Shown: positions 1-64,000 of the stretch, one piece after another | Layout: every line of letters starts with the position of its first letter | Numbering within the stretch: position 1 is the first letter of the stretch | Source of the DNA: Hymenobacter yonginensis | GTDB lineage: Bacteria; Bacteroidota; Bacteroidia; Cytophagales; Hymenobacteraceae | Direction of reading: 5' to 3' | DNA length: 64,000 nucleotides | NCBI RefSeq assembly: GCF_027625995.1 | Contig: NZ_CP115396.1 | Location: 1,426,001 to 1,490,000 of the forward strand | Translations under genes and position numbers: made by a program | Notes under the pieces: generated by a model | What the model saw: the letters and a program-made list of their open reading frames with translations, nothing else | The model's database searches: none | Told to the model about the DNA's origin: nothing

Positions 1-1130
1 AGCAAGGCCGTGAGGGCCATGATGCCCAGCCCGGCCCACAGCAGATACAGGCGGAGCGAGGCATTGAAGCGGGTGGTTTCCTCTTCCAGCTGGCGCAGGC
101 GCTGCTGCTCGGCGAAGCCGATGGCATCGAGCTGCTTGATACGCTGCGGGTCGTGCAGGCTGTCCTGGGCCGTGAGCATGATGTGCAGGTACTTGAGCGT
201 GCTGTCGGGACGGCCGCGGGCCTCGAAGGCGTTGGCCAGCAGGGCGCTGTTGCGCAGAATGCCCAGCGTGAAAGGCAGCGTCTGGCCCACTGCAAGGGCC
301 CGCCGGGCGTAGAATATGCTGGAATCGGGCAGCTGGCGGGAGCGGTAGAGCTCGGCCAAGTACTGATAGGCCCGGCTGCGGCTGCGCTGGTCGTTTTCGG
401 GCACGGCGGCGGCGGCGCTGCGGTGGTAGTACACAATGGCCTGGGCCGTTTGGCCCCGCGAGGCATGCAGCAGGCCGATTTCGCGCAGTACGTAAGGCAG
501 CGGATTACCCCAGCAGCTCCAGCCGCGTGGGTGCGGGGCAATGGTGAGGGCATGCGCCCGGTCGAGGAAGTAGGCCGTGGAATCTAGTTGGTGCAGGCCC
601 TCGTAGCTGGCGCCCAGGTTGGTGAGCACGCTGATCAGCTGCGAGTCGTCGGTGCTGCCGCTCTGCTCATACAGCTGCAGGGCCCGGAAGAAATAGCGCA
701 GCGCCGGCCTAAAATCGTCGAGGGCGAAGTAGAGCAGGCCAGTCTGGTTGAGGGTGCGGGCCGTGCCGGCCAGGTCGTGGCTGTCTTCGTTGAGCTGCAG
801 CGCCTGCAGGTTGATGCGCAGGGCGGCGGGCAGGTTGCCCCGCTCACCCATCAGAATGCCCAGCCTCGACAGGCAGCGCCCCTCGCCCCGGCGGAACCCG
901 ATACGGCGGGCCAGCCGCAGCCCACGCTGGGCGTAGTAGCGCACGGAGTCGAAGCGGGAGTAGCGGTAGGTGGCGCTCAGGTCGGCCAGCAGCAGCACGC
1001 AGGCCGTGTCGGAAGTGGCCCGGGCCAGGGCGCGCTTCAGTGGCGCAGATTCGGGGCTCTGGGCCCGGGCCAATGGGCCGGACAGCAGCAGCAAAACACC
1101 CAACAACGGCACCCAACGACAGATGATCAT
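1..1130 (-). CDS. TPR-repeat sensor protein, C-terminus off the left edge
   Basis: The minus strand is open from an ATG at 1130 to the window edge, giving about 376 residues without a stop. Residues 1-24 form a signal peptide (MIICRWVPLLGV, ending at ARAQ). After it come repeated helical pairs typical of tetratricopeptide repeats, with segments such as CLSRLGILMGERGNLPAAL and LNQTGLLYFALDDFRPALRY at about 40-residue spacing. The visible end is a hydrophobic segment (LYLLWAGLGIMALTAL) that should be a membrane helix. In Bacteroidota this layout usually continues into a histidine kinase or a LuxR/HTH output domain, but that part lies outside the window, so the output is unknown. It is divergent from the M28 peptidase gene, with 126 nt between the starts. 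Confidence 0.8.
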   Translation of the reverse strand, partial: MIICRWVPLLGVLLLLSGPLARAQSPESAPLKRALARATSDTACVLLLADLSATYRYSRFDSVRYYAQRGLRLARRIGFRRGEGRCLSRLGILMGERGNLPAALRINLQALQLNEDSHDLAGTARTLNQTGLLYFALDDFRPALRYFFRALQLYEQSGSTDDSQLISVLTNLGASYEGLHQLDSTAYFLDRAHALTIAPHPRGWSCWGNPLPYVLREIGLLHASRGQTAQAIVYYHRSAAAAVPENDQRSRSRAYQYLAELYRSRQLPDSSIFYARRALAVGQTLPFTLGILRNSALLANAFEARGRPDSTLKYLHIMLTAQDSLHDPQRIKQLDAIGFAEQQRLRQLEEETTRFNASLRLYLLWAGLGIMALTAL

Positions 1131-1256
1131 GCGTGAAGGTAACCACGCCTGTAACGCGTGGCAAGCCACGTGGGCGAACCACCCGACGAATTCCGCCCGC
1201 AGTCCGACGAGCCTGCTATCTTACCAGCCCGGCAATTTCCCTTTATCCCTATCCCG

Positions 1257-2192
1257 ATGCCAGTTTCTACGCTTCCGCTATGGCTGGCGGCCCTGCTGCC
1301 ACTGCAAGCTGCCGCTCAAGTACTTCCCCCGGCTGCCCCAGCCGATACCAGCCAGCTGCGGCAGCATCTGGTGGCCCTCATCGGCACCCCCGAGCCGCGC
1401 AACTATCAGCACCTGCCCAGCCTCAACCAGGCCGCGCGCTACATCGAGCAGCAGCTGCAGGCGGCCGGCGCCCAGCCCGTGCGGCAGCCCTACGACGTGC
1501 AGGGCAACACGTATTACAACGTCATCGGCCACTTTGGGCCTGCCACCGGCCCGCGGCTGGTGGTGGGGGCGCACTACGATGTATGCGGCGAGCAGCCCGG
1601 CGCCGACGACAACGGCACCGGCGTGGCGGCGCTGCTGGAGCTGGCCCGGCTGCTGGGGCGCCAGCCCACGCTGCCCTACGGCATTGAGCTAGTGGCCTAC
1701 ACGCTGGAAGAGCCGCCGTTTTTTCGGACGCCGCAGATGGGCAGCTACGTGCACGCCCGGGCGCTACACGACGCCGGCGTGCCGGTGCGCGGCATGGTGG
1801 CTTTGGAAATGCTGGGCTATTACGACGACCGAAAAGGCAGTCAGGACTACCCGTTTGGGCCGCTGAAATGGGTGTATGGCGGCCGCGGCAACTACGTGAC
1901 GGTGGCCCAGAAATTCGGCAACGGACAGTTTGGGCGGCAGTTTGCGCGCCGCTACAAAGGCCTGGCCACGCTGCCCGTGCGGCGCTTCAAGGCCCCGGCC
2001 TGGCTGCCCGGCATCGACTTCTCCGACCACCTCAACTACTGGCAGTTCGGCTACTCCGCCGTGCTGCTCACCGACACGGCTTTCTACCGCAACAAGCACT
2101 ACCACCAGCCCACCGACACCCTGGCCCGCCTGGACATGCGCCGCCTGGCCCTGGCCGTGGATGCCCTGCTGGCCACTCTGCTACGCGGTTGA
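1257..2192 (+). CDS. Secreted M28-family zinc aminopeptidase
   Basis: The 311-residue product probably starts at MPVSTLPLWL, because this gives a clean signal peptide (LAALLPLQAAAQ); the open frame extends upstream without a signal-like start. The M28 metal-binding landmarks are in order: VVGAHYDV (His and Asp), GADDNGTG (bridging Asp), TLEEPPF (Glu-Glu, catalytic base and ligand) and NKHYHQPTDT (C-terminal His). IDFSDHLNYW fits the usual SDH motif near the end. The family removes N-terminal residues from peptides, here most likely in the periplasm or outside the cell. The 3' end overlaps the convergent gene 2181-2786 by 12 nt. Substrate specificity cannot be read from the sequence. Confidence 0.88.
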   Translation: MPVSTLPLWLAALLPLQAAAQVLPPAAPADTSQLRQHLVALIGTPEPRNYQHLPSLNQAARYIEQQLQAAGAQPVRQPYDVQGNTYYNVIGHFGPATGPRLVVGAHYDVCGEQPGADDNGTGVAALLELARLLGRQPTLPYGIELVAYTLEEPPFFRTPQMGSYVHARALHDAGVPVRGMVALEMLGYYDDRKGSQDYPFGPLKWVYGGRGNYVTVAQKFGNGQFGRQFARRYKGLATLPVRRFKAPAWLPGIDFSDHLNYWQFGYSAVLLTDTAFYRNKHYHQPTDTLARLDMRRLALAVDALLATLLRG

Positions 2193-2786
2193 TACCCCAG
2201 CCGCCTGCCCCACCCATACCCAGCCGGTCTGCACCATCAGGTACTCATCATTATCCTCCGGCTGACAGAGGTAATGCGGTTTTGCCAGCGCCCAGGCCGG
2301 CCAGCCGTCCGGGTAATCAAACGAATCCACCAGAACTTCCCAAGGGTGCGCGTGCCATGTCAACTGATTGGCCCCGGGCAAGGCGCGGTATTCTGCCGGC
2401 AGGGGAGGGCCCGCTGGGTCAGCTTCCTGAAGTCTGTCACGATACCGCGCCCGCATTTCTTGGATTGCTGCTACTACTTTTGAGCTGTGTGCAAACTCAG
2501 GGCTACAAACCAGCCAGATAGCCAGATAGAATGGCTCGGGCTGCGCTTGTAGCTGTTGTTGCCAGTTGAAAAAGGTGGTGAGCGGGTGCTGGGCAGCCAG
2601 CTGCCGCACCCGTTTCGGCGGTTGCCGATGGTGCCAGTGCCAGATGCCCAGGCCCAGCCACTTGTAGTCGTAAGAAGAGTGTTGTAATCTTTGCTCTGAG
2701 AGTGACGCCGCGGTTTGGCTCAGCTGCACCAGGCGTTTCAGGTGGCGTTTGCCGCCGCGTATCTTCTTATATCGTCCGTAGTTCAT
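2181..2786 (-). CDS. Hypothetical protein, basic N-terminus, Trp-rich
   Basis: The 201-residue product starts with ATG at 2786 (MNYGRYKKIRGGKRHLKRL). A TTG nine bases further upstream is less likely because it lies within the promoter -7 box. The N-terminus is strongly basic; the rest is rich in tryptophan and aromatic residues (WLGLGIWHWHH, TGWVWVGQ), with no signal peptide or membrane helix. I do not recognise the family. The gene sits under its own promoter only a few bases upstream and ends 12 nt inside the convergent M28 peptidase gene. Composition is close to the neighbours. Its job is unknown; the basic head could bind nucleic acid, but that is only a guess. Confidence 0.65.
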   Translation of the reverse strand: MNYGRYKKIRGGKRHLKRLVQLSQTAASLSEQRLQHSSYDYKWLGLGIWHWHHRQPPKRVRQLAAQHPLTTFFNWQQQLQAQPEPFYLAIWLVCSPEFAHSSKVVAAIQEMRARYRDRLQEADPAGPPLPAEYRALPGANQLTWHAHPWEVLVDSFDYPDGWPAWALAKPHYLCQPEDNDEYLMVQTGWVWVGQAAGVSTA

Positions 2787-2792
2787 GGCCGG

Positions 2793-2820
2793 CAAAGGTA
2801 TATCTGCGTATAACGCTCAA
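2793..2820 (-). promoter_or_regulatory. Bacteroidota-type promoter, near-leaderless
   Basis: Reading the minus strand, TTG (2820-2818) is followed after 17 nt by TACCTTTG (2800-2793), matching the Bacteroidota -7 consensus TAnnTTTG. Only six bases separate the box from the ATG at 2786, so the transcript should start at or next to the start codon. Inferred from the motif only; the -33 half is weak. Confidence 0.55.
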
Positions 2821-2888
2821 TACTTGCTAAAATGGTATATCTTTACTAATTAGCTATAGCTATTTAGTAACCACTTACTCACCTACTC

Positions 2889-3311
2889 ATGGCCCAGATC
2901 AGCTGCCCGAAGTGCGAATCCAAGGAAGCTACCAAAAGTGGCATAGTGGGAGGAAGGCAGCGTTATAAGTGCCGCAACTGCGGCTACCACTACTCGGTGG
3001 CCAAGACGGGCAAGGAAACCAATCCGTACTACGTCATCAAGGCGCTGCAGCTGTATGTGGAGGGTGTGAGCTACCGCGAGATTGAGCGGCTGCTGGGCGT
3101 GAGCCACGTGAGCGTGATGAACTGGGTGAAGAAGTACGGGGTGAAGGCGCCCCGCCAGACCGAGTATCACCCCACCTATAAGATTCTCAATCAAAAGGAA
3201 TTGGCGGAGTTTTTTCAGAAGCCTGAAAACCTGAAAGAAGCCGGGCTGATGGTGACGGAGCTGGGCGACAAGTACATGATGATCCGCTGGGAGCGGTTCC
3301 GGCAGGGGTAG
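2889..3311 (+). CDS. IS1/InsA-like zinc-ribbon + HTH protein (possibly a domesticated regulator)
   Basis: The 140-residue product opens with a four-cysteine zinc ribbon (CPKC at 6-9, then CRNC) like the N-terminus of IS1-family InsA proteins. A helix-turn-helix follows (YREIERLLGVSHVSVMNWVKKYG, about residues 58-80). The remaining 60 residues (KELAEFFQKPENLKEAG to the end) are not a DDE catalytic domain. No second transposase frame and no terminal inverted repeats flank it, so it is not an intact insertion sequence. It lies upstream of the porin and transporter genes in the same direction, which would suit a DNA-binding regulator, but regulation is inferred. The other reading is a truncated remnant of an IS1-type element; an intact frame with normal base composition argues against recent decay. 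Confidence 0.7.
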   Translation: MAQISCPKCESKEATKSGIVGGRQRYKCRNCGYHYSVAKTGKETNPYYVIKALQLYVEGVSYREIERLLGVSHVSVMNWVKKYGVKAPRQTEYHPTYKILNQKELAEFFQKPENLKEAGLMVTELGDKYMMIRWERFRQG

Positions 3312-3452
3312 CGGCTATAGTGGTTAGCGGAAGTATAGCAATGAAGTGGCTTCTGTTCAGGGATTCCGCTACTTGGTGGTGTAGTCTGGCCCCGGCAAGG
3401 GGCTGGCTGCCTTTCCTGCGCTTCTCCCACTTCCATTCCCACCACCTCTACC

Positions 3453-4994
3453 ATGCAAAACACCCGTTACGCGCTGGCGCTGAGTGCCCTTCTTTCGGCC
3501 GCCGGAGCTTCGGCTCAGGTGACGCCTACCCCGCCACCCAGCACCACCCCGCCGGCCCCGGCGCCGGCGGCTCCTGCCCCCGTGGTAGCGGCCACCCCAC
3601 CGGCGCCCACCGAGTCGGCTCCGTATGGGCCGGGCATGAAGGTGAATATCTCGGCCGATGGCTCCAAGTATATCCGCTTCATCACTTGGCACCAGGTGTG
3701 GGCGCGCTACACTGAAAACAACACCGGCACGCTCCGGGCGCCCGGCAAGCCCCAGTCTGATCAGATAGACTTCGCCCTGCGCCGCTCGCGCCTTATCGTG
3801 CTGTCGCAGCTGAACCCGCGGTTTCTGGTGTACACTCACATCGGCATCAACAACCAGACGGCGGTGAGCGGAGGCTTTGCGCCGGCCGTGGATGGCAAGA
3901 AGCCCCAGCTGTTTGTGCACGAGGCCGTGGTGGAGTACAAGGTCAACAAGTACCTGAACTTGGGCGCCGGTATGCACTACCAGAACGGCCTCTCGCGCAT
4001 GACGCGCTCCAGCACCATCAACTACCTCACGCTCGACGCTCCGCTCACCAACTGGCCGGTTATTGAAGCCATCGACCAGTTTGTGCGGGGTATTGGCGTG
4101 TACGGCAAGGGCCGCGTGGGCAAGCTCGACTACGTGCTGTCGGTCAACGAGTCGTTCCTGACCAACCAGACCGGGGCCTTCAGCACGCCGCTGGGCCTGG
4201 GTACCACCACCGGCACAGGCGCTGCCGCCGTCAACCGCGGCACCAACGTGGCGCAGTACAATCCGCAGGGCACCAACCACATCTACCAGGGCTACTTCAG
4301 CTACGAGTTCCTGGATCAGGAAGCCAATCTGCTGCCGTTCAACGTGGGTACGTACTTGGGCGCCAAGCGCGTGTTCAACATCGGAGCCGGCTTCTTCTAC
4401 AACAAGGACGGCATGGTGTCGCGCTCCAGCAACAGCGTGCTCGATGCGGCGGGCATTGCCGCCGCCACGGCCGCCGGTACCAGCGCCTTCAATACTGTAC
4501 CGGTTGACAAGCACGACATTGCCCTGTTCTCGGCCGACGTGTTCTTCGATACGCCGATCAACAAAGAAACCGGCACGGCTTTCACGGCCTACGCCGTGTA
4601 CTACAACTACAACATGGGCCCCAACCACACCCGCTTCATCGGGGCCGCCAACCCTGGTTGGGGCACTGATGCCCGCCGTGGCAACGCCGTGCCGCACTCC
4701 GGCACCGGCAACGTGGGCTACGTGCAGGCCGGCTACCTGCTGCCCAAAAACCTGCTGGGCCCCAAGCTGCGGGTGCAGCCCTACGCCTCGCACCTGCTGG
4801 CCGGCTACGAAGGCCTGCGCAAGTCTGATGGCGAGCAACAGAACGTGAACATCTTCGATGCGGGCGCCAACTTCTACATCGACGGCCACAACGCCAAGTT
4901 CACGCTCAACTACCGCGCCCGGCCTGATTTCACCGACGTGAACAACGTGAACTACAAGCCGGAAATCACGCTCCAGACGCAGGTAGCCCTGTAG
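3453..4994 (+). CDS. Outer-membrane porin, phosphate-selective porin O/P-like
   Basis: The 513-residue product has a signal peptide (MQNTRYALALSALLSAAGASAQ), then a Pro/Ala-rich linker of about 35 residues (TPTPPPSTTPPAPAPAAPAP), then a long beta-barrel-like region with alternating aromatic strands. IDFALRRSRLIVLSQLNPRF and the C-terminal NAKFTLNYRAR segment fit the O/P porin group, which forms anion-permeable outer-membrane channels. The MHS-family transporter gene follows 119 nt downstream in the same direction, so the pair could carry a small organic acid across both membranes. That substrate is inferred from the neighbours; the barrel itself does not reveal it. Confidence 0.8.
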   Translation: MQNTRYALALSALLSAAGASAQVTPTPPPSTTPPAPAPAAPAPVVAATPPAPTESAPYGPGMKVNISADGSKYIRFITWHQVWARYTENNTGTLRAPGKPQSDQIDFALRRSRLIVLSQLNPRFLVYTHIGINNQTAVSGGFAPAVDGKKPQLFVHEAVVEYKVNKYLNLGAGMHYQNGLSRMTRSSTINYLTLDAPLTNWPVIEAIDQFVRGIGVYGKGRVGKLDYVLSVNESFLTNQTGAFSTPLGLGTTTGTGAAAVNRGTNVAQYNPQGTNHIYQGYFSYEFLDQEANLLPFNVGTYLGAKRVFNIGAGFFYNKDGMVSRSSNSVLDAAGIAAATAAGTSAFNTVPVDKHDIALFSADVFFDTPINKETGTAFTAYAVYYNYNMGPNHTRFIGAANPGWGTDARRGNAVPHSGTGNVGYVQAGYLLPKNLLGPKLRVQPYASHLLAGYEGLRKSDGEQQNVNIFDAGANFYIDGHNAKFTLNYRARPDFTDVNNVNYKPEITLQTQVAL

Positions 4995-5113
4995 GAAATT
5001 TCCTCCCGACTTACGGCCACTAAAGCAGGAATCAGCCCCGGAAAACGGGCTGATTTCTGCGCCGGACGTGGTTTTCATCCGCAACTTCATCTTCCCACTT
5101 CATTCTGTCCATC

Positions 5114-6634
5114 ATGAACCAAAACCTACCGCAGCGCGACTCCGGAGCGTATTCCGGGGCCGCCCCCGTGGCCGGCACGGCCGGTGCCGTGACGCACGAC
5201 AACAACGACGTTTCGACCAGCAAGATCTGGCAGGTGATTACGGCCTCCTCGGTGGGCACCGTAATCGAGTGGTACGACTTCTACATTTTCGGCTCGCTGG
5301 CCGCCATCATCGGGCCGGTGCTGTTTGGCTCGACGGGCAAGATTGAGGACACCATTCTGGGCACGCTGGCCGTGTTCGGGGCGGGCTTTGTGGTGCGGCC
5401 GTTTGGGGCCGTGTTCTTCGGCCGCATCGGCGACATGATCGGGCGCAAGTACACGTTTCTGCTGACGCTGCTGATTATGGGCGGCGCCACGTTCGTGACC
5501 GGCCTGATTCCGAGCTACGACAAAATCGGCATTGCCGCCCCCATCATCGTGACCTTGCTGCGCTTGCTGCAGGGCCTGGCTTTGGGCGGCGAGTATGGCG
5601 GCGCCACCACTTATGTGGCTGAGCACTCGCCGGACAACAAACGCGGCTATTACACCTCGTTTATCCAGATTACGGCCACGGCCGGCCTGTTTCTGAGCAT
5701 TCTGGTGATTATCACCACCCGCAAAACCATGGGCGAGGACGCCTTCAAGGAGTGGGGCTGGCGCATTCCGTTCCTGTTGTCGGGTCTGCTGGTAATTGCT
5801 TCCTACTACATCCGCCGCAAGCTGCACGAGTCGCCGCTGTTTGCCAAGGCTAAGGCCGAGGGCAAGACCAGCACCAACCCGCTGCGCGAGTCGTTCGTGA
5901 ACCCCGTAAACCGCCGCCTCGTGCTGATTTCGCTGTTCGGCGCTACCATGGGCCAGGGCGTGGTGTGGTACACCGGCCAGTTCTACGCCTACTCCTTCAT
6001 GCAGAACACGCTCAAGCTCGACCTCGTGGACGCCTCGCTGGTGCTGTGCATTGCCCTGCTGATTGCCACGCCGTTCTTCGTGTACTTCGGCAGCCTCTCC
6101 GACCGCATCGGCCGCAAAAAGATCATCATGATGGGCCTGCTCTGCGGTGCGCTGTTCACCATCCCGATTTTCTACGGCCTTAAGGCTTTTGCCGGCCCCC
6201 TGACGGAAGTAACTGCCGCCACCGTGGATGCCAGCGGCAAAGCCGTGCCGGCCGTGATGAAAGCCCTGACGCCCAGCCTCGTGCCCATGACAGTGCTCAC
6301 CTTCTGCCTGGTGCTGTTCGTGACCATGGCCTACGGCCCGATTGCGGCTTACTTGGTGGAGTTGTTCCCCACGAAAGTACGCTACACCAGCCTGTCGCTG
6401 CCCTACCACATCGGCAACGGCGTGTTTGGGGGCTTCGTGCCGTTTATTGCCACGGCCCTCACGCTGCGCGCCGCGGCCCAGCCCGAAGGCACGCTGTTCA
6501 AAACCTACAGCAGCTTCGCCGGCCTGCTCTATCCGGTCATCATTGCCCTGATCTGCTGGTTTATCGGGCAGGCGTTGATGAAGGACGTGCGCAACGTGAA
6601 GCTGATGGAGGAAAACTCCGGCGATGTAAAATAG
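5114..6634 (+). CDS. MFS transporter, metabolite:H+ symporter (MHS) type
   Basis: The 506-residue product has about twelve membrane helices. The MHS-type opening (SSVGTVIEWYDFYIFGSLAA) and the MFS loop signature after helix 2 (GRIGDMIGRKYTF) are present and partly repeated after helix 8 (GSLSDRIGRKKII). RLLQGLALGGEYGGA in helix 4 is typical of the ProP/ShiA/KgtP group, which co-transports organic acids or zwitterions with protons. The first 35 residues are a cytoplasmic polar tail. A strong hairpin terminator follows the stop, so the gene probably ends the porin-transporter unit. With acetyl- and propionyl-CoA synthetase genes a few kilobases downstream, a short-chain carboxylate is the best substrate guess. 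Confidence 0.88.
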   Translation: MNQNLPQRDSGAYSGAAPVAGTAGAVTHDNNDVSTSKIWQVITASSVGTVIEWYDFYIFGSLAAIIGPVLFGSTGKIEDTILGTLAVFGAGFVVRPFGAVFFGRIGDMIGRKYTFLLTLLIMGGATFVTGLIPSYDKIGIAAPIIVTLLRLLQGLALGGEYGGATTYVAEHSPDNKRGYYTSFIQITATAGLFLSILVIITTRKTMGEDAFKEWGWRIPFLLSGLLVIASYYIRRKLHESPLFAKAKAEGKTSTNPLRESFVNPVNRRLVLISLFGATMGQGVVWYTGQFYAYSFMQNTLKLDLVDASLVLCIALLIATPFFVYFGSLSDRIGRKKIIMMGLLCGALFTIPIFYGLKAFAGPLTEVTAATVDASGKAVPAVMKALTPSLVPMTVLTFCLVLFVTMAYGPIAAYLVELFPTKVRYTSLSLPYHIGNGVFGGFVPFIATALTLRAAAQPEGTLFKTYSSFAGLLYPVIIALICWFIGQALMKDVRNVKLMEENSGDVK

Positions 6635-6652
6635 GCTGCCTGTTTCCGGCCG

Positions 6653-6701
6653 AAACCTACAAAATCCGCCGGGCCGTTGGTTCGGCGGATTTTGTAGGTT
6701 T
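6653..6701 (+). terminator. Hairpin terminator after the MFS gene
   Basis: A perfect 19-bp inverted repeat (6653-6671 and 6683-6701) has an 11-nt loop and ends in TTT; its A/T-rich outer stem could work in both directions. It lies 18 nt after the stop codon. Confidence 0.8.
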
Positions 6702-6753
6702 AAGCGCTGCCGGTACTGCTACCGGCCTCCTGCTACCAGCTCGTCTTCCCCGC

Positions 6754-7005
6754 ATGTCTGCTCCCTCCAAACCTAGCCCCGCACTGTCCTCCGTCCCGCC
6801 GCCCGACCGCCCAGAACAGCGGCTGGGGCAGCGCTTGCTGTTCGTGGCCGTGCTGTTCGGGGTGCTGCTCACGTTCCCGTTCCTGGGCACCTTCGACCGG
6901 GAAACGCGCATCGGCGGCATCCCCGGGCTCTACCTCTACGTGCTGCTCGCCTGGTCGGCGCTGGTAGCCCTGACCGGTTGGTTGGTGAGAAGAATTAGTA
7001 ATTGA
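6754..7005 (+). CDS. Small two-helix membrane protein, DUF3311-like
   Basis: The 83-residue product has a polar Pro/Ser-rich head followed by two hydrophobic helices (LLFVAVLFGVLLTFPFLG and LYLYVLLAWSALVALTGW). The linker GTFDRETRIGGIPGLY resembles the loop of DUF3311 proteins, which are commonly encoded next to sodium:solute symporters. That fits here, since the next gene has an SLC5 symporter domain 129 nt downstream. It may be an accessory subunit of that membrane sensor. Family assignment rests on length, the two-helix layout and this neighbour, so it is moderate. Confidence 0.65.
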   Translation: MSAPSKPSPALSSVPPPDRPEQRLGQRLLFVAVLFGVLLTFPFLGTFDRETRIGGIPGLYLYVLLAWSALVALTGWLVRRISN

Positions 7006-7124
7006 GAATTGACTGAGTACTGCAAGCACCAAGAGTTGCACCGGTATTTTGCTACCCGACCAATGCCCGTTCATTCACCTCAAAATCGCCTGAGAATTCT
7101 TCATTACTAATTCTCAATTACTAA
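6995..7124. repeat. 16-bp inverted repeat around the gap before the SLC5-kinase gene
   Basis: TTAGTAATTGAGAATT (6995-7010, running over the end of the DUF3311-like gene) is perfectly inverted at 7109-7124. The A/T-rich arms bracket about 98 nt and contrast with the GC-rich genes. They may fold in the transcript between the two genes; no function is evident. Confidence 0.7.
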
Positions 7125-7134
7125 GTAAAACCTC

Positions 7135-9885
7135 ATGCCCACCTGGCTCGTCATTGGCTTTTCGTTTGGCTACCTCGCTCTGTTGTTTGGGGTGGCGTAT
7201 GCGGCGGAGCGACGGGCTGGTTCGGCGCGGCGGAGCCTGGTGAGCAACCCCTACGTGTACGCCCTGAGCATGGCCGTGTACTGTACTGCCTGGACGTACT
7301 ATGGCTCGGTGGGGCGGGCCGCGTACTTCGGGCTGGAGTTCGTGGGCATCTACCTCGGGCCCACGCTCATGGCCCCGATGGCGTGGCTGGTGCTGCGCAA
7401 AATCATCCGCATCTGCCGGCTGCAGCGCCTCACCTCCATTGCCGACTTCATCTCGGCGCGCTACGGCAAAAGCGCCTGGCTGGGCGCCCTCGTGACGGTG
7501 GTGTGCGTGCTGGGCGTGGTACCCTATATTTCGCTGCAGATCAAGGCTATTGCCGCCTCCTTTGATATTCTGACCGGGGGCGGCGGCACGCTGCATGCGG
7601 CGGGCAGCGTGGGGGTGTCGTCGGCGTTTGCTACTACGGTGGCGCTGGCGTTTTTCACCGTCATTTTCGGGGTCCGCTCCATCGAAGCCACCGAGCGGCA
7701 TGAGGGCATGGTGCTGGCTGTGGCTTTGGAAAGCCTCGTGAAGCTGGTGGCGTTTCTGGCGGCTGGCCTGTTCGTTACCTACGGCCTGTTTGATGGCTTT
7801 GCCGATGTGTTTGAGCGGGCCGCCAAAGTGCCTGATTTGAGCCGGCTGTTTACGCTGCAGGGCGCTGGCACCGGCGGCAGCCAGTGGCTCACGCTGCTGC
7901 TGCTGAGCATGTCGGCCATTCTGCTGCTGCCGCGGCAGTTTCAGGTGGCGGTGGTGGAAAACGTCAACGAAAACCACCTGCGCAAGGCCATGTGGCTGTT
8001 TCCGCTCTACCTCATCGTCATCAACCTGTTTGTGCTGCCGCTGGCCTTTGGCGGGCGCCTGCTCGACGGGGCCGGCCAGCTCGATGCCGACACGTTTGTG
8101 CTGGCGCTGCCGCTGCAGGCGGGCCGGCCGTGGCTGGCGCTGCTCATCTACCTGGGCGGGCTGTCGGCGGCCAGCAGCATGATCATCGTGGAAACCATTG
8201 CGCTGAGCGTGATGATGAGCAACCACCTGCTGATGCCGCTGCTGGTGCGGGTGCCGGCCGCCCGCGCCGAGGGGCCGCGCTGGTTTGCCTACCTGGGCCA
8301 GGTGGCGCTGCACAGCCGCCGGCTGGCCGTGGTGCTGGTGCTGCTGCTGGCCTACGGCTACTACGTGGAAGTCAGCCACCTGCTGCCGCTGGTGAACATC
8401 GGGCTGGTGTCGTTTGCGGCGGTGGCGCAGTTTGTGCCGGTGGTGCTGGGCGGCCTCTACTGGAAGGGCGGCACCCGGCAGGGCGCCACGGCGGGCATTC
8501 TGGCGGGCTTCGTGGTGTGGTTCTACACGCTGGTGCTGCCCACGCTGGTCGGGCCGGAGCTGCTGCCCGACACCGTGCTGCGCGAGGGGCTGTTTGGCTT
8601 GCACTGGCTGCGGCCGTTTGCCTTGTTCCACCTCGAAGGTCTCGATTACCTGTCGCACGGGCTGTTCTGGAGCTGGTTTTTCAACCTGGCGCTGTACGTG
8701 GGGGTGTCGCTCCGGCGCCAGCCCACCGACCTGGAGCTGCACCAGGCCGACGTGTTCGTGGACGTGTTCCGGCACGGCGCCGGCTTCGAGGGGCGCGCCG
8801 GCTGGCAGGGCGTGGCGGCTTTGCCCGACGTGCGGGCGCTGCTGGCTGGCTTCCTCGGGAAGAAGCGCACCAACCAGGCGCTGCGGGCCTTCGAGGAGCG
8901 GTTTCCGGATGCCCACGCGCCCGAAACCGACGGCACACCCGCTCCGCCCCAGGCCGATCCGCGCCTGCTGGCCTACGCCGAAAAGCTGCTGGCCGGCAGC
9001 ATCGGGCCGGCGTCGGCGCGGCTGCTGCTGCGCTCGTCGGTAGGAGTGGAGGACATCAGCTTCGACAACGTAGTGGGCATCCTGCGCGAAAGCCAGCAGC
9101 TGCTGGAAGCCAACCGCCAGCTGCAGAAGCAGCAGCGGCAGCTGCAGCGCCTTACGCAGGAACTGCAGGCCGCCTACGACCAGCTGCAGGAGCTGGATCA
9201 GCACAAAGACGAGTTCCTTTACACCGTTACGCACGAGCTGCGCACGCCGCTCACCAGCATCCGGGCGCTGTCGGAAATCCTCACCGACAACCCCGACCTG
9301 GAAGAAGAGGAGCAGCACCGGTTTCTGCTCACCATCACCAAGGAGTCGGAGCGCCTGAGCCGCCTGATTACGTTGGTGCTGGACCTGGAAAAGTACGAGT
9401 CGGGCAAGGCCACGCTGGAAAAGGCCCCGGTGGACGTGGCCGACGTCATCACCGACGCGCTGGAAGCCATTGGCCAGCTCATGCGCGCCAAGCACATCCA
9501 CCTCGACCTGGCCGTGCCACCCGGTTTGCCGCCCCTTTCCGGCGACCGGGACCGGCTGATGCAGGTGCTGGTGAACCTGCTCTCCAACGCCGTTAAGTCG
9601 TGCCGCGCCGATGGCGACGGCCGCATCCTAGTGAGCGTGGAAACCCCCGCCGACTGTCTGCGCATCACGGTGCAGGACAACGGCAAGGGTATCGACCCGG
9701 CGTTTCACCAACTCATCTTCGACAAGTTCTTCCAGGCCCGCAACCAGACCATGCGCAAGCCCGAGGGCTCGGGCCTGGGCTTGGCCATCACCAAGAAAAT
9801 AGTGGAGCTGCACGCCGGCCGCATCTGGGTGGAAAGCGCCCCGGAGCAGGGCGCGCGGTTCTCGTTTGAATTGCCGGTTGTATGA
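7135..9885 (+). CDS. SLC5 (sodium:solute symporter)-sensor histidine kinase fusion, CrbS/CbrA type
   Basis: The 916-residue product begins with about 13 membrane helices of the sodium/solute symporter fold (residues 1 to about 540), including YCTAWTYYGSVGRAAYFG near residue 45. A soluble linker and a Gln/Leu-rich coiled coil (about 660-690) lead to a HisKA domain with phospho-acceptor His700 in THELRTPL. The ATPase domain has an N-box (LVNLLSNAVKS), G1 (DNGKGID) and G2 (GSGLGLAITKK). In the known CrbS and CbrA proteins this design couples solute sensing or transport to a two-component signal; CrbS with CrbR controls acs. A receiver gene and two acyl-CoA synthetase genes follow, which supports a CrbS-like acetate-sensing role, though the ligand is inferred. 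Confidence 0.88.
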   Translation: MPTWLVIGFSFGYLALLFGVAYAAERRAGSARRSLVSNPYVYALSMAVYCTAWTYYGSVGRAAYFGLEFVGIYLGPTLMAPMAWLVLRKIIRICRLQRLTSIADFISARYGKSAWLGALVTVVCVLGVVPYISLQIKAIAASFDILTGGGGTLHAAGSVGVSSAFATTVALAFFTVIFGVRSIEATERHEGMVLAVALESLVKLVAFLAAGLFVTYGLFDGFADVFERAAKVPDLSRLFTLQGAGTGGSQWLTLLLLSMSAILLLPRQFQVAVVENVNENHLRKAMWLFPLYLIVINLFVLPLAFGGRLLDGAGQLDADTFVLALPLQAGRPWLALLIYLGGLSAASSMIIVETIALSVMMSNHLLMPLLVRVPAARAEGPRWFAYLGQVALHSRRLAVVLVLLLAYGYYVEVSHLLPLVNIGLVSFAAVAQFVPVVLGGLYWKGGTRQGATAGILAGFVVWFYTLVLPTLVGPELLPDTVLREGLFGLHWLRPFALFHLEGLDYLSHGLFWSWFFNLALYVGVSLRRQPTDLELHQADVFVDVFRHGAGFEGRAGWQGVAALPDVRALLAGFLGKKRTNQALRAFEERFPDAHAPETDGTPAPPQADPRLLAYAEKLLAGSIGPASARLLLRSSVGVEDISFDNVVGILRESQQLLEANRQLQKQQRQLQRLTQELQAAYDQLQELDQHKDEFLYTVTHELRTPLTSIRALSEILTDNPDLEEEEQHRFLLTITKESERLSRLITLVLDLEKYESGKATLEKAPVDVADVITDALEAIGQLMRAKHIHLDLAVPPGLPPLSGDRDRLMQVLVNLLSNAVKSCRADGDGRILVSVETPADCLRITVQDNGKGIDPAFHQLIFDKFFQARNQTMRKPEGSGLGLAITKKIVELHAGRIWVESAPEQGARFSFELPVV

Positions 9886-9902
9886 GCGTTTCAGGCCACA
9901 AA

Positions 9903-10003
9903 GAACGTCATGCTGAGCTTGTCGAAGCATCTCGCGTGCTGACGTCAGATTACCATTTCAGCGTCAGCACGCGAGATGCTTCGACAAGCTCAGCATGACG
10001 TTC
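9903..10003. repeat. Family-A palindromic repeat, perfect 42-bp arms
   Basis: Arms 9903-9944 and 9962-10003 are exact reverse complements around a 17-nt loop. The arm begins GAACGTCATGCTGAGC. Diverged copies of the same sequence recur at 21033-21135, 22338-22632, 28291-28801 and, in short form, near 43171. It lies between the kinase and receiver genes and would form a strong RNA hairpin between them. Confidence 0.9.
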
Positions 10004-10052
10004 ACTCGCAATTCCGCTCCACCCACGCCCATCCTCCGAAAACAACTACCCC

Positions 10053-10430
10053 ATGCCTACCGCCCCGCACATTCTCATTGTCGATGACGAGCCCAACATC
10101 GTCATGTCGCTGGAATTTCTGATGCGCAAAAGCGGCTACCAGGTCAGCATTGCCCGCAACGGCACCGAAGCCCTGGAGGCCATCGACCACACCGCCTTCG
10201 ACGTGGTGCTGCTCGATATTATGATGCCCGACGTCGACGGCTACCAGGTGTGCCGCCACCTGCGCCAGCGCCCCGACCGCACCGCCACCCGCGTGGTGAT
10301 GCTCTCGGCCAAAAGCAAGGAGGCCGACGTGCAGAAAGGCTACGACGCCGGCGCCGACCTCTACCTGCCCAAGCCCTTCAGCACCCGCCAGCTCATGGAA
10401 AAAGTAAAAAGCCTGCTCGTAGTGCTGTAA
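10053..10430 (+). CDS. Receiver-only response regulator
   Basis: The 125-residue product is a complete CheY-like receiver and nothing else: acidic pair D11-D12, phospho-acceptor D55 (VVLLDIMMP), S85 in the VVMLSAK strand and K107 (LPKPFS). There is no DNA-binding or other output domain. It lies directly downstream of the SLC5-kinase gene, so it is the likely phosphorylation partner. Known CrbR-type regulators carry a LuxR HTH; this one does not, so it must act through protein contact, a relay, or as a phosphate sink. The output component is not visible in the window. Confidence 0.88.
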   Translation: MPTAPHILIVDDEPNIVMSLEFLMRKSGYQVSIARNGTEALEAIDHTAFDVVLLDIMMPDVDGYQVCRHLRQRPDRTATRVVMLSAKSKEADVQKGYDAGADLYLPKPFSTRQLMEKVKSLLVVL

Positions 10431-10432
10431 GG

Positions 10433-10546
10433 GGTAGTGGTCCTACGAATCGCCCGAAGGGCTTCGTAGGACCACTACCACCCGAACGACCTGCCTGCAA
10501 CGACTTAGTGGTCCTACTAACCCCTTCGGGGAATTGGTAGGACCAC
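10433..10546. repeat. Two consecutive hairpins between regulator and PrpE-like gene
   Basis: The first hairpin has 17-bp perfect arms (10433-10449 and 10463-10479). The second has 10-bp arms (10508-10517 and 10537-10546) enclosing CCCCTTCGGGG, a UUCG-type tetraloop stem. Both share the core GTGGTCCTAC, so they are copies of one unit. They start just after the regulator stop and end 26 nt before the next ATG; they could attenuate or stabilise a read-through transcript. Confidence 0.8.
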
Positions 10547-10572
10547 CCCGCCACTCCGCCACCATCCCGCCC

Positions 10573-12495
10573 ATGACTTACTCTGCCGAATACGCCGCCA
10601 GCCTCCAGGACCCCGAAGCTTTCTGGTCCGCGCAGGCGCAGCAGCTGCACTGGTTCCGGCAGCCGCCCCGGCCGGTGCTCAGCCAGGCCCCCGATACCGG
10701 GTTCTACCGCTGGTTTCGGGGCGGGCAGCTCAATACCAGCTGGCTCTGCCTGGACTACCACGTAGAAAACGGCCGCGCCGACCAGCCGGCCCTGCTTTAC
10801 GATTCGCCCGTGACCGGTACCGTGCGCTGCTACACCTACCGCGAGCTGCTGGACCTCACCAGCCGCTTTGCCGGCGGCCTGCGCCAGCTGGGCGTGCAGC
10901 GCGGCGACCGGGTCATCATCTACATGCCCAATATGCCCGAGGCGGTGGTGGCCATGCTGGCCTGCGCCCGGCTGGGGGCGGTGCATTCGGTGGTGTTTGG
11001 CGGCTTTGCGCCCCACGAGCTGGCCGTGCGCATTGACGATGCCCAGCCCCGCGTTATCGTCTGCGCTTCGGCGGGCATGGAAGTCACGATGCCCATTCCC
11101 TACAAGCCCCTCGTGGATGCCGCCATCAGCAAGGCCACCCACAAACCCGCCCATGTGGTGGTGCTGCAGCGCGACTTCTGCGCGGCGGAAATGCAGGCTC
11201 CGCGCGACGTGGACTACCGCACGCTGCTAGAGGCGGCCCCCGTGCCGGCCGTGCCGCTCGACGCCACCGCCCCGCTCTACATCCTCTACACCAGCGGCAC
11301 CACCGGCAAGCCCAAAGGCGTGGTGCGCGACAACGGCGGCCACGCTGTAGCCCTGAAGTACAGCATGAGCGCCATTTATGACGTGCAGCCCGGCGAAAAC
11401 TTCTGGGCCGCCTCCGACCTGGGCTGGGCCGTGGGCCACAGCTACATCGTGTACGGGCCGCTGCTGCACGGCTGCACCACGGTGCTGTTTGAGGGCAAGC
11501 CCGTACGCACGCCCGACGCCGGCACGTTTTGGCGCATCATCCAGGACTATCAGGTGCGGGTGCTGTTTACGGCGCCCACCGCCATCCGGGCCATCAAGAA
11601 GGAAGACCCCAGCGGCCAGCTCGCCGGCAAGTACGACCTCAGCAGCCTGCGTCACCTGTTTGTGGCCGGCGAGCGGTGCGACCCCGCCACCTACGACTGG
11701 GCCGGCGCCACGCTGGGTGTGCCCGTGGTCGACCACTGGTGGCAGACCGAGTCGGGCTGGCCGATGCTGGCCACGCTGGTGGGTTTGCCCGATATGCCCG
11801 GGCCCCGCGCCGGCAGCGCCGGCCACCCCGTGCCCGGCTACGACGTGCAGATTCTCGACGAAGCCGGCCTGCCCGTGCCGCGCGGCACCACCGGCCTAGT
11901 GGCGGTGCGCCTGCCGCTGCCGCCCGGCTGCCTGCCCACCCTCTGGCACGACGACGCCCGTTTCCAGCGCAGCTACCTCGACACCTTCCCCGGCTACTAC
12001 CTCAGCGGCGACGGCGGCTACCGCGACGCCGAGGGCTACCTCTACATCATGGGCCGGGTGGATGACGTGATGAACGTGGCCGGCCACCGCCTGAGCACCG
12101 GCGAGATGGAGGAGCTGCTGGCCGCCCATCCCGCCGTGGCCGAGTGCGCCGTGCTGGGCATTGCCTGCGAGCTGCGCGGCCAGGTGCCCGTGGGGCTGGT
12201 GGTGCTCAAAGACGGCCAGACCCTCCCCGAAACCCAACTGGAGCAGGAGCTGGTGCGCCTGATCCGGGAGCAGATTGGGGCGGTGGCCTGCTTCCGGCAC
12301 GCGGCCGTGGTGGCGCGCCTGCCCAAAACCCGCTCCGGCAAAATCCTGCGCAAAACCCTGCGCCAGCTCGCCGACGGCGAAGACTGCCCCATCCCGTCCA
12401 CCATCGACGACCCCGCCATCCTCGACGAAATCCGGGAGGTGCTGCGCCGAAGGCAGATAGGGCAGGCGTTTGAAAACCCAGCAGCTATAAGCTAA
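10573..12495 (+). CDS. Propionyl-CoA synthetase-like (ACSS3/PrpE-type) acyl-CoA ligase
   Basis: The 640-residue product is an AMP-forming acyl-CoA synthetase that activates a short-chain acid with ATP and CoA. The P-loop-like motif is SGTTGKPKGVV, followed by RDNGGHAVAL, close to the RDxGGxAVAL segment typical of propionyl-CoA synthetases. HWWQTESGWP forms the acyl/ATP pocket, and the acetylatable lysine lies in PKTRSGKILRK near the C-terminus. Start ATG 10573 is chosen over an in-frame GTG at 10534, which would put codons inside the upstream hairpin. The gene is followed by acetyl-CoA synthetase. Propionate is the likeliest substrate; acetate or butyrate cannot be excluded. Confidence 0.85.
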   Translation: MTYSAEYAASLQDPEAFWSAQAQQLHWFRQPPRPVLSQAPDTGFYRWFRGGQLNTSWLCLDYHVENGRADQPALLYDSPVTGTVRCYTYRELLDLTSRFAGGLRQLGVQRGDRVIIYMPNMPEAVVAMLACARLGAVHSVVFGGFAPHELAVRIDDAQPRVIVCASAGMEVTMPIPYKPLVDAAISKATHKPAHVVVLQRDFCAAEMQAPRDVDYRTLLEAAPVPAVPLDATAPLYILYTSGTTGKPKGVVRDNGGHAVALKYSMSAIYDVQPGENFWAASDLGWAVGHSYIVYGPLLHGCTTVLFEGKPVRTPDAGTFWRIIQDYQVRVLFTAPTAIRAIKKEDPSGQLAGKYDLSSLRHLFVAGERCDPATYDWAGATLGVPVVDHWWQTESGWPMLATLVGLPDMPGPRAGSAGHPVPGYDVQILDEAGLPVPRGTTGLVAVRLPLPPGCLPTLWHDDARFQRSYLDTFPGYYLSGDGGYRDAEGYLYIMGRVDDVMNVAGHRLSTGEMEELLAAHPAVAECAVLGIACELRGQVPVGLVVLKDGQTLPETQLEQELVRLIREQIGAVACFRHAAVVARLPKTRSGKILRKTLRQLADGEDCPIPSTIDDPAILDEIREVLRRRQIGQAFENPAAIS

Positions 12496-12503
12496 AGCTA
12501 AAA

Positions 12504-12636
12504 GCTAGTTCCCCTCCTTGGAAAGGAGGGGCTAGGGGTGGTTGACAATCGTTGAAAATCATCTGATTCTAGCTCTAAAAACCGTCCAACGTTCATCAAC
12601 CACCCCTAGCCCCTCCTTTCCAAGGAGGGGAACTAG
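12504..12636. repeat. Perfect 41-bp inverted repeat between the two synthetase genes
   Basis: Arms 12504-12544 and 12596-12636 are exact reverse complements with a 51-nt, A/T-richer spacer. The arm contains the core CCCCTAGCCCCTCC (as its complement on one side), related to the shorter hairpin at 18266-18316. It fills nearly the whole gap between the PrpE-like gene and acs, and may terminate or slow transcription between them. Confidence 0.9.
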
Positions 12637-12671
12637 CCTTAAAATTTCACCACCTCAATTCTCCCCATACC

Positions 12672-14597
12672 ATGCCCGAAGCTCCCGTGAAACACGCCCG
12701 CATCCGTACCCTGGAAGAGTACCACGACGCCTACCGCCGCAGCACCGAAGACCCCGAGCAGTTCTGGGCCGATGTGGCCGCGCCCTTCACGTGGCGCCGC
12801 AAGTGGAACAAGGTGCTGCACTCCGATATGGCTACCGGCCACAACGAGTGGTTCCAGGGCGCCCGCCTCAACATCACCGAAAACTGCCTCGACCGGCACC
12901 TAGCCACGCGCGGCAACAAGCTGGCCATCATCTACGAGCCCAACGACACCAAGACCCGCCACCTGCGTCTCACCTACCGCGAGCTGCACCAGGAGGTCTG
13001 CCGCTTTGCCAACGTGCTGCACAACAACGGCGTGGAAAAAGGCGACCGGGTGTGCATCTACATGCCCATGATTCCGCAGCTGGCCATTGCGGTGCTGGCC
13101 TGCGCCCGCATCGGAGCAGTGCATTCCGTGATTTTTGCCGGCTTCTCGGCCACCGCTATTTCCGACCGGGTGAACGACGCCCAGGCCACCGTGGTGCTCA
13201 CCGCCGACGGCCTCAACCGCGGTGCCAAGCAGATTCCAGTGAAGCGCGTGGTGGATGAGGCCCTGGAAACCTGCCCCGGCGTGCGCCGTGTGATTGTAGT
13301 GGAGCACCTGGGCTGGCCCGTGCAGATGAAGGACGGCCGCGACGTGTGGTACCACGAGGAAGCCGAGGGCGTGGCCAAAACCTGTCCCGCCGAGGAAATG
13401 GACGCCGAAGATCCGCTGTTCATTCTCTACACCTCGGGCAGCACCGGCAAGCCCAAGGGCGTGGTGCACAGCACCGCCGGCTACATGGTGTGGGCCGATT
13501 ACACGTTCCGCAACGTGTTTCAGGTGGAAGAAAACGACATCTACTGGTGCACCGCCGACATCGGCTGGGTGACCGGCCACACCTACCTGCTCTACGGCCC
13601 GCTGCTGGCCGGCAGCACCTCGCTCATGTTCGAGGGCATCCCCACGTACCCCGACGCCGGCCGCTTCTGGGAAGTCATCGACAAGCACTCGGTCAGCATC
13701 TTCTACACCGCGCCCACGGCCATCCGCAGCCTGATGGCTGCTCCGCTGGATAACGTGCTCAGCTACTCCCTCGACTCGCTGCGGGTGCTGGGGTCGGTAG
13801 GGGAGCCCATCAACGAGGAAGCTTGGTACTGGTATTTCCAGCACGTGGGCAAAGAGCGCTGCCCCATTGTGGATACGTGGTGGCAGACCGAAACCGGCGG
13901 CATTATGATTTCGGCCTTGGCCGGCATCACGCCCAGCAAGCCCACCCACGCGGGCCTGCCGCTACCTGGGATCCAGCCCGTGCTCCTCAATCAGGATGGC
14001 ACCGAAATCGAAGGCAACGACCAGGAAGGCTACCTCGCCATTAAGCACAGCTGGCCCGGCATCATCCGGACCACCTACGGCGACCATGACCGGGCCGTGC
14101 AAACCTACTTCGCGCCCTACAAAGGCTACTACTTCACCGGCGACGGCGCCCGTCGCGACCCCGACGGCCTCTACCGCATCATCGGCCGCGTCGACGACGT
14201 GATAAACGTGAGCGGCCACCGCTTCGGCACGGCCGAAATCGAAAACGCCATCAACCAGAATCACAACGTCATCGAGTCGGCGGTGGTGGCTTTCCCGCAC
14301 GATGTGAAGGGCCAGGGCATCTACGCTTACGTCATCTGCCGCTCGGGGGCCGTGGAGAAGGAGTCCGATAAGGCACACATCGAAGCCAGCATCATCGAAA
14401 CCATCGTGGCCCAGATCGGCAAAATCGCCAAGCCCGACAAGATTCAGATTGTATCGGGTTTGCCCAAAACCCGCTCCGGCAAAATCATGCGCCGCATCCT
14501 GCGCAAGGTGGCCGAGGGCGAAATCAGCAGCCTCGGCGACACCACCACGCTGCTCGACCCAGCTGTGGTCGACGAAATCATCGAAGGCCGCAAGTAA
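12672..14597 (+). CDS. acs: Acetyl-CoA synthetase
   Basis: The 641-residue length is usual for Acs. It converts acetate, ATP and CoA to acetyl-CoA in the cytoplasm. Visible landmarks are W60-containing HNEWFQGARLNITENCLDRH, SGSTGKPKGVVHSTAGY (ATP-binding loop), DIGWVTGHTYLLYGPL, DTWWQTETGG (acetate and adenylate pocket), GRVDDVINVSGHR (hinge region) and PKTRSGKIMRR, whose lysine is the site silenced by acetylation in known Acs enzymes. Start ATG 12672 gives MPEAPVKHARIRTLEEY. It closes the carboxylate block and is followed by a strong terminator. Control by the upstream SLC5-kinase would match the CrbS-acs link known in other bacteria. Confidence 0.95.
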   Translation: MPEAPVKHARIRTLEEYHDAYRRSTEDPEQFWADVAAPFTWRRKWNKVLHSDMATGHNEWFQGARLNITENCLDRHLATRGNKLAIIYEPNDTKTRHLRLTYRELHQEVCRFANVLHNNGVEKGDRVCIYMPMIPQLAIAVLACARIGAVHSVIFAGFSATAISDRVNDAQATVVLTADGLNRGAKQIPVKRVVDEALETCPGVRRVIVVEHLGWPVQMKDGRDVWYHEEAEGVAKTCPAEEMDAEDPLFILYTSGSTGKPKGVVHSTAGYMVWADYTFRNVFQVEENDIYWCTADIGWVTGHTYLLYGPLLAGSTSLMFEGIPTYPDAGRFWEVIDKHSVSIFYTAPTAIRSLMAAPLDNVLSYSLDSLRVLGSVGEPINEEAWYWYFQHVGKERCPIVDTWWQTETGGIMISALAGITPSKPTHAGLPLPGIQPVLLNQDGTEIEGNDQEGYLAIKHSWPGIIRTTYGDHDRAVQTYFAPYKGYYFTGDGARRDPDGLYRIIGRVDDVINVSGHRFGTAEIENAINQNHNVIESAVVAFPHDVKGQGIYAYVICRSGAVEKESDKAHIEASIIETIVAQIGKIAKPDKIQIVSGLPKTRSGKIMRRILRKVAEGEISSLGDTTTLLDPAVVDEIIEGRK

Positions 14598-14630
14598 ACT
14601 GTCTGGCTGTTGCCAACTGGCTAGCCTAGA

Positions 14631-14676
14631 GAACAAAAAAACGCCCCAGCTGAAAAGCTGGGGCGTTTTTTTGTTC
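14631..14676. terminator. Bidirectional terminator between acs and the convergent gene
   Basis: A perfect 21-bp inverted repeat (14631-14651 and 14656-14676) has a GC-rich core (CGCCCCAGCT) and a seven-base A tract on one side mirrored by seven T on the other. It can end transcription from both acs and the minus-strand gene 14702-15256. Confidence 0.92.
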
Positions 14677-14701
14677 TACGCTGCGCTAACGTAGTGGCCA
14701 A

Positions 14702-15256
14702 TTAAAACCGGCTCAAATAGTCTTTCTTGACGGGTTTGGGCTGCTTTTTCTTACCAGAAGAAAGCCACACCACCAAACCAGCCGTGACGGCGCCAATCGT
14801 AGCCAGCTTAGTCACGAAGGCCGGGCGGTTGTATTTCCACTCCATATCATAGCCTTTCTCGGCCCAGATGTTAGGCAGCTTGCCGTGGGACAGGTCGGCC
14901 ACAATGCCTTCCACCACGCCCACCCGGTCGGCCACGATGAGCGGCAGCCAGTGTTTGTACTCATTCTCGCTGTACTTGAAGGCGGCCCGGCGGATCAAGC
15001 CGCTCAACCCCATCGGCGGGGCCGGCGTGCCGAACACGGCCGACACATCGGGCCGCTCAATGGAGCGCAGCACTTCCGTGTCCTCCGGCTGCAGGTGGTC
15101 GGGGCGGTGCTTGCTGTCGGGGTCTTCGCCCACGTTCATGCGCTTGCGCATGGGGTAGGTGGGGTCGTTCTTGGGGTCGGCATCAATGCCCCAGCCTTTG
15201 ATCTGCTTGGGGTCGATGCGCGGGTTTTTCGGGGTGTTCTTTGGAGTCTTTTCCAT
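14702..15256 (-). CDS. Hypothetical protein, single C-terminal membrane helix
   Basis: The 184-residue product has a very polar head rich in Lys, Pro and Asp (MEKTPKNTPKNPRIDPKQIK), a middle helical part (LIRRAAFKYSENEYKHWLPLIVADRVGVVEGIV) and one hydrophobic segment near the end (LATIGAVTAGLVVWLSSG) followed by a basic tail, a tail-anchored layout. I do not recognise the family. It starts 12 nt after the stop of the alcohol dehydrogenase gene and is very probably co-transcribed with it. No catalytic motif is visible. It may work with the dehydrogenase, but the pairing is the only evidence. Confidence 0.75.
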   Translation of the reverse strand: MEKTPKNTPKNPRIDPKQIKGWGIDADPKNDPTYPMRKRMNVGEDPDSKHRPDHLQPEDTEVLRSIERPDVSAVFGTPAPPMGLSGLIRRAAFKYSENEYKHWLPLIVADRVGVVEGIVADLSHGKLPNIWAEKGYDMEWKYNRPAFVTKLATIGAVTAGLVVWLSSGKKKQPKPVKKDYLSRF

Positions 15257-15268
15257 GATAACGAGGCG

Positions 15269-16423
15269 TTACTGGTTGGCGGTGGGGGGCATCAGCACGG
15301 TTTTGATGCAGTTGTCCAGCTTGGCGGAGAACATGCGGTAGCCGTCGGCCACGTCTTCCAGCGGGATGCGGTGCGTAATCAGCGCCTTGGGGTTGAGCAC
15401 GCCGTTCTGCACGTGCTCAATCAGGCGCGGCAGCAGGCGCTTCACCGAAGTCTGGTTGCCCCGGATGGTGAGGCCCTTATTCATCATGTTGCCGATAGGC
15501 ACGAGGTTGTCTGTAGGGCCATATACGCCCACGATGCTCACCACGCCGCCTTTCTTCACGGAGTTGATGGCCCAGTGTAGCGCCGTAGCCGAGCCCGCCT
15601 GCAGCAGCAGCTTGCGGCCCGTTACGGTCTGCATAGTGTTGCCGGCCGCCTCGGCGCCCACGGCATCAATCACGCAGTCAGCGCCCATCCAGTCGGTGAT
15701 TTTCTTGATGAACAGCACCGGGTCGTTCATTTCCTTGAAGTTGTAGGCCTCGCAGTAGGAGTAGTTGCAGGCAAACTCCAGGCGGTAGTCTTCCTGATCA
15801 ATAATGATGACGCGGCCGGCCCCAAACAGCCAGGCGCAGCGGGCGGCCACAATGCCAATCGGCCCTGCCCCAAATACCACCACCGTGTCGCCGGTCTGGA
15901 TGCCGGCCATTTCGGCGGCCTGGTAGCCGGTCGGGATGACGTCGGTGAGCAGCACGGCGTCGTCGAGGTCCATATCCGGCGGAATGATGGTGGGCCCCAC
16001 GTTGGCGTAGGGCACCCGGGCGTATTCGGCTTGGCCGCCGTTGTAGCCGCCGGCCGTGTGTGAGTAGCCGAAAATGGCCCCTACGGCCGTCGATTCGGTG
16101 TTGGATTCGTGGCAGTTGCCGAACATGCCTTGGCGGCAGAAGTGGCACTCGCCGCAGGCAATGTTGAAGGGCACCAGTACCCGGTCGCCCACTTTTACTT
16201 TGGTGACATCGGCCCCGATTTCCACGATTTCGCCCACGAACTCGTGGCCGAAGGTGGAGCCCACGCGGGTGTCAGGCACGTTGCCGTTGTAGAGGTGCAG
16301 GTCGGAGCCGCAAATGCAGGTGCGCAATACGCGTACAATGGCATCCTGCGGGTGCTTTATCTCCGGCATGGGTTTTTGCACGGCGCGGACCCTTTTCGGG
16401 CCCCGGTAGTCCATGGCTAGCAT
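15269..16423 (-). CDS. Zinc-dependent alcohol dehydrogenase (medium-chain family)
   Basis: The 384-residue product has the medium-chain dehydrogenase layout. CICGSDLHLY carries the catalytic-zinc cysteine, GHEFVGEIVE the catalytic-zinc histidine, and CGECHFCRQGMFGNC the four structural-zinc cysteines. VVVFGAGPIGIVAARCA is the Rossmann loop and IIDQEDYR the following acidic end, which suggests NAD rather than NADP. The sequence style (GYSHTAGGYNGGQAEY, DVIPTGYQAAEMAG) is close to the formaldehyde-dehydrogenase-like subgroup, but the substrate cannot be set. It is the first gene of a two-gene unit with 14702-15256 and divergent from glpD. Confidence 0.9.
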   Translation of the reverse strand: MLAMDYRGPKRVRAVQKPMPEIKHPQDAIVRVLRTCICGSDLHLYNGNVPDTRVGSTFGHEFVGEIVEIGADVTKVKVGDRVLVPFNIACGECHFCRQGMFGNCHESNTESTAVGAIFGYSHTAGGYNGGQAEYARVPYANVGPTIIPPDMDLDDAVLLTDVIPTGYQAAEMAGIQTGDTVVVFGAGPIGIVAARCAWLFGAGRVIIIDQEDYRLEFACNYSYCEAYNFKEMNDPVLFIKKITDWMGADCVIDAVGAEAAGNTMQTVTGRKLLLQAGSATALHWAINSVKKGGVVSIVGVYGPTDNLVPIGNMMNKGLTIRGNQTSVKRLLPRLIEHVQNGVLNPKALITHRIPLEDVADGYRMFSAKLDNCIKTVLMPPTANQ

Positions 16424-16701
16424 AAGCGTTTGGCTTTAGGGGAAATTGAACAGGTGAAACGAGGCCGCAGCATGGCTGAAATGCAGCGCTTGCTGCCGAA
16501 CTCGCTGCTGGGGTGTACCTGCTAGCGTGTGCCAAGGTTGTTAGTGTTCAGCTTCAATGCTGACGGCCGGCAACGGAACTGGTTGCCAGTCAAGTTTCTG
16601 ACGATCCGATAAATAACTGGCGGCTAATTGGCTAAAAAAATAAGCCAAACCTGGCGGCGAGTTGCGTATACTGGCATTCCAATTATGGCTCGCTGAACGC
16701 T
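16424..16701. promoter_or_regulatory. Divergent intergenic region between alcohol dehydrogenase and glpD
   Basis: This 278-nt gap must hold the promoters of both genes. A small palindrome (TTGGCT at 16628-16633 inverted at 16643-16648 around an A-rich centre) sits 54 nt before the glpD start and could be an operator. I see no clear TAnnTTTG box and no RNA gene. Confidence 0.35.
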
Positions 16702-18279
16702 ATGCACTGCTTCACCCGCGAAACTCACCTCACTCAACTCGCTGAAACGCCGGTCTGGGACGTGCTCATCATCGGGGGCGGGGCCACGGGGCTGGGCGTG
16801 GCTGTGGATGCCGCCAGCCGCGGCTACCGCATCCTGCTGCTGGAGCGCACAGATTTTGCCCAGGGTACCAGCAGCCGCAGCACCAAGCTGGTGCACGGCG
16901 GCGTGCGCTACCTGGCGCAGGGACAGGTGGGGCTGGTGCGCGAGGCCCTGCGCGAACGGGCCCGGCTGCTGCGCAACGCGCCCCACTTGGCGTACCGCCA
17001 AGCCTTCGTGATTCCGTGCTACCGGTGGTGGGAGCGGCCCTGGTACCTGCTGGGGCTGAAGCTCTACGATCTGCTGGCCGGCCGCCGGGGCATTGGCGGG
17101 GCCCACCTGCTGAGTGCGGCCGAAGCTGCCCAACACCTGCCGGGCGTGCAGCCCGCGGGACTGCGCGGCGGCGTGCGCTACTTCGATGGGCAGTTCGACG
17201 ATGCCCGCCTGGCCCTCACGCTGGCCCGCACCGCCGCCGACCACGGCGCCACCGTACTCAACTACATGGCCGTAACCGGGCTGCAGAAAGACGCCACCGG
17301 CCGCGTGTGTGGCGCCACCGCCCACGACCAGGAAACGGGCCGCACCTATACGCTGCAGGCCAACGTGGTAGTGAATGCCACCGGCGTATTCGTGGATGAA
17401 GTGCTGCGCCTCGACACGCCCGCCGCCGCGCCGCTGGTGCGCCCCAGCCAGGGCGTACACGTAGTGCTGCCCGCCGATTTTCTGCCCGGCCCCGAGGCCC
17501 TCATGATTCCACAGACGCCCGACGGCCGGGTGCTGTTTGCGGTACCGTGGCTGGGCCGCGTGGTGGTAGGCACCACCGATACGCTGGTGCCGCAGGCCAC
17601 ATTAGAGCCCCTAGCCCAGGCCGAAGAAATCCGCTTCATTCTCGAAACCGCCGGCCGCTACCTCACGCGCCCGCCGCAACTCCACGACGTGCTCAGCATC
17701 TGGGCCGGCCTGCGCCCGCTGGCCGCACCCACGCAGGCTGGGGCCGCCACCAAGGAAATTTCGCGCAGCCACAAGCTGCTGGTATCTGCCTCGGGGCTGC
17801 TCACTATCACGGGCGGCAAATGGACCACCTACCGCCAGATGGCCGAGGACGTAGTGGACCGTGCTCAGCAACTGGGAAGCTTGCCCGTGCAGGCCTGCCG
17901 CACCGCCGTATTGCCCCTGCATGGTGCTCCCGCCTCCAACCTGCCACTGCCCAATGCGGCGCTGTCCGCGTACGGCTCCGACGCCGCCGCGCTGCAGCAG
18001 CTACTGGCCGAAAACCCAGCCTGGGCGGCGCCAGTAGCGCCCGGTTTCCCCTATGTATGGGCAGAAGTAGTGTGGGCCGCCCGCCACGAAATGGCACGCA
18101 CCGTAGCCGATGTGCTGGCCCGCCGTCTGCGGCTGTTGTTTCTGGATGCCCGCGCCGCGCTGGCTGCCGCTCCGGCGGTAGTGCAGCTGCTGGCCACCGA
18201 GCTGGGGCATTCCGACGTCTGGGAGCAGCAGCAGTTGGCGGAGTTCCGGGAGCTGGCGGCCGGGTACCTCACCCCCTAG
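16702..18279 (+). CDS. glpD: Aerobic glycerol-3-phosphate dehydrogenase
   Basis: The 525-residue product oxidises glycerol 3-phosphate to dihydroxyacetone phosphate at the inner membrane and passes electrons to quinone. The FAD-binding fold opens at VLIIGGGATGLGVAVDAASRG (residues 22-42), followed by TSSRSTKLVHGGVRYL, a segment characteristic of GlpD/GlpO. Further FAD contacts are VVNATGVFVDEV, and the C-terminal SIWAGLRPL and SGLLTITGGKWTTYR. Length is usual for the family. No glpK or glpF lies nearby. The stop codon falls inside a palindromic hairpin shared with the convergent fumarylacetoacetase gene. Confidence 0.93.
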   Translation: MHCFTRETHLTQLAETPVWDVLIIGGGATGLGVAVDAASRGYRILLLERTDFAQGTSSRSTKLVHGGVRYLAQGQVGLVREALRERARLLRNAPHLAYRQAFVIPCYRWWERPWYLLGLKLYDLLAGRRGIGGAHLLSAAEAAQHLPGVQPAGLRGGVRYFDGQFDDARLALTLARTAADHGATVLNYMAVTGLQKDATGRVCGATAHDQETGRTYTLQANVVVNATGVFVDEVLRLDTPAAAPLVRPSQGVHVVLPADFLPGPEALMIPQTPDGRVLFAVPWLGRVVVGTTDTLVPQATLEPLAQAEEIRFILETAGRYLTRPPQLHDVLSIWAGLRPLAAPTQAGAATKEISRSHKLLVSASGLLTITGGKWTTYRQMAEDVVDRAQQLGSLPVQACRTAVLPLHGAPASNLPLPNAALSAYGSDAAALQQLLAENPAWAAPVAPGFPYVWAEVVWAARHEMARTVADVLARRLRLLFLDARAALAAAPAVVQLLATELGHSDVWEQQQLAEFRELAAGYLTP

Positions 18280-18316
18280 CCCCCTCTCTTTTGGAGAGGG
18301 GGCTAGGGGGTGAGGT
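18266..18316. terminator. Hairpin between convergent glpD and fumarylacetoacetase genes
   Basis: Perfect 23-bp arms (18266-18288 and 18294-18316) flank a five-base loop. The hairpin includes the glpD stop codon and ends two bases before the fumarylacetoacetase stop. It lacks a long T run, so it may be a family copy (CCCCCTAGCCCCC core) used as a terminator. Confidence 0.75.
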
Positions 18317-18318
18317 CT

Positions 18319-19602
18319 CTACACCACCGGAGCCGGCAGCACCTTGCCCGTCACCTCCCCGAAACCGATGCGCAGGCCGTCTTTTTCGCAGTAGCCGCGC
18401 ATGGTTATAGTGTCGCCGTCGAGCAGAAATTTGCGCTCCGAGCCGTCGGCCAGGGGCAGGGGGCGGGTACCGCGCCAGGCCAGCTCCAGCATCGAGCCCA
18501 GCGAATCGGGCGTGGGGCCCGAGATGGTGCCCGAGGCGTACAGGTCGCCGACCTGCAGGTTGCAGCCGTTGGAGGCGTGGTGGGTGAGCTGCTGGGCCAT
18601 GCTCCAATACATGAGCCCGAAGTTGGAGCGGGAAATGGTGGTTTCGGGGCCGTTTTCGGGCTGCAAAGCCACTTCCAGGTTTACATCGAAGTTGTGCTGG
18701 CCGGGCTGACGTAGGTACAGCAGCGGCTCGGGCTCCTGCACGGGGCCGGCCACCCGGAACGGCTCCAGCGCATCCAGCGTCACTACCCACGGCGATACGC
18801 TGCTGCCGAAGCTCTTGCCCAGGAACGGCCCCAGCGGCACGTACTCCCAGCTTTGAATGTCGCGCGCGCTCCAGTCGTTGAACAGCACCAGCCCGAAGAT
18901 GTGCTCCTCGGCGTACTGAATCGGTACCGTGTCGCCCAGGTGCGTGCCCTTGCCCACGATGAAGCCCACTTCCAGCTCGAAATCTAGCTGCTGCGAGGGG
19001 CCGAAGGTGGGGGCGGCGGCATCGGGGGCCTTACGCTGGCCGTTGGGGCGGCGGATATCGGTGCCGCTCACCACGATGCTGCTGGCCCGGCCGTGGTAGC
19101 CGATGGGGATGTGGCGCCAGTTGGGCAGCAACGCGTTGGCCGGGTCGCGGAACATGATGCCCACGTTGGTGGCGTGCTCGATGCTGCTGTAGAAATCGGT
19201 GTAGTTATGGGGCTTCACGGGGCGCAGCATCTGCACCTCCGTCTGGCGCAGCAGGCACTCGCGCATCACCTCATCCGAGCGGAGGGCGGTGCTGTCGTGG
19301 CGCAGTAGCTCCGAGACGCGCTGACGCACGGCCCGCCACGCCGGCCGGCCCAGGGCAATGAACTGGTTGAGCGAGCGGCGGCGGAACACCTTGGGCATCT
19401 TCGCGCCCAGCTCCAGATCCTCGAAAAAGCCGAACTGCGCCACGGCGTACAAATCCAGCACGTACTCGCCAATGGCTACGCCCAGCCGTGGGCCCCGTTC
19501 CTCCGTCTCGAACACGCCGAAGGGCAGGTTCTGAATGGGAAAGTCGCTGCCGGGGGCAATATCAATCCAGGAGTGCAGGGAAGGGTCGTTGGGGTTGGCC
19601 AT
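18319..19602 (-). CDS. fahA: Fumarylacetoacetase
   Basis: The 427-residue product hydrolyses fumarylacetoacetate to fumarate and acetoacetate, the last step of tyrosine and phenylalanine breakdown. Start ATG 19602 gives MANPNDPSLHSWIDIAPGSDFPIQ..; the longer frame would run through the promoter box. Landmarks are PHNYTDFYSS (catalytic Asp and His surroundings), FELEVGFIVGKG and LFNDWSARDIQSWEYVPLGPF (metal-binding acidic residues), and the closing ASGTISGPT and GYCEKDGLRIGFGEVTGK. Length matches the family. Other homogentisate-pathway genes are not in the window. Acetoacetate from this step can also feed acetyl-CoA metabolism. Confidence 0.95.
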   Translation of the reverse strand: MANPNDPSLHSWIDIAPGSDFPIQNLPFGVFETEERGPRLGVAIGEYVLDLYAVAQFGFFEDLELGAKMPKVFRRRSLNQFIALGRPAWRAVRQRVSELLRHDSTALRSDEVMRECLLRQTEVQMLRPVKPHNYTDFYSSIEHATNVGIMFRDPANALLPNWRHIPIGYHGRASSIVVSGTDIRRPNGQRKAPDAAAPTFGPSQQLDFELEVGFIVGKGTHLGDTVPIQYAEEHIFGLVLFNDWSARDIQSWEYVPLGPFLGKSFGSSVSPWVVTLDALEPFRVAGPVQEPEPLLYLRQPGQHNFDVNLEVALQPENGPETTISRSNFGLMYWSMAQQLTHHASNGCNLQVGDLYASGTISGPTPDSLGSMLELAWRGTRPLPLADGSERKFLLDGDTITMRGYCEKDGLRIGFGEVTGKVLPAPVV

Positions 19603-19631
19603 GCGGGCGGGGTGGTTGGTGGTAGGAGCGG

Positions 19632-19639
19632 CAAAGGTA
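19632..19639 (-). promoter_or_regulatory. -7 box for the fumarylacetoacetase gene
   Basis: TACCTTTG on the minus strand, 29 nt before the ATG, matches the Bacteroidota -7 consensus. It supports the start at 19602 rather than an upstream codon. No convincing -33 element was seen. Confidence 0.55.
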
Positions 19640-19744
19640 ACGGGGCCGGCGGAATGCGGGTACAGGAGGCAGAATCCTAGATGCAAGAAGCATTATCTTT
19701 ACTAAGGCATCAGCTACAACCACCAACGATTAATAGACGCGAAA

Positions 19745-20500
19745 ATGAATCAGATTAACTATCCGGAATTTGCTAATGATTGTCTTCATGATCTAATAGA
19801 AAAGCAGGATATATTTAATGCTGCATATGATATTAACGGATATGAAAATTGGTTTTATAATCAGGCTACAGGTTTGCTTACCTTTTCAACTGGTGATGAT
19901 GAATTGAATTTTAAATACGTTGAAATAGGTACTTTCTCCAAGAAGTCTAATACTTGGAAATGGTCATGGGACAATGAGCATACTTTGCCTAGCGTAAAGG
20001 ACGAAGCTATACAGCTTAAGGAATTTGGCGCGAAGTACGGATACGAAAAACTAACGGAAGGATATTTTGCCAGCAGTGAGGAAGAAGCCTGGGAGTTTAC
20101 GGCTATTGCTGCCAAGTTGATAAAAGGTATCGGGGCATATAGACCAACATCAGAGCAGCTGTTGATTTTTATGGTGCTCACTGAATTTGTTGATACTGAA
20201 ACTGCTAAGAATGTCAAAGATTTATATGTGGAGTGTGGTAAGCACGAATATCGCAGAAGGGCATTTGTCTGCAGCCATTTAATGGCTCGTAAGAAAGTTG
20301 GATTTGAAGAATCATTCGATACGTATGAGAATATGGAATTGCACGATGAGGATGACTATCAGGCATGGTGTAATGAATGTGAAGTAGTGCGGCAGCAGGA
20401 AGATGGTTGGAATGAAAAGTCAATGGAGTTTGCCGACATCAGAGTTGTTTGCGAACAATGTTATTTTGAGATGAAAGAAATAAACCTCGGTTATAGATGA
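19745..20500 (+). CDS. DUF6882-like protein with C-terminal two-CxxC zinc motif
   Basis: The 251-residue product has an N-terminal part resembling DUF6882 (YVEIGTFSKKSNTWKWSWDNEH, then the helical FGAKYGYEKLTEGYFASSEEEAW) and a distinct C-terminal 80 residues with paired cysteines (WCNEC and CEQC) that should bind zinc. There is no signal peptide. The gene is clearly A/T-richer than its neighbours and uses AT-ending codons, which suggests transfer from elsewhere. It stands alone between fumarylacetoacetase and NifU-like genes, with TATCTTTA (19694-19701) as a possible -7 box. DUF6882 proteins have no established function; similar lone AT-rich genes are often immunity proteins, but no toxin is visible here. 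Confidence 0.7.
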   Translation: MNQINYPEFANDCLHDLIEKQDIFNAAYDINGYENWFYNQATGLLTFSTGDDELNFKYVEIGTFSKKSNTWKWSWDNEHTLPSVKDEAIQLKEFGAKYGYEKLTEGYFASSEEEAWEFTAIAAKLIKGIGAYRPTSEQLLIFMVLTEFVDTETAKNVKDLYVECGKHEYRRRAFVCSHLMARKKVGFEESFDTYENMELHDEDDYQAWCNECEVVRQQEDGWNEKSMEFADIRVVCEQCYFEMKEINLGYR

Positions 20501-20523
20501 TAATTGAAAAGGTAAATAACCAC

Positions 20524-20565
20524 AGCGCCCCGCCCCAACCGGAAAACCGGCAGGAGCGGGGCGCT
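20524..20565. terminator. GC-rich hairpin between convergent genes
   Basis: AGCGCCCCGC (20524-20533) is perfectly inverted at 20556-20565, with an inner CCGG stem in the loop. It lies between the stops of the DUF6882-like gene and the NifU-like gene. There is no strong T run, so termination is likely but not certain. Confidence 0.6.
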
Positions 20566-20590
20566 GCTGTGTTACGTAAGAAACGAACGG

Positions 20591-20887
20591 CTACCGGACC
20601 TGGCCGGCGGGCTGCTCACTCATGGGCGTGACGTTGATGGCTTCCACGGCGCGGATTTCGGGCACGGCCTTCTTCACCGATTCCTCTACGCCGGCTTTCA
20701 GCGTCATCGGCGACATGGGGCAGGTGCCGCAAGCGCCGAGTAGCTCCAGGCGCAGCACCATGTCGTCGGTGATTTCCAGTACGCGCACGTTGCCTCCGTC
20801 GGCGGCCAAGTAGGGCCGGATGGTATCCAGGGCCTGTTCGATGCGGGGCAGGAGCGGATGAGTTTCCACGGTGGGCGATACGGTCAT
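20591..20887 (-). CDS. NifU-like Fe-S scaffold protein (NifU C-terminal domain)
   Basis: The 98-residue product is a stand-alone NifU C-terminal (Nfu) domain: a helical start (LLPRIEQALDTIRPYLAADGGNV), strand ITDDMVLRLELLGACGTC and the CGTC cysteine pair followed by SPMTLKAGVE. Such proteins hold and pass on an iron-sulfur cluster in the cytoplasm. Start ATG 20887 gives MTVSPTVETHP; the longer frame is unlikely. The Mrp-type ATPase gene lies upstream in the same direction, a pairing that fits Fe-S assembly or delivery. A palindromic repeat separates them, so co-transcription is possible but not proven. Confidence 0.92.
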   Translation of the reverse strand: MTVSPTVETHPLLPRIEQALDTIRPYLAADGGNVRVLEITDDMVLRLELLGACGTCPMSPMTLKAGVEESVKKAVPEIRAVEAINVTPMSEQPAGQVR

Positions 20888-21032
20888 AACGGGGATTTCA
20901 CGGGTTTTACGCTGGGTGGGCGGCAAAGCGCCCGCCAGCGTCGGCAATACGAAAGCAAAAGTAGAACATTCGCCCGACGCTACGGTAAACCGGCCGGAGA
21001 GGGGAGAAGTTCAGGGGGAAGCGTAGCTACGG

Positions 21033-21135
21033 AGAACGTCATGCAGAGCGCAGCGAAGCATCTCGCGTGCTGATGTTGGATTACTTTGGCAACGTCAGCA
21101 CGCGAGATTCCTCGCGCTGCTCGGAATGACGTTCT
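21033..21135. repeat. Family-A palindromic repeat, imperfect arms
   Basis: Left arm 21033-21078 and right arm 21090-21135 pair with several mismatches; the outer (AACGTCAT) and inner (CTCGCGTGCTGA) parts match the perfect copy at 9903-10003. It lies between the Mrp and NifU-like genes. Confidence 0.8.
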
Positions 21136-21150
21136 GGCTCGTTCCGCCAG

Positions 21151-22254
21151 TTACGATTTCATCTCCACGATGTTGGTTTTCGGGGCTACGGCGTTGCGGA
21201 TGCTCACCTGGCGGGCCAGCTCCTCGGCCAGCTGGGCGAAGACCTCGGCGGCCGGCGTGTTTTCCTGCAGGATGGCGGGCGTGCCCTGGTCGCCGTTTTC
21301 GCGGATGCTCTGCACCAGCGGAATCTGGCCCAGCAGCGGCACCTCGTGCTTGGCTGCCAGTCCTACGCCGCCGCCTTCACCGAAGATGAAGTACTTGTTG
21401 TCGGGCAGCTCGGCGGGCGTAAACCACGCCATATTCTCCACAATGCCCAGCACCGGCACGTTGATTTGCGGCAGGCGGAACATCTGCAAGCCCTTTTCGG
21501 CGTCGGCCAGGGCTACTTTCTGGGGCGTGGTCACGATGAGCGAGCCGGTGACGGGCACCGTCTGCACCATGGTCAGGTGGATGTCGGAGGTTCCGGGGGG
21601 CATGTCGAGCAGCAGGTAGTCCAGCTCGCCCCAGTCCACTTCCGTGATGAACTGCTTGAGGGCCGAGGAGGCCATCGGGCCGCGCCACACAATGGCCGAC
21701 TCGGCCGGGGCCAGGAAGCCGATGCTCATCAGCTTCACGCCGTGGGCTACCACCGGCTGAATGAGGTTTTTGCCGTCGGGGCCCTGAAACACGTGGGGCC
21801 GCTCGTCCATCACGCCGAACATGAGGGGCATGCTGGGGCCGCTGATATCGGCATCCACGAGGCCCACTTTGGCGCCGGATTTGGCCAAGGCAATGGCCAG
21901 GTTGGCCGTGACGGTGCTTTTGCCCACGCCGCCCTTGCCCGAGGCAATGGCAATGATGTTCTTCACGCCGGGCAGCAGGTCGCGGTTCTGGCGCATGGTG
22001 GTCACGCGCGAGGTCATCACAATCACCACCTCGGCGCCCGGGTCCACCATCGTGTGGATGGCCCGCTCGCAGGCGTCGTGGATGAGCTGTTTGAGGGGGC
22101 AAGCGGGCGTGGTGAGCACGACGGTGAACGACACGCGGCGGCCTTCAATCTGCACGTCCTCAATCATGTTGAGCGTCACGAGGTCTTTGCCCAGGTCGGG
22201 CTCCTCCACGTAGCTCAGGGCCTTGAGGACGGCTTCTTTGGTAATGGGTTCCAT
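21151..22254 (-). CDS. mrp: Mrp/NBP35-type Fe-S carrier ATPase
   Basis: The 367-residue product begins with a DUF59/MIP18-like domain (residues 1-90, ITKEAVLKALSYVEEPDLGKDLVTL) and continues as a deviant-Walker P-loop ATPase: IAIASGKGGVGKSTVTANLA, VDADISGPSMPLMFG and LLLDMPPGTSDIHLTM. These proteins carry Fe-S clusters to target enzymes in the cytoplasm. The C-terminal CxxC pair found in many Mrp/NBP35 proteins is not seen here. Start ATG 22254 is chosen because a -7 box lies 33 nt upstream and the 58-codon extension runs through repeat sequence. The NifU-like gene follows downstream. Confidence 0.92.
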   Translation of the reverse strand: MEPITKEAVLKALSYVEEPDLGKDLVTLNMIEDVQIEGRRVSFTVVLTTPACPLKQLIHDACERAIHTMVDPGAEVVIVMTSRVTTMRQNRDLLPGVKNIIAIASGKGGVGKSTVTANLAIALAKSGAKVGLVDADISGPSMPLMFGVMDERPHVFQGPDGKNLIQPVVAHGVKLMSIGFLAPAESAIVWRGPMASSALKQFITEVDWGELDYLLLDMPPGTSDIHLTMVQTVPVTGSLIVTTPQKVALADAEKGLQMFRLPQINVPVLGIVENMAWFTPAELPDNKYFIFGEGGGVGLAAKHEVPLLGQIPLVQSIRENGDQGTPAILQENTPAAEVFAQLAEELARQVSIRNAVAPKTNIVEMKS

Positions 22255-22287
22255 TATAGTCAGCGAAGAAAGTGCGGATGCAAAGCG

Positions 22288-22295
22288 CAAAGATA
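22288..22295 (-). promoter_or_regulatory. -7 box for mrp
   Basis: TATCTTTG on the minus strand, 33 nt upstream of the mrp ATG, matches TAnnTTTG. A TTG lies farther upstream (GTTGCGCAACC), but the spacing is loose. Confidence 0.5.
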
Positions 22296-22337
22296 ACCCG
22301 GAAACCGGGGCGGCGGTTGCGCAACATTGTTCCCATG

Positions 22338-22632
22338 GAACGTCATTCCGAGCATGTGGCGCATTAAGCCAGCGACGAGGAATTTCGCGTGCTGACGTTG
22401 TGGCCGTGGGAACGATGTAGAGACGCAATATTTTGCGTCTCGTCGTTGCTGACGTTGTTTAAGTGATGCGGTTCCGGTCGTTCAACGACGAGACGCGAAG
22501 TGTCGCGTCTCTACATCGTTCCTGCGAACCCAAAGTCAGCAACGACGAGACGCAAAGTATTGCGTCTCTACATCGTTCCTGTGAACCCGGCATCAGCACG
22601 CGAGATTCCTCACGCTGCTCGGAATGACGTTC
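22338..22632. repeat. Nested palindromic repeat cluster (family B inside family A)
   Basis: This fills most of the 391-nt gene-free gap between mrp and the LytTR gene. Outer family-A ends (22338-22352 and 22618-22632; inner parts 22386-22396 and 22592-22602) bracket a family-B inverted repeat with 45-bp arms matching at 44 positions (22409-22453 and 22535-22579), arm start GGAACGATGTAGAGACGC. The B loop holds a further diverged B half. The order suggests B entered A after A was in place. Confidence 0.85.
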
Positions 22633-22645
22633 TTTTTGGGGCAGA

Positions 22646-23344
22646 CTACAGCCCGAACTGCGCCAGCAGGGGTTCTTTGTGCTGCTTGCCGATGGGCAGC
22701 TTTTCGGGCAGGTCGTAGAGCTCGACTTCGTTGCCGCTGATGGCCCGGATGGCGTCGAGGCGCACGATGTACGACTTCTGGATGCGGATGAAGCGGCTGG
22801 GCGGCAGCTGGTCTTCCACGCGGCTCATGCGCAGGTAGGTGATGATCATCTGGTTTTTGAGCACGATGCGGATGTAGTCCTTCATGCCCTCGATGTAGTA
22901 GATTTCCTCGAACAGCACCCGGCGCAGGGAGTGGCCCTCCTTCACGAACAGAAACTGCGGCGCGGCGGCCACCGGGGCGGCCGGGCGGCTGCCCACCACG
23001 GCCAGGGCCTTGTTCACGGCCTTCATGAAGCGCGGAAACGACACGGGCTTCACCACGTAATCGAGGGCGTCGAGCTCGTAGCCTTCCAGCGCGTGGTGGG
23101 GCGAGGCCGTGACGAAGATGACGTAGGGCGGGTTGTGCAACGAGCGGATAAACTCCAGCCCATTCACCTGGGGCATGTTGATGTCGGAAAACAGCAGGTC
23201 GATGCGCTGCTGCTGGAGCACTTCCAAGGCTTCGAAGACATGCTCGCAGCTGGCTACCAAGTGCAGGCCGGGCATCTGGGCAATGTAGTCCTGCAGCAGC
23301 TCGCGGGCAAAGGGTTCGTCGTCGATAATCAGACAGTTAATCAT
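22646..23344 (-). CDS. LytTR-family response regulator
   Basis: The 232-residue product has an N-terminal receiver (acidic pair D8-D9, phospho-acceptor D54 in LLFSDINMP, K98 region DYVVKPVSF) and a C-terminal LytTR DNA-binding domain (about 130-232: FLFVKEGHSLRRVLFEEIYYIEG, then FIRIQKSYIVRLDAI). LytTR regulators bind direct repeats upstream of target genes. The start ATG overlaps the stop of the kinase gene 23341-24510 by four bases, so the two are translationally coupled. It is the last gene of a three-gene unit with two LytS-like kinases. The signal and targets are unknown. Confidence 0.92.
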   Translation of the reverse strand: MINCLIIDDEPFARELLQDYIAQMPGLHLVASCEHVFEALEVLQQQRIDLLFSDINMPQVNGLEFIRSLHNPPYVIFVTASPHHALEGYELDALDYVVKPVSFPRFMKAVNKALAVVGSRPAAPVAAAPQFLFVKEGHSLRRVLFEEIYYIEGMKDYIRIVLKNQMIITYLRMSRVEDQLPPSRFIRIQKSYIVRLDAIRAISGNEVELYDLPEKLPIGKQHKEPLLAQFGL

Positions 23345-24510
23345 AGCATTGGGGAGATGGGCAGGAGGAAAGCCGCAGCAGTAACGGCGGCGGCCGGGGC
23401 GAGGCGCAGGGCCAGGGCTACGCGGTAGGTGTAGGCGTCGGGGTCGTGGGTGAGGCGGAGCTGGTAGTCCGGCGGGGCATAGTGCAGGGCCAGGCGCTTC
23501 TGCACGTTGGCAATGCCCACCCCGCCTACTTCGCGCCGGGGCGCATCGGGGCTGAAGCTATTGCTGACCTCGAAGTGCAGCCAGCCATCGGCGGCCGTGA
23601 GGGAAATGGCCACCCAGGAAGCGTCGAGGCTGCTATCCACGCCGTGCTTGAAGGCGTTTTCCACGAAGGGGAAGAACAGCAGCGGCGTGACGCGGTAGGC
23701 GTCCAGCGGGCCGGTTTGCTGGTAGTCGATGCGCACTTTCTGGCCGTAGCGCAGCCGCTCCAGCTGCAGGTAGGCCGCCAGAAACTCCACCTCCCGCGCC
23801 AGCGGCACCAGCGCCGCATCCGACTCAAACACCGTGTAGTGCAGCAGCCGGGTGAGGTGCTGCACCATGTCGGGGGCGCGCTCGTCCTGCTTCACCACCA
23901 TCATATACAGGTTGTTGAGGGTGTTGAACAGGAAGTGCGGGTTCACCTGGGCTTTCAGGAAATTCACTTCCAGCTGCAGGTTTTCGCGCTCCAAGCGCAG
24001 GCTGTGGTTGCTGCTGCGGAGCAAAAACCGGATGAAGCGCAGCAAAATGGGTGGTATCACCGTCACGGCAAAATCGTTGAGGCCCATGCTCACGCTGCGC
24101 CACGAAAACACGCCGGCCCACAGGCTGCCATCGAGGAAGCGGTGCGCGTAGCTGTAGAGGTCCTTGGAGATTAGCCCGTAGCGGTCCAGCAGGGCGTAGC
24201 AGGCATAGGAGCACAGCGCCCAGAAGTAGTAGATGGCCACCAGCCCCAGGGCCGTGAGCAGCCAGCGCCGCCGCAGCAACACGCGCGGCAGCAGCACTTC
24301 CGAGAAGAAATAGTAGCTGCCGATAGTGGCCACCGCGTCCTTCAGCACGAAGCTCCAGGTTACAATCGGCGTCTGCCTGAAACTCTGGAAAACGTAGTAT
24401 TCAAAGCCCACAAACAGCAGCCACCAAGCCGCGTGCCGCAGCCCCCGACCGCCCGGCGTGGCGAAAAACCGGCTGGCGCGGGTGCGTGTATCAGCGAGCC
24501 AGCGGCGCAT
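23341..24510 (-). CDS. LytS-like sensor histidine kinase (catalytically complete)
   Basis: The 389-residue product has four or five predicted membrane helices in residues 20-170, then the LytS-type kinase core: QVNPHFLFNTLNNLYMM with the phospho-acceptor His, the ATPase N-box PFVENAFKHGVDS and the G-box VGGVGIANVQKRLALHY. All expected residues are present. It phosphorylates the LytTR regulator encoded next, with which it overlaps by four bases. It also overlaps the upstream, degenerate kinase gene by 20 bases. The extracellular part is minimal, so the signal is probably sensed in the membrane. Confidence 0.92.
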   Translation of the reverse strand: MRRWLADTRTRASRFFATPGGRGLRHAAWWLLFVGFEYYVFQSFRQTPIVTWSFVLKDAVATIGSYYFFSEVLLPRVLLRRRWLLTALGLVAIYYFWALCSYACYALLDRYGLISKDLYSYAHRFLDGSLWAGVFSWRSVSMGLNDFAVTVIPPILLRFIRFLLRSSNHSLRLERENLQLEVNFLKAQVNPHFLFNTLNNLYMMVVKQDERAPDMVQHLTRLLHYTVFESDAALVPLAREVEFLAAYLQLERLRYGQKVRIDYQQTGPLDAYRVTPLLFFPFVENAFKHGVDSSLDASWVAISLTAADGWLHFEVSNSFSPDAPRREVGGVGIANVQKRLALHYAPPDYQLRLTHDPDAYTYRVALALRLAPAAAVTAAAFLLPISPML

Positions 24511-25615
24511 CGGGCGGAAGTTGCAGGTGGAGGCGCAGGTGCACGCGGTGGGCGTCTTCGGTGAGGGCCACGGTGTGCCGGCCGGGGTAGAGCAGGGCTA
24601 GGCGGCGCAGGGCGGCGTCCACGGCCGCGTCGGGGCGGTAGGTGAGGGGTGCGGCGCTGGTGCGGGTCAGGGTGAACGTCACGGCGTCGGGCTGCACCGC
24701 CACGGTGCTGTGCAGGGTGGCGGCGGTGCCGGGCGGGGCGGCGTCGAGGCCGGCGCAGAGGCGCTCCAGAAACGGGTGCAGCAGCAGCGGCGCGAGCTGC
24801 TGGTGGGCGGGCGTGCCGGTGGTTTCGTGGGTGATGCGCACGGTATCGGGGCGGCGCAGGCGTTCCAGGGCCAGGTAGTCTTCCAGGAACTCCAGCTCCC
24901 GGCTGAGCAGCACCCGCTCGGTATCGGTTTCGTAGAGCGTATAGCGCATCAGGTCGGCCAGGTGCAGCACCACGTCACCGGCGCGGTCGTCGCGGGTGCG
25001 GGTAAGCTGGTGCAGGCTGCCGAGGGTGTGGAACAGAAACTGCGGGTTGATTTGCGACTTGAGGTAGCCCAGCTCCAGGCGCAGGTGGTTGCGCTCCAGC
25101 TGCAGCCGGCGGCGGTCCACCACCAGCGCGTAGGCCAGAAAGCTGATCAGCACCGGAAACAGACAGATGGCCAGCAGCCCGAAAAACACGCTCAGCTGCT
25201 GACCGGGGCTGAGGAGCCCGGCCCAGAAGCCTTCCACGTAAAACCCGTGCAGGGTGCGCCGCAGCACCCCCGACAGCGGCACGTACGCTTCGGCCAGGCG
25301 GGTGCCAATGTACATCCAGAACTGAAAGGCATAGAGCAGGGCCACCCCGCCCAGCAGGGCCCGGCCGTAGCGCCCGCGCAGCAGCCAGCGCGGAATAATG
25401 AGGTACACTAGGGCATTGAACAGCAGCACGGCGTAGCCCATCTGCAGCCCTACCAGCGGCCAGATGGGCCCTTCGAAGCGGAAGTTGGGGCGGTTGTTCC
25501 AGGCGAAGTAGAACCCGGCCAGTACCAGCCACAGCAGCGCCTGCAGCAGCAGCGTGGTGGTGCGGGTACTCGGGGCCGGCCAGCGCCCGGCGGCCCGCAA
25601 AACAGATTCTGGCAT
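24491..25615 (-). CDS. LytS-like pseudokinase partner
   Basis: The 374-residue product has the same layout as the next gene: five or so membrane helices in residues 20-165, then a LytS-type core. The key residues are missing. The phospho-acceptor motif reads SQINPQFLFHTLGSL, with Gln192 in place of His; the N-box region is LLLHPFLERLCAGLDAA, without the Asn; and no GxGL G-box is present before ALRRLALLYPG. The flanking helices (LVVDRRRLQLERNHLRLELGYLK and YLALERLRR) are kept. The frame is intact, so this looks like selection for a structural or regulatory role, such as a heterodimer with the active kinase. It is the first gene of the three-gene unit. A longer open frame to 26929 is antisense to another gene and is not used. 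Confidence 0.85.
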   Translation of the reverse strand: MPESVLRAAGRWPAPSTRTTTLLLQALLWLVLAGFYFAWNNRPNFRFEGPIWPLVGLQMGYAVLLFNALVYLIIPRWLLRGRYGRALLGGVALLYAFQFWMYIGTRLAEAYVPLSGVLRRTLHGFYVEGFWAGLLSPGQQLSVFFGLLAICLFPVLISFLAYALVVDRRRLQLERNHLRLELGYLKSQINPQFLFHTLGSLHQLTRTRDDRAGDVVLHLADLMRYTLYETDTERVLLSRELEFLEDYLALERLRRPDTVRITHETTGTPAHQQLAPLLLHPFLERLCAGLDAAPPGTAATLHSTVAVQPDAVTFTLTRTSAAPLTYRPDAAVDAALRRLALLYPGRHTVALTEDAHRVHLRLHLQLPPDAPLAR

Positions 25616-25744
25616 AGCAAAACAGCAGACCAAGTCGGGCTTTGGTGGTGTGGGACCCGCGCTTGGTCGAAGAAACTTCGGAAGCCTAAAGCTCTGCAAT
25701 TTCTTCGTTCCAGAATCTACCGCTCGCCAACTAAATCTTCCCCG

Positions 25745-27022
25745 ATGTACCCTTCCTTCCGCCTTTCGCTCTGCTCTTCTCCCGCCACTGCCGCCCGCCG
25801 TTTGCGCCTGGCCGCTGGCGTTGCGCTGGCCGGCCTGCTCAGCCTGCCCGCCCAGGCCCAGGACAGTACGCTCACCCGCCTCACCCACAAATACCAGTTT
25901 GCGCTGGAGCAAAAGGGTACCCAGTTTTCTGGGGCGGGCTGGGACAAGCTGCGGCAGGACATCGAGAAAAGCCAGCTGGTGCTGGTGGGCGAAGACCACG
26001 GCATGGCCCAGATTCCGCAGTTCACCCAGGCCGTGGCCCAGGTGCTGAAGCCGAAAGTATTCGTGGCCGAAATCGACAAGTACCAGGCCCGCGACCTGAC
26101 GCAGCTGGCCGCGCAGCCCGGCCTGCCCGTAGCCGTTGAGCGGAAGTGCCCGATGGGGTTTGCCTTTTACAGCTGGGCTGAGGAATTTGAGTTGGCTCGG
26201 GCGTTGCGGGCCCAGAATACGGCCCTTGTGGGGCTGGAGCAGGTGGGCTTTTTCGCGCCGGGCCGCTTCTACGCGCTGCTGGCCGAGAAAACCAAAAACA
26301 AGCAGTCGGCGGCGTATTTGCGGCAGCGGGGCGCGGCTTACCAGGCCCACAACCAGGCCGTGATGAGCACCAACCCCGGCCAGCTGATGGTGTACCGCCA
26401 CACGCCATCCACCCTGGACAGCCTCACGGCCCTGGCCCGCCAGGAAAGCCCGGAGGTGCAGCGCATGGTGAAGGAGTATATTACCAGCGTCCACATCAAC
26501 CAGACGGCTATCCAACCCAAAACCGGCCTCCAGAGCCACCAGGACCGCGTAAACCTGATGCGCCGCAATCTGTTGGCCGAGCTGCCCGCCTACCAGAAGC
26601 CCGGCCAGCCGCTGCCCAAAATGCTCTTCAAATTCGGGGCCGGCCACATGGGGCGCGGGGCCAGCTTCACGGGCGGCGTGTACGATGTGGGCAACCTGGC
26701 CCTGAACCTGGCCGAAATGCAGGATCAGAAGTCGCTGCACATCTTCATCATCGGCAAACAGGGCACCCAGAACAGCGGCTTCAATCTGCAGGATTTCAGC
26801 AAGAACGTGGCCACATATTCCAATGCTGATAGCGACATGATCCGTCCCTTTGTGGCCGCTACGCCGGCCGGCACTGCCTGGCAGGTGTTCGATGTGCGCC
26901 CCCTGCGCCGCGCCCTGCTCCGCGACCAACTGAAAATCAGCAGTTCCGAGCTACTGACGACCATCATGAACTACGATTACGTGGTCATCATCCCCAAAAC
27001 CACCGCCAGCCACAACATCTAG
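25745..27022 (+). CDS. Secreted EreA/ChaN-TraB superfamily-like protein
   Basis: The 425-residue product has a signal peptide (LRLAAGVALAGLLSLPAQAQ ends at about residue 39), and the core starts with LVLVGEDHGMAQIPQF, the GExHG pattern of erythromycin-esterase-like and ChaN/TraB proteins. Later conserved-looking parts are VAEIDKYQARDL, VGLEQVGFF and FKFGAGHMGRG, whose His fits the second active-site or ligand histidine of the superfamily. Such proteins are hydrolases or heme/iron-binding proteins, and the sequence does not decide between them. It is divergent from the pseudokinase gene; nothing nearby explains the job. Confidence 0.65.
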   Translation: MYPSFRLSLCSSPATAARRLRLAAGVALAGLLSLPAQAQDSTLTRLTHKYQFALEQKGTQFSGAGWDKLRQDIEKSQLVLVGEDHGMAQIPQFTQAVAQVLKPKVFVAEIDKYQARDLTQLAAQPGLPVAVERKCPMGFAFYSWAEEFELARALRAQNTALVGLEQVGFFAPGRFYALLAEKTKNKQSAAYLRQRGAAYQAHNQAVMSTNPGQLMVYRHTPSTLDSLTALARQESPEVQRMVKEYITSVHINQTAIQPKTGLQSHQDRVNLMRRNLLAELPAYQKPGQPLPKMLFKFGAGHMGRGASFTGGVYDVGNLALNLAEMQDQKSLHIFIIGKQGTQNSGFNLQDFSKNVATYSNADSDMIRPFVAATPAGTAWQVFDVRPLRRALLRDQLKISSSELLTTIMNYDYVVIIPKTTASHNI

Positions 27023-27031
27023 CCCCAGCAA

Positions 27032-27120
27032 CAGTAGCGCGAACTTTGTAGTCCGCGTCCCCACGCTGTCCGGATAACTGAAATGGCGTGGGGGCGCGAA
27101 CTGCAAAGTTCGCGTTACTG
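27032..27120. repeat. Inverted repeat, GCGAACTTTGTAG family
   Basis: Left arm 27032-27065 and right arm 27087-27120 pair imperfectly. The core GCGCGAACTTTGTAG is shared with the repeat at 36198-36282. It begins 10 nt after the stop of the preceding gene. Confidence 0.8.
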
Positions 27121-27132
27121 CCGTTCTGAGAT

Positions 27133-27180
27133 GCTGAACGGTGTAGAGACGCGAAGTGTCGCGCCTCTACATCGTTCAGC
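27133..27180. repeat. Family-B palindrome, short form
   Basis: Arms 27133-27154 and 27159-27180 match at 20 of 22 positions around a four-base loop. The core GATGTAGAGACGCGA is the same as in the nested cluster at 22409-22579. Confidence 0.8.
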
Positions 27181-27253
27181 GAACCGCCAGTTGTCCGGCA
27201 GGCCGTAGCTTTAGCCCTGACAACGGAAAACTAACAACTGACAACTCCCCCTC

Positions 27254-28267
27254 ATGCAGCTTGGTATCGACAGCTTCGCCGCGGCCCCTACGGGTGGCAC
27301 CGCCTCCGACAACGCCACGGCCCTGGGCCAGCTCCTGGAGCGCATCGAGCGGGCCGACCAAGTGGGCTTGGATTTCTTCGGCATCGGCGAGCATCACCGC
27401 CGCGAGTTCCTCGATTCGGCCCCGGCCGTGATTCTGGGCGCGGCGGCCGCCCGCACCAGCCGCATCCGGCTGGGCAGCGCCGTGGCCGTGCTCAGCGCCG
27501 CCGATCCGGTGCGGGTGTTTCAGCAGTTTTCCACCCTCGACCTGCTCAGCCACGGCCGGGCCGAGCTGGTGGTGGGCCGCGGCTCCTTCACCGAAGCCTT
27601 CCCGCTGTTCGGCCTGAACCTGCACGACTACGACGCCCTGTTCGAGGAAAAGCTGGCGTTGCTGCTCCAAATCCGCGACCAGGAGCAGGTGAGCTGGTCG
27701 GGGCGGTTCCGGCCGGCTCTGACAGGGCAGGCGGTATACCCGCGGCCCATGCAGGCGCAGCTGCCTATCTGGCGCGGCGTGGGTGGCACGCCCGAGTCGT
27801 TTGTGCGGGCCGGGGCCATGGGCCTGCCGCTAATGGTGGCCATCATTGGGGGCGAAACCCACCGCTTCCGCCCGTTGGTTGATTTGTACCGGGAGGCCGG
27901 TCGGAAGGCGGGGTTTGCGCCCGAACAGCTGCAAGTCGGGCTCCACTCCCTGGGCTACGTGGCCGACACCACCGAGCAGGCCATTACCGACTACTACCCT
28001 GGCTACGCCCGCACCTTCACCCGCATCGGGCGGGAGCGGGGCTGGCCGCCCGTCACGCCCGGCCACTTCGAGGCCCAGCGCGGCCCGCGCGGTGCGCTGC
28101 TGGTCGGCAACCCCGAGGAAGTGGCTGCCAAGATTCTGCGCCACGCCGAGTCGCTGGGTGGCGTGAGCCGCGTCACGTTCCAGATGGACAACGCCGACCT
28201 AGCCCCCGAAAAGCTGCTCCGCGCCATCGAGTTGCTGGGCGAGCGGGTGAAGCCGCTGCTGGGGTAA
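27254..28267 (+). CDS. Luciferase-like (LLM class) flavin-dependent oxidoreductase
   Basis: The 337-residue product has the TIM-barrel luciferase-like layout: MQLGIDSFAAA opening, FFGIGEHHRREF (the GEHH segment near the flavin site), SRIRLGSAVAVLS, FQQFSTLDLLSHGRAELVVGRGS and the later PIWRGVGGTPES. The group uses reduced FMN to oxidise small organic molecules. No flavin reductase or sulfonate genes flank it, so the substrate is unknown. The start at 27254 follows a repeat-filled gap. GC content and codon use are like the core genome. Confidence 0.88.
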   Translation: MQLGIDSFAAAPTGGTASDNATALGQLLERIERADQVGLDFFGIGEHHRREFLDSAPAVILGAAAARTSRIRLGSAVAVLSAADPVRVFQQFSTLDLLSHGRAELVVGRGSFTEAFPLFGLNLHDYDALFEEKLALLLQIRDQEQVSWSGRFRPALTGQAVYPRPMQAQLPIWRGVGGTPESFVRAGAMGLPLMVAIIGGETHRFRPLVDLYREAGRKAGFAPEQLQVGLHSLGYVADTTEQAITDYYPGYARTFTRIGRERGWPPVTPGHFEAQRGPRGALLVGNPEEVAAKILRHAESLGGVSRVTFQMDNADLAPEKLLRAIELLGERVKPLLG

Positions 28268-28290
28268 GTAGGGTAGGAAGGCGCAAATAG

Positions 28291-28801
28291 AACGTCATGC
28301 TGAGCGCAGCCGAAGCATCTCTACCGCTTTCAATAAACGTTAATTTATCCGTCATGAACGACAGCGCATTTGATTCACTTCTTGAATTTCTGACCCAAAT
28401 ACCAGCTATTGAAAATGTAACTGGGACGGGAATCAACGAGGCGGGCCTATGGTGGGTGAAGTTTAAAATAGATATCAAGCATAAGTTGGTTTGGCAAGTC
28501 GTACAAGAATTGGGGCATGTTATAAATTATGTGTCTTTGGGTGAACGTTTACCGACTGTCTTCTACCCAGTTTCACCTCCACCATACATGAATGGTGGGC
28601 CGTTTGATTTTCTATCGTGGATGATTGAAAACAAGCATAAAGACTTCACGCCTGATGATTTAAAGGAGTGGCTGGAAGGCAGGTTGCCTCAGCCGGTAGA
28701 TAGTGAGTCGGAATGGTTAACTGATGATGAAGATGATAGTGAGCCAGAGCTGTAACTTCAACGAAGCGGGAGAGATGCTTCGGCAAGCTCAGCATGACGT
28801 T
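28291..28801. repeat. Family-A repeat halves enclosing a gene
   Basis: Left half 28291-28322 and right half 28771-28801 are reverse complements with a few differences (the arm starts AACGTCATGCTGAGC), and pairing continues weakly to 28330 and 28763. Between them lies the whole AT-rich gene 28354-28755, where other copies have a 12-17-nt loop. The right half ends 62 nt before the dnaG -7 box. Confidence 0.85.
28354..28755 (+). CDS. Small AT-rich hypothetical protein inside a palindromic repeat
   Basis: The 133-residue product starts at MNDSAFDSLLEFLTQIP; the open frame extends 19 codons upstream into repeat sequence, so the inner ATG is preferred. There is no signal peptide. Features are WVKFKIDIKHKLVWQVVQELG, an aromatic/Pro segment (VFYPVSPPPYMNGGPFDFLSW) and a very acidic end (DSESEWLTDDEDDSEPEL). 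The gene is much A/T-richer than its neighbours. I do not recognise the family; size, acidity and composition resemble immunity-type or phage-cargo genes, but no partner is present. It lies between the two halves of a family-A repeat. Confidence 0.65.
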   Translation: MNDSAFDSLLEFLTQIPAIENVTGTGINEAGLWWVKFKIDIKHKLVWQVVQELGHVINYVSLGERLPTVFYPVSPPPYMNGGPFDFLSWMIENKHKDFTPDDLKEWLEGRLPQPVDSESEWLTDDEDDSEPEL

Positions 28802-28862
28802 CAAAGGGACTTAGCCAGCCAGCTGTAAACCCAAGGCGTGCCACTTCGCGGCGGTTCCTGCC

Positions 28863-28870
28863 TACCTTTG
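28863..28870 (+). promoter_or_regulatory. -7 box for dnaG
   Basis: TACCTTTG lies 39 nt before the proposed TTG start of dnaG. Because the upstream GTG (28838) would fall before this box, the box supports the downstream start. Confidence 0.55.
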
Positions 28871-28909
28871 GGGTTCTGTTCCGCTGCTACCCCTGTTGCC
28901 CGCACCGCC

Positions 28910-31021
28910 TTGGCCCGTATCCCCAAAGAAACCGTCGACCAGATTATCCACCACGCCGACATTGTGGAGGTGGTGGGCGACTTCGTGAGCCTCAAGCGCA
29001 AGGGCCAGAATATGTGGGCCTGCTGCCCGTTTCACCACGAAAAGTCGCCGAGCTTCTCGGTGGCCCCGGCCAAGGGGCTGTACAAGTGCTTCGGGTGCGG
29101 CAAGGCCGGCGGGGTGGTGCAGTTTATCATGGACATCGAGGGCACCAGCTACGTGGAGGCCCTGAAATACCTGGCCAAAAAGTACGGCATCGACGTTCAG
29201 GAAGAGGAAAAGACGCCCGAGCAGCAACTCGCCCAGAACGAAAAGGACTCCCAGTTTATCGTCTCGAACTGGGCCAAGGACCACTACCACAAGCTGCTCC
29301 AGGATAACGAGGAAGGCCAGAGCATCGGCTGGAGCTACCTCCGGCAGCGTGGCCTCAACCAGGCCACCATCAAAACCTTCGAGCTGGGCTACTCGCTGGA
29401 TCAGTGGGACGACCTGCTGAAATCGGCCTCGGCAGCGGGGTTTGAGCTGAAGTACCTGGAGAAAACCGGCCTCGTGGTGCGCCGCGAAGACGACCAGGGC
29501 CAGGACACCGGCCGCCGCTACGACCGGTTCCGGGGCCGGGTGATGTTCCCGATTCACAACATTTCGGGTCGCGTTATCGGCTTCGGGGCGCGCACGCTCA
29601 AGCCCAACGATAAGACCGCCAAGTACCTCAACTCGCCCGAGTCGGAGATTTACCATAAGTCGGATGTGCTCTACGGCCTCTACCAGGCCCGGCAGCCCAT
29701 CCGCTCGGAGGAGCTGTGTTACCTGGTGGAAGGCTACCTCGACGTGCTGAGCTTGCACCAGGGTGGCATCAAGAACGTGGTGGCCTCGTCGGGTACCTCG
29801 CTCACCGACGGCCAGATCCGCCTCATCAAGCGCTACACCGACAACGTAACGGTACTCTACGACGGCGACGCGGCCGGCATCCGGGCCTCGCTGCGCGGCA
29901 TCGACATGCTGCTGGAAGGCGGCCTGAACGTGCGCGTGGTGCTGTTCCCCGACGGCGACGACCCCGACAGCTACATCCGCAAAGTCGGCGACCAGCGCTT
30001 CAAGGAGCACTTGGAAGTTGCCAGTCAGGATTTTATCCAGTTCAAAACCGACCTGGTTTCGCGCGAGGCGGCCCACGACCCGGTGAAGAAGGCCGAGGCC
30101 ATCCGCGAAGTGCTCCAGAGCATTGCCAAGGTGCCCGACCCCATCAAGCGCCAAGTGTTCCTGCAGCAGACCTCGCAGGCCTTCGGCATCGACGAGCAGG
30201 TGCTCATCACCGAGTACAACAAGCTGGTGCGCAACGCCACCCAAAAGGCACCCGGCGGCCAGAGCAGCAGTGGTGGGAGCGGGGCGGCGGGTAGTGCCAG
30301 CGGCTACAATAGCAGCTATGGTGGTAGCTCCGGCGGCCAGCAGGTGCCAGGTGGTGGCGCCAGCCAACGCCCGGCCCCGCGGCCCATGAGCCCCGAGGAA
30401 GAGGCCGAAGCCCTGATGTACGGCGCCTCGCCCGAAGACCTGATGGGCGGCGGCGGCGACCTGGGCACCCTCACCCGCGAAGACTTGGAGCCCGTGCCAG
30501 ACGTGCTGGAGCAGTGCGAGCGGGAAGTGGTGCGCCTGCTGCTGCTCTACTCGGCCCAGCCGCTGGCGCCCGAGGTGGCCGTGGCCCAGTACCTGCTGCA
30601 GCAGCTCGACGATACGCCCTTCAAAACCGGTGTCTATGCCGATTTGCTGCACCTGTGCCGGCAGGAGCTGGAGCAGGGCCGCTGGCCCGAGGTGCGCACG
30701 CTCATCCAGCACGGCCGCTCCGATATCCGCAGCGTGGTAGCCGAGCTGGCCACCGAGAAGTACGAGCTCAGCCCCAACTGGACCACCCACCAGATCCACG
30801 TGCCCCGCGAGCTGGACTTGCTGCAAACTGCCTGCGACAACGCCATTCTGCGCCTCAACAAGGTGAACGTGGAGCGCGAGCTGGCCGTGCGCCTCGAAGC
30901 CCTGCGCCACCCCGCCGACGAGGCCAGCATGATGGAAAACCTGCAAACCATCCATCTGCTCAAGCAGATGGACAACCAGCTGGCCAGCCTGCTGGGCACG
31001 GTCATCCCGCGCGGCGCCTGA
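28910..31021 (+). CDS. dnaG: DNA primase
   Basis: The 703-residue product (TTG start) makes the RNA primers for DNA replication. The family N-terminus (RIPKETVDQIIHHADIVEVVGDFV) begins right after the start. The CHC2 zinc site uses C39, H42, C60 and C63 (CPFHHEKSPSF, CFGCG). The TOPRIM core includes CYLVEGYLDVLSLHQGG, VLYDGDAAGIRASLRG and FPDGDDPDSYIRK. Residues about 446-494 are a Gly/Ser/Gln-rich low-complexity linker, unusual in a primase, placed before the C-terminal helicase-binding domain. Start chosen from the -7 box and homology to the usual N-terminus. Confidence 0.95.
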   Translation: MARIPKETVDQIIHHADIVEVVGDFVSLKRKGQNMWACCPFHHEKSPSFSVAPAKGLYKCFGCGKAGGVVQFIMDIEGTSYVEALKYLAKKYGIDVQEEEKTPEQQLAQNEKDSQFIVSNWAKDHYHKLLQDNEEGQSIGWSYLRQRGLNQATIKTFELGYSLDQWDDLLKSASAAGFELKYLEKTGLVVRREDDQGQDTGRRYDRFRGRVMFPIHNISGRVIGFGARTLKPNDKTAKYLNSPESEIYHKSDVLYGLYQARQPIRSEELCYLVEGYLDVLSLHQGGIKNVVASSGTSLTDGQIRLIKRYTDNVTVLYDGDAAGIRASLRGIDMLLEGGLNVRVVLFPDGDDPDSYIRKVGDQRFKEHLEVASQDFIQFKTDLVSREAAHDPVKKAEAIREVLQSIAKVPDPIKRQVFLQQTSQAFGIDEQVLITEYNKLVRNATQKAPGGQSSSGGSGAAGSASGYNSSYGGSSGGQQVPGGGASQRPAPRPMSPEEEAEALMYGASPEDLMGGGGDLGTLTREDLEPVPDVLEQCEREVVRLLLLYSAQPLAPEVAVAQYLLQQLDDTPFKTGVYADLLHLCRQELEQGRWPEVRTLIQHGRSDIRSVVAELATEKYELSPNWTTHQIHVPRELDLLQTACDNAILRLNKVNVERELAVRLEALRHPADEASMMENLQTIHLLKQMDNQLASLLGTVIPRGA

Positions 31022-31196
31022 TTCAATTATAAATTCAGGATTAAAGATTTAAAATTGGTCCTGCCGGTGAATCTTGCGCCGTGAGGACGGGGCTGCCGGG
31101 GGTTGTCATGGCCTGGAATAGTTGGCGGCGCCCGCCTGAGCGCCCGCGCCAAGCCACCAATTCCTACTTTTTAATTCTCAATTTTTAATTGAAAAA

Positions 31197-32216
31197 ATGT
31201 GGCACCGCTTTAACCTGAGTCGGTTTTTTCTGGCTGTGGTGCTCACCATTGTCAGTTTCGGTAGCGGTATTCTGGGGTTCATGTGGATTGAGAAATTCAC
31301 CTTGGCCGAGGCCTTCTACATGACCATGATTACCATCTCCACAGTGGGGTTTGGCGAGCTGCATCCGTTGTCGCCGGACGGGCGGCTGTTTGTCTCGGTT
31401 TATATCTTCTTCAACCTGCTCGTGGTGGCCTACCTGGTGTCGGTGCTGACCACCTACATCTTCGATGGCGAGCTGCGCAACCTCTTTCAAATGCTTCGCA
31501 CTGACCAGGAAATCCGCAATGTATCCAACCACATCATCGTGTGTGGCTTTGGGCGCAACGGCAGCAAAGCCTACCACGAGCTGCACGACAGCGGCTCGCA
31601 GGTGGTGATTGTGGAGCAGAGCGAAGCCTTGCTCAAAAGCACCGTAGAAGTGCTGGGCGGCAAGATTCTGGCCGTTTTCGGCGACGCCACCACCGACGAA
31701 ACCCTGCTGGCCGCCGGTATTGCGCGGGCCCGGGCCATCATCACGGCCCTGCCCAAGGATGCCGACAACGTCTTCGTGACCCTAACGGCCCGCGAGCTGA
31801 ACCCGGGCATCAAAATTATTGCCCGCGCCAGCCTCAAAACCAGCGAAGCCAAGCTGCTGCGCGCCGGCGCCGACTCGGTGGTCATGCCCGACGAAATCGG
31901 CGGCTCGCACATGGCCAACCTCGTGATCCGCCCCGAAGTCATCCGGTTTCTGGACATGATTTCGGGCTTGGGTCCCAACAAGCTGCGCCTGGAAGAACTG
32001 CGCCCCGACGAAATGCGGCCCGAATGGCGCGGCCGCAGCATCCGCGAGCTGGACATCCGCTCGCGCACCGGCGCCACTGTCATCGGCCTCAAGCACCACA
32101 CCGGCGAGCTGCTGGTGAGCCCCAGCGCCGACACCATCCCCCAACCCGGCGACGTGATGCTGTTCCTGGGCACCGACGAGCAGATTGCCTCGCTGGTCCG
32201 CCAGTTTCATGTGTAG
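31197..32216 (+). CDS. Potassium channel with RCK (TrkA-N/TrkA-C) domains
   Basis: The 339-residue product has two membrane helices (LAVVLTIVSFGSGILGFMWI and VYIFFNLLVVAYLVSVLTTYI) around the selectivity filter TISTVGFGE. A TrkA-N Rossmann domain follows (IIVCGFGRNGSKAYHELHD, ending acidic VIVEQSE), then a TrkA-C domain (GATVIGLKHHTGELLVSP). This is an MthK-like ligand-gated K+ channel in the inner membrane. The filter reads TVGFG rather than TVGYG, a common variant. The preceding 175 nt are partly A/T-rich without a gene. Confidence 0.92.
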   Translation: MWHRFNLSRFFLAVVLTIVSFGSGILGFMWIEKFTLAEAFYMTMITISTVGFGELHPLSPDGRLFVSVYIFFNLLVVAYLVSVLTTYIFDGELRNLFQMLRTDQEIRNVSNHIIVCGFGRNGSKAYHELHDSGSQVVIVEQSEALLKSTVEVLGGKILAVFGDATTDETLLAAGIARARAIITALPKDADNVFVTLTARELNPGIKIIARASLKTSEAKLLRAGADSVVMPDEIGGSHMANLVIRPEVIRFLDMISGLGPNKLRLEELRPDEMRPEWRGRSIRELDIRSRTGATVIGLKHHTGELLVSPSADTIPQPGDVMLFLGTDEQIASLVRQFHV

Positions 32217-32241
32217 CGGCGGCGCGGTGCCGGGTAGCCGG

Positions 32242-32359
32242 TGTGGTGCTACGAGTTGCCCGCAGGGCCTCGTCGGACCACTATCTTTGAACGATCCGGC
32301 CCGCATCGGCCAACGAATAGTGGTGCTACGAGGCCCTGCGGGCAACTTGTAGCACCACA
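32242..32359. repeat. Inverted repeat with GTGGTGCTACGAG core
   Basis: Left arm 32242-32272 and right arm 32329-32359 (31 bases each) pair almost perfectly. The spacer holds TATCTTTG (32283-32290), a possible -7 box for the following glycosyltransferase unit. The core is related to the GTGGTCCTACGA hairpins at 10433-10546. Confidence 0.75.
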
Positions 32360-32391
32360 ACCCACCATTCCACCATCCCACCATCCACTAC

Positions 32392-33630
32392 GTGCACATT
32401 CTGCAGCTTTGTCCGCGCGTTCCGTTTCCTACCACCGATGGCGGGGCCATTGCCATGTACGACGTGGCCGCGGGCCTCGTGCGGGCCGGTCACCGCGTCA
32501 CGATGCTGGCCCTCAACACACCCAAGCACTATCAGCCCGCCACCGCCCTCGACCACCTCGGGCCCAATTTCCGCCTGGTTACGGTGGATATTGACACGCG
32601 CCTTTCGCCCTGGAAGGCCCTGCGCAACCTGCTTTCCAGCGAGCTGCCCTACAACGTGGAGCGGTTTGTGAGCGAAGCGGCAAAGGCGAAACTGGCCGAG
32701 CTGCTGGCCGCGGAGCCTTATGATGTGGTGCAGATGGAAGGCACTTTTGTGGCGTGGTACGCTGGGTATTGGGCCGAGGCCGGCCGGCCCCGTGGGAGGC
32801 ACCTGCCGCCGGTGGTGCTGCGCGCCCACAACGTGGAGTACACCATCTGGGAAATGCTGGCTCAGCGTGCCGGTAACCCCTTAAAGCAATGGTATCTGCA
32901 GCAGCTGGCCCGCCGCCTCAAAACCTTCGAACACCACGCCCTGCACCAGTTTGATGCCGTGGCGGCCATCACCGAAGCCGACCAGCAGCGGCTGCGGCAG
33001 CTGGGCTGCCCGGAGCCGGTGGTGTTCATTCCGGCCGGCGTGGAGCTGGAGCGGTTCCGGTCAGATGTCGCCATCGTGCCCCGGCCCCGTAGTTTGTTCA
33101 TGATTGGCTCGCTGGACTGGCTGCCCAACCAGGAGGGCCTCGACTGGTTTCTGCGCGAAGTCTGGCCCCAGGCCACGGCCCGCTACCCGGGCCTGGAGCT
33201 GCACTTGGCCGGCAAGCAGATGCCGGCCCGCTTCCGCGAGCTGCAGCTGCCCGGCGTGACGGTGCACGGCTTCGTGGAGTCGGCGGCAACCTTCATGCAG
33301 CAGCACGACATCATGCTGGTGCCGCTGCTGAGCGGCGGCGGCATGCGCATCAAAATCATCGAGGGCATGGCCCAGGGTAAATGCATTCTGAGCACCACGC
33401 TGGGCGCCGAAGGCATCCATGTGAAAGACGGCTTCGACATTTTGGTGCGCGATACGCCGGCCGCCTGGCTGGAGGTGCTGGGCCGCTACTACGCCGGCGG
33501 GCTGGCGTCGGGCCTGATCGGGCAGGAGGCGGCTCACACTATTCGGCGCCTTTACGACAACCGCCGCGTGGTGGAAAGCTTCGTGGATTTGTACAGTGTG
33601 GTGCGCCAGCGGCGGGCCGAAACGGTGTAA
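32392..33630 (+). CDS. Glycosyltransferase (GT4-like)
   Basis: The 412-residue product has a GTG start. It has the two-Rossmann GT-B fold: N-terminal VPFPTTDGGAIAMYDVAAGLVRAGHRVTML, then C-terminal SLFMIGSLDWLPNQEGLDWFL and the nucleotide-sugar end MLVPLLSGGGMRIKIIEGMAQGK. There is no membrane helix. It probably transfers a sugar to a cell-surface polysaccharide or lipid. A second glycosyltransferase starts 11 nt after its stop, so they form one unit. Donor and acceptor are unknown; no polysaccharide cluster is seen around them. Confidence 0.88.
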   Translation: MHILQLCPRVPFPTTDGGAIAMYDVAAGLVRAGHRVTMLALNTPKHYQPATALDHLGPNFRLVTVDIDTRLSPWKALRNLLSSELPYNVERFVSEAAKAKLAELLAAEPYDVVQMEGTFVAWYAGYWAEAGRPRGRHLPPVVLRAHNVEYTIWEMLAQRAGNPLKQWYLQQLARRLKTFEHHALHQFDAVAAITEADQQRLRQLGCPEPVVFIPAGVELERFRSDVAIVPRPRSLFMIGSLDWLPNQEGLDWFLREVWPQATARYPGLELHLAGKQMPARFRELQLPGVTVHGFVESAATFMQQHDIMLVPLLSGGGMRIKIIEGMAQGKCILSTTLGAEGIHVKDGFDILVRDTPAAWLEVLGRYYAGGLASGLIGQEAAHTIRRLYDNRRVVESFVDLYSVVRQRRAETV

Positions 33631-33641
33631 GTTTGCCGGCA

Positions 33642-34808
33642 ATGAAGCTTCTTGTACTGCTGTCCCGGTTTCCGTATCCGCTCGACAAGGGCGACAAGCT
33701 GCGCGCCTACCATCAGCTGCGCCACCTGGCCCGGCACCATGAGGTGTGCCTGTTTGCGTTGTCGGATGAGTTGGTGACGGCCGCGGACCGCGCCGCCGTG
33801 GAGCCGCTGTGCGCTGGCGGCCTGCACGTGCACTCCCTCAGCCGCCCCGGCATTGCCCTCAACATGACCCGCGCTCTGGCGCAGGGGCTGCCGCTGCAGG
33901 TGGGCTATTTCTACGACCGCACGGCCCAGGGCCACCTCGATGCCCTGATCCGCCAGTTCCGGCCCGACCACGTGTATTGCCAGTTGATCCGGATGGCGCA
34001 CTACCTGCGCGCCCACGTCCCGCAGCTGCCCATGACCATCGATTACATGGACGTGTTTTCGAAAGGCATGCTGCGCCGGGCCGAGAATGCGCCGCTCTGG
34101 CAACGGCCGCTCTGGCTGCGCGAAGGCCGCCGCCTGCGCTCCTACGAGGCCCGGGCGTTCGACTGGTTTCGCCACCACACCATCATCTCCGACCAGGACC
34201 GCCAGCTCATCGAGCACCCGCACCGGGCCCAAATTCAGGTGGTGCTCAACGGCATCGACACGCAGTTTTTCCAGCCCCGCGCCACCGCGCCTACCTACGA
34301 GCTGCTGTTCTGCGGCAACATGAGCTACCACCCCAACGTGGATGCCGCCGTGTTTCTGGCCGAGGAAATCCTGCCGCTGGTGCGCCAGCTGCACCCCGAA
34401 GCCCGCCTACTGATTGCGGGCACCACACCCTCGGCGCGGGTGCTGGCCCTAGCCTCGGCCGCCGTCACGGTCAGCGGCCGCCTGCCCGACATCCGCGACG
34501 CCTACGCCGCCACGCAGGTGTTTGTGGCGCCCATGCGCGTGGGCACCGGCCTGCAGAACAAGCTGCTGGAAGCCATGGCCATGGAGCGCCCCTGCGTGAC
34601 CACGCCGCTGGCCAATAACGCCCTGCGCGGCCGCCCTGGCCAGGATCTGCTGGTGGGCGAGTCGGCTCCGGAGCTGGCGGCCCTCATCATCGGCCTGCTC
34701 AACGACCCCGCCGCCGCCGCGACGCTGGGCCAACAGGGCCGCCGGTTTGTGCAGGAGCACTACGATTGGGAAGCCGCCACTAACAAGCTAGAAGCGTTGT
34801 TTCAGTAG
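33642..34808 (+). CDS. Glycosyltransferase (GT4-like), second of a pair
   Basis: The 388-residue product starts at ATG 33642 (MKLLVLLSRFPYPLDKGDKLR), 11 nt after the previous stop; the longer open frame overlaps the first enzyme. Landmarks are KGDKLRAYHQLRHLARHHEV, LLFCGNMSYHPNVDAA and VFVAPMRVGTGLQNKLLEAMAME, the sugar-nucleotide-binding end. The design parallels the first enzyme, so the pair may act in sequence on one acceptor. It is a peripheral or soluble protein. Donor and acceptor are unknown. Confidence 0.88.
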   Translation: MKLLVLLSRFPYPLDKGDKLRAYHQLRHLARHHEVCLFALSDELVTAADRAAVEPLCAGGLHVHSLSRPGIALNMTRALAQGLPLQVGYFYDRTAQGHLDALIRQFRPDHVYCQLIRMAHYLRAHVPQLPMTIDYMDVFSKGMLRRAENAPLWQRPLWLREGRRLRSYEARAFDWFRHHTIISDQDRQLIEHPHRAQIQVVLNGIDTQFFQPRATAPTYELLFCGNMSYHPNVDAAVFLAEEILPLVRQLHPEARLLIAGTTPSARVLALASAAVTVSGRLPDIRDAYAATQVFVAPMRVGTGLQNKLLEAMAMERPCVTTPLANNALRGRPGQDLLVGESAPELAALIIGLLNDPAAAATLGQQGRRFVQEHYDWEAATNKLEALFQ

Positions 34809-34816
34809 CCAGCCAG

Positions 34817-35236
34817 ATGATTTGGTTCTTGGGTGTGCTGGTGGTGATAGTATTTGGCAGAACATGGCTGCAAAGCTGCAGGGAAGGATTTGTGTCATTA
34901 AAGAGTGCCACCCGCCTCAAACGAACCGGAGTGCACAAAACCGGCGAAATAATAGGGTTTGAGGAGTGCGTCGACAAGGAAGGCGACAAGTGGTTTTACC
35001 CCATCATTGTGTTTTCATACCAAGGCAGGCAGTGGCAGTTTATATCACAGGCAGGATATGACGATAAAGGTCTTGCCGGAGCGTACGTTCGCGTCATTCA
35101 TGACCCGCTGACGCCCAACCTGGCTGAAGTAGACAATCTCATGGCGTTGTTCGGTGGGCCTGCTTTAACTCTGTACTTTCAGATACTGTTCTTGGTTTTG
35201 GCAGCCGGCTACGCAATTCAGGAATTTCTCGCGTAG
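34817..35236 (+). CDS. DUF3592-like membrane protein
   Basis: The 139-residue product has a membrane helix at each end (MIWFLGVLVVIVFGRTWL and LYFQILFLVLAAGYAIQEF). The middle fits a DUF3592-type beta domain: GVHKTGEIIGFEECVDKEG, YPIIVFSYQGRQWQFISQAGY and GAYVRVIHDPLTPNLAEVDN. The family is membrane-anchored and has no assigned function. The gene is A/T-richer than the glycosyltransferase genes it follows by eight nt, so it may have joined the unit later. Function unknown. Confidence 0.75.
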   Translation: MIWFLGVLVVIVFGRTWLQSCREGFVSLKSATRLKRTGVHKTGEIIGFEECVDKEGDKWFYPIIVFSYQGRQWQFISQAGYDDKGLAGAYVRVIHDPLTPNLAEVDNLMALFGGPALTLYFQILFLVLAAGYAIQEFLA

Positions 35237-35373
35237 GTTGGATAACACAACTTGGGGGGTGTTTGAGCAGCGCGCCAGCGTTAGCTTGCTTAATTCAGCT
35301 TGTCGCATGGCTGCGTTAAGCACATTTGCGAAGTGCCTTCATACCCTCAATTCACCTTCTTCACTCAATTCCC

Positions 35374-36186
35374 ATGACTCCTCTTCGCATTGCAATTCTA
35401 GGCTGCGGCAACATGGGCATGGCCTTCGCCAAGGCGTTTCTGCACTACAATCTCGTGGAACGCCCCGATTTGCTGCTCCTCGGGCGCGACGCGGCGCACT
35501 GCCAGCGGCTCGATGCCACCCATCGGGGCCTGCCCACCGGACTGCTCGAAGCGCACGTGGGCACCTACGACGTGGTGATGGTAGCTGTGAAGCCGCAGGA
35601 TTTCAACAAGATAGCGGCCGGGCTGCGGGACGTGCTGCAGCCCACGCAGGTGGTGGTGTCCATCATGGCCGGCATCCCGATCGGGCGGCTGCAGCGCGAG
35701 TTGGGCCACCAGCAGGTGATGCGCGCCATGCCCAATACGCCGGCGCTGCTGGGGCTGGGCATCACCGGGTTTTCGGCGGCGCCGGAAGTGGAGCGCAGCC
35801 GCCTGCACCAAGTAGAGAACCTGTTGAACGCCACCGGCCGCTCAATCTTCCTGGAAGATGAGAGCCTGCTCGACGCCGTGACGGCCGTAAGCGGCAGCGG
35901 CCCAGCCTATTTCTACTATATCGTGCAGGCCATGATGCAGGCCGGCCGCGAACTGGGCTTCTCCGAGTCGGTGGCCGGGCTGCTGGTGAAGCAGACCATG
36001 CTGGGCGCCTACCACCTGCTCAACACCTCCGACAAAAGCCCCGACGAGCTCATTGCCGCCGTGGCCTCCAAAGGCGGCACCACCGAAGCCGCCCTGCGCG
36101 AATTCCAGGCCGGCCACCTCGCCGAAACCCTGAAAGCCGGCATGAAAGCCGCCCAGCAGCGCGCCACCGAGCTGGCGAAGGAGTAG
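35374..36186 (+). CDS. proC: Pyrroline-5-carboxylate reductase
   Basis: The 270-residue product makes proline from pyrroline-5-carboxylate with NAD(P)H. Start ATG 35374 gives MTPLRIAILGCGNMGMAFAKAF, with the Rossmann loop directly after the start. Family landmarks are VAVKPQDF, MRAMPNTPALLG and the dimer/active-site segment DAVTAVSGSGPAYFYYIVQAM near residue 170, then TMLGAYHLL and KGGTTEAALREF. Length is usual for ProC. No other proline genes are adjacent. Confidence 0.95.
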   Translation: MTPLRIAILGCGNMGMAFAKAFLHYNLVERPDLLLLGRDAAHCQRLDATHRGLPTGLLEAHVGTYDVVMVAVKPQDFNKIAAGLRDVLQPTQVVVSIMAGIPIGRLQRELGHQQVMRAMPNTPALLGLGITGFSAAPEVERSRLHQVENLLNATGRSIFLEDESLLDAVTAVSGSGPAYFYYIVQAMMQAGRELGFSESVAGLLVKQTMLGAYHLLNTSDKSPDELIAAVASKGGTTEAALREFQAGHLAETLKAGMKAAQQRATELAKE

Positions 36187-36197
36187 CTGAGTAGGCA

Positions 36198-36282
36198 GTA
36201 GCGCGAACTTTGTAGTTCGCGCCCCCGCGCCGTCCGAATGGCTCTAACGGCGCGGAGACGCGAACTACAAAGTTCGCGCTAC
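36198..36282. repeat. Perfect 24-bp inverted repeat after proC
   Basis: Arms 36198-36221 and 36259-36282 are exact reverse complements; each arm is itself nearly palindromic (GCGCGAAC..GTTCGCG). The family is shared with 27032-27120. The rest of the 329-nt gap to ribBA holds a GAGTAGCTGAGTA-type motif (36183-36195, inverse near 36386-36402) and degenerate AATCCG repeats (36475-36513); no gene or riboswitch was recognised. Confidence 0.85.
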
Positions 36283-36515
36283 AGCCATCGGTACAGTATG
36301 AAAGCTGCCGGGCATAACACCTGTGCGAAACAGAGCGTTACCATCCTCCTCCATTGCCAAGCCGACGCGGTTTTACGCAGTTACTCCGCTACTCAGCTAC
36401 TCTCTCGTAACTTCGCGGCGTGGCTGCTGGTTGTAGCAGCAACTTTGCGGGGCTCCTCGGGGCTGCACCTCCTGAATCCGCGAAATCCGAATAATCCGTT
36501 TAAATCCGTGATTCC

Positions 36516-37763
36516 ATGCTGGATTCCATTGAAGACGCCATTGCCGACATCCGCGCCGGCAAAGTCGTAGTAGTCGTTGACGACGAAGACCGTGAAAACG
36601 AGGGCGACTTTATCTGCGCCGCCCGCTGTGCCACCCCCGAGGTCATCAACTTTATGGCCACCCACGGCCGCGGCCTCGTGTGCGCCCCGCTCATCGAGCA
36701 GCGCTGCGAAGAGCTGGGCCTGGAGCTGATGGTAGGCCGCAACACGGCCCTGCACGCCACCCCGTTCACCGTGAGCATCGACCTGCTGAAAAACGGCGTG
36801 ACCACCGGCATTTCGGCCTCCGACCGCAGCAAAACCATCCTGGCCCTCATCGACCCCGACACCAAGCCCGAAGAGCTGGGCAAGCCCGGCCACATCTTCC
36901 CGCTGAAGGCCCGCAAGGAAGGCGTGCTGCGCCGCGCCGGCCACACCGAAGCCGCCATCGACCTCTCCCGCCTCGCGGGCTTCGAGCCGGCCGGCGTGCT
37001 GGTAGAAATCCTGAAGGAGGACGGCGAAATGGCCCGCCTGCCCGAGCTGCGCGAAATTGCCACCAAGTGGAATCTGAAGCTGATTTCGGTTCAGGACCTC
37101 ATCAAATACCGCCTCGATAAGGAAAGCCTCATCACCCGCGAAATTTCGGTGAAGCTGCCCACCGACTACGGCGACTTCGACCTGGTGGCCTACACCCAGC
37201 GCACCACCAACGCCCAGCACTTGGCCCTGGTGAAAGGCGACATTTCGGGCGACGAGCCGGTGCTGGTGCGCGTGCACAGCTCCTGCGTCACGGGCGACAT
37301 CTTCGGCAGCTGCCGCTGCGACTGTGGCCCGCAGCTGCACCGCGCCATGCAGCACATCGAGCGCGAAGGCCGCGGCGTAATCGTATACATGAACCAGGAA
37401 GGCCGCGGCATCGGCCTGCTCAACAAGCTGCGCGCCTACAAGCTGCAGGAGCAGGGCCGCGACACGGTGGAAGCCAACCTGGAGCTGGGCTTCGGCATGG
37501 ACGAGCGTGACTACGGTGTGGGCGCCCAAATCCTGCGCGACCTGGGCATCTCGAAGATGCGCCTACTTTCTAATAACCCCCGCAAGCGCACCGGCCTGAT
37601 CGGCTACGGCCTGGAAATCGTGGAATCGGTAGCCATTGAGGTGGAGCCCAACGAGCACAACGAGCGGTACCTGACCACCAAGCGCGACAAGCTGGGCCAT
37701 ACCATCCTGCACAAAGACCGCACCCCGCACCCGGATGTAGATTCGGCAGTAGGCGTGGAGTAA
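36516..37763 (+). CDS. ribBA: Bifunctional DHBP synthase / GTP cyclohydrolase II (riboflavin synthesis)
   Basis: The 415-residue product joins two enzymes of flavin synthesis. Residues 1-200 are RibB, which turns ribulose 5-phosphate into DHBP ([36 protein letters not shown]). Residues about 210-400 are RibA, which opens GTP ([21 protein letters not shown] with the three zinc cysteines, then [18 protein letters not shown] and LRLLSNNP-type segment). Both active sites look complete. The remaining rib genes are not nearby. An FMN riboswitch was looked for upstream and not seen. Confidence 0.95.
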
Positions 37764-37789
37764 GCCTGCATTCTTTTGCAATAGTCACC

Positions 37790-37825
37790 AAAAACGCCCC
37801 GTATGGTTTCATGCGGGGCGTTTTT
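37790..37825 (+). terminator. Terminator after ribBA
   Basis: AAAAACGCCCCG is inverted 14-20 nt later as CGGGGCGTTTTT; one wobble pair extends the stem. It lies 27 nt after the stop and has a T run at the end. Confidence 0.88.
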
Positions 37826-37928
37826 GATGGTGCGAATACGTTGGTGCGGGGCCTCACATATTCGGGTGACAGAGTAGGATGTTGGCTTGAAAATCAATAG
37901 CTTATCCTAAATATCTTGCTGTCCTGTC

Positions 37929-38489
37929 ATGCAACGCCGCTCCTTTCTGCACCTGACGCTGGCCGCTCCCGGGCTGGCCGTAGCTCCCTCATTTGCCAGT
38001 ATGGTCCAGGGCGGAACGGGCGAGTCCCGCAAGAGCCTGCTCGTCAGGGCCGGGGCCGACAGTACCAACCGACCCTTTGAATTCCTGGATGCCACGTTCA
38101 CTGTGAAGGTTTCCGGCCGGGACACGCAGGGCCGCTGCGTGATTTTCGATACGCTGCGCCGGGAAAAGGTGGGCCCAATGCTGCACCTGCACCTGAATCT
38201 GGACGAGTGGTTCTACGTGCTGGACGGGGAGTTTAAGTTTCAGGCCGGGGCGGAAATCATGCGCCTCAACGCTGGCGACTCGCTGTTCGTGCCCCGGAAT
38301 ATGGCGCATGCCTTCGTCAAAATCAGCGAAGGCCCGGCCCGCCTGATTGTGATGCACCAGCCGGCCGGCACCATGGAGGAGTACTTCCGCATCGTCAGCG
38401 CCATGCCCGACCAACGCCCGGAAGCGCGCAAAGCCCTGGCTGAAAAGCACGACACGCGCTTCGTTGGCCCGCCTCTGAAACCAGATTGA
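37929..38489 (+). CDS. Exported cupin-domain protein (Tat-type signal)
   Basis: The 186-residue product opens MQRRSFLHLTLAAPGLAVAPS, a twin-arginine-like signal (RRSFL) and hydrophobic stretch, so it is probably exported folded. The rest is one cupin barrel: metal-ligand motif HLHLNLDEWFYVLDGEF (two His and Glu) and the second motif LFVPRNMAHAFV (His). Cupins range from sugar-binding to dioxygenase roles, so the function is open. It stands between ribBA and the trehalase gene with no shared operon. Confidence 0.82.
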   Translation: MQRRSFLHLTLAAPGLAVAPSFASMVQGGTGESRKSLLVRAGADSTNRPFEFLDATFTVKVSGRDTQGRCVIFDTLRREKVGPMLHLHLNLDEWFYVLDGEFKFQAGAEIMRLNAGDSLFVPRNMAHAFVKISEGPARLIVMHQPAGTMEEYFRIVSAMPDQRPEARKALAEKHDTRFVGPPLKPD

Positions 38490-38583
38490 AGGTGGCACGC
38501 CTCTTCTGCTTTACGCAAAAGGGTAGAGCATTACTGCGCTATTATCAACGATACATCAGCAGCGGGAGCGGCGGATTGTCAGC

Positions 38584-40149
38584 TTACGGCTGCTTGGTGG
38601 CCGAATGATTGAGCAGGTAGAGCAGCACGCCGTTGGTCCAGCCGAAGCCATCCTGCAGCGGATACTCGCCGCCGCCGGCGGGCAGGCTGGTGTTTTGCAC
38701 GTTGTATTTCTCCAGCAGCTTGCCGGTTTGCTGAAATACGCGGCTATTCAGGCGCACCCAGCGCGTAGCTACCGTGTCGGCGAGGGGCTGCTGGTTGTAG
38801 CGGCGCAGGCCCTGGATGGCCAGGTACTGCAACGGCGCCCAGGCATTGGGGGCGTCCCACTGCTGGCCGCTGGCGTTGAGGGTGGTGAGCAGGCCGCCAT
38901 CCTTCAGAAAATCCGCTTTCAGGCCGGCCGCCACCTGCGTGGCCTGCGGCGCAGTAGCCACCCCGAACGCCAGCGGAAACACGCCCGCCAGCGTCCGGAT
39001 GGTCGCCGGACGGCGCTGCGGGAGGTCGTAGTCGGTGTACCAGCCGGCGGCTTTGTTCCAGCAGTAGCGCTGAATGGCGGCCTGCCGTTTGGCGGCTTTC
39101 AGCTCCCAGGTTTTGGCCGTAGCGGCTTGGCCCTGGGCTTTGTAGGAGCGGGCCAGGGTTTGTTCTAGCGTCAGCAGCAGGCAGTTCAGGTCTACGGGCA
39201 CCAGCTCGGTGGTGCGGATGGACGTCAGCTTGCCATCGGGCCCGAACCAGCGGGTGCTGAAGTCCCAGCCGGAAGCCGCCGCCGCCCGAATGTCGCGGTA
39301 GAACTGGCGCGGATTGGGCAGGCCTTTCGCCGCCGCCACGTCCTCGGCATACGACTCTTCGCGGGGCTCGGTGCTGCTGTCCCAGTAGCGGTTGAGCACC
39401 TCGCCGCCCGGCATCCGCACGGCGCGGCGGCTGGCCTTGCCGGGCGCCAGCGAGTCGGCCCCGCCCATCCAGTAGGCGTATTCGCGCAACAGCGCGGGCT
39501 GGTAGCGGGGCAGCACCGAGTCGGTTTGCTGCTGGGCCAGCAGCTGCACCATCAGGGCGAAGAAGGGCGGCTGCGAGCGGGTGAGATAGTAGCTGCGGTT
39601 GCCGTTCGGGATGAAGCCGTAGCGGTTCAGTAGGAAGGCGAAGTTGTCGGCCATGCTGCGCACCAGCGGGGTGCGGCCGGCCTCGCTCAGCCCGATCATC
39701 GTAAAATACGAATCCCAGTAATACACTTCCCGAAACCGGCCGCCCGGCACCAGATACGGCTTGGGCAGCGGCAGCAGCGACGAGTACCGGGCCACCGAAT
39801 CCTGAGGGCGGCGCTCCAACACGCGCCAGAGCGTATCGAGGTGGGGGCGCAGGCCGGCGGCCACGTTGCTGCGGTAGGTGCTGGCGTCGGAAGCCGGCAG
39901 CCGGAAGCGGGCCTTCACGAAGGTGGCCAGGTTGAAGCCGGGCTGGGTGCGCTGCTGGGCATAGTCGGCCAGAATGCGCGACGGCGGCGCCAGCGGCACC
40001 ATGTCCACAAACGTCTTGTTGTCGGGAAACACGCGGCCCTGCTGCACGGCCTCAAACAAGCCGGGATAGAGCTGGCGGGGCGTGAGCGGCAGCTGGGCCG
40101 AAGCCCAGGTAGTGGACAGGCAGCAAACGAGGAGCAGAAGGTGGCGCAT
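38584..40149 (-). CDS. treA: Periplasmic trehalase (GH37)
   Basis: The 521-residue product hydrolyses trehalose to two glucose molecules in the periplasm. The start ATG 40149 (MRHLLLLVCCLSTTWASAQ) gives a clear signal peptide; two upstream ATG codons in frame would spoil it. GH37 signatures are PGGRFREVYYWDSYFTMIGL and the C-terminal QWDAPNAWAPLQYLAIQGL, with GGEYPLQDGFGWTNGV at the end. The catalytic acid is expected in the SGWDFSTRW segment, with the base in the late Glu-rich region. It is divergent from 40362-41153 and convergent with the cupin gene. Regulation is not visible. Confidence 0.95.
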   Translation of the reverse strand: MRHLLLLVCCLSTTWASAQLPLTPRQLYPGLFEAVQQGRVFPDNKTFVDMVPLAPPSRILADYAQQRTQPGFNLATFVKARFRLPASDASTYRSNVAAGLRPHLDTLWRVLERRPQDSVARYSSLLPLPKPYLVPGGRFREVYYWDSYFTMIGLSEAGRTPLVRSMADNFAFLLNRYGFIPNGNRSYYLTRSQPPFFALMVQLLAQQQTDSVLPRYQPALLREYAYWMGGADSLAPGKASRRAVRMPGGEVLNRYWDSSTEPREESYAEDVAAAKGLPNPRQFYRDIRAAAASGWDFSTRWFGPDGKLTSIRTTELVPVDLNCLLLTLEQTLARSYKAQGQAATAKTWELKAAKRQAAIQRYCWNKAAGWYTDYDLPQRRPATIRTLAGVFPLAFGVATAPQATQVAAGLKADFLKDGGLLTTLNASGQQWDAPNAWAPLQYLAIQGLRRYNQQPLADTVATRWVRLNSRVFQQTGKLLEKYNVQNTSLPAGGGEYPLQDGFGWTNGVLLYLLNHSATKQP

Positions 40150-40361
40150 GGCGGTAGGATGGGGCATTGCTGGCCTCAAGATACGGGTTCAGCTACTGAT
40201 AATCAGGAATGTACTGCCGAGGGCAGCGGCACCGGGCGGGCCGGCCCCGAACAGGACGGTTGTAGGATCTACGGAACCAGGCCGGCCGAGGGAGAGTTAG
40301 CTGGAAAAAGCCGTGTCAGAGCATGGCGGCCACGTATTTTTTCGGCTATCTTTCCCCGGCT

Positions 40362-41153
40362 ATGAGGAAGCTCCCTACCATTATTTTTGCGCTGCTGACC
40401 GCCCTGGCGCTGGGCACGGCCCCGGCCGCCCGGGCCCAGCAAGGCCAGCGGGCCCTGGTGCAGGAATTTGCCGGCAGCACCATCCTGCTGACCTCGGGCG
40501 ACACGCTCCGCGGCCCCGTAACGCTGCGCCGCGACCAGGACGTGCTGCTCATGGCCCAGCCCGACGGCACGCTCACTACGCTCTCAGCGGTAAGCGTCAA
40601 CAGCTTCGCGGTGAAAGGCGAGCAGATTGACAGCCGCCTCGGCAACGGCTACTACGACAACTTCCTCGATGCCCGCAACGGCTACTACTACGGCAACCCC
40701 ATGTACGGCGCGCCGCGCCTGCGCCCCGAAACCGAAAACCTGAACCGCGTGCGGGTGTTCCGCACCTTCCGCTGGAACCGCGGCAACGACTACAGCGACT
40801 TCACGTCGCCGGCGTTTTTTGAGCAGCTCAGCAACGGCCCGCGCATGCTGCTGCGCCGCGAGTCGCTGGTAGAGCGCACCGTAAACAACGGCCCGTACGG
40901 CTATGGTGGATACGGCTACGGCTACGGCGGCCGCAACTTCGGCACCTACACCGACAAAAAGGACGATTTCTACCTGGCCACGCCCACCGGCAGCATCATT
41001 GCCCTGCGCAACCCAAAAAAGGACCTGCTGGCCGTGTTCAGGGGCCAAGCCAAGCAGCTGGAGCAGTACGCCCGCGACAACCGCCTCAGCTTCACCGTAG
41101 CCCGCGAACTGGCCTTCATCGTCAACTATGCCAACTCGTTGGTGAAGGAGTAG
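40362..41153 (+). CDS. Secreted protein with Tyr/Gly-rich segment, function unknown
   Basis: The 263-residue product starts at MRKLPTIIFALLTALALG, giving a signal peptide ending near ARAQQ; an upstream in-frame start is unlikely. TATCTTTC (40347-40354) just before it may be a -7 box. The middle has VNSFAVKGEQIDSRLGNGYYDNFLDARNGYYYGNP-like aromatic repeats and YGYGGYGYGYGG at about residues 182-195. The C-terminus ends helically (YARDNRLSFTVARELAFIVNYANSLVKE). No domain is recognised. It may be a periplasmic or surface protein; there is no partner gene. Confidence 0.7.
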   Translation: MRKLPTIIFALLTALALGTAPAARAQQGQRALVQEFAGSTILLTSGDTLRGPVTLRRDQDVLLMAQPDGTLTTLSAVSVNSFAVKGEQIDSRLGNGYYDNFLDARNGYYYGNPMYGAPRLRPETENLNRVRVFRTFRWNRGNDYSDFTSPAFFEQLSNGPRMLLRRESLVERTVNNGPYGYGGYGYGYGGRNFGTYTDKKDDFYLATPTGSIIALRNPKKDLLAVFRGQAKQLEQYARDNRLSFTVARELAFIVNYANSLVKE

Positions 41154-41159
41154 AACGTG

Positions 41160-41323
41160 GTTGTCATTACGAGCAGAGCGAAGCAATCCTTCCTCTGAAT
41201 AATGGACAGTTCCCTAACAGACAAGCCCTCCGGCATTAGTGTACTAAACTAACGCCAGAGGGATTATCTTGTAAGGAGAGTGACTGCCACGTGAGGAAGG
41301 ATTGCTTTGCTCGCAATGACAAC
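41160..41323. mobile_element. MITE-like nested palindromic element
   Basis: Outer arms (41160-41195 and 41293-41323; GTTGTCATTACGAGC at the left) pair imperfectly. An inner inverted repeat (41226-41240 and 41248-41262) has 13 of 15 matches. The element is 164 bp with no open frame, begins six nt after the stop of the previous gene and ends two nt before the next stop. It has the size and layout of a miniature inverted-repeat element; no transposase is nearby. Confidence 0.65.
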
Positions 41324-41325
41324 TG

Positions 41326-42090
41326 TTACAAATCACGGCTGCGCAGCAGCAAGTAGCTCAAACCCCAGAACAGGGCCGTGTAGGCCAGGGCCAGCGGCAG
41401 CGCCTGGCTGGGCAGCAGGGCCATGGATGGGCCCGTGACGGTGGCCATCAGCTCCTGGCCGGGCATGGGCGTGAGGCTGTTGAAGATCTTGGCCGGCAGG
41501 AAGCGGTCCAGCTCGTCGGGCAGCGACAGGCGCAACAGTGGCTCGGCCACCCACAGGTACAGCAGAAACAGCAGAATGGCGGCTCCGCTGCGGCGCACCA
41601 GCACCGCCACCAGCGCGGCCAGCGCCAGCACGCCCAGCACCTGTACCCCATAGAGCAGCACCGCCGGCAAACCCGCCGTGGCCTGCGCCACCGTGCCCGC
41701 CGCCCGCGTCAGCCCGAAATACGTCCCGATGCCCAGCACCACCAGCACCGCAAAGCCCGCCAGCAGCCCCGATACGGCCAGCTTGTTTTGCAGCAGCCCC
41801 GCCACCGAGCTGCCATCAATCACCTGTTGCCGGAACGTGCGGAACTGAAACTCGTCGGTGACAAGAATCACCAGCAGAATACCCAGCAGCATGGTGAAGT
41901 AGCTGGCCACAAACGTGAGCTTCTCCCACAGCCCCGGAAACACATACAGCGAGTCTCCCAGCCGCTGCCCGTTCACGTTCAGGCTGCCGCCTGCCGACAC
42001 AAACAGCAGCAGCAGCACGGCATACGCCAGCAGAATGATCCAGACGGTGCGGTAGGGGAGAATCTTGCGAAGTTCGGCGCGGAAAAGCAT
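41326..42090 (-). CDS. ABC-2 type exporter permease
   Basis: The 254-residue product starts MLFRAELRKILPYRTVW; the open frame continues upstream into repeat sequence and is not used. About six membrane helices are visible, from IILLAYAVLLLLFVSAGG to LPLALAYTALFWGLSYLLL. The first loop GQRLGDSLYVFPGLWEKL precedes FTMLLGILLVILVTDEFQFRTFRQQV, a typical ABC-2 segment. The cognate ATPase gene lies 139 nt upstream in the same direction, with repeats in the gap. Such pairs export drugs, lipids or polysaccharides; the substrate is unknown. Confidence 0.85.
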   Translation of the reverse strand: MLFRAELRKILPYRTVWIILLAYAVLLLLFVSAGGSLNVNGQRLGDSLYVFPGLWEKLTFVASYFTMLLGILLVILVTDEFQFRTFRQQVIDGSSVAGLLQNKLAVSGLLAGFAVLVVLGIGTYFGLTRAAGTVAQATAGLPAVLLYGVQVLGVLALAALVAVLVRRSGAAILLFLLYLWVAEPLLRLSLPDELDRFLPAKIFNSLTPMPGQELMATVTGPSMALLPSQALPLALAYTALFWGLSYLLLRSRDL

Positions 42091-42131
42091 GAGCGGTTGA
42101 ATGGCTTGATGGTTGAATTGCTGAATGGTTT

Positions 42132-42222
42132 GATGGCTGAATGGTTGAACACTGTGAAGGCCGGGGCAGAAAGATGAACCTTCAGCTATCCAGTCCTTTA
42201 ACCGTTCAACCATGCAGCCATC
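42132..42222. repeat. Inverted repeat between the ABC transporter genes
   Basis: GATGGCTGAATGGTTGAAC (42132-42150) is inverted at 42204-42222 with one mismatch. Degenerate copies of GATGGTTGAA and GAATGGTTTGATGG precede it (from 42095). A similar TGATGGCTGAACGG stretch follows the M28 peptidase gene near 57881. Confidence 0.75.
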
Positions 42223-42229
42223 AAGCCAT

Positions 42230-43123
42230 TTACTTGGTCAGCTCCAGAAACTGGGCTTCCAGGCTGCGGCGGCGCAACTCCAGGCCGGCCAGGGCAATGT
42301 TCTGGGCGAACAGGGCGCGGTTGAGGTCGGCGGGGCCGTGGCCGGGTGCCAGGGCGGCGCTGAGCTGGCCGTCGGGTTCGGGGCGCACGTCCGACACCCA
42401 GGGCAGGGCGGCCAGTGCCTGCTGCACGGCGGCGGCGGCCTGCGGCTCGGGGCGCAGCAGCACCCGGTCGGCGGTGGCCAGGATGTTGCCGACGGGGCCG
42501 GCCGCCCGCAGCTCGCCGCGCTGCAGTACCGCCACATGCGTGCATACTTTCTCGATTTCATCGAGCAGGTGGCTGGCCAGAATTATGGTTTTGCCCTCGG
42601 AAGCCAGACGCTGCACTAGGCCGCGCACCTCGGCAATGCCCTGCGGATCGAGGCCGTTGGTGGGCTCGTCGAGCACCAGCACCTCGGGGTTGCCGAGCAG
42701 GGTGGAAGCTAGGGCCAGCCGCTGCTTCATGCCCAGCGAGAACCCGCGGAAGGCATCGTGCTGCCGCGTGCCCAGCCCCACGGTATCGAGGGCCTGGTCT
42801 ACGCTGCGCGGGTCGGCCCGCTTGATGTCGGCGGCCAGCTGCAGGTTCTGGCGGGCCGAGAGGTAGGGGAAGAAGTTGGGCGTTTCCAGCAACGCCCCGA
42901 TGCGCCGCCGCCCGGCCGCCGTGGGCGGCTGCCCAAACCAGCGCACCGTCCCGCCCGACGCCCGCAATACGCCCAGCGCAATGCCTAGCGTAGTGGTTTT
43001 GCCGCTGCCGTTGGGTCCCAGCAGGCCATACACGCTGCCCGGCTCCACCTGCAGCGTCAGGCCCCGCAGCGCCGTGGTGCCGCCGTAGGTTTTGGAAAGG
43101 TTGTCGAGTTCGAGAATGGGCAT
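42230..43123 (-). CDS. ABC transporter ATP-binding protein
   Basis: The 297-residue product has a complete ATPase: Walker A GPNGSGKTTT (37-46), Q-loop ALLETPNFFPYLSARQ, signature FSLGMKQRLALAS, Walker B VLVLDEPTNGLDPQG and H-loop ILASHLLDEIE. The C-terminal 80 residues are a polar extension common in ABC-2 exporters. It drives the permease encoded 139 nt downstream. Substrate unknown. Confidence 0.92.
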   Translation of the reverse strand: MPILELDNLSKTYGGTTALRGLTLQVEPGSVYGLLGPNGSGKTTTLGIALGVLRASGGTVRWFGQPPTAAGRRRIGALLETPNFFPYLSARQNLQLAADIKRADPRSVDQALDTVGLGTRQHDAFRGFSLGMKQRLALASTLLGNPEVLVLDEPTNGLDPQGIAEVRGLVQRLASEGKTIILASHLLDEIEKVCTHVAVLQRGELRAAGPVGNILATADRVLLRPEPQAAAAVQQALAALPWVSDVRPEPDGQLSAALAPGHGPADLNRALFAQNIALAGLELRRRSLEAQFLELTK

Positions 43124-43215
43124 GAGTAGGGAGGGAATTGTATAAGGTCCGAGGCTGCAACGTTAGCACGTCATGCAGAACGCAGCCGAAGGCGAAGTGA
43201 AGCATGACGTTCAAA

Positions 43216-44967
43216 CTACTCCACTGGCAGCGCGCCGCCCATCCAGCGGACTACCGGGTAGCGCAGGTGGGTTTTTTCGTAGTTCGGCGACTGGCGGTAC
43301 ACCCAATCCAGCTGGGCGGCGCCGCTGGCGGCAAAGGCAGGGTTTTGCTGCTTGAGCTTCTCCAGCCGCTCGCGCAAAGCCGGGTCGCGGCGGAGCAGGT
43401 CGGCGGCCACGTCCTCGAACACGTAATCGGAGAAATACTCTTTCTGCTGCAGCACGCTGTCGAAGAAGCCCCAGGCAAAAAACGAGTCGGTGGCCTGCGG
43501 CTCCAGCGTTTCGATGAGGTAGCGGGCGGCCGGCTGGTTGAGGACGGCCACGTAGTCGCCTTTCAGAAAGGCCACGGGCTGCGGCGCGGTGCGCAGCTCC
43601 ACGGCCGTGTGCACATAGTGGCCCTCATAGGGGCGCTGGCCGGTTTTGTAGTCCTGCACGTAGTACACGTCGGCCGTGAGGGTGGTGTCTTGGCGCAGGC
43701 GGCGCAGCTGCACGCCCGAGAGGCGCAGGCGCTCCAGTACCTCGCTCCAGGCCTGCGGAATCAGATAAGCCGCAGGCCGCTGCACCTGCACGGTAGGCTG
43801 GAACGTGTTGTAGTACGGAATCTGGCGCGAATACGGGGCTTTGCGGTCGTAGTAGAGGCGGGGCTGGCCGCTGATGTCGCTGGGCTTGAGCTTGCCTTCG
43901 TAGCCGAGAAACGTCACTTTGTCGGCGGCCGTGGTGTCGAGCTTCCAGGCCAGCGGGAAGGTGGTCTGGATGGCGGTCTGCTGCTGGGCGGCGGCGCGGG
44001 CCTGCGCCAGGGCGTCTTTCTGCTGAGCCACGGCCTGCACCAGCAGCTCCAGGAAATCGTACTGAGCCTTCACGCGGGGCGCGTAGGCTTTGAGCATGTG
44101 CGTTTCCGTGACGAAGCCGATGGTATTAAACAGCGTGGTGTAGCCCGTGGAATAGCGCGGCGACTCCATGAAACCCGTCAGGCCGCGGGCGTCGGGCGTG
44201 CGGCCCTCAAAGTCCACGTAGGGCGTCATGGGCGTTTTGCGCTTGGCCATGCCGCCGTACACGGCCGGCAGCAGCTGCCCGTTGAGGTAGCTGCGCAGGG
44301 CCGGGTGCAGCTTGCTTTGCTGCGTGGCAATGAGCGTCATCGTGTACTGGTAGTCGGCGCCGTCGGAGGTGTGGGTGTCCACGAACACGTCGGGCTGCCA
44401 GCGCTGGAACAGCTGCGCAAAGGCGCGGGCGTTGCGCGAGTCCTGCTTGATGTAGTCGCGGTTCAGGTCGAGGTTGCGGGCGTTGCCGCGGAAGCCGTAG
44501 CTCTCAGGCCCGTTCTGGTTGGCGCGGGTGGTGGAGTTGCGGTTCAGCGAGCCATCGACGTTGTATATCGGGATGATAACTAGCGTAATGTCCGTAAGCT
44601 GGCGGCGCAGCTTAGGCTGCTGCACGTAGTCGCGGGCCAGCATCATGGCCGCATCAATGCCCTCCGGCTCGCCCGGATGAATGCCGTTCTGGATGAACAC
44701 CACCTGCCGCCCTTTGGCCCGCACCGAAGCCGGGTCAGCGTCGCCGTCGAGGCTTATCACTACCTCGTGCAGGGGCCGGCCGCTGTCGGTGGTGCCGGCC
44801 TCACGCAGCGTGATTTCGGGGTAGGCCGCATCCAGGCGCTGGTAGTAGGCGATGCAGGCGGCGTGGGTGGTGGTGGTATTGCCGTTGCCCAACTCGTAGG
44901 GCGTGCGCCAGTCGGTTTTGGGCGCCGCCGACGTGAGCAGCAGCGCAGAAAGCAGGAAGGAAAGCAT
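43216..44967 (-). CDS. Secreted M14-family zinc carboxypeptidase
   Basis: The 583-residue product has a signal peptide (MLSFLLSALLLTSAA). The M14 zinc motif is FIQNGIHPGEPEG (His and Glu) and the second ligand is in VDTHTSDGADYQY; the region ARNLDLNRDYIKQDSRNARAF carries the substrate-binding Arg/Asn pattern. GFVTETHMLK may hold the catalytic Glu. The C-terminal 220 residues (from FLGYEGKLKPSDISG) extend beyond the classic domain. It trims C-terminal amino acids or peptidoglycan peptides outside the cell. An A/T-richer gap with a 19-bp inverted repeat follows upstream. Confidence 0.88.
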   Translation of the reverse strand: MLSFLLSALLLTSAAPKTDWRTPYELGNGNTTTTHAACIAYYQRLDAAYPEITLREAGTTDSGRPLHEVVISLDGDADPASVRAKGRQVVFIQNGIHPGEPEGIDAAMMLARDYVQQPKLRRQLTDITLVIIPIYNVDGSLNRNSTTRANQNGPESYGFRGNARNLDLNRDYIKQDSRNARAFAQLFQRWQPDVFVDTHTSDGADYQYTMTLIATQQSKLHPALRSYLNGQLLPAVYGGMAKRKTPMTPYVDFEGRTPDARGLTGFMESPRYSTGYTTLFNTIGFVTETHMLKAYAPRVKAQYDFLELLVQAVAQQKDALAQARAAAQQQTAIQTTFPLAWKLDTTAADKVTFLGYEGKLKPSDISGQPRLYYDRKAPYSRQIPYYNTFQPTVQVQRPAAYLIPQAWSEVLERLRLSGVQLRRLRQDTTLTADVYYVQDYKTGQRPYEGHYVHTAVELRTAPQPVAFLKGDYVAVLNQPAARYLIETLEPQATDSFFAWGFFDSVLQQKEYFSDYVFEDVAADLLRRDPALRERLEKLKQQNPAFAASGAAQLDWVYRQSPNYEKTHLRYPVVRWMGGALPVE

Positions 44968-45004
44968 GCGGCAAAGGAAGGAAAACCGCGCGGGATTATA
45001 GGGA

Positions 45005-45071
45005 GGTGATGAGGTGAATGGTGATGAGGTAATGAAGTGCGGTGTTATTTCTCACCATTCACCTCATCACC
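45005..45071. repeat. 19-bp perfect inverted repeat upstream of the M14 gene
   Basis: GGTGATGAGGTGAATGGTG (45005-45023) is inverted at 45053-45071. It lies in the gap between the DoxX stop and the M14 start, so it may terminate DoxX transcription. Confidence 0.75.
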
Positions 45072-45085
45072 ATCTACCTCATCAC

Positions 45086-45520
45086 TTAATACAAGCGGCG
45101 GCGGGCCGGGAACAGTAGCTGGTCGAGGCTGAGGCGGCCGGGGCCGGCTAGCAACAGTCCCAGAAACAGGAAGGCCGATTCCAGGGCGTGCGAGTAGCCG
45201 CTGAACCCGTCGCCGGCGCTCAGGTGCTGCACCGTAGCCATAATCATGGTGCCCAGCAGCAGGGCACACGCTACCCGGAAAAACAACCCCAACGCCAGCA
45301 GCTGCCCGCCCACGGCCTCGGCCACCGCGGCCAGAAAGCCCCAGAAAGCCGGCGCAAAATCCAGCCCCACCACCTTCATCACGCTGCCCACCTTCACCCA
45401 GGCCTCGGGGCCGCCCACCAGCTTGGGGTAGCCATGGATGGTGAACATGACGCCAATGCCCACCCGCAGCAGCAAGAGGCCAAGGTTGTGGGTGCGGTAG
45501 CGGTTTTCAAACAGAGTCAT
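45086..45520 (-). CDS. DoxX-family membrane protein
   Basis: The 144-residue product has four membrane helices, from LGLLLLRVGIGVMFTIHGYPKLVGG to AFLFLGLLLAGPGRLSLD. HGYPKL after helix 1 and the second-half FFRVACALLLGTMIMATVQHL are typical of the DoxX/SURF4-like group. In some bacteria DoxX is linked to quinol oxidation or oxidative stress, but this protein stands alone and its role is unknown. Start ATG 45520 follows an A/T-richer leader. Confidence 0.85.
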   Translation of the reverse strand: MTLFENRYRTHNLGLLLLRVGIGVMFTIHGYPKLVGGPEAWVKVGSVMKVVGLDFAPAFWGFLAAVAEAVGGQLLALGLFFRVACALLLGTMIMATVQHLSAGDGFSGYSHALESAFLFLGLLLAGPGRLSLDQLLFPARRRLY

Positions 45521-45621
45521 AGGAAAAACGGTATTCCTAAATGCTTGGCCAGAGAAAAGAGTGTGCTTTCGTTGGCAAAGTACAAGAAATACGCAGCATC
45601 ACAATCTGCAGGGTTTGCCGG

Positions 45622-46314
45622 CTACTGGTATAGTAATACCCCGGTGATGCGCGCTGCCGGCGGGATATCTGTTGAGCTCATTTCCTCCGGGTGCTTGTCG
45701 GGCAGCGAGTTGGGGTCGATAACCCAGGCGGTTTTCACCTCGCCCGACACGGCCGCAAAGCCGGCCGGCGTGTTGCGCACCTTGGTAAGCCCCAGGTTCT
45801 GGCGGGCGGCCCCAAACGGCGAGCCCACCCCAATGCCTTCGGCCGTGCGGTACTGCGGGTCGTAGATGCGGATGCGGCGCAGCCGGTAGCCGCCGGCCGA
45901 GTCCGGAATCATGTGCAGGATGTTGGCGGGAGCGTCGGGGCGCTTGGCGTCGCGCATTTCGTAGGCGGGCAGCTGCCGGCCGTTGTCGGAGTAGGTGGTG
46001 GGGCGGAGCTGCTCGGCGGGTACCACCTTTTTGAGCTGGGTTTCGCGCATGCCCAGGCGCAGCACGCCGGCGCGCCCCGGGCTGATCAGGTATTGCAGGT
46101 CGATGTTGTCGGCTGGAGTGGAGGTGCCGGGCTCCTGGGCTACGCCGGGGGCGCCAGGCTTGAGGGCCGCCGGGTCGGTGGCCCCGTCGGCGGGCAAGAA
46201 GGGCGGCGTGCCCGAGTCGGAAGGAGAGCCGCAGGAAGTGGCGAGGGCAGTGGTAAGCAGGGCCGCGGCCAGCGCCGGCACCAGGGAAGCAAATCGATTC
46301 AGCATCATGGGCAT
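45622..46314 (-). CDS. Lipoprotein, unknown function
   Basis: The 230-residue product (ATG 46314; ATG codons at 46308 and 46305 are also possible) has a lipobox ATSCGSPS, so it is probably exported and lipid-anchored. A low-complexity Pro/Thr/Gly segment (PADGATDPAALKPGAPGVAQEPGTSTPAD) links it to a folded part with YLISPGRAGVLRLGMRETQLKKVVP and GGYRLRRIRIYDPQYRTAEGIGVGSPFG. The last part resembles small periplasmic beta domains. I do not recognise the family. It is divergent from surE. Confidence 0.75.
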   Translation of the reverse strand: MPMMLNRFASLVPALAAALLTTALATSCGSPSDSGTPPFLPADGATDPAALKPGAPGVAQEPGTSTPADNIDLQYLISPGRAGVLRLGMRETQLKKVVPAEQLRPTTYSDNGRQLPAYEMRDAKRPDAPANILHMIPDSAGGYRLRRIRIYDPQYRTAEGIGVGSPFGAARQNLGLTKVRNTPAGFAAVSGEVKTAWVIDPNSLPDKHPEEMSSTDIPPAARITGVLLYQ

Positions 46315-46408
46315 ACGGCAGAACGCGGCCGGTAGTTGATGGCCGGCCCGGCAGATAATTTGGCTATAAGGTCGGCCGTGCTACCCGGCTGGCGCGTACG
46401 GAAACGAG

Positions 46409-46416
46409 TACCTTTG
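46409..46416 (+). promoter_or_regulatory. -7 box for surE
   Basis: TACCTTTG matches the Bacteroidota -7 consensus, 33 nt before the GTG start of surE. No clear -33 element was seen. Confidence 0.5.
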
Positions 46417-46449
46417 GCTTCCTGATCGTTCACCACACCCTTTCGAATC

Positions 46450-47319
46450 GTGTCTGATACTGCCCGCAAACCCCTGATTCTCATTTCCAACGACGACGGC
46501 ATCACGGCCCCCGGCATTGCCACGCTCGTGCGCGTCATGCGCCGCATCGGCGAGGTAGTGGTAGTAGCGCCCAACTCGCCGCAGTCGGGCATGGGCCACG
46601 CCATCACTATCGGCACCTCGTTACGCCTCGACCCCAGCACCATTTTCCCCGGCATCGAGAGCTACGAGTGCAGCGGCACCCCGGCCGACTGCGTGAAGCT
46701 GGCCAAGCACCACGTGCTGAAAGACCGCCAGCCCGATCTGGTGGTGTCGGGCATCAACCACGGCTCCAACTCGTCGGTAAATGTGCTGTACTCGGGCACG
46801 ATGTCGGCGGCCATCGAGGCGGCCATTGAAGGGCTGCCGGCCATCGGGTTTTCGCTGTGCGAATACGGCCACAACGCCGACTTCGAGCACACCGAAGCGT
46901 GGGTGGAGCACATTGTGCGGGAGGCGCTGGCGCACGGCATCCCGCAGGGTACGGCCCTGAACGTGAACATTCCCAAGAAATCGGAGCAGCCGATTGCGGG
47001 CATCCGCATCTGCCGCCAGGCCCGCGCCAAGTGGCAGGAAGAGTTCGATTTGCGCCACGACCCCTACAAGCGCCCGTATTACTGGCTGATCGGGGAGTTC
47101 GTGAACCTCGACCAAGGCACCGACACCGACGAGTGGGCGCTGGCCAACAACTTCATATCGGTAGTGCCCTGTCAGTTCGACCTTACGGCCCACCATACCA
47201 TCAGCACCCTGAATGCCAGCTGGCAGCTGGGCCCGAAATTCGACGGCCCCACGCAGCCCGCGCCGCACCTGGGCAGCGCCACCCCCGAGCCCGGCGAATC
47301 GGCCGAAGGACTGGGGTAG
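46450..47319 (+). CDS. surE: 5'/3'-nucleotidase SurE
   Basis: The 289-residue product begins with a GTG start (SDTARKPLILISNDDGITAPGI). The SurE metal site is ILISNDDG (Asp-Asp) with NSPQSGMGHAIT and GINHGSNSSVNVLYSGTMSAA. It removes phosphate from nucleotides, mainly in the cytoplasm, and is linked to stationary-phase survival in E. coli. The C-terminal 20 residues (from GPTQPAPHLG) are extra and low-complexity. It has its own promoter, and a strong terminator follows. Confidence 0.93.
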   Translation: MSDTARKPLILISNDDGITAPGIATLVRVMRRIGEVVVVAPNSPQSGMGHAITIGTSLRLDPSTIFPGIESYECSGTPADCVKLAKHHVLKDRQPDLVVSGINHGSNSSVNVLYSGTMSAAIEAAIEGLPAIGFSLCEYGHNADFEHTEAWVEHIVREALAHGIPQGTALNVNIPKKSEQPIAGIRICRQARAKWQEEFDLRHDPYKRPYYWLIGEFVNLDQGTDTDEWALANNFISVVPCQFDLTAHHTISTLNASWQLGPKFDGPTQPAPHLGSATPEPGESAEGLG

Positions 47320-47406
47320 AGAGTAGCTGAGTAAGATTGCCCAGAGTGAGCAGAAGCCGCGTAGCGGCGGCAGGTTTGTAGCAGCCAGCCAGTCTATCTT
47401 GGAGCA

Positions 47407-47466
47407 AAGCCGCGTAGCGGCGGCAGATTCGTTAGCAGAATCTGCCGTTGCTACGCGGCTTTTTTG
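47407..47466 (+). terminator. Terminator after surE
   Basis: A long hairpin (left arm 47407-47430, right arm 47438-47461, one mismatch) is followed by six T. A half copy of the left arm (AAGCCGCGTAGCGGCGGCAG) precedes it near 47354, giving a local duplication. Confidence 0.88.
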
Positions 47467-47482
47467 TGCGTGGTGCAGTAGG

Positions 47483-47689
47483 CTATTTGTTCCACACATG
47501 CTTCACGTGGCGCACTACTGGCCCGGGCGCGTGGCGCACTACCAGCGGGACGCTGTGCGCTACGGCTGCCGGCGGGGTGGGCCTGAGCAGCACGGGCAGG
47601 TAAAGCAATACGGCCAGCGCGGCCAGCAGCAGCAAAATGCCGAGCAGCGGCCGGGCGTAGGACTTGTGGCGAATAGAAGAGAATTTCAT
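47483..47689 (-). CDS. Small single-helix membrane protein
   Basis: The 68-residue product starts MKFSSIRHKSYARP, followed by one membrane helix (LLGILLLLAALAVLLYLPVLL) and a His/Val-rich tail (VVRHAPGPVVRHVKHVWNK). It starts 72 nt after the histidine kinase stop in the same direction and may be in its unit. Small size and lack of a family make this a moderate call; the in-frame helix and RBS-like purines before the ATG support it. Confidence 0.5.
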   Translation of the reverse strand: MKFSSIRHKSYARPLLGILLLLAALAVLLYLPVLLRPTPPAAVAHSVPLVVRHAPGPVVRHVKHVWNK

Positions 47690-47761
47690 GCGGGTGGGAG
47701 TTGAGCGAGTGGGAGCTCTAAGCTAGCACGCTCAGCATGAAGACTGTATGAGGGAAAAGCG

Positions 47762-49126
47762 CTAGGCGCCAGAGGCTTTAGTGGCAGCTTCACCGGCAAA
47801 TTCCAGCGCAAACGTGGTGCCTTTGCCCAGCTCCGAACTGGCCGTGAGGGTGGCCTCGTGGAAGGTGGCAATGGTGAGGGCAATCGGCAGACCGAGGCCG
47901 AAGCCTTCCGGCGAGGCGGCCCCGCCCGCATTGAAGCGCCGGAACCGGTCGAAGAGGTGGGGTAGGTTTTCGGGCGCAATGCCCGGGCCGGTATCGGCCA
48001 CGGCCAGGCGGTAGCCGCCAGCCGGCAGCCGCGCCCCCGTCACGGTGATGCTGCCGCCCCAGCGGTTGTACTTGATGGCATTGCTGAGCAGGTTGAACAG
48101 CAGCGTAAATAGCAGCGTGTGGTTGGCGCGGAGCAGCACCAAGTCGGGGGAGAGCTGGGTGTGCAGGTGCAGCTCGCGCTGAGCCAGCCGGTCGTCGAGC
48201 TCGTTGAGTACTTCGGCCAGCACCGTGGCCAGGCTCACCGATTCCTCGCGCAGGTACTGCTCGTTTTCGATGTTGGCGATGAGCAGCAGCGTCCGGACGG
48301 TGTTGCGCAGTCGGTACAGCGTTTTCTGCGACTCTACAATCTTCAGCGAGTGCGCGTGGCTGAGGTCGGCGTCCTGCAGCATGTTCTCGAAGCGCGTCTG
48401 CAGAATGCTGACCGGCGTCAGCAGCTCGTGCGACACGTTGCTCATAAACTCGCGCTCCTTCTCAAACGCCGATTGTACTTGGTGCATCATTTCGTTGAGG
48501 CTGTCGTCGAGGCGGCGGAAGTCGGTGGTGCTGGTGCTGATGGGGGCGAAGGGGAAAGCCGACGGGTGGCGCACGTCGCGCAGCTTGCGCGTTATCAGGT
48601 CGCCGAGGGGGCGCAGCAGAAAGCGCGCAAAGGCTGCGTCCGTCACGATGGTGAGCAGCGCGCCCACCACCAGCACCCACAGCGCCAGTTGCCGCAGCGT
48701 GGCTTCCAGCAGCTCCACCGTGGCCAGCGACGAGCCGATTTCCAGGCGGTAGGGGCGGCCCTGGGCCGCAAACCGGTAGCTCAGAATCCGGAAATCCTCC
48801 ACGTCGTTGTCGACCTGCCGCTGCTCATCGAAAATGCGCTCCACGGCCACAGGCGCGGCGCGTCCGGCTTCTGGCGTCAGGCTGATGTATTCCTGCTTGA
48901 GGATGTTGTAGTCGGCGTAGGCCTCGTTCTGTTCCTGCCGCACAAAGGCCGTCAGGCCGTCGCGGGCAATCAGGGCCAGCACCTCACGCTTCTTCTCGTG
49001 CAGGCGCTGGTCGGTGTGCGACACGGCCACCCGGCTCACGATAGGCGGAATCACCAGCGCCCCCAGCAGCACCAGCAGCAGCTTGGACAAGGCATTGAAC
49101 AGGGCCAGTTTCGCTTCGAGGCGCAT
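47762..49126 (-). CDS. Sensor histidine kinase (HisKA)
   Basis: The 454-residue product has a membrane helix at about residues 10-32, an extracytoplasmic sensor part (33-145), a second helix (LALWVLVVGALLTIVTDAAFA) and a HAMP-like connector. The HisKA domain has His233 (NVSHELLTPVS) and the ATPase has LFNLLSNAIKY, DTGPGIAP and GFGLGLPIALTI. Its OmpR-type partner regulator gene starts about 1.2 kb upstream in the same orientation, split off by a four-helix-bundle gene on the other strand. The signal is unknown. Confidence 0.92.
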   Translation of the reverse strand: MRLEAKLALFNALSKLLLVLLGALVIPPIVSRVAVSHTDQRLHEKKREVLALIARDGLTAFVRQEQNEAYADYNILKQEYISLTPEAGRAAPVAVERIFDEQRQVDNDVEDFRILSYRFAAQGRPYRLEIGSSLATVELLEATLRQLALWVLVVGALLTIVTDAAFARFLLRPLGDLITRKLRDVRHPSAFPFAPISTSTTDFRRLDDSLNEMMHQVQSAFEKEREFMSNVSHELLTPVSILQTRFENMLQDADLSHAHSLKIVESQKTLYRLRNTVRTLLLIANIENEQYLREESVSLATVLAEVLNELDDRLAQRELHLHTQLSPDLVLLRANHTLLFTLLFNLLSNAIKYNRWGGSITVTGARLPAGGYRLAVADTGPGIAPENLPHLFDRFRRFNAGGAASPEGFGLGLPIALTIATFHEATLTASSELGKGTTFALEFAGEAATKASGA

Positions 49127-49129
49127 GGG

Positions 49130-49165
49130 AGAGTAACTGAGTAGTGGAGTAGCTGAGTAAATGTG
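49130..49165. repeat. GAGTAACTGAGTAG motif, copy before the four-helix-bundle gene
   Basis: GAGAGTAACTGAGTAG and AGTAGCTGAGTAAATG repeat within 36 nt directly upstream of the kinase start, on the side facing the inserted gene. Related copies are at 49568-49602 and, inverted, near 49624-49637. Confidence 0.6.
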
Positions 49166-49205
49166 TTGACAGGTATCTTACTACCTCACAAAAGCTATTC
49201 CGACT

Positions 49206-49577
49206 ATGACCAAGGAAGAAAAAGCGGCCTATAATGAAGCATTCCGCAACCGCACAAAAGCCGCTGCACTGCGCGTTATCCAGGTGGTTGAGCAGTTACC
49301 AAGAACTGCGGCGGCTGATGTGCTGGCCAGGCAGCTGTTACGGTCTGCTACTTCTGTGGCTGCTAACTATCGGGCGGCGTGCCGGGGCCGTTCTGCCGCC
49401 GAATTCTTTGCCAAACTCAGTATTTGCGTTGAAGAGGCAGACGAAACGCAGCTCTGGCTGGAAATGCTGGGAGATGCCGGAATCGTGCCTAAGTCCAGGT
49501 TGGCTGCTCTGGAATTGGAGTATGCCCAAATCACGGCAGTCCTCACCAAAGCCCGAAAAACAGCCTCGGGAGAGTAA
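49206..49577 (+). CDS. Four-helix-bundle protein (S23-like)
   Basis: The 123-residue product is all helical: KEEKAAYNEAFRNRTKAAALRVIQVVEQLP, then ADVLARQLLRSATSVAANYRAACRG and FFAKLSICVEEADETQLWLEMLGDAG. This is the four-helix-bundle family first seen in 23S rRNA intervening sequences and later as small stand-alone proteins; its role is unresolved. Here it is not next to rRNA. It lies on the opposite strand between the kinase and the regulator gene, flanked by repeats with a shared GAGTAACTGAGTAG motif, which suggests insertion of the gene into the two-component locus. Confidence 0.85.
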   Translation: MTKEEKAAYNEAFRNRTKAAALRVIQVVEQLPRTAAADVLARQLLRSATSVAANYRAACRGRSAAEFFAKLSICVEEADETQLWLEMLGDAGIVPKSRLAALELEYAQITAVLTKARKTASGE

Positions 49578-49602
49578 CTGAGTAGATGAGTAACTGAGTA
49601 AG
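49568..49602. repeat. GAGTAACTGAGTAG motif, copy after the four-helix-bundle gene
   Basis: GGAGAGTAACTGAGTAG then TGAGTAACTGAGTAAG within 35 nt after the gene. A short inverted copy (ACTCAGTTACTCT) covers the regulator stop. Together with the copy before the gene these bracket the four-helix-bundle gene. Confidence 0.65.
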
Positions 49603-49623
49603 ACGTTCTTGTGCTTGAACGGC

Positions 49624-50304
49624 CTACTCAGTTACTCTATACCCAATTCCGCGCACGGTTTCCAGGAAGTCGGCGGGGGCAAAGGCCGTGAGCTTCTTGC
49701 GGATGTTCTTGATGTGCACGTCGATGTAGTTGGAGTCGGAGTCGTCTTCCAGCACATTGCCCCACAGGTGCTCACCCAGCTGCAGGCGCGTGAGCACGCG
49801 GCCCTTATGCAGCAGCAGATAGTGCAGCAGGTCGAATTCCTTTTTGGTGAGCGGCACTTCCTGCTCGCCGTGGCGTAGCACGCGGGCCGTCACGTCCATC
49901 TCGAAACCTTGGCCGAAGGTGATTTCCTGGCGCCGCAAACCAAACTTGCGGCGCGTGATGGCCTGCATCCGGCTTTGCAGCTCCAGCAGCGAAAACGGCT
50001 TGGGCAGGTAGTCATCGGCACCCAGGTCCAGGCCTTTGATCCGGTCGTCGAGGTCGCCGCGAGCCGTCAGGATGATGAAGGAAGCTTCCTGCTTATCGTT
50101 CTGGCGGGCTTCGCGCAGCAAATCCAGGCCGTCGCCGCCGGGCAGGCCCAGGTCCAGCAGCACGAAATCGTAGCTGTTGACATAGATTTTCTCGGAAGCC
50201 TCCGCAAAGGTGAAGGCTGAATCGACGAGGTACTGCGACTGCAGCAGGAACTGCTTCACCTCTTGGTGCAGGCCTTTTTCGTCTTCGACAAGCAAAATGT
50301 GCAT
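49624..50304 (-). CDS. OmpR/PhoB-family response regulator
   Basis: The 226-residue product has an N-terminal receiver (D51 in DFVLLDLGLP, K101 region DYLPKPFS) and a C-terminal winged helix (EVPLTKKEFDLLHYLLLHKGR, DSNYIDVHIKNIRKKL, TVRGIGYRV). It is the likely partner of the HisKA kinase encoded downstream. The order regulator then kinase is usual, but here the inserted four-helix-bundle gene and about 500 nt separate them. Targets are unknown; the neighbouring osmoprotectant transporter unit upstream is a candidate from position only. Confidence 0.9.
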   Translation of the reverse strand: MHILLVEDEKGLHQEVKQFLLQSQYLVDSAFTFAEASEKIYVNSYDFVLLDLGLPGGDGLDLLREARQNDKQEASFIILTARGDLDDRIKGLDLGADDYLPKPFSLLELQSRMQAITRRKFGLRRQEITFGQGFEMDVTARVLRHGEQEVPLTKKEFDLLHYLLLHKGRVLTRLQLGEHLWGNVLEDDSDSNYIDVHIKNIRKKLTAFAPADFLETVRGIGYRVTE

Positions 50305-50396
50305 AGAAACGGACTAAGTGTGGTGCAACATACGCCTCCCAGGCGTGAAGAGAGCGTGAAGTACCGCAAAATGGGCCCACGAAGTACGCAGGCGAA

Positions 50397-51965
50397 TTAC
50401 CTCAGGTATGCACTCAGCTCTGAAATAGAGCTGATGCCCAGCGCCTGCGCCTGCTGGCGGCGCATCAGTAGGGCATAGGTGTTGTTGAAGCCCAGTGGCG
50501 CCAGCCACTCCAACTGGTAGCGTCGCCGGAACTGCTGGCGCACGTAGCCGAACACCGCCCCGGCATCGGCCCCCAGCGAATCGACTGTGGCGGGCGGGGG
50601 CTGCAGCAACACCAGCAGCCCGGTGCCGCTGTATTCGGGGTACATGTCGATGGCGCCGCTGCGCAAGGCCTCGAAGCAGATGGTGGTACCGCCCAGCCCG
50701 GTTTTGGTGCTTACGTCCAGCGAAGTGTAGCCCCGGATCAGGCTGGCGTACAGCTCGGCCAGAATGTACTGCTCGGCGAAGATCTTGGAGCCCAGCTTCA
50801 CGACGGGCGCGTCCGCGCTCAGCGGCCGGGGCGCCCGCCACAGCCCGCGCCGCCGCAGAAACGCCAGGGCCACCGCCTTCGGCTCCTCGTGCAGGTAGTC
50901 AACGCGGTAGTTGAGGTCGGTCATCACGGAGTCGGAGAGCTGGCCGGCCAGCATCCCGAACACGGCCCGCAGCTCGGGGTGCTCCGTGAGGAGCCCGGCC
51001 CGCACCACGGGGGCCGCGAAGTAGGGCGGAAACACGTGCCGGTCGTCGTGGAGCACGCGCAGGTGGTAGGCTTTGATGCGGCCGTCGGTGGAGTAGCCGT
51101 CGATGAGGTCGACGTTGGCGCTGCGGGCGGCCTCGTACACCAGGGCCGGGGCCAGCACCACGCTGGGCAAGCGACCCAAGCCGTAGGCCTGGCGCAGACC
51201 CGGTAGCCCGTCGGCCCGGCCGATGAACTCGGGGCTGAAGCCGGCCAGCAGCTTGCCGGTGGCGCGGGGCAGCAAATAGAGGCCCGCCAGCAGCGGCAGC
51301 GCCACCAGCAGCCCGCGTCCCACCGCCACCAGCTTCCGCCCCGACAGCCGCTGCACGCCGCCCAGCGTGGCATCAAAGGCCAGCGCCAGAGCCGCCGCCG
51401 GAATGGCACCGGCCAGAATCATTACCGGGTTATTGAGGGCAATGCCGCCAAAAATGAACTCGCCGAGGCCGCCCGCCGCCACGTACGCCGCGAGCGTGGC
51501 CACACCCACATTGATGACGGCCGCCGTGCGGATGCCGGCCATGAGCACCGGCAGCGCCAGCGGCAGTTCCACGCGGCGCAGCAGCTGCCCGTCGGTGAAG
51601 CCCAACCCGCGCGCGGCGTCCACCACGGCCGGCGGCACGCCCTGCACGCCTGCCACCGTGTTGCGGATGATGGGCAGCAGCGAGTAGAGGAACAGAGCCA
51701 GAATAGCCGGCCCCGGCCCGATGCCCAGCAGCGGAATCAGGAAGCCCAACAGCGCGATGCTCGGAATGGTCTGGAGCACGCCGGCCGCGCCCAGCACCCA
51801 CGGCGCTACCCGCGGCCGGCGCGTGAGCCATAGCCCCAGCGGCACGCCCACCAGCACGCCCAGCAGCAGCGAGGCGGCCGTCAGGCCGATGTGCTGCAGG
51901 GTCTGTTCGCCGAGTTTGCCGGCCTGCGTCTGCCAGAAAGCCAGGAGTTCGTGGAGCGTATTCAT
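50397..51965 (-). CDS. Osmoprotectant ABC permease fused to a permuted substrate-binding domain
   Basis: The 522-residue product imports a betaine- or choline-like solute. Residues 1-205 are an OpuB/ProW-type permease (about six helices; VVDAARGLGFTDGQLLRRVELPLALP is the loop that meets the ATPase). A seventh helix (212-232) leads to a binding domain whose halves are in swapped order: residues 240-376 match the usual second half (STDGRI, HVFPPYFAAPVVR, LNYRVD) and 386-522 match the usual first half (GSKIFAEQ, PEYSGTGLL, LGFNNTYALLMR). The normal order of OpuBC/OpuCC proteins is the reverse. It overlaps the ATPase gene by four bases. Confidence 0.88.
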   Translation of the reverse strand: MNTLHELLAFWQTQAGKLGEQTLQHIGLTAASLLLGVLVGVPLGLWLTRRPRVAPWVLGAAGVLQTIPSIALLGFLIPLLGIGPGPAILALFLYSLLPIIRNTVAGVQGVPPAVVDAARGLGFTDGQLLRRVELPLALPVLMAGIRTAAVINVGVATLAAYVAAGGLGEFIFGGIALNNPVMILAGAIPAAALALAFDATLGGVQRLSGRKLVAVGRGLLVALPLLAGLYLLPRATGKLLAGFSPEFIGRADGLPGLRQAYGLGRLPSVVLAPALVYEAARSANVDLIDGYSTDGRIKAYHLRVLHDDRHVFPPYFAAPVVRAGLLTEHPELRAVFGMLAGQLSDSVMTDLNYRVDYLHEEPKAVALAFLRRRGLWRAPRPLSADAPVVKLGSKIFAEQYILAELYASLIRGYTSLDVSTKTGLGGTTICFEALRSGAIDMYPEYSGTGLLVLLQPPPATVDSLGADAGAVFGYVRQQFRRRYQLEWLAPLGFNNTYALLMRRQQAQALGISSISELSAYLR

Positions 51966-52981
51966 GGCTTCGATAGACGGTGGACAGCCTGCCCAAAAGC
52001 ACTCATCAGCGAGGCTAGGGTGAAGGGTACGGCCGGCGCCTCAGCGGCTGCCGGTTGCGTCAGCAGCACCCGCTCGGTGGCCGGGTCTGAGACCAGGGCG
52101 TCAGCGCTGAGAGCCTCCAATGCTTCCTGGATGGTTGCTGTAAGTGGCAGGGTTTTATGGTTTGAAGATGAGTTGTTTGTGTACTCGGAAGCTAAATCGG
52201 GTAGCACGTCCTGCAGCTGTAGCGTGCGGAACTGCAGGCTCAGCTTTTCGGCCTCGAAGAAGCGCCGCGCGAAGTCGTTGGCGGGCTGGAACAGCAGCTC
52301 CCGCGGAGTGCCCAACTGCTGCGCGCGGCCGGCGTCCAGCAGCAGAATTCGGTCGGCCAACTCGAAGGCTTCCTGCACGTCGTGGGTCACCAGCACCATG
52401 GTTTTGCGGCGCAGTTCCTCCAGCTCCCGGAACTCGCGCCGGATGCCGGCCCGCGTAATCGGGTCGAGGGCGCCGAAGGGCTCGTCGAGCAGCACCAGCG
52501 GCGGGTCGGCGGCCAGGGCGCGGGCCAGCCCCACCCGCTGCTGCTGCCCACCCGACAGCTGGTGCGGGTATTGCTGGGCGTAGCGCTCCGGCGGCAAGTG
52601 CAGGCGCGCCAGCAGCTCGTGGGTGCGCTGGGCAATGGCGGCCGGCGCGTGGCCCAGCAGCCCTGGCACCACACCCACATTCTCGGCTACGGTGTAGTGC
52701 GGCAGCAAGCCCACCTGCTGAATCACGTAGCCGATGCCGCGGCGCAGCTGTTCGGGCGGCAGTTGGCGCACATCCTGGCCGGCCAGCTCCACGGTGCCGC
52801 TGTCGGGCTCCACGAGGCGGTTGAGCATGCGCAGCAGCGTGGTTTTGCCGCAGCCGCTGGGGCCCAGCAGCACCAGCGTCTCGCCGGGCTGCAGCGCAAA
52901 CGTCACATCCTGCACCACGGCGTGCGGGCCGTAGCGCTTGGTCAGGTGGTGTACCGCAAGGGCGGGGGTAGGCGTAGGCAT
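51962..52981 (-). CDS. Osmoprotectant ABC transporter ATP-binding protein
   Basis: The 339-residue product starts at ATG 52981 (MPTPTPALAVHHLTKRYG). It has Walker A GPSGCGKTTL, the Q-loop region IGYVIQQVGLLPHYTV typical of glycine-betaine importers, signature LSGGQQQRVGLARAL, Walker B VLLDEPFGALDPITRAG and H-loop LVTHDVQEAFELADR. The C-terminal 90 residues lack a clear CBS pair; ATIQEALEALSADAL may be a remnant. It is the first gene of a two-gene unit with the permease-binding fusion. Confidence 0.92.
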   Translation of the reverse strand: MPTPTPALAVHHLTKRYGPHAVVQDVTFALQPGETLVLLGPSGCGKTTLLRMLNRLVEPDSGTVELAGQDVRQLPPEQLRRGIGYVIQQVGLLPHYTVAENVGVVPGLLGHAPAAIAQRTHELLARLHLPPERYAQQYPHQLSGGQQQRVGLARALAADPPLVLLDEPFGALDPITRAGIRREFRELEELRRKTMVLVTHDVQEAFELADRILLLDAGRAQQLGTPRELLFQPANDFARRFFEAEKLSLQFRTLQLQDVLPDLASEYTNNSSSNHKTLPLTATIQEALEALSADALVSDPATERVLLTQPAAAEAPAVPFTLASLMSAFGQAVHRLSKP

Positions 52982-53107
52982 AGGCTGTAAGGTAGCGACG
53001 GATGCGACAGCAGCAACCGGCACGAGGGCTGATGCGCTGCCGCCGAAGTGGATGGGACCGTGGTGGGTGCAGAGCTGGCAACCTGGCTTTGCGGCAGCAG
53101 CCTAACA

Positions 53108-53142
53108 AAGAAAAGGCTCCCCCGGCGACGGGAGAGCCTTTG
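53108..53142 (-). terminator. Terminator after the T9SS substrate gene
   Basis: AAAGGCTCCC (53112-53121) pairs with GGGAGAGCCTTT (with a two-base bulge) and a T run lies on the minus-strand side. It lies 25 nt after the minus-strand stop at 53167. Confidence 0.75.
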
Positions 53143-53166
53143 TCAAGCTGATTTCAAGCGGCAAGC

Positions 53167-54585
53167 CTACTGCTTCACCACTTTCAGCACCGCCGACTGG
53201 CCCGCAACTGCCACCCGGGCCAGGTACATGCCGGCTGGCAGCTGCGCCAGCTCCAGCGTGAGGAGCTGGCCGGCAGAAGCCGGGAAAGCCTGCTGATGCA
53301 CGCGGCGGCCGGCCAGCGTCAAGAGCTCCACCGTGGTTGGCTGCCCGGCCTCGGCGCCCGCCACCGTCAGCACGAGTTGGCTGCCGAAGGGATTCGGGGC
53401 GGCCGTAACCTGCAGCGGCTGACCGGTTTTGCGCCCGGCCGTGAGGGCCAGCACCGGCGAAGTGGTGCTGGTGCCGTCCTGGTCGATCTGCAGCAGGCGG
53501 TAGTAGCGCACGCCGGCCTGTGTGGTGGGGTGCTGGTAGCTGTACTGGCGGCGCTGGCTGGACGTGCCGGCTGCCTGCACGCGGCCCACCGTCCGGAAGG
53601 TGCGGCCATCGGTGCTGGCTTGTACCTCAAAGGCGGCTGAGTTGACTTCCTGCGCGGTCTGCCAGGTCAGGGTGGTTTGGGTGGTGGCGGCTTCGCCTCC
53701 AAAAGCCGTCAGCTCTACGGGCAGCGGTGGGTTGAAGAACGTGGCAGCCTGCGCGTTGTACGCTACAAATGCAATGTCGCTGCTACCGCTCAGCAACACC
53801 TGGAAGCCGCGGATTGCGCTGGCGTTAGCTGCTGTAATGCCAAAGGCGCTCAGATCGGCCGACCACAGCCGTAGTGGCCGGTCGGTGCGAGTGAACCCGC
53901 TAGTTAGCGTCATGGGGTTTTTGGAGGCTTCATAAAAATCAGCCGTCCAATTAGCTACCACCCCAATGTTTGTGAAAGTCACCGCCACCGTATTGCCCAC
54001 GACCTGGCCGTTGGCATCCAGAAACTGATACCGGTCTTGGGCGCTGGATGGATCAGCAAACTGGGTGACCAGAATATCCGGAATACCGTCGGCGGCGGCG
54101 GCGGGCACCACTTGCGAGATGGTGAAGGTAAGCGTACCGGCCGGGGCATTGGCCGTGCCCGTGCCCAGGTTAAGGCCATTGCGGCCGTCGCGCAGGTAAA
54201 ACGGGATGTTGTTGGACGGCGGGGGAGAACTGGCGCCATTTGGCACGCCATCGTAGCTGGCGCCCAACCCTACCTTGGTATTGGGGTCAGTGATGGTGCC
54301 AAGGCTTTCCACTGGCAGCCCCTTGTACTGTCCGGCTACGAATGTCAGGCCCCGAGCTGTCAGCAGGGCATCGTCCACGCCAGTGGAGTAGCGCGTGCCG
54401 CTCAGCGTAAAAGCCAGCAGGTCATGCGAATTGTCGGGCTTGACGGGGTTGATGGCGGTGGTAGAGCTCTGGAAAAAGCCCCCGAAGTCGGTGATGATTT
54501 CCGTGACGTTGTTGACGGATTGCGCGGATGCGTACTTGGCTTGGAGCAGGCAGATAGCTGCTAATAGGATAGTCTTCGAAGGCAT
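53167..54585 (-). CDS. Secreted protein with type IX secretion sorting tail
   Basis: The 472-residue product has a signal peptide (TILLAAICLLQAKYASAQ), a large middle part of unknown fold rich in Asn, Thr and Ala, and a type A Por secretion tail at about 395-472: APNPFGSQLVLTVAGAEAG, then VELLTLAGRRVHQQAFPA and the closing AGMYLARVAVAGQSAVLKVVKQ. That tail sends proteins through the type IX machinery to the outer surface. A fibronectin-like module may precede it (LPVELTAFGGEAATTQTTLTWQTAQEVN). Function of the cargo part is unknown. Confidence 0.92.
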   Translation of the reverse strand: MPSKTILLAAICLLQAKYASAQSVNNVTEIITDFGGFFQSSTTAINPVKPDNSHDLLAFTLSGTRYSTGVDDALLTARGLTFVAGQYKGLPVESLGTITDPNTKVGLGASYDGVPNGASSPPPSNNIPFYLRDGRNGLNLGTGTANAPAGTLTFTISQVVPAAAADGIPDILVTQFADPSSAQDRYQFLDANGQVVGNTVAVTFTNIGVVANWTADFYEASKNPMTLTSGFTRTDRPLRLWSADLSAFGITAANASAIRGFQVLLSGSSDIAFVAYNAQAATFFNPPLPVELTAFGGEAATTQTTLTWQTAQEVNSAAFEVQASTDGRTFRTVGRVQAAGTSSQRRQYSYQHPTTQAGVRYYRLLQIDQDGTSTTSPVLALTAGRKTGQPLQVTAAPNPFGSQLVLTVAGAEAGQPTTVELLTLAGRRVHQQAFPASAGQLLTLELAQLPAGMYLARVAVAGQSAVLKVVKQ

Positions 54586-54797
54586 GCAGGGAGAAAAAAG
54601 GACAGAATCGGGCCGCTTTGGCCAAGCTATAAGGTGTGCGAAGCCACAAACCTACTGTCAGATTTTGATAGAATTGTGCTAAACCAATAAAAAATAAGTT
54701 CGCCTGAACCCTCACGGATACCTTACTCGATGCCGCCGCCGAAATTCTATAGCCCGCTCAGATTGCTCCCCGGCGGATTTCTTGCGTGCTTTAGCCC

Positions 54798-55790
54798 ATG
54801 AAACGACTCTACTGCGCCCTGCTGCTGCTGGCCGGCCTGGCCCGACCGGCCGTCGCCCAAGTGTACCGCACCACCGACCCGCTGGCCCACACCTACAGCA
54901 TCGTGGCCCGCGACCCGGCCACCGGCGACCTGGCCGTGGCCGTGCAAAGCCACTGGTTTTCGGTGGGCACCAGCGTGAGTTGGGCCGAAGCCGGGGTAGG
55001 GGCCATTGCCACCCAGTCGTTTACCAACAAGTCGTTTGGGCCACGCGGGCTGGCGCTGCTGCGCGCCGGCAAAACCGCCCAGCAAGCCCTCGACGAGCTG
55101 CTCAGCACCGACGAAGGCCGCGACGTGCGCCAGGTGGCCATCGTGGACAGCAAAGGCAACGTGGCCACCCACACCGGCGCCAAGTGTATTGATTTTGCCG
55201 GCCACCGGCAGGGTACCCAGTTTTCGGTGCAGGCCAATATGATGCTCACCGAGAAGGTACCTGCCGCCATGCAGCAGGCGTTTGAGGCCGGCACCAAGCT
55301 GCCGCTGCCCGAGCGCATGCTGGCCGCCCTCGACGCGGCCCAGGCCGCCGGCGGCGACGTGCGCGGGCGGCAGTCGGCGGCGCTGTTGGTGGTGCGGGCC
55401 AAGCCGGGCGCGGGCATTTGGGAAGACCGCCTCGTGGACCTGCGCGTGGACGATGCCGCCGAGCCGCTCAAAGAGTTGCGCCGCCTGCTGAGTTTGCACC
55501 GCGCCTACGAGCACATGAACGCCGGCGACCTAGCCGTGGAGAAAAACGACGTGCCGGGCGCCATCCGCGAGTATGAAGCCGCCGAAAGGCTGTTTCCCAA
55601 CAACCTGGAAATGCGCTACTGGCACGCCATCAGCCTGGCCAACAAAGAGCAGGTGCCGGCCGCGCTGAAGCTGCTGGCCCCCATTTTCCGGCAGGAGCCC
55701 AACTGGCGTGAGCTCACCGGCCGCCTGCCCAATGTGGGGCTGCTGACGGTGAGTGCCGCCGAACTGAAGCAGATTCTTAGCCTGAAATAA
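54798..55790 (+). CDS. DUF1028 Ntn-hydrolase-like protein with TPR-like tail
   Basis: The 330-residue product has a signal peptide (MKRLYCALLLLAGLARPAVA). Residues 22-235 are DUF1028: TYSIVARDPATGDLAVAVQSHWFSVG, GAIATQSFTNKSFGPRG, then TGAKCIDFAGHRQGTQFSVQANMM. The fold is Ntn-hydrolase-like, and the true substrate is not established. The C-terminal 80 residues form TPR-like helices (DVPGAIREYEAAERLFPNNLEMRYWHAISLAN), not usual for the family. The start is set by the signal peptide. Confidence 0.85.
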   Translation: MKRLYCALLLLAGLARPAVAQVYRTTDPLAHTYSIVARDPATGDLAVAVQSHWFSVGTSVSWAEAGVGAIATQSFTNKSFGPRGLALLRAGKTAQQALDELLSTDEGRDVRQVAIVDSKGNVATHTGAKCIDFAGHRQGTQFSVQANMMLTEKVPAAMQQAFEAGTKLPLPERMLAALDAAQAAGGDVRGRQSAALLVVRAKPGAGIWEDRLVDLRVDDAAEPLKELRRLLSLHRAYEHMNAGDLAVEKNDVPGAIREYEAAERLFPNNLEMRYWHAISLANKEQVPAALKLLAPIFRQEPNWRELTGRLPNVGLLTVSAAELKQILSLK

Positions 55791-55822
55791 GTCCGACCGT
55801 GTTCTTCCTGCCCCCGTTTTTT

Positions 55823-56395
55823 ATGTCTGCTTTCCGCCCTGCCGCTTTTCGTTTGCTTCTCTGGCTGCTGCCGCTCTGGCTGGCTGGCAGCGGCTGTACC
55901 GCCTCGAAGCAGACGCCGGCAACCAGCGCCTCCTACACCACGGTCTATGTCGTGCGCCACGCCGAGAAAGACCTCACGCCCGGCCTCGCCGACCCACCCC
56001 TGACACCTGCCGGAGAGCAGCGGGCCCTGGCTTTGCGCGAAACGCTGAATAAGGTACCGCTGGACGCAGTATTCTCCACGGCCACCACCCGCACCCGCGC
56101 CACGGCCGCCCCGCTGGCGGTCCTGAAAAACCAGCAGGTCGTGCCCTACGACGCCAAGCAGCTGCCTGCCCTGGCCGCCCGCATCCGGCGCGACTACCAG
56201 GGGCGCACGGTGCTGGTGGTCGGCCATTCCAACACCATCCTGGAAACCGTGGAAGCCCTGGGCGCCGCCCGCCCGGTGCCCACCGTCGGCGACAACGAGT
56301 ACGACTACTTGCTGGAAGTACGCATCCCGGCGGATTCCACCCGTACCGCTACGGCCACCGCCCGGCGCTACGGGGTGCGTAGCGCCGGCCAGTAA
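55823..56395 (+). CDS. Histidine-phosphatase-family lipoprotein
   Basis: The 190-residue product starts at MSAFRPAAFRLLLWLLPLW; an upstream in-frame GTG is less likely. Its lipobox is LAGSGCTAS, so it is lipid-anchored in the envelope. The phosphatase core has TVYVVRHAEK (catalytic His), TATTRTRATAAPLA (Arg), and the later VLVVGHSNTI (second His). Family members remove phosphate from small molecules or proteins; the substrate is unknown. It follows DUF1028 by 32 nt and precedes the M28 gene, probably in one unit. Confidence 0.85.
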   Translation: MSAFRPAAFRLLLWLLPLWLAGSGCTASKQTPATSASYTTVYVVRHAEKDLTPGLADPPLTPAGEQRALALRETLNKVPLDAVFSTATTRTRATAAPLAVLKNQQVVPYDAKQLPALAARIRRDYQGRTVLVVGHSNTILETVEALGAARPVPTVGDNEYDYLLEVRIPADSTRTATATARRYGVRSAGQ

Positions 56396-56491
56396 CGGGC
56401 GCGCCGCTGCAACCCGCCCCGCTTTTCCTGCTACTTTAGCCGCGCTGTGCCACCCCAGGCGCTGCCGGTTTCTCTCGTTTTTCTGCTCTCT

Positions 56492-57877
56492 ATGATTTCA
56501 TCTTTCCGTCGCCTTACCCTGGCTGGCCTGCTGCTGGCCGCCGCCCCGGTAGCCGCCCAGACTGCCCCCGCCACCGACTCCCTGGCCATCCGCCGCCTCT
56601 ACGACGAAGCCCTGCTGCGCGGGCAGAGCTACGACAACTTGCGTGAGCTGTGCACCAAGATCGGCGGGCGCCTCAGCGGCTCGCCACAGGCCGAGCAGGC
56701 CGTGCAGTGGGGAAAGCGCGAGATGGAAAAGATGGGCCTCGACCGGGTGTATCTGCAGGAGGTGATGGTGCCGCACTGGGTGCGGGGCGCCAAGGAAAAG
56801 GGCCGCGCCACCGGCGCCAAAGGCAAGGGCGTCGACTTCAACGTGTGCGCGCTGGGCGGCTCCGTCGGGACGGGCGGCAAGCTGAAGGCGCAGATAGTGG
56901 AGGTGCACAGCATGGCCGAGCTGGCGGCGTTACCCGCTGATAAAGTGAAAGGTAAGTTCGTGTTCTTCAACCGCCCGATGAACCCCGTGCACGTGGAAAC
57001 CGGCCGGGCCTACGGCGAAGCCGGCGACCAGCGCCGCAGCGGCGCCTCCGAGGCCGCCAAGCGCGGTGCCATCGGGGCGCTGGTGCGCAGCCTCACGCTC
57101 ACCCACGACGACTACCCCCACACCGGCACCATGCGCTACGACGAGGCCGTGGCCAAGGTGCCCGCCGCCGCCCTCAGCACCAATGGCGCCGACCAGCTCA
57201 GCCAGCTGCTCAAAGCCGACCCCAACCTTCAGTTTGAGCTGGACATGAGCTGCCAGACCCTGCCCGACGTGAAGAGCTACAACGTAGTCGGCGAACTGAA
57301 AGGCTCGAAGTACCCCGACGAAATCATCACCGTCGGCGGCCACCTCGATTCGTGGGATTTGGCCCAGGGCGCCCACGACGACGGCACGGGCTGCGTGCAA
57401 AGCATGGAAGTGCTGCGCCTGCTGAAGGCCTCGGGCCTGAAGCCTGAGCGCACCGTGCGGGCCGTGCTGTTTATGAACGAGGAAAACGGCGTGCGCGGCG
57501 GCGAGAAATACGCCGAGCTGGCCAAAGCCGCCAACGAAAAGCACTTGGCCGCCATGGAGTCGGATGGGGGCGGGTTCACGCCGCGCGGCTTCAACATTGA
57601 GGCCGATGCCGCCACGGTGCGCAAGGTGCAGCAGTGGCAGCCGCTGCTGCGCCCCTACGGCAGCGCCGAGTTCAACGCCGGCCACGCCGGCACCGACATC
57701 GGCCCGCTGAAAGCCCAAACCAAAGCCCTCATCGGCTTCGACTGCGACTCCCAGCGCTACTTCGACCTGCACCATGCCGCCACCGACACCTTCGACAAGG
57801 TAAACCGCCGCGAACTGGAACTGGGCGGCGCCAGCATGGCCGCGCTGGTGTACCTGATGAGTAAGTACGGGTTGTAA
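56492..57877 (+). CDS. Secreted M28-family peptidase
   Basis: The 461-residue product starts at ATG 56492 and has a signal peptide (LTLAGLLLAAAPVAAQ). A PA-domain-like insertion covers residues 130-240. The zinc site reads ITVGGHLDSWDLA (His and Asp), GAHDDGTGCVQSMEVLR (bridging Asp), FMNEENGVRGG (Glu-Glu) and FDLHHAATDTFD (late His). This is a second M28 enzyme in the window and differs from the first (1257-2192) in length and the PA insertion. It probably acts on peptides in the periplasm or outside. An AATGGCTGAAC-like repeat follows its stop. Confidence 0.93.
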   Translation: MISSFRRLTLAGLLLAAAPVAAQTAPATDSLAIRRLYDEALLRGQSYDNLRELCTKIGGRLSGSPQAEQAVQWGKREMEKMGLDRVYLQEVMVPHWVRGAKEKGRATGAKGKGVDFNVCALGGSVGTGGKLKAQIVEVHSMAELAALPADKVKGKFVFFNRPMNPVHVETGRAYGEAGDQRRSGASEAAKRGAIGALVRSLTLTHDDYPHTGTMRYDEAVAKVPAAALSTNGADQLSQLLKADPNLQFELDMSCQTLPDVKSYNVVGELKGSKYPDEIITVGGHLDSWDLAQGAHDDGTGCVQSMEVLRLLKASGLKPERTVRAVLFMNEENGVRGGEKYAELAKAANEKHLAAMESDGGGFTPRGFNIEADAATVRKVQQWQPLLRPYGSAEFNAGHAGTDIGPLKAQTKALIGFDCDSQRYFDLHHAATDTFDKVNRRELELGGASMAALVYLMSKYGL

Positions 57878-57971
57878 GTTTGATGGCTGAACGGTTAAAT
57901 TGTTGGATGGCTGAATGAATAGGTAGCAAATTTGCGCAGCGGCGGTTGTGCAGCCACTACCTGCAGGCATA

Positions 57972-58532
57972 ATGACCAACCTTCAACCATTGAAATTACT
58001 CTACCTGATTGCGCTGGTGCCGCCGGAGCCGGTGCGCGGGCAGGTGTGGGCCCTGAAGCAGGAGCTGCACCAGCGCACTAGCAGCCGCAACGCCATCGGT
58101 CTGTCGCCGCACATTACGCTGGTGCCGCCTACCCGGCAGCCGGAACCGTTTACTGCGGAAGCCACGGCAAGCCTGCACGGGTTTGCAGCCACGCAAAGTG
58201 CGTTTGAGGTGCGTTTGCAGGATTTCGGCTGGTTCACGAACCGTACGCTGTTTGTGCAGGTAGCGGAAAACCCGGCTCTGCGGCAATTGCAAGCGGCGCT
58301 GATGGGCTGGTGCGGCCAGCACCTGCCCACGATTCAGCCCGAGGCGCGCCCCTACACGCCCCACATGACCCTGGCCACCCGCGACCTGCCACCCGCCCTG
58401 GTACCGGAGCTGCAGCAGGATTTCGCGGGCCGCCACTACCAGGCCACTTTCCCGGTCAAGTCCTTCGAGCTCTTCCGCCACGACCGCCGCCAGTGGCACA
58501 GCCTCGCCACCTTCCCACTACCACCAGCATAA
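57972..58532 (+). CDS. 2'-5' RNA ligase / LigT-like protein
   Basis: The 186-residue product starts at MTNLQPLKLLYLIALVPPEPV (ATG 57972). Two HxT motifs of the 2H phosphoesterase group are present, SPHITLVPP and TPHMTLATRD, about 70 residues apart. The group joins or cleaves 2'-5' phosphodiester bonds in RNA or cyclic nucleotides; the true substrate here is unknown. It is cytoplasmic and alone in its unit. A strong terminator follows. An AT-rich leader with a GAATGAATAGG stretch precedes the start. Confidence 0.9.
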   Translation: MTNLQPLKLLYLIALVPPEPVRGQVWALKQELHQRTSSRNAIGLSPHITLVPPTRQPEPFTAEATASLHGFAATQSAFEVRLQDFGWFTNRTLFVQVAENPALRQLQAALMGWCGQHLPTIQPEARPYTPHMTLATRDLPPALVPELQQDFAGRHYQATFPVKSFELFRHDRRQWHSLATFPLPPA

Positions 58533-58574
58533 AAAAAGGCCGGGCGCTTCCAACAGAAGCACCCGGCCTTTTCA
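58531..58574 (+). terminator. Terminator after the RNA-ligase-like gene
   Basis: A hairpin of AAAAGGCCGGGCGCTTC with GAAGCACCCGGCCTTTT ends in a T run just after the stop. Beyond it, repeated AATCCGTG motifs (58694-58738) fill the rest of the gap to the OmpA lipoprotein stop; no gene is seen there. Confidence 0.88.
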
Positions 58575-58739
58575 ATTGTAAGCGGAATCCGCAAGGCCGT
58601 TATTCGAAACAGTCAGAAATTGAGACAGAAGCCAGCCGTGTAACTGGCTACAAAGGCCCGCGAAGCAAAAGCTTCTCGCTACACCGAATCGTCCACAAAA
58701 TCCGTGAAATCCGCGAAAAATCCGTGCTAATCCGTGATC

Positions 58740-59552
58740 CTAGTTGGCCTCCAGGATCTGGAACAGCTCGTCGAGCTTGGGCGTGAGGATGATTTCGGTG
58801 CGGCGGTTGATGGCCTTGTTGGCGGGCGTGTCGTTGCTGGCTACGGGCATGTACTCGCTGCGGCCCGAGGGCGTCACCTGGGCGGCGGGCAAGCCGGAGC
58901 TGGTCAGGATACGCGTGATTTCGGTGGCGCGCAGCACGCTCAGGTCCCAGTTGTCCTTGGCCCCGTTCACCACGCCTTTCAGCGGCACGTTATCGGTGTG
59001 GCCTTCCACCAGCACGTTCACGTCCTGATTGCCCTGCAGGGCGGTGGCCAGCTTTTTCAGGGCCTCCTGGCCTTTAGGGTCCACTTTCGTCGAGCCCGAC
59101 TTAAAGAGCAGCTGCTCCGACAGCGACACGTAGACCTTGCCGTTTTTCACGTTCACCTGCAGATCCTGGGCATTGAAGCCCAGCAGGGCGTCGCCTACTT
59201 TCTGGCGCAGGGCCTTCACGGCGGCATCTTTCTGGTCGAGGATACGCTGCATTTCGGCAATGCGCTGCTCTTTGGAGCGTAGGTCGGCGGAAAGGGCGGT
59301 GTTAGCCTGCTCGGCACCGCTCAGGTTCTGGTTGAGCTGGTTTACCTGCTGGTTTTTATTGAGCAGGCTGGAGCGCAGGGCTTCCTCGTTGCGGGCTTTT
59401 TCCTGCTCCAAAGCCGTTTTCTGGGCCTGCAGCTGGTCGCGCGACGACGTGAGGGTGGCATTCTGCTGCTGCAGGGCCGCAATTTCTTTGGCGTTGCAGC
59501 CGCCGAGCAGCAAAGTACCGGCACTGCACAGCATCATCAGGGAAATACGCAT
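58740..59552 (-). CDS. OmpA-family lipoprotein
   Basis: The 270-residue product starts at MRISLMMLCSAGTLLLGGCNAKE (ATG 59552), with lipobox LLGGC. A Gln/Leu-rich coiled coil follows (KEIAALQQQNATLTSSRDQLQ to about residue 110), then an OmpA peptidoglycan-binding domain with VSLSEQLLFKSGSTKVDP, VLVEGHTDNVPL and INRRTEIILTPK. It ties the outer membrane to the cell wall. The coiled coil and domain order resemble other envelope-spanning OmpA lipoproteins. Confidence 0.9.
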   Translation of the reverse strand: MRISLMMLCSAGTLLLGGCNAKEIAALQQQNATLTSSRDQLQAQKTALEQEKARNEEALRSSLLNKNQQVNQLNQNLSGAEQANTALSADLRSKEQRIAEMQRILDQKDAAVKALRQKVGDALLGFNAQDLQVNVKNGKVYVSLSEQLLFKSGSTKVDPKGQEALKKLATALQGNQDVNVLVEGHTDNVPLKGVVNGAKDNWDLSVLRATEITRILTSSGLPAAQVTPSGRSEYMPVASNDTPANKAINRRTEIILTPKLDELFQILEAN

Positions 59553-59817
59553 GGCAAGAGTGGGAATAAAAGGCGAAGAATCTGGACAGCACAGCCGTGC
59601 CATCGGGGTTTCAAACGGCCCCGGCGGCAGGGGAGTTGCCAGCGGCCCCAATGCCGTGCGGATTCTGCGTTACTTTGCCCGCAGGTATACCAGGCCCCAG
59701 GTCAGGCACAAAATCCGCCGGTTTCCGCGGCCTCCCGAACGGTTGTTGCCGGCTGGTGCGCCCGGCATTTGCGGCCGGCCTGGGTGGAAAGGGTCTGTAT
59801 CTGACAGCTATTGCTAC

Positions 59818-61590
59818 ATGATTGAGTTGACGTTTCTGCCGTGGCGCGCCGCGGTGTTCTGCGCGATGCTGAGCCTGCCGTGGGCAGTCCCGGCAGCCTC
59901 CGCCCAAATAGCCGCTGGCCCGCCTACGGCCGGCTATTGGGTGGAGCTGCGCGACAAGGCCGGCGTATCCTTCAATCCCGGCACCTACTTCACGGCCGCT
60001 GCCCAGCTGCGCCGACAGCGCCAGCACCTGCCCGCCGCCGACAGCTCCGACTTCCCGGTGCGCCCCGACTACCTGCGTAGCGTGCGCCAGCACGCCGACT
60101 CGGTGCTGCTCGTCAGCCGCTGGCTTAATGCCGTGGCGTGCCGCGCTACGCCGGCGCAGGCCGCCGCGCTGGCCCAACTGCCGGGCGTGCGGCGCGTGCT
60201 GCCGCTGGCTGGGGCCGAGGTGCTGCCGGCCGCCCGCCCGGCAGCCTTGCAGCCAGCGGCCAACCGCCCTATCAGTACTGCTGACCGCCAGCTGGCCCGC
60301 CGCCAGACCCGCAGCCTTGGTGCCGATGCGTTGCGCCAGGCCGGCCTCGATGGCAAGGGCCTGCGTATTGCGGTGTTCGATGTGGGCTTCAGTGGCGCAG
60401 ACCGGCACGCAGCCTTTCAGGAGCTGTTTGAGCAGAAGCGGGTAGTGGCGACCTATGATTTTGCCCGGCGCACGCCCGACGTATTTCACGGCGGCGGCCA
60501 CGGCACCGAGGTGCTGGCCTGCCTGGCCGGTCGCCTGCCTGACGGCACGCCGCTGGGCCTGGCCACTGGCGCCACCTACCTGCTGGCCCGCACCGAGCGG
60601 ATGCAGCGCGAGATTTACGCCGAGGAGCTGGACTGGCTGGCCGCTGCCGAGTGGGCCGACCGCAACGGCGCCGACATCATCAACTCCTCGCTGGGCTACA
60701 CGGCGCGCCGCTACTTTCCGGAGCAGATGACCGGCCGCCGCAGCCTGGTGGCGCGGGCGGCCAGTTTGGCCGCCCGCAAAGGCATGCTGGTGGTCAGCGC
60801 CGCCGGCAACGACGGCGACAACGACGACTGGCGCACTGTAGGCACTCCCGCCGATGCCGACTCCGTGCTGGCCGTGGGTGGCGTCGACCCCGAAACCGGC
60901 CTGCACCTCGACTTCAGCGCCTACGGCCCCACCGCCGACCGCCGCCTCAAGCCCAACGTGGCCGCCTTCGGCACCGTCCTGACGGCTGCCCCCGGTGGCA
61001 GCTACGCGCGCGTCGATGGCACGTCGTTTTCCAGCCCGCTGGTGGCGGGGCTGGCGGCCTGCGCCTGGCAGCAGCAGCGCGGCCTCACGGCCATGCAGCT
61101 GTTTGGCCAGCTGCAGCAGTCGTCCACGCTCTACCCATACTACGATTACGCCCACGGCTACGGCCTGCCACAGGCCGCCCGCCTGCTCCGACCCGCCGCC
61201 AGCCCGCCGCCTACTCTCGATTTTGTGGTGCTGGACAGCCTGCTGGCCGTGAACATCCGGCCGGAGGCCCTACAGCCGCTTCCTTTATACGCCGACTCGC
61301 TCAGCCCGCAGCCCGAGGGTGCCCGGCGCGTGCCGGCCGTCGGGCGTGAGGAGTCGCGCCCGGCCGGGTCTACGCAGGCGGCGCCCCCGAGTGAGGCCGC
61401 GCCGGTGGCTGTGCCCGCCACCCGCTACCTCTACTGGCACGTGGCCGATGCCCGCGGCGTGCTGCGGCGCTACGAGGTGCTGGAAGTCAGCCAGCGGGCC
61501 ATTCTGCGCATTCCGCGCCGCACGCTGCAGCCCGGCGACGTCGTGCGGGTGTATTATCTGGGTGCCACGCACAGCTTTCCGGTTTTATGA
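59818..61590 (+). CDS. Subtilisin-like serine protease (S8)
   Basis: The 590-residue product has a signal peptide (LTFLPWRAAVFCAMLSLPWA, ending near AASAQ). A propeptide-like part (residues 35-150) precedes the S8 core: catalytic Asp in LRIAVFDVGFSGADR, His in FHGGGHGTEVLA and Ser in VDGTSFSSPLVAGL, with the oxyanion region MLVVSAAGNDGDND. The C-terminal 130 residues (from LDFVVLDSL) are an extra domain with a Pro/Ala-rich link. Its stop overlaps the start of the next gene, an outer-membrane protein, by four bases, so the two are made together. Substrate is unknown. Confidence 0.93.
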   Translation: MIELTFLPWRAAVFCAMLSLPWAVPAASAQIAAGPPTAGYWVELRDKAGVSFNPGTYFTAAAQLRRQRQHLPAADSSDFPVRPDYLRSVRQHADSVLLVSRWLNAVACRATPAQAAALAQLPGVRRVLPLAGAEVLPAARPAALQPAANRPISTADRQLARRQTRSLGADALRQAGLDGKGLRIAVFDVGFSGADRHAAFQELFEQKRVVATYDFARRTPDVFHGGGHGTEVLACLAGRLPDGTPLGLATGATYLLARTERMQREIYAEELDWLAAAEWADRNGADIINSSLGYTARRYFPEQMTGRRSLVARAASLAARKGMLVVSAAGNDGDNDDWRTVGTPADADSVLAVGGVDPETGLHLDFSAYGPTADRRLKPNVAAFGTVLTAAPGGSYARVDGTSFSSPLVAGLAACAWQQQRGLTAMQLFGQLQQSSTLYPYYDYAHGYGLPQAARLLRPAASPPPTLDFVVLDSLLAVNIRPEALQPLPLYADSLSPQPEGARRVPAVGREESRPAGSTQAAPPSEAAPVAVPATRYLYWHVADARGVLRRYEVLEVSQRAILRIPRRTLQPGDVVRVYYLGATHSFPVL

Positions 61591-62303
61591 AGCAACTCTG
61601 TTTTAGTATGGTGCTGGCCGCCGCTGGTTTGGGGCCTGGTTCCGGATACGCCCAGCGCGTGCTCCTGCAGGCCACCGTCGCCAAAGACACGGTGTATGAG
61701 CAGTATGGGCCCAACCGGGCGTTTTTCAACCACCTATACTTCAACTACCTGCCGGTGGTAGGTGCGGCGGCCGGCCCGGGCGCGCCGCTGCGCTACGGCA
61801 GTTCGGCCGAGCTGGCGGTAGGCGTGCGCAACAAGTTTCGGCTGAGTGAGCCCCTGAGTGCGGGTTTCGACCTGCGCTTTGTGCGCCGCACCTACGACCT
61901 GGCCCAAAAGGCGGGTAAGCTGCTGCCCACCTCGGCACTGCACTACCGCGAGTCGCTGGCCACGTCGGAGGCGCATATGGAGGCGTTTGTGCGCCTGAAC
62001 GTGGGGGCGCGGGGCAACGTCATCGGGCGCTACCTCGACCTGACCGGCTGGGGCGGCTGGGCCCTGAGCACCGCCCACCGCACCGAAGACCGGCCCGGCA
62101 GCGGCGCCAAAAAAGTGCGCACCGCCGAAACCGGCTTGCCCTACCTGCGCCGCTGGCCATACGGGGTGGGGGCCCGGCTGGGCACGGGCCGCTACGCCGC
62201 CGTGGCCCGCTACCGCCTCTCCGACACCTTCACGGCCAGTGCGCCCGCCACCTATCCGGAGCTTCCGCGCTGGACGCTAGGGGTGGAAATCGGGTGGCTA
62301 TAG
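61587..62303 (+). CDS. Outer-membrane beta-barrel-like protein, coupled to the protease
   Basis: The 238-residue product has a signal peptide (MKQLCFSMVLAAAGLGPGSG). The rest alternates aromatic strands (FNHLYFNYLPVVG, FDLRFVRRTYDLAQKAG, IGRYLDLTGWGGWALS) and ends in WTLGVEIGWL, typical of small outer-membrane barrels. Its ATG overlaps the subtilase stop by four bases (ATGA), so it is translationally coupled; it may anchor, display or be cut by the protease. No family name is offered. The stop is followed by the gap with the next gene's promoter. Confidence 0.75.
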   Translation: MKQLCFSMVLAAAGLGPGSGYAQRVLLQATVAKDTVYEQYGPNRAFFNHLYFNYLPVVGAAAGPGAPLRYGSSAELAVGVRNKFRLSEPLSAGFDLRFVRRTYDLAQKAGKLLPTSALHYRESLATSEAHMEAFVRLNVGARGNVIGRYLDLTGWGGWALSTAHRTEDRPGSGAKKVRTAETGLPYLRRWPYGVGARLGTGRYAAVARYRLSDTFTASAPATYPELPRWTLGVEIGWL

Positions 62304-62430
62304 AGTAACAGATCCGCCAGCATCCCCCCCCAAAGCCGCCGTTCGCTCGGGCAGTATCTGCCGCTGGCATACTGGATTGGGGGCGGCGATGAAAAAGAAA
62401 AAAGTAAACCACCCCAACCCTGTTCTATTT

Positions 62431-62462
62431 TTTGGGTAGATAGGGGCAGAGCCGTAACTTTG
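62431..62462 (+). promoter_or_regulatory. Bacteroidota-type promoter for the lipoprotein gene
   Basis: TTTG (62431-62434) is followed after 20 nt by TAACTTTG (62455-62462), matching the -33 and -7 consensus and spacing of Bacteroidota promoters. The leader to the ATG at 62560 is about 90 nt. This is the best promoter in the window. Confidence 0.75.
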
Positions 62463-62559
62463 ATATAGAATTTCCTCGTTATGGCAGTTAGATACTTCCC
62501 GTATACTAGGAAGTTTTGCCCATAGCTGACTAGACTTGCTAATGGTTTCGCACCACCAA

Positions 62560-63159
62560 ATGAAAAAAATCTTACTGGCCGCTGCCTGCACCGGAATTCT
62601 GCTCCAGACGACCTCCTGCCTCAACACGGAGAAGGAAATGGGCACTTCCCGCAACCCTGACCGGCCCTTCACGCCCACGCCCGAAGGAGCCCGTGGCCGC
62701 GTGAACGAGCGCACCGTGCTGCGCACGGTGAATGCCACCCATTACTTCTCGAATACCAAAACCAAGGATAATTTCGTGCTGCAGCTGCAAGGGACTAAAA
62801 TCCTGAGCGCGCAGGCGCGGCTTATCATTATCAGCAGCGCCGGCGACACCCTCCGCAAAGAGTCGATGCCGGCTACCGCCCTGCTTGATCAGCGTGAGAT
62901 GGACGACCCCCAGTCGGCCACGGTGCGCGACAAGGAAATTGCCATCCTGCAGGGCATGAATGCTTTCTTCCGCGAAGACCGGTTTATACAGCCTGCCGTG
63001 GCCCGCACGGCCACCCAGCCGGCTGAGGTAGATGCCGAAAGCTGGCAGGCCGTGAAAGCCGATAACAAGGCCTATGGCTTCGACTACATTGCCAACGGCA
63101 AAGAGCGCCGCCTGGCCTATGCCAAGAAGCTGCAAAAAGCCGTTATTGTAGCGCAGTAA
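62560..63159 (+). CDS. Lipoprotein, unknown function
   Basis: The 199-residue product starts at MKKILLAAACTGILLQTTSCLN (ATG 62560), with lipobox TTSC, so it is lipid-anchored in the envelope. A small middle strand-rich part (FVLQLQGTKILSAQARLIIISSAGDTL) and a helical end (FDYIANGKERRLAYAKKLQKA) are visible. I do not recognise the family. It has its own good promoter and a strong terminator, so it is a single-gene unit. Confidence 0.78.
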   Translation: MKKILLAAACTGILLQTTSCLNTEKEMGTSRNPDRPFTPTPEGARGRVNERTVLRTVNATHYFSNTKTKDNFVLQLQGTKILSAQARLIIISSAGDTLRKESMPATALLDQREMDDPQSATVRDKEIAILQGMNAFFREDRFIQPAVARTATQPAEVDAESWQAVKADNKAYGFDYIANGKERRLAYAKKLQKAVIVAQ

Positions 63160-63177
63160 AGCTGCTTTCAGCAAATA

Positions 63178-63213
63178 GAAAAAAGCCCCGTTCGAAACCG
63201 AACGGGGCTTTTT
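63178..63213 (+). terminator. Terminator after the lipoprotein gene
   Basis: AAAAAAGCCCCGTTCG pairs with CGAACGGGGCTTTTT around a four-base AAAC loop; T run at the end. It lies about 20 nt after the stop. Confidence 0.92.
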
Positions 63214-63485
63214 GTCTATGGATAGCCTCTGTTTCAGGAGACTTAGTAAGCAGTCCTGCGTTTAGCAGAGGTACTGCTACTTGTCCAATCACCGATGCAA
63301 GCTGCCACGCCGCCCATGAGTAATGCGTGAAGCAGTTGCGGCTATCCATTGCTGCGGCCTAGTGTCGGTACCTGATATGGCACGTGGCCTGCCGATGGTG
63401 CTACCAAGTGGCAAGACATGAGAAATGGGTATTTAGACGTTAGTCAAAAAGCTGTAAATCAAATTTTTGAACAACCCATGACTGC
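63214..63485. other. Gene-free stretch before the M23 gene
   Basis: This gap holds a 10-bp inverted repeat (ATGGATAGCC at 63218-63227 inverted at 63341-63350) and an A/T-richer tail before the M23 stop. Small frames exist but none looks coding. The IR could be part of a structured RNA; nothing else is seen. Confidence 0.4.
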
Positions 63486-64000
63486 TTAGGAGCCCAGGTT
63501 GGCGTTCATCAGCCAGCCCAGCTGGCCGGCGGCGCTGCGCACCAGCCGATAACCGCCAAACTCGCCCAGTACGGCTACCGAGCTGCGCGCCGGCAACGAA
63601 TCGAGGGCTGCGGCCCCGATGGCGGGGGCGGCGTAGAGGTCGGTGGCGGTGGGGAGGGCCAGGCGACGCAGGGCCGCGGCCGGCACCACGGCGCGGGCCG
63701 GCACATAGCCGATCTGGCCGTTGGGGTGCTGCACCCGGTACCAGTCGGCCTGGCTGCCGACTACTAGCAGGGGCGTATTGCGGGGCAGGGCGGCCACGGT
63801 GGCCTGTTTGGCTACTGGGCCGCGGCGCAGGTCGGTGCGTTTGTCCTGCACGCGCACCCACTCGCCGAGGCGGCCGGGGGCGGTGCGCGGGGCGGCGGGG
63901 TCGGTATCGGCGCGGCGCACAAACGGGAACGGGTCGACGGCGCCGCGGCCGCCGCGGTACACGCCAAAGTGCAGGTGCGGCGGGGTGGTGCGGGCGTTGC
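63486..64000 (-). CDS. SH3/M23 peptidase, N-terminus off the right edge
   Basis: The minus strand is open from the window edge to a TAA at 63488-63486; the visible 171 residues are the C-terminal part. At the edge the frame reads NARTTPPHLHFGVYRGG, which contains the HLHFG zinc motif of M23 (LytM-type) peptidoglycan endopeptidases. Two SH3-like parts follow (VQDKRTDLRRGPVAKQATVAALP to VVGSQADWYRVQHPNGQIGYVPARA, and DLYAAPAIGAAALDSLPARSS to GYRLVRSAAGQLGWLMNA), which usually bind cell wall. The catalytic N-terminal part lies outside, so activity cannot be judged. SH3 modules after the peptidase domain are less usual than before it. Confidence 0.82.
   Translation of the reverse strand, partial: NARTTPPHLHFGVYRGGRGAVDPFPFVRRADTDPAAPRTAPGRLGEWVRVQDKRTDLRRGPVAKQATVAALPRNTPLLVVGSQADWYRVQHPNGQIGYVPARAVVPAAALRRLALPTATDLYAAPAIGAAALDSLPARSSVAVLGEFGGYRLVRSAAGQLGWLMNANLGS

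Follow-up and report, generated by a model that had tools for sequence, protein, structure and literature searches.

Histidine kinases are typically homodimers. The kinases of the Fas system resemble AgrC, and FasA belongs to the LytTR class. DivL bears PAS domains and has Tyr at the acceptor position, and the genes for DivL and its partner lie apart; in this it differs from the protein described here. RetS–GacS is of another kinase class and is not known as the operon partner of a LytTR regulator. Reports of kinase heterodimers are called rare or few (PMC12675982, PMC9491836, both in excerpt). In the FasBCA system of group A Streptococcus, FasB and FasC interact by two-hybrid, the kinase domain of FasC is dispensable and FasC has been proposed to be a pseudokinase (PMC12675982, excerpt). 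DivL of Caulobacter is a histidine kinase homologue without kinase activity that acts on CckA (PMC4211667, PMC9491836, excerpts). In Corynebacterium, a frameshift pseudokinase form of ChrS, although dead as a kinase, raises output via the partner kinase (PMC9491836, excerpt). No LytS-type pseudokinase was found among openly licensed papers, where the hits dealt with pseudo-receivers and DivL, apart from a single rhizobial paper.

The window, that is, the whole stretch of 64,000 nucleotides of Hymenobacter yonginensis DNA analysed here, contains three adjoining genes on the minus strand, denoted A, B and C. Gene A (24491..25615, minus strand) encodes a LytS-type pseudokinase of 374 aa, gene B (23341..24510, minus strand) an intact LytS-type histidine kinase of 389 aa, and gene C (22646..23344, minus strand) a response regulator with receiver and LytTR DNA-binding domains. 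Gene D (25745..27022, plus strand), a putative target of C, is divergent from A and has a signal-peptide-like start as judged by eye. We interpret A as a catalytically dead LytS-family protein that has been kept as the non-catalytic subunit of a three-component system, and put the probability of this reading at about 0.6. By comparison of the components, FasBCA is the closest studied system to A–B–C. In both, a single operon encodes one regulator and a pair of kinase-like membrane proteins, and two kinase-like genes with one regulator are clustered in the window and in 28/28 orthologous loci (the B frame being broken in three). FasC keeps and needs His246 (PMC12675982, excerpt), whereas A has Gln there and has lost the N-box and G-box too. 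DivL resembles A, in our best reading, as an inactive kinase homologue working on another kinase. The likeness to RetS–GacS of Pseudomonas (named in PMC12675982 and PMC9491836, excerpts) is that pairing lets one kinase-like protein control another. ChrS differs, as it is a laboratory-evolved mutant and not an evolutionarily kept gene, and pairing of the dead form was not demonstrable there (PMC9491836, excerpt). The pairs BtsS/BtsR and YpdA/YpdB of E. coli, like B and C, join a LytS-type kinase to a LytTR regulator; they differ in having one kinase per regulator, and the available excerpts mention no pseudokinase (PMC5552118, PMC4847170). The Hymenobacter locus offers a kinase without an ATP site, and nearly always without an acceptor, that has been kept in evolution beside a kinase and a regulator in 28/120 congeneric genomes.

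The motif around residue 192 of A is LKSQINPQFLFH, with Gln192 at the position of the phospho-acceptor; the equivalent in B is LKAQVNPHFLFN, with His192. The N-box ENAFKHG of B is replaced by ERLCAGL in A, and the G-box region of A has no GxG where B has GGVGIAN. Read against B, these motifs agree with the sequence-only reading that had preceded this work, in which A was described as having Gln192 in place of the acceptor His, no N-box Asn, no G-box and an intact frame; the frame of 374 aa is indeed open. The Pfam His_kinase domain (PF06580) matches residues 181–257 of A with 73.2 bits and B with 86.2 bits (cut-off 25.2 for both). A therefore carries the domain by score while lacking the acceptor His and the N-box and G-box ATP-binding residues; as the N-box Asn and the G-box glycines are absent, A is a pseudokinase homologue and not a working member of the family. 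There are 14 PF06580 matches in genome G001 and 15 in G027; A is the sole one per genome without the acceptor His, which the 27 others have. The predicted model of A (18 rows, pLDDT 75.0, pTM 0.43) shows membrane and pairing helices together with an ATPase-like core that is reduced. Confidence is modest overall and lowest near the Gln192 helix, with residues 180–191 under 50. The predicted model of B is similar (pLDDT 74.2, pTM 0.45). The best solved-structure match of the A model is the GanS kinase (TM-score 0.36 by query, 0.59–0.61 by target), followed by other kinases, and GanS was also the only chain at E ≤ 0.01 in a sequence-profile search with A. In the ATPase-like part of A, residues P276, P281, E284, L286, R337, R338 and L339 are constant in 29/29 rows (window and 28 orthologues).

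Orthologues of A are present in 28/120 Hymenobacter genomes (E ≤ 2.3e-111, 55–97% identity). Among the matches listed, the remainder have 27–44% identity to A with E-values of 1e-46 or weaker, the best of these being B. Genome G053 has a partial second copy of A (75% identity) on a different contig; parts of the locus (L011) are doubled across contigs C107, C13 and C73 of this genome, and the doubling is probably an assembly split or a duplication. B (alignment search, E ≤ 1e-70) is found in exactly the 28 genomes with A and is absent from the other 92. B and then C lie in the same order beside A in 28/28 loci, a count that includes three broken or partial B genes (L048, L053 and L057), which may be assembly faults, and one C gene cut by a contig end (L011). 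Outside the genus, no A orthologue was seen in 200 genomes of the family (genus members included) or in 291 genomes of the order; among the matches listed for the family and order, scores above 560 bits are confined to genus members, and no other genus exceeds 173 bits. A scan of named records gave 17 loci with A orthologues, all from Hymenobacter, with H. rigui and H. norwichensis among the carriers.

Gln192 is found in 28 of the 29 rows and in 27 of the 28 orthologues. The exception is G024 (L048), where residue 192 is His with a CAC codon. In a tree of A alone (quick method), L048 is placed beside L047 (support 92), within a starred group of otherwise Gln rows; given this nesting, the His is most simply explained by a later reversion, and its presence shows that Gln is not strictly required. 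At this same locus (A at 6643-7749, minus strand), the only one with His192, B (5479-6636, minus strand) appears frameshifted just before the G-box in the assembly. The N-box position of A is Arg in 28 rows and Gln in one, with Asn in none, and GxG is absent from the G-box region in 29/29 rows. The frame of A is true to the family up to its end in 27/28 orthologues. In L053 (G015), the final residues of A (6539-7639) diverge as after a frameshift, and the start of B (7971-8699) is also frameshift-like. In gene C, Asp8, Asp9, Asp54, Thr79 and Lys99 are present in 29/29 rows; the protein matches PF00072 (78.1 bits) and PF04397 (66.9 bits), and so has both a receiver with its acceptor Asp and a LytTR domain. 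Its best NCBIfam match is BtsR, below the cut-off (115.9 vs 246 bits). The alignment that the sequence-only reading had called for shows the same residues lost throughout, and no orthologue retaining His and the N-box was found among the 28. These counts (Gln in 27/28, N-box Asn lost in 28/28, A and B in the same 28/120 genomes) lend strong support to the proposed unit, in which a maintained pseudokinase is paired with an active kinase and a single LytTR regulator. The gene overlaps that had been reported, 20 bases for A/B and 4 bases for B/C, are exact in the window, but the longer one is not fixed. A–B spacing varies over the 28 orthologues, the extremes being an overlap of 20 bases and a gap of 411 bases (gene starts in the relatives were chosen by script), and the 20-base overlap is common to the window and its four nearest orthologues only. 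A functional role for this overlap was rejected, as it is present in only 4/28 orthologues.

For 11 pairs of relatives, dN/dS is 0.12–0.32 for A and 0.08–0.33 for B. The mean pairwise identity (26 rows) of the helix part is 0.805 in A and 0.812 in B, that of the membrane part 0.603 and 0.565, and that of the ATPase part 0.560 and 0.673, respectively. By these estimates, purifying selection on A is about as strong as on B. The identity and dN/dS figures together indicate that A retains the parts that pairing and sensing would require, while the ATP-site region is relaxed, yet constrained. In a tree of 85 kinase domains, A forms a single clade (100/100) with a stem of 1.5 and short tips, and B forms a clade separate from A (100/99). 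The other kinases have long branches, so where A stands with respect to them is uncertain. One fast change followed by constraint would explain this history most simply. The sequence-only reading had described B as an active copy; B does keep the inspected motifs in 26/26 rows (the three further B genes being broken in the assemblies), but A is no recent copy of B, as the two share 34% identity over 269 aligned residues and fall in separate clades. The distances of A and B correlate at 0.88, a value obtained without an outside control gene that may reflect common descent alone. L048, L053 and L057 were excluded from the codon figures, the identity figures and the large tree, and L158, L159 and L129 were also excluded from the latter. 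Alignment A1 is without L053 and L057, A2 without L048, L053 and L057, A4 without L124 and the promoter alignment without L057; L011 was dropped from part of the motif and distance comparison.

In the region between A and D, ten-base blocks at −90, −60 and −40 from the start of A are conserved at 0.91–0.95, and the first 90 bases of A at no more than 0.88. The repeat ACCAA-N16-ACCAA (period 21) is located close to the start of A in the window and in 26/28 orthologous loci (25 in the promoter alignment, plus L057). In L044, the repeat is farther upstream, and in L053, the spacing between the repeats is one base shorter. In the window, the putative operator of C occupies 25640..25671 (plus strand), with TTGGT at 25642-25646 and 25663-25667. 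The sequence TTTCTTCG at 25700..25707 (plus strand), which lies 35 nt from where GGTCGAA of the second repeat begins, is a putative −7 promoter box of gene D. Over 34 copies, the geometry of the repeat is near-constant: a −7-like box TNNNTTTG starts exactly 35 nt after the GGTCGAA start in 19, and the box at that place is one letter off in 12 and two or three letters off in 3. YpdB binds a direct repeat, and LytTR sites consist of two repeats of 9–11 nt that are 11–13 nt apart (PMC4847170, excerpt). The ACCAA-N16-ACCAA repeat agrees with such sites in spacing only. We infer that the repeat is a candidate operator, to which C would bind.

A 14-base repeat pattern was too loose, as it matched genomes without A and its reversed control matched many; a 23-base pattern was used instead. 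With up to 2 mismatches, the latter is found in 26/28 A-carrying genomes and in 0/92 others, although, having been built from A promoters, it is to some extent bound to match A-carrying genomes. The informative part is therefore the extra copies and the absence elsewhere; all extra copies at this threshold fall in A-carrying genomes. The reversed 23-base pattern had no match in the 120 genomes. At exactly 3 mismatches, the pattern matches the A promoter in G008, one site away from the A promoter in each of G017, G024 and G064, and also the A-less genomes G007, G055, G080 and G092; all of these but the G008 promoter were treated as chance. At the G017 and G064 sites, neither D nor the barrel gene described below is present.

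Gene D matches no Pfam or NCBIfam family above the cut-off, and its best solved-structure E-value is 0.05. In L044, L050, L052 and L054, an outer-membrane barrel gene is in D's place with an operator copy upstream; in L048, L049, L053 and L055, the barrel gene is beyond D and has its own operator copy. The barrel gene of L057 is likewise next to A, and the repeat there is weaker (6 mismatches). Wherever D is absent beside A, an outer-membrane β-barrel gene is found instead (5/5 loci: L044, L050, L052, L054 and L057). The barrel gene is OMP_b-brl_3 by Pfam in L049 and L050, and the others were assigned by similarity (950–1259 bits). Weaker homologues (61–292 bits) without a site in L045–L049, L053 and L056 argue against the link to the barrel gene. 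Remote operator copies are located in G025, G045 and G120, each upstream of a DUF5700 gene, assigned by Pfam in L224 and L226 and by 67% identity in G045. The remote copies are at positions 3736, 3952 and 3639 of L224, L225 and L226, respectively; DUF5700 is a putative zinc peptidase family. The DUF5700 gene is present in 28/120 genomes; these include three further A-carrying genomes, in which no such operator copy was found. In the best reading, the three-component system would control envelope genes. Naming a putative operator and three putative target families puts the sign and mechanism of a natural pseudokinase within reach of one reporter and a handful of deletions.

Our data suggest that A, itself non-catalytic, partners and directs the working kinase B. 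A may activate or restrain B, and it could also influence C, whether directly or otherwise. With FasB–FasC as the precedent, we infer, on what we regard as sound grounds, that A and B form a heterodimer. A would pair with B through its helices. In the pair, ATP would be bound by B alone and phosphate would be carried by the His of B alone, which would make A a sensor or a brake and not an enzyme. The membrane part of A, or the association of A with B, would decide if B transfers phosphate to Asp54 of C. In its phosphorylated form, C would then bind the ACCAA-N16-ACCAA repeat and switch on the divergent envelope genes, these being the genes for D, for the outer-membrane barrel protein and, in certain species, for the DUF5700 protein. 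Second in rank, though in our view unlikely, is a RetS-like brake, which would pair with B or compete for C and hold the pathway off until a signal removes it. In its favour, an A–B pair that has lost both the acceptor and the ATP site on the A side would be incapable of trans phosphorylation, and RetS is among the first 30 structural matches of A (rank 28). However, the sequence does not discriminate a brake from an activator, and the membrane part of A is conserved at least as well as that of B, which fits a sensor of its own.

Third in rank, and distinctly improbable in our view, is a model in which A detects the phosphorylated regulator in the manner of DivL and acts back on B, with the ATPase-like part reused as a binding surface. 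DivL, in which an output domain has turned input sensor (PMC4211667, excerpt), occupies ranks 25 and 27 of the same structural matches, and the residual ATPase-like part has its own conserved positions (29/29), but it is also the least conserved part of A (0.56). Much the least probable is that A is a decaying duplicate heading for loss. The lost key residues, the variable A/B spacing and the frameshift-like end of A in L053 would fit decay; against it are the 28 orthologues, 27 with family-true frames to the end, and the dN/dS of 0.12–0.32. Moreover, no B genome without A was seen among the 120, and B is broken more often than A (L048, L053 and L057). A local error or a decaying copy was rejected on the orthologues and dN/dS. 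An alternative phospho-acceptor at His196 is unlikely, as His is present there in only 7/29 rows. His218 is invariant in A and in B (26 rows each) and, being equally invariant in B, is uninformative on an alternative acceptor.

Gene D is present in 52/120 genomes, 23 with A and 29 without A. Of the latter, the nine best-scoring genomes were examined (L243–L251), a non-random choice. In 9/9 of them, D and the Mrp-like gene are head-to-head, with approximately 120–370 bases between the aligned starts, and these sites have no A, B or C and no operator pattern at 2 mismatches. In the window, the gene that adjoins C (21151..22428, minus strand; an open frame as listed, with a putative start) is one that we take to be Mrp-like. 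Mrp is also found beyond C in 15/28 A-carrying loci; in the remaining loci, none was seen within the retrieved stretch. In quick trees of Mrp and of D, genomes with and without A interleave, with 6 changes each; the starred branches force at least 2 changes in the Mrp tree and 4 in the D tree. In the D tree, L032 (19% filled) and L034 (13% filled) are on an artefactual branch. This interleaving indicates that the cassette has probably been gained or lost as a block more than once. Tentatively, A, B, C and the operator might form a portable block with an obligatory dead subunit, in which A would be no accessory but the fixed half of a heterodimeric receptor, and the outward-facing operator would capture the gene next door. 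Across the 120 genomes, the cassette was never seen without A. The captured genes in such a scheme would be D or the barrel gene next door, and the DUF5700 gene via a remote copy.
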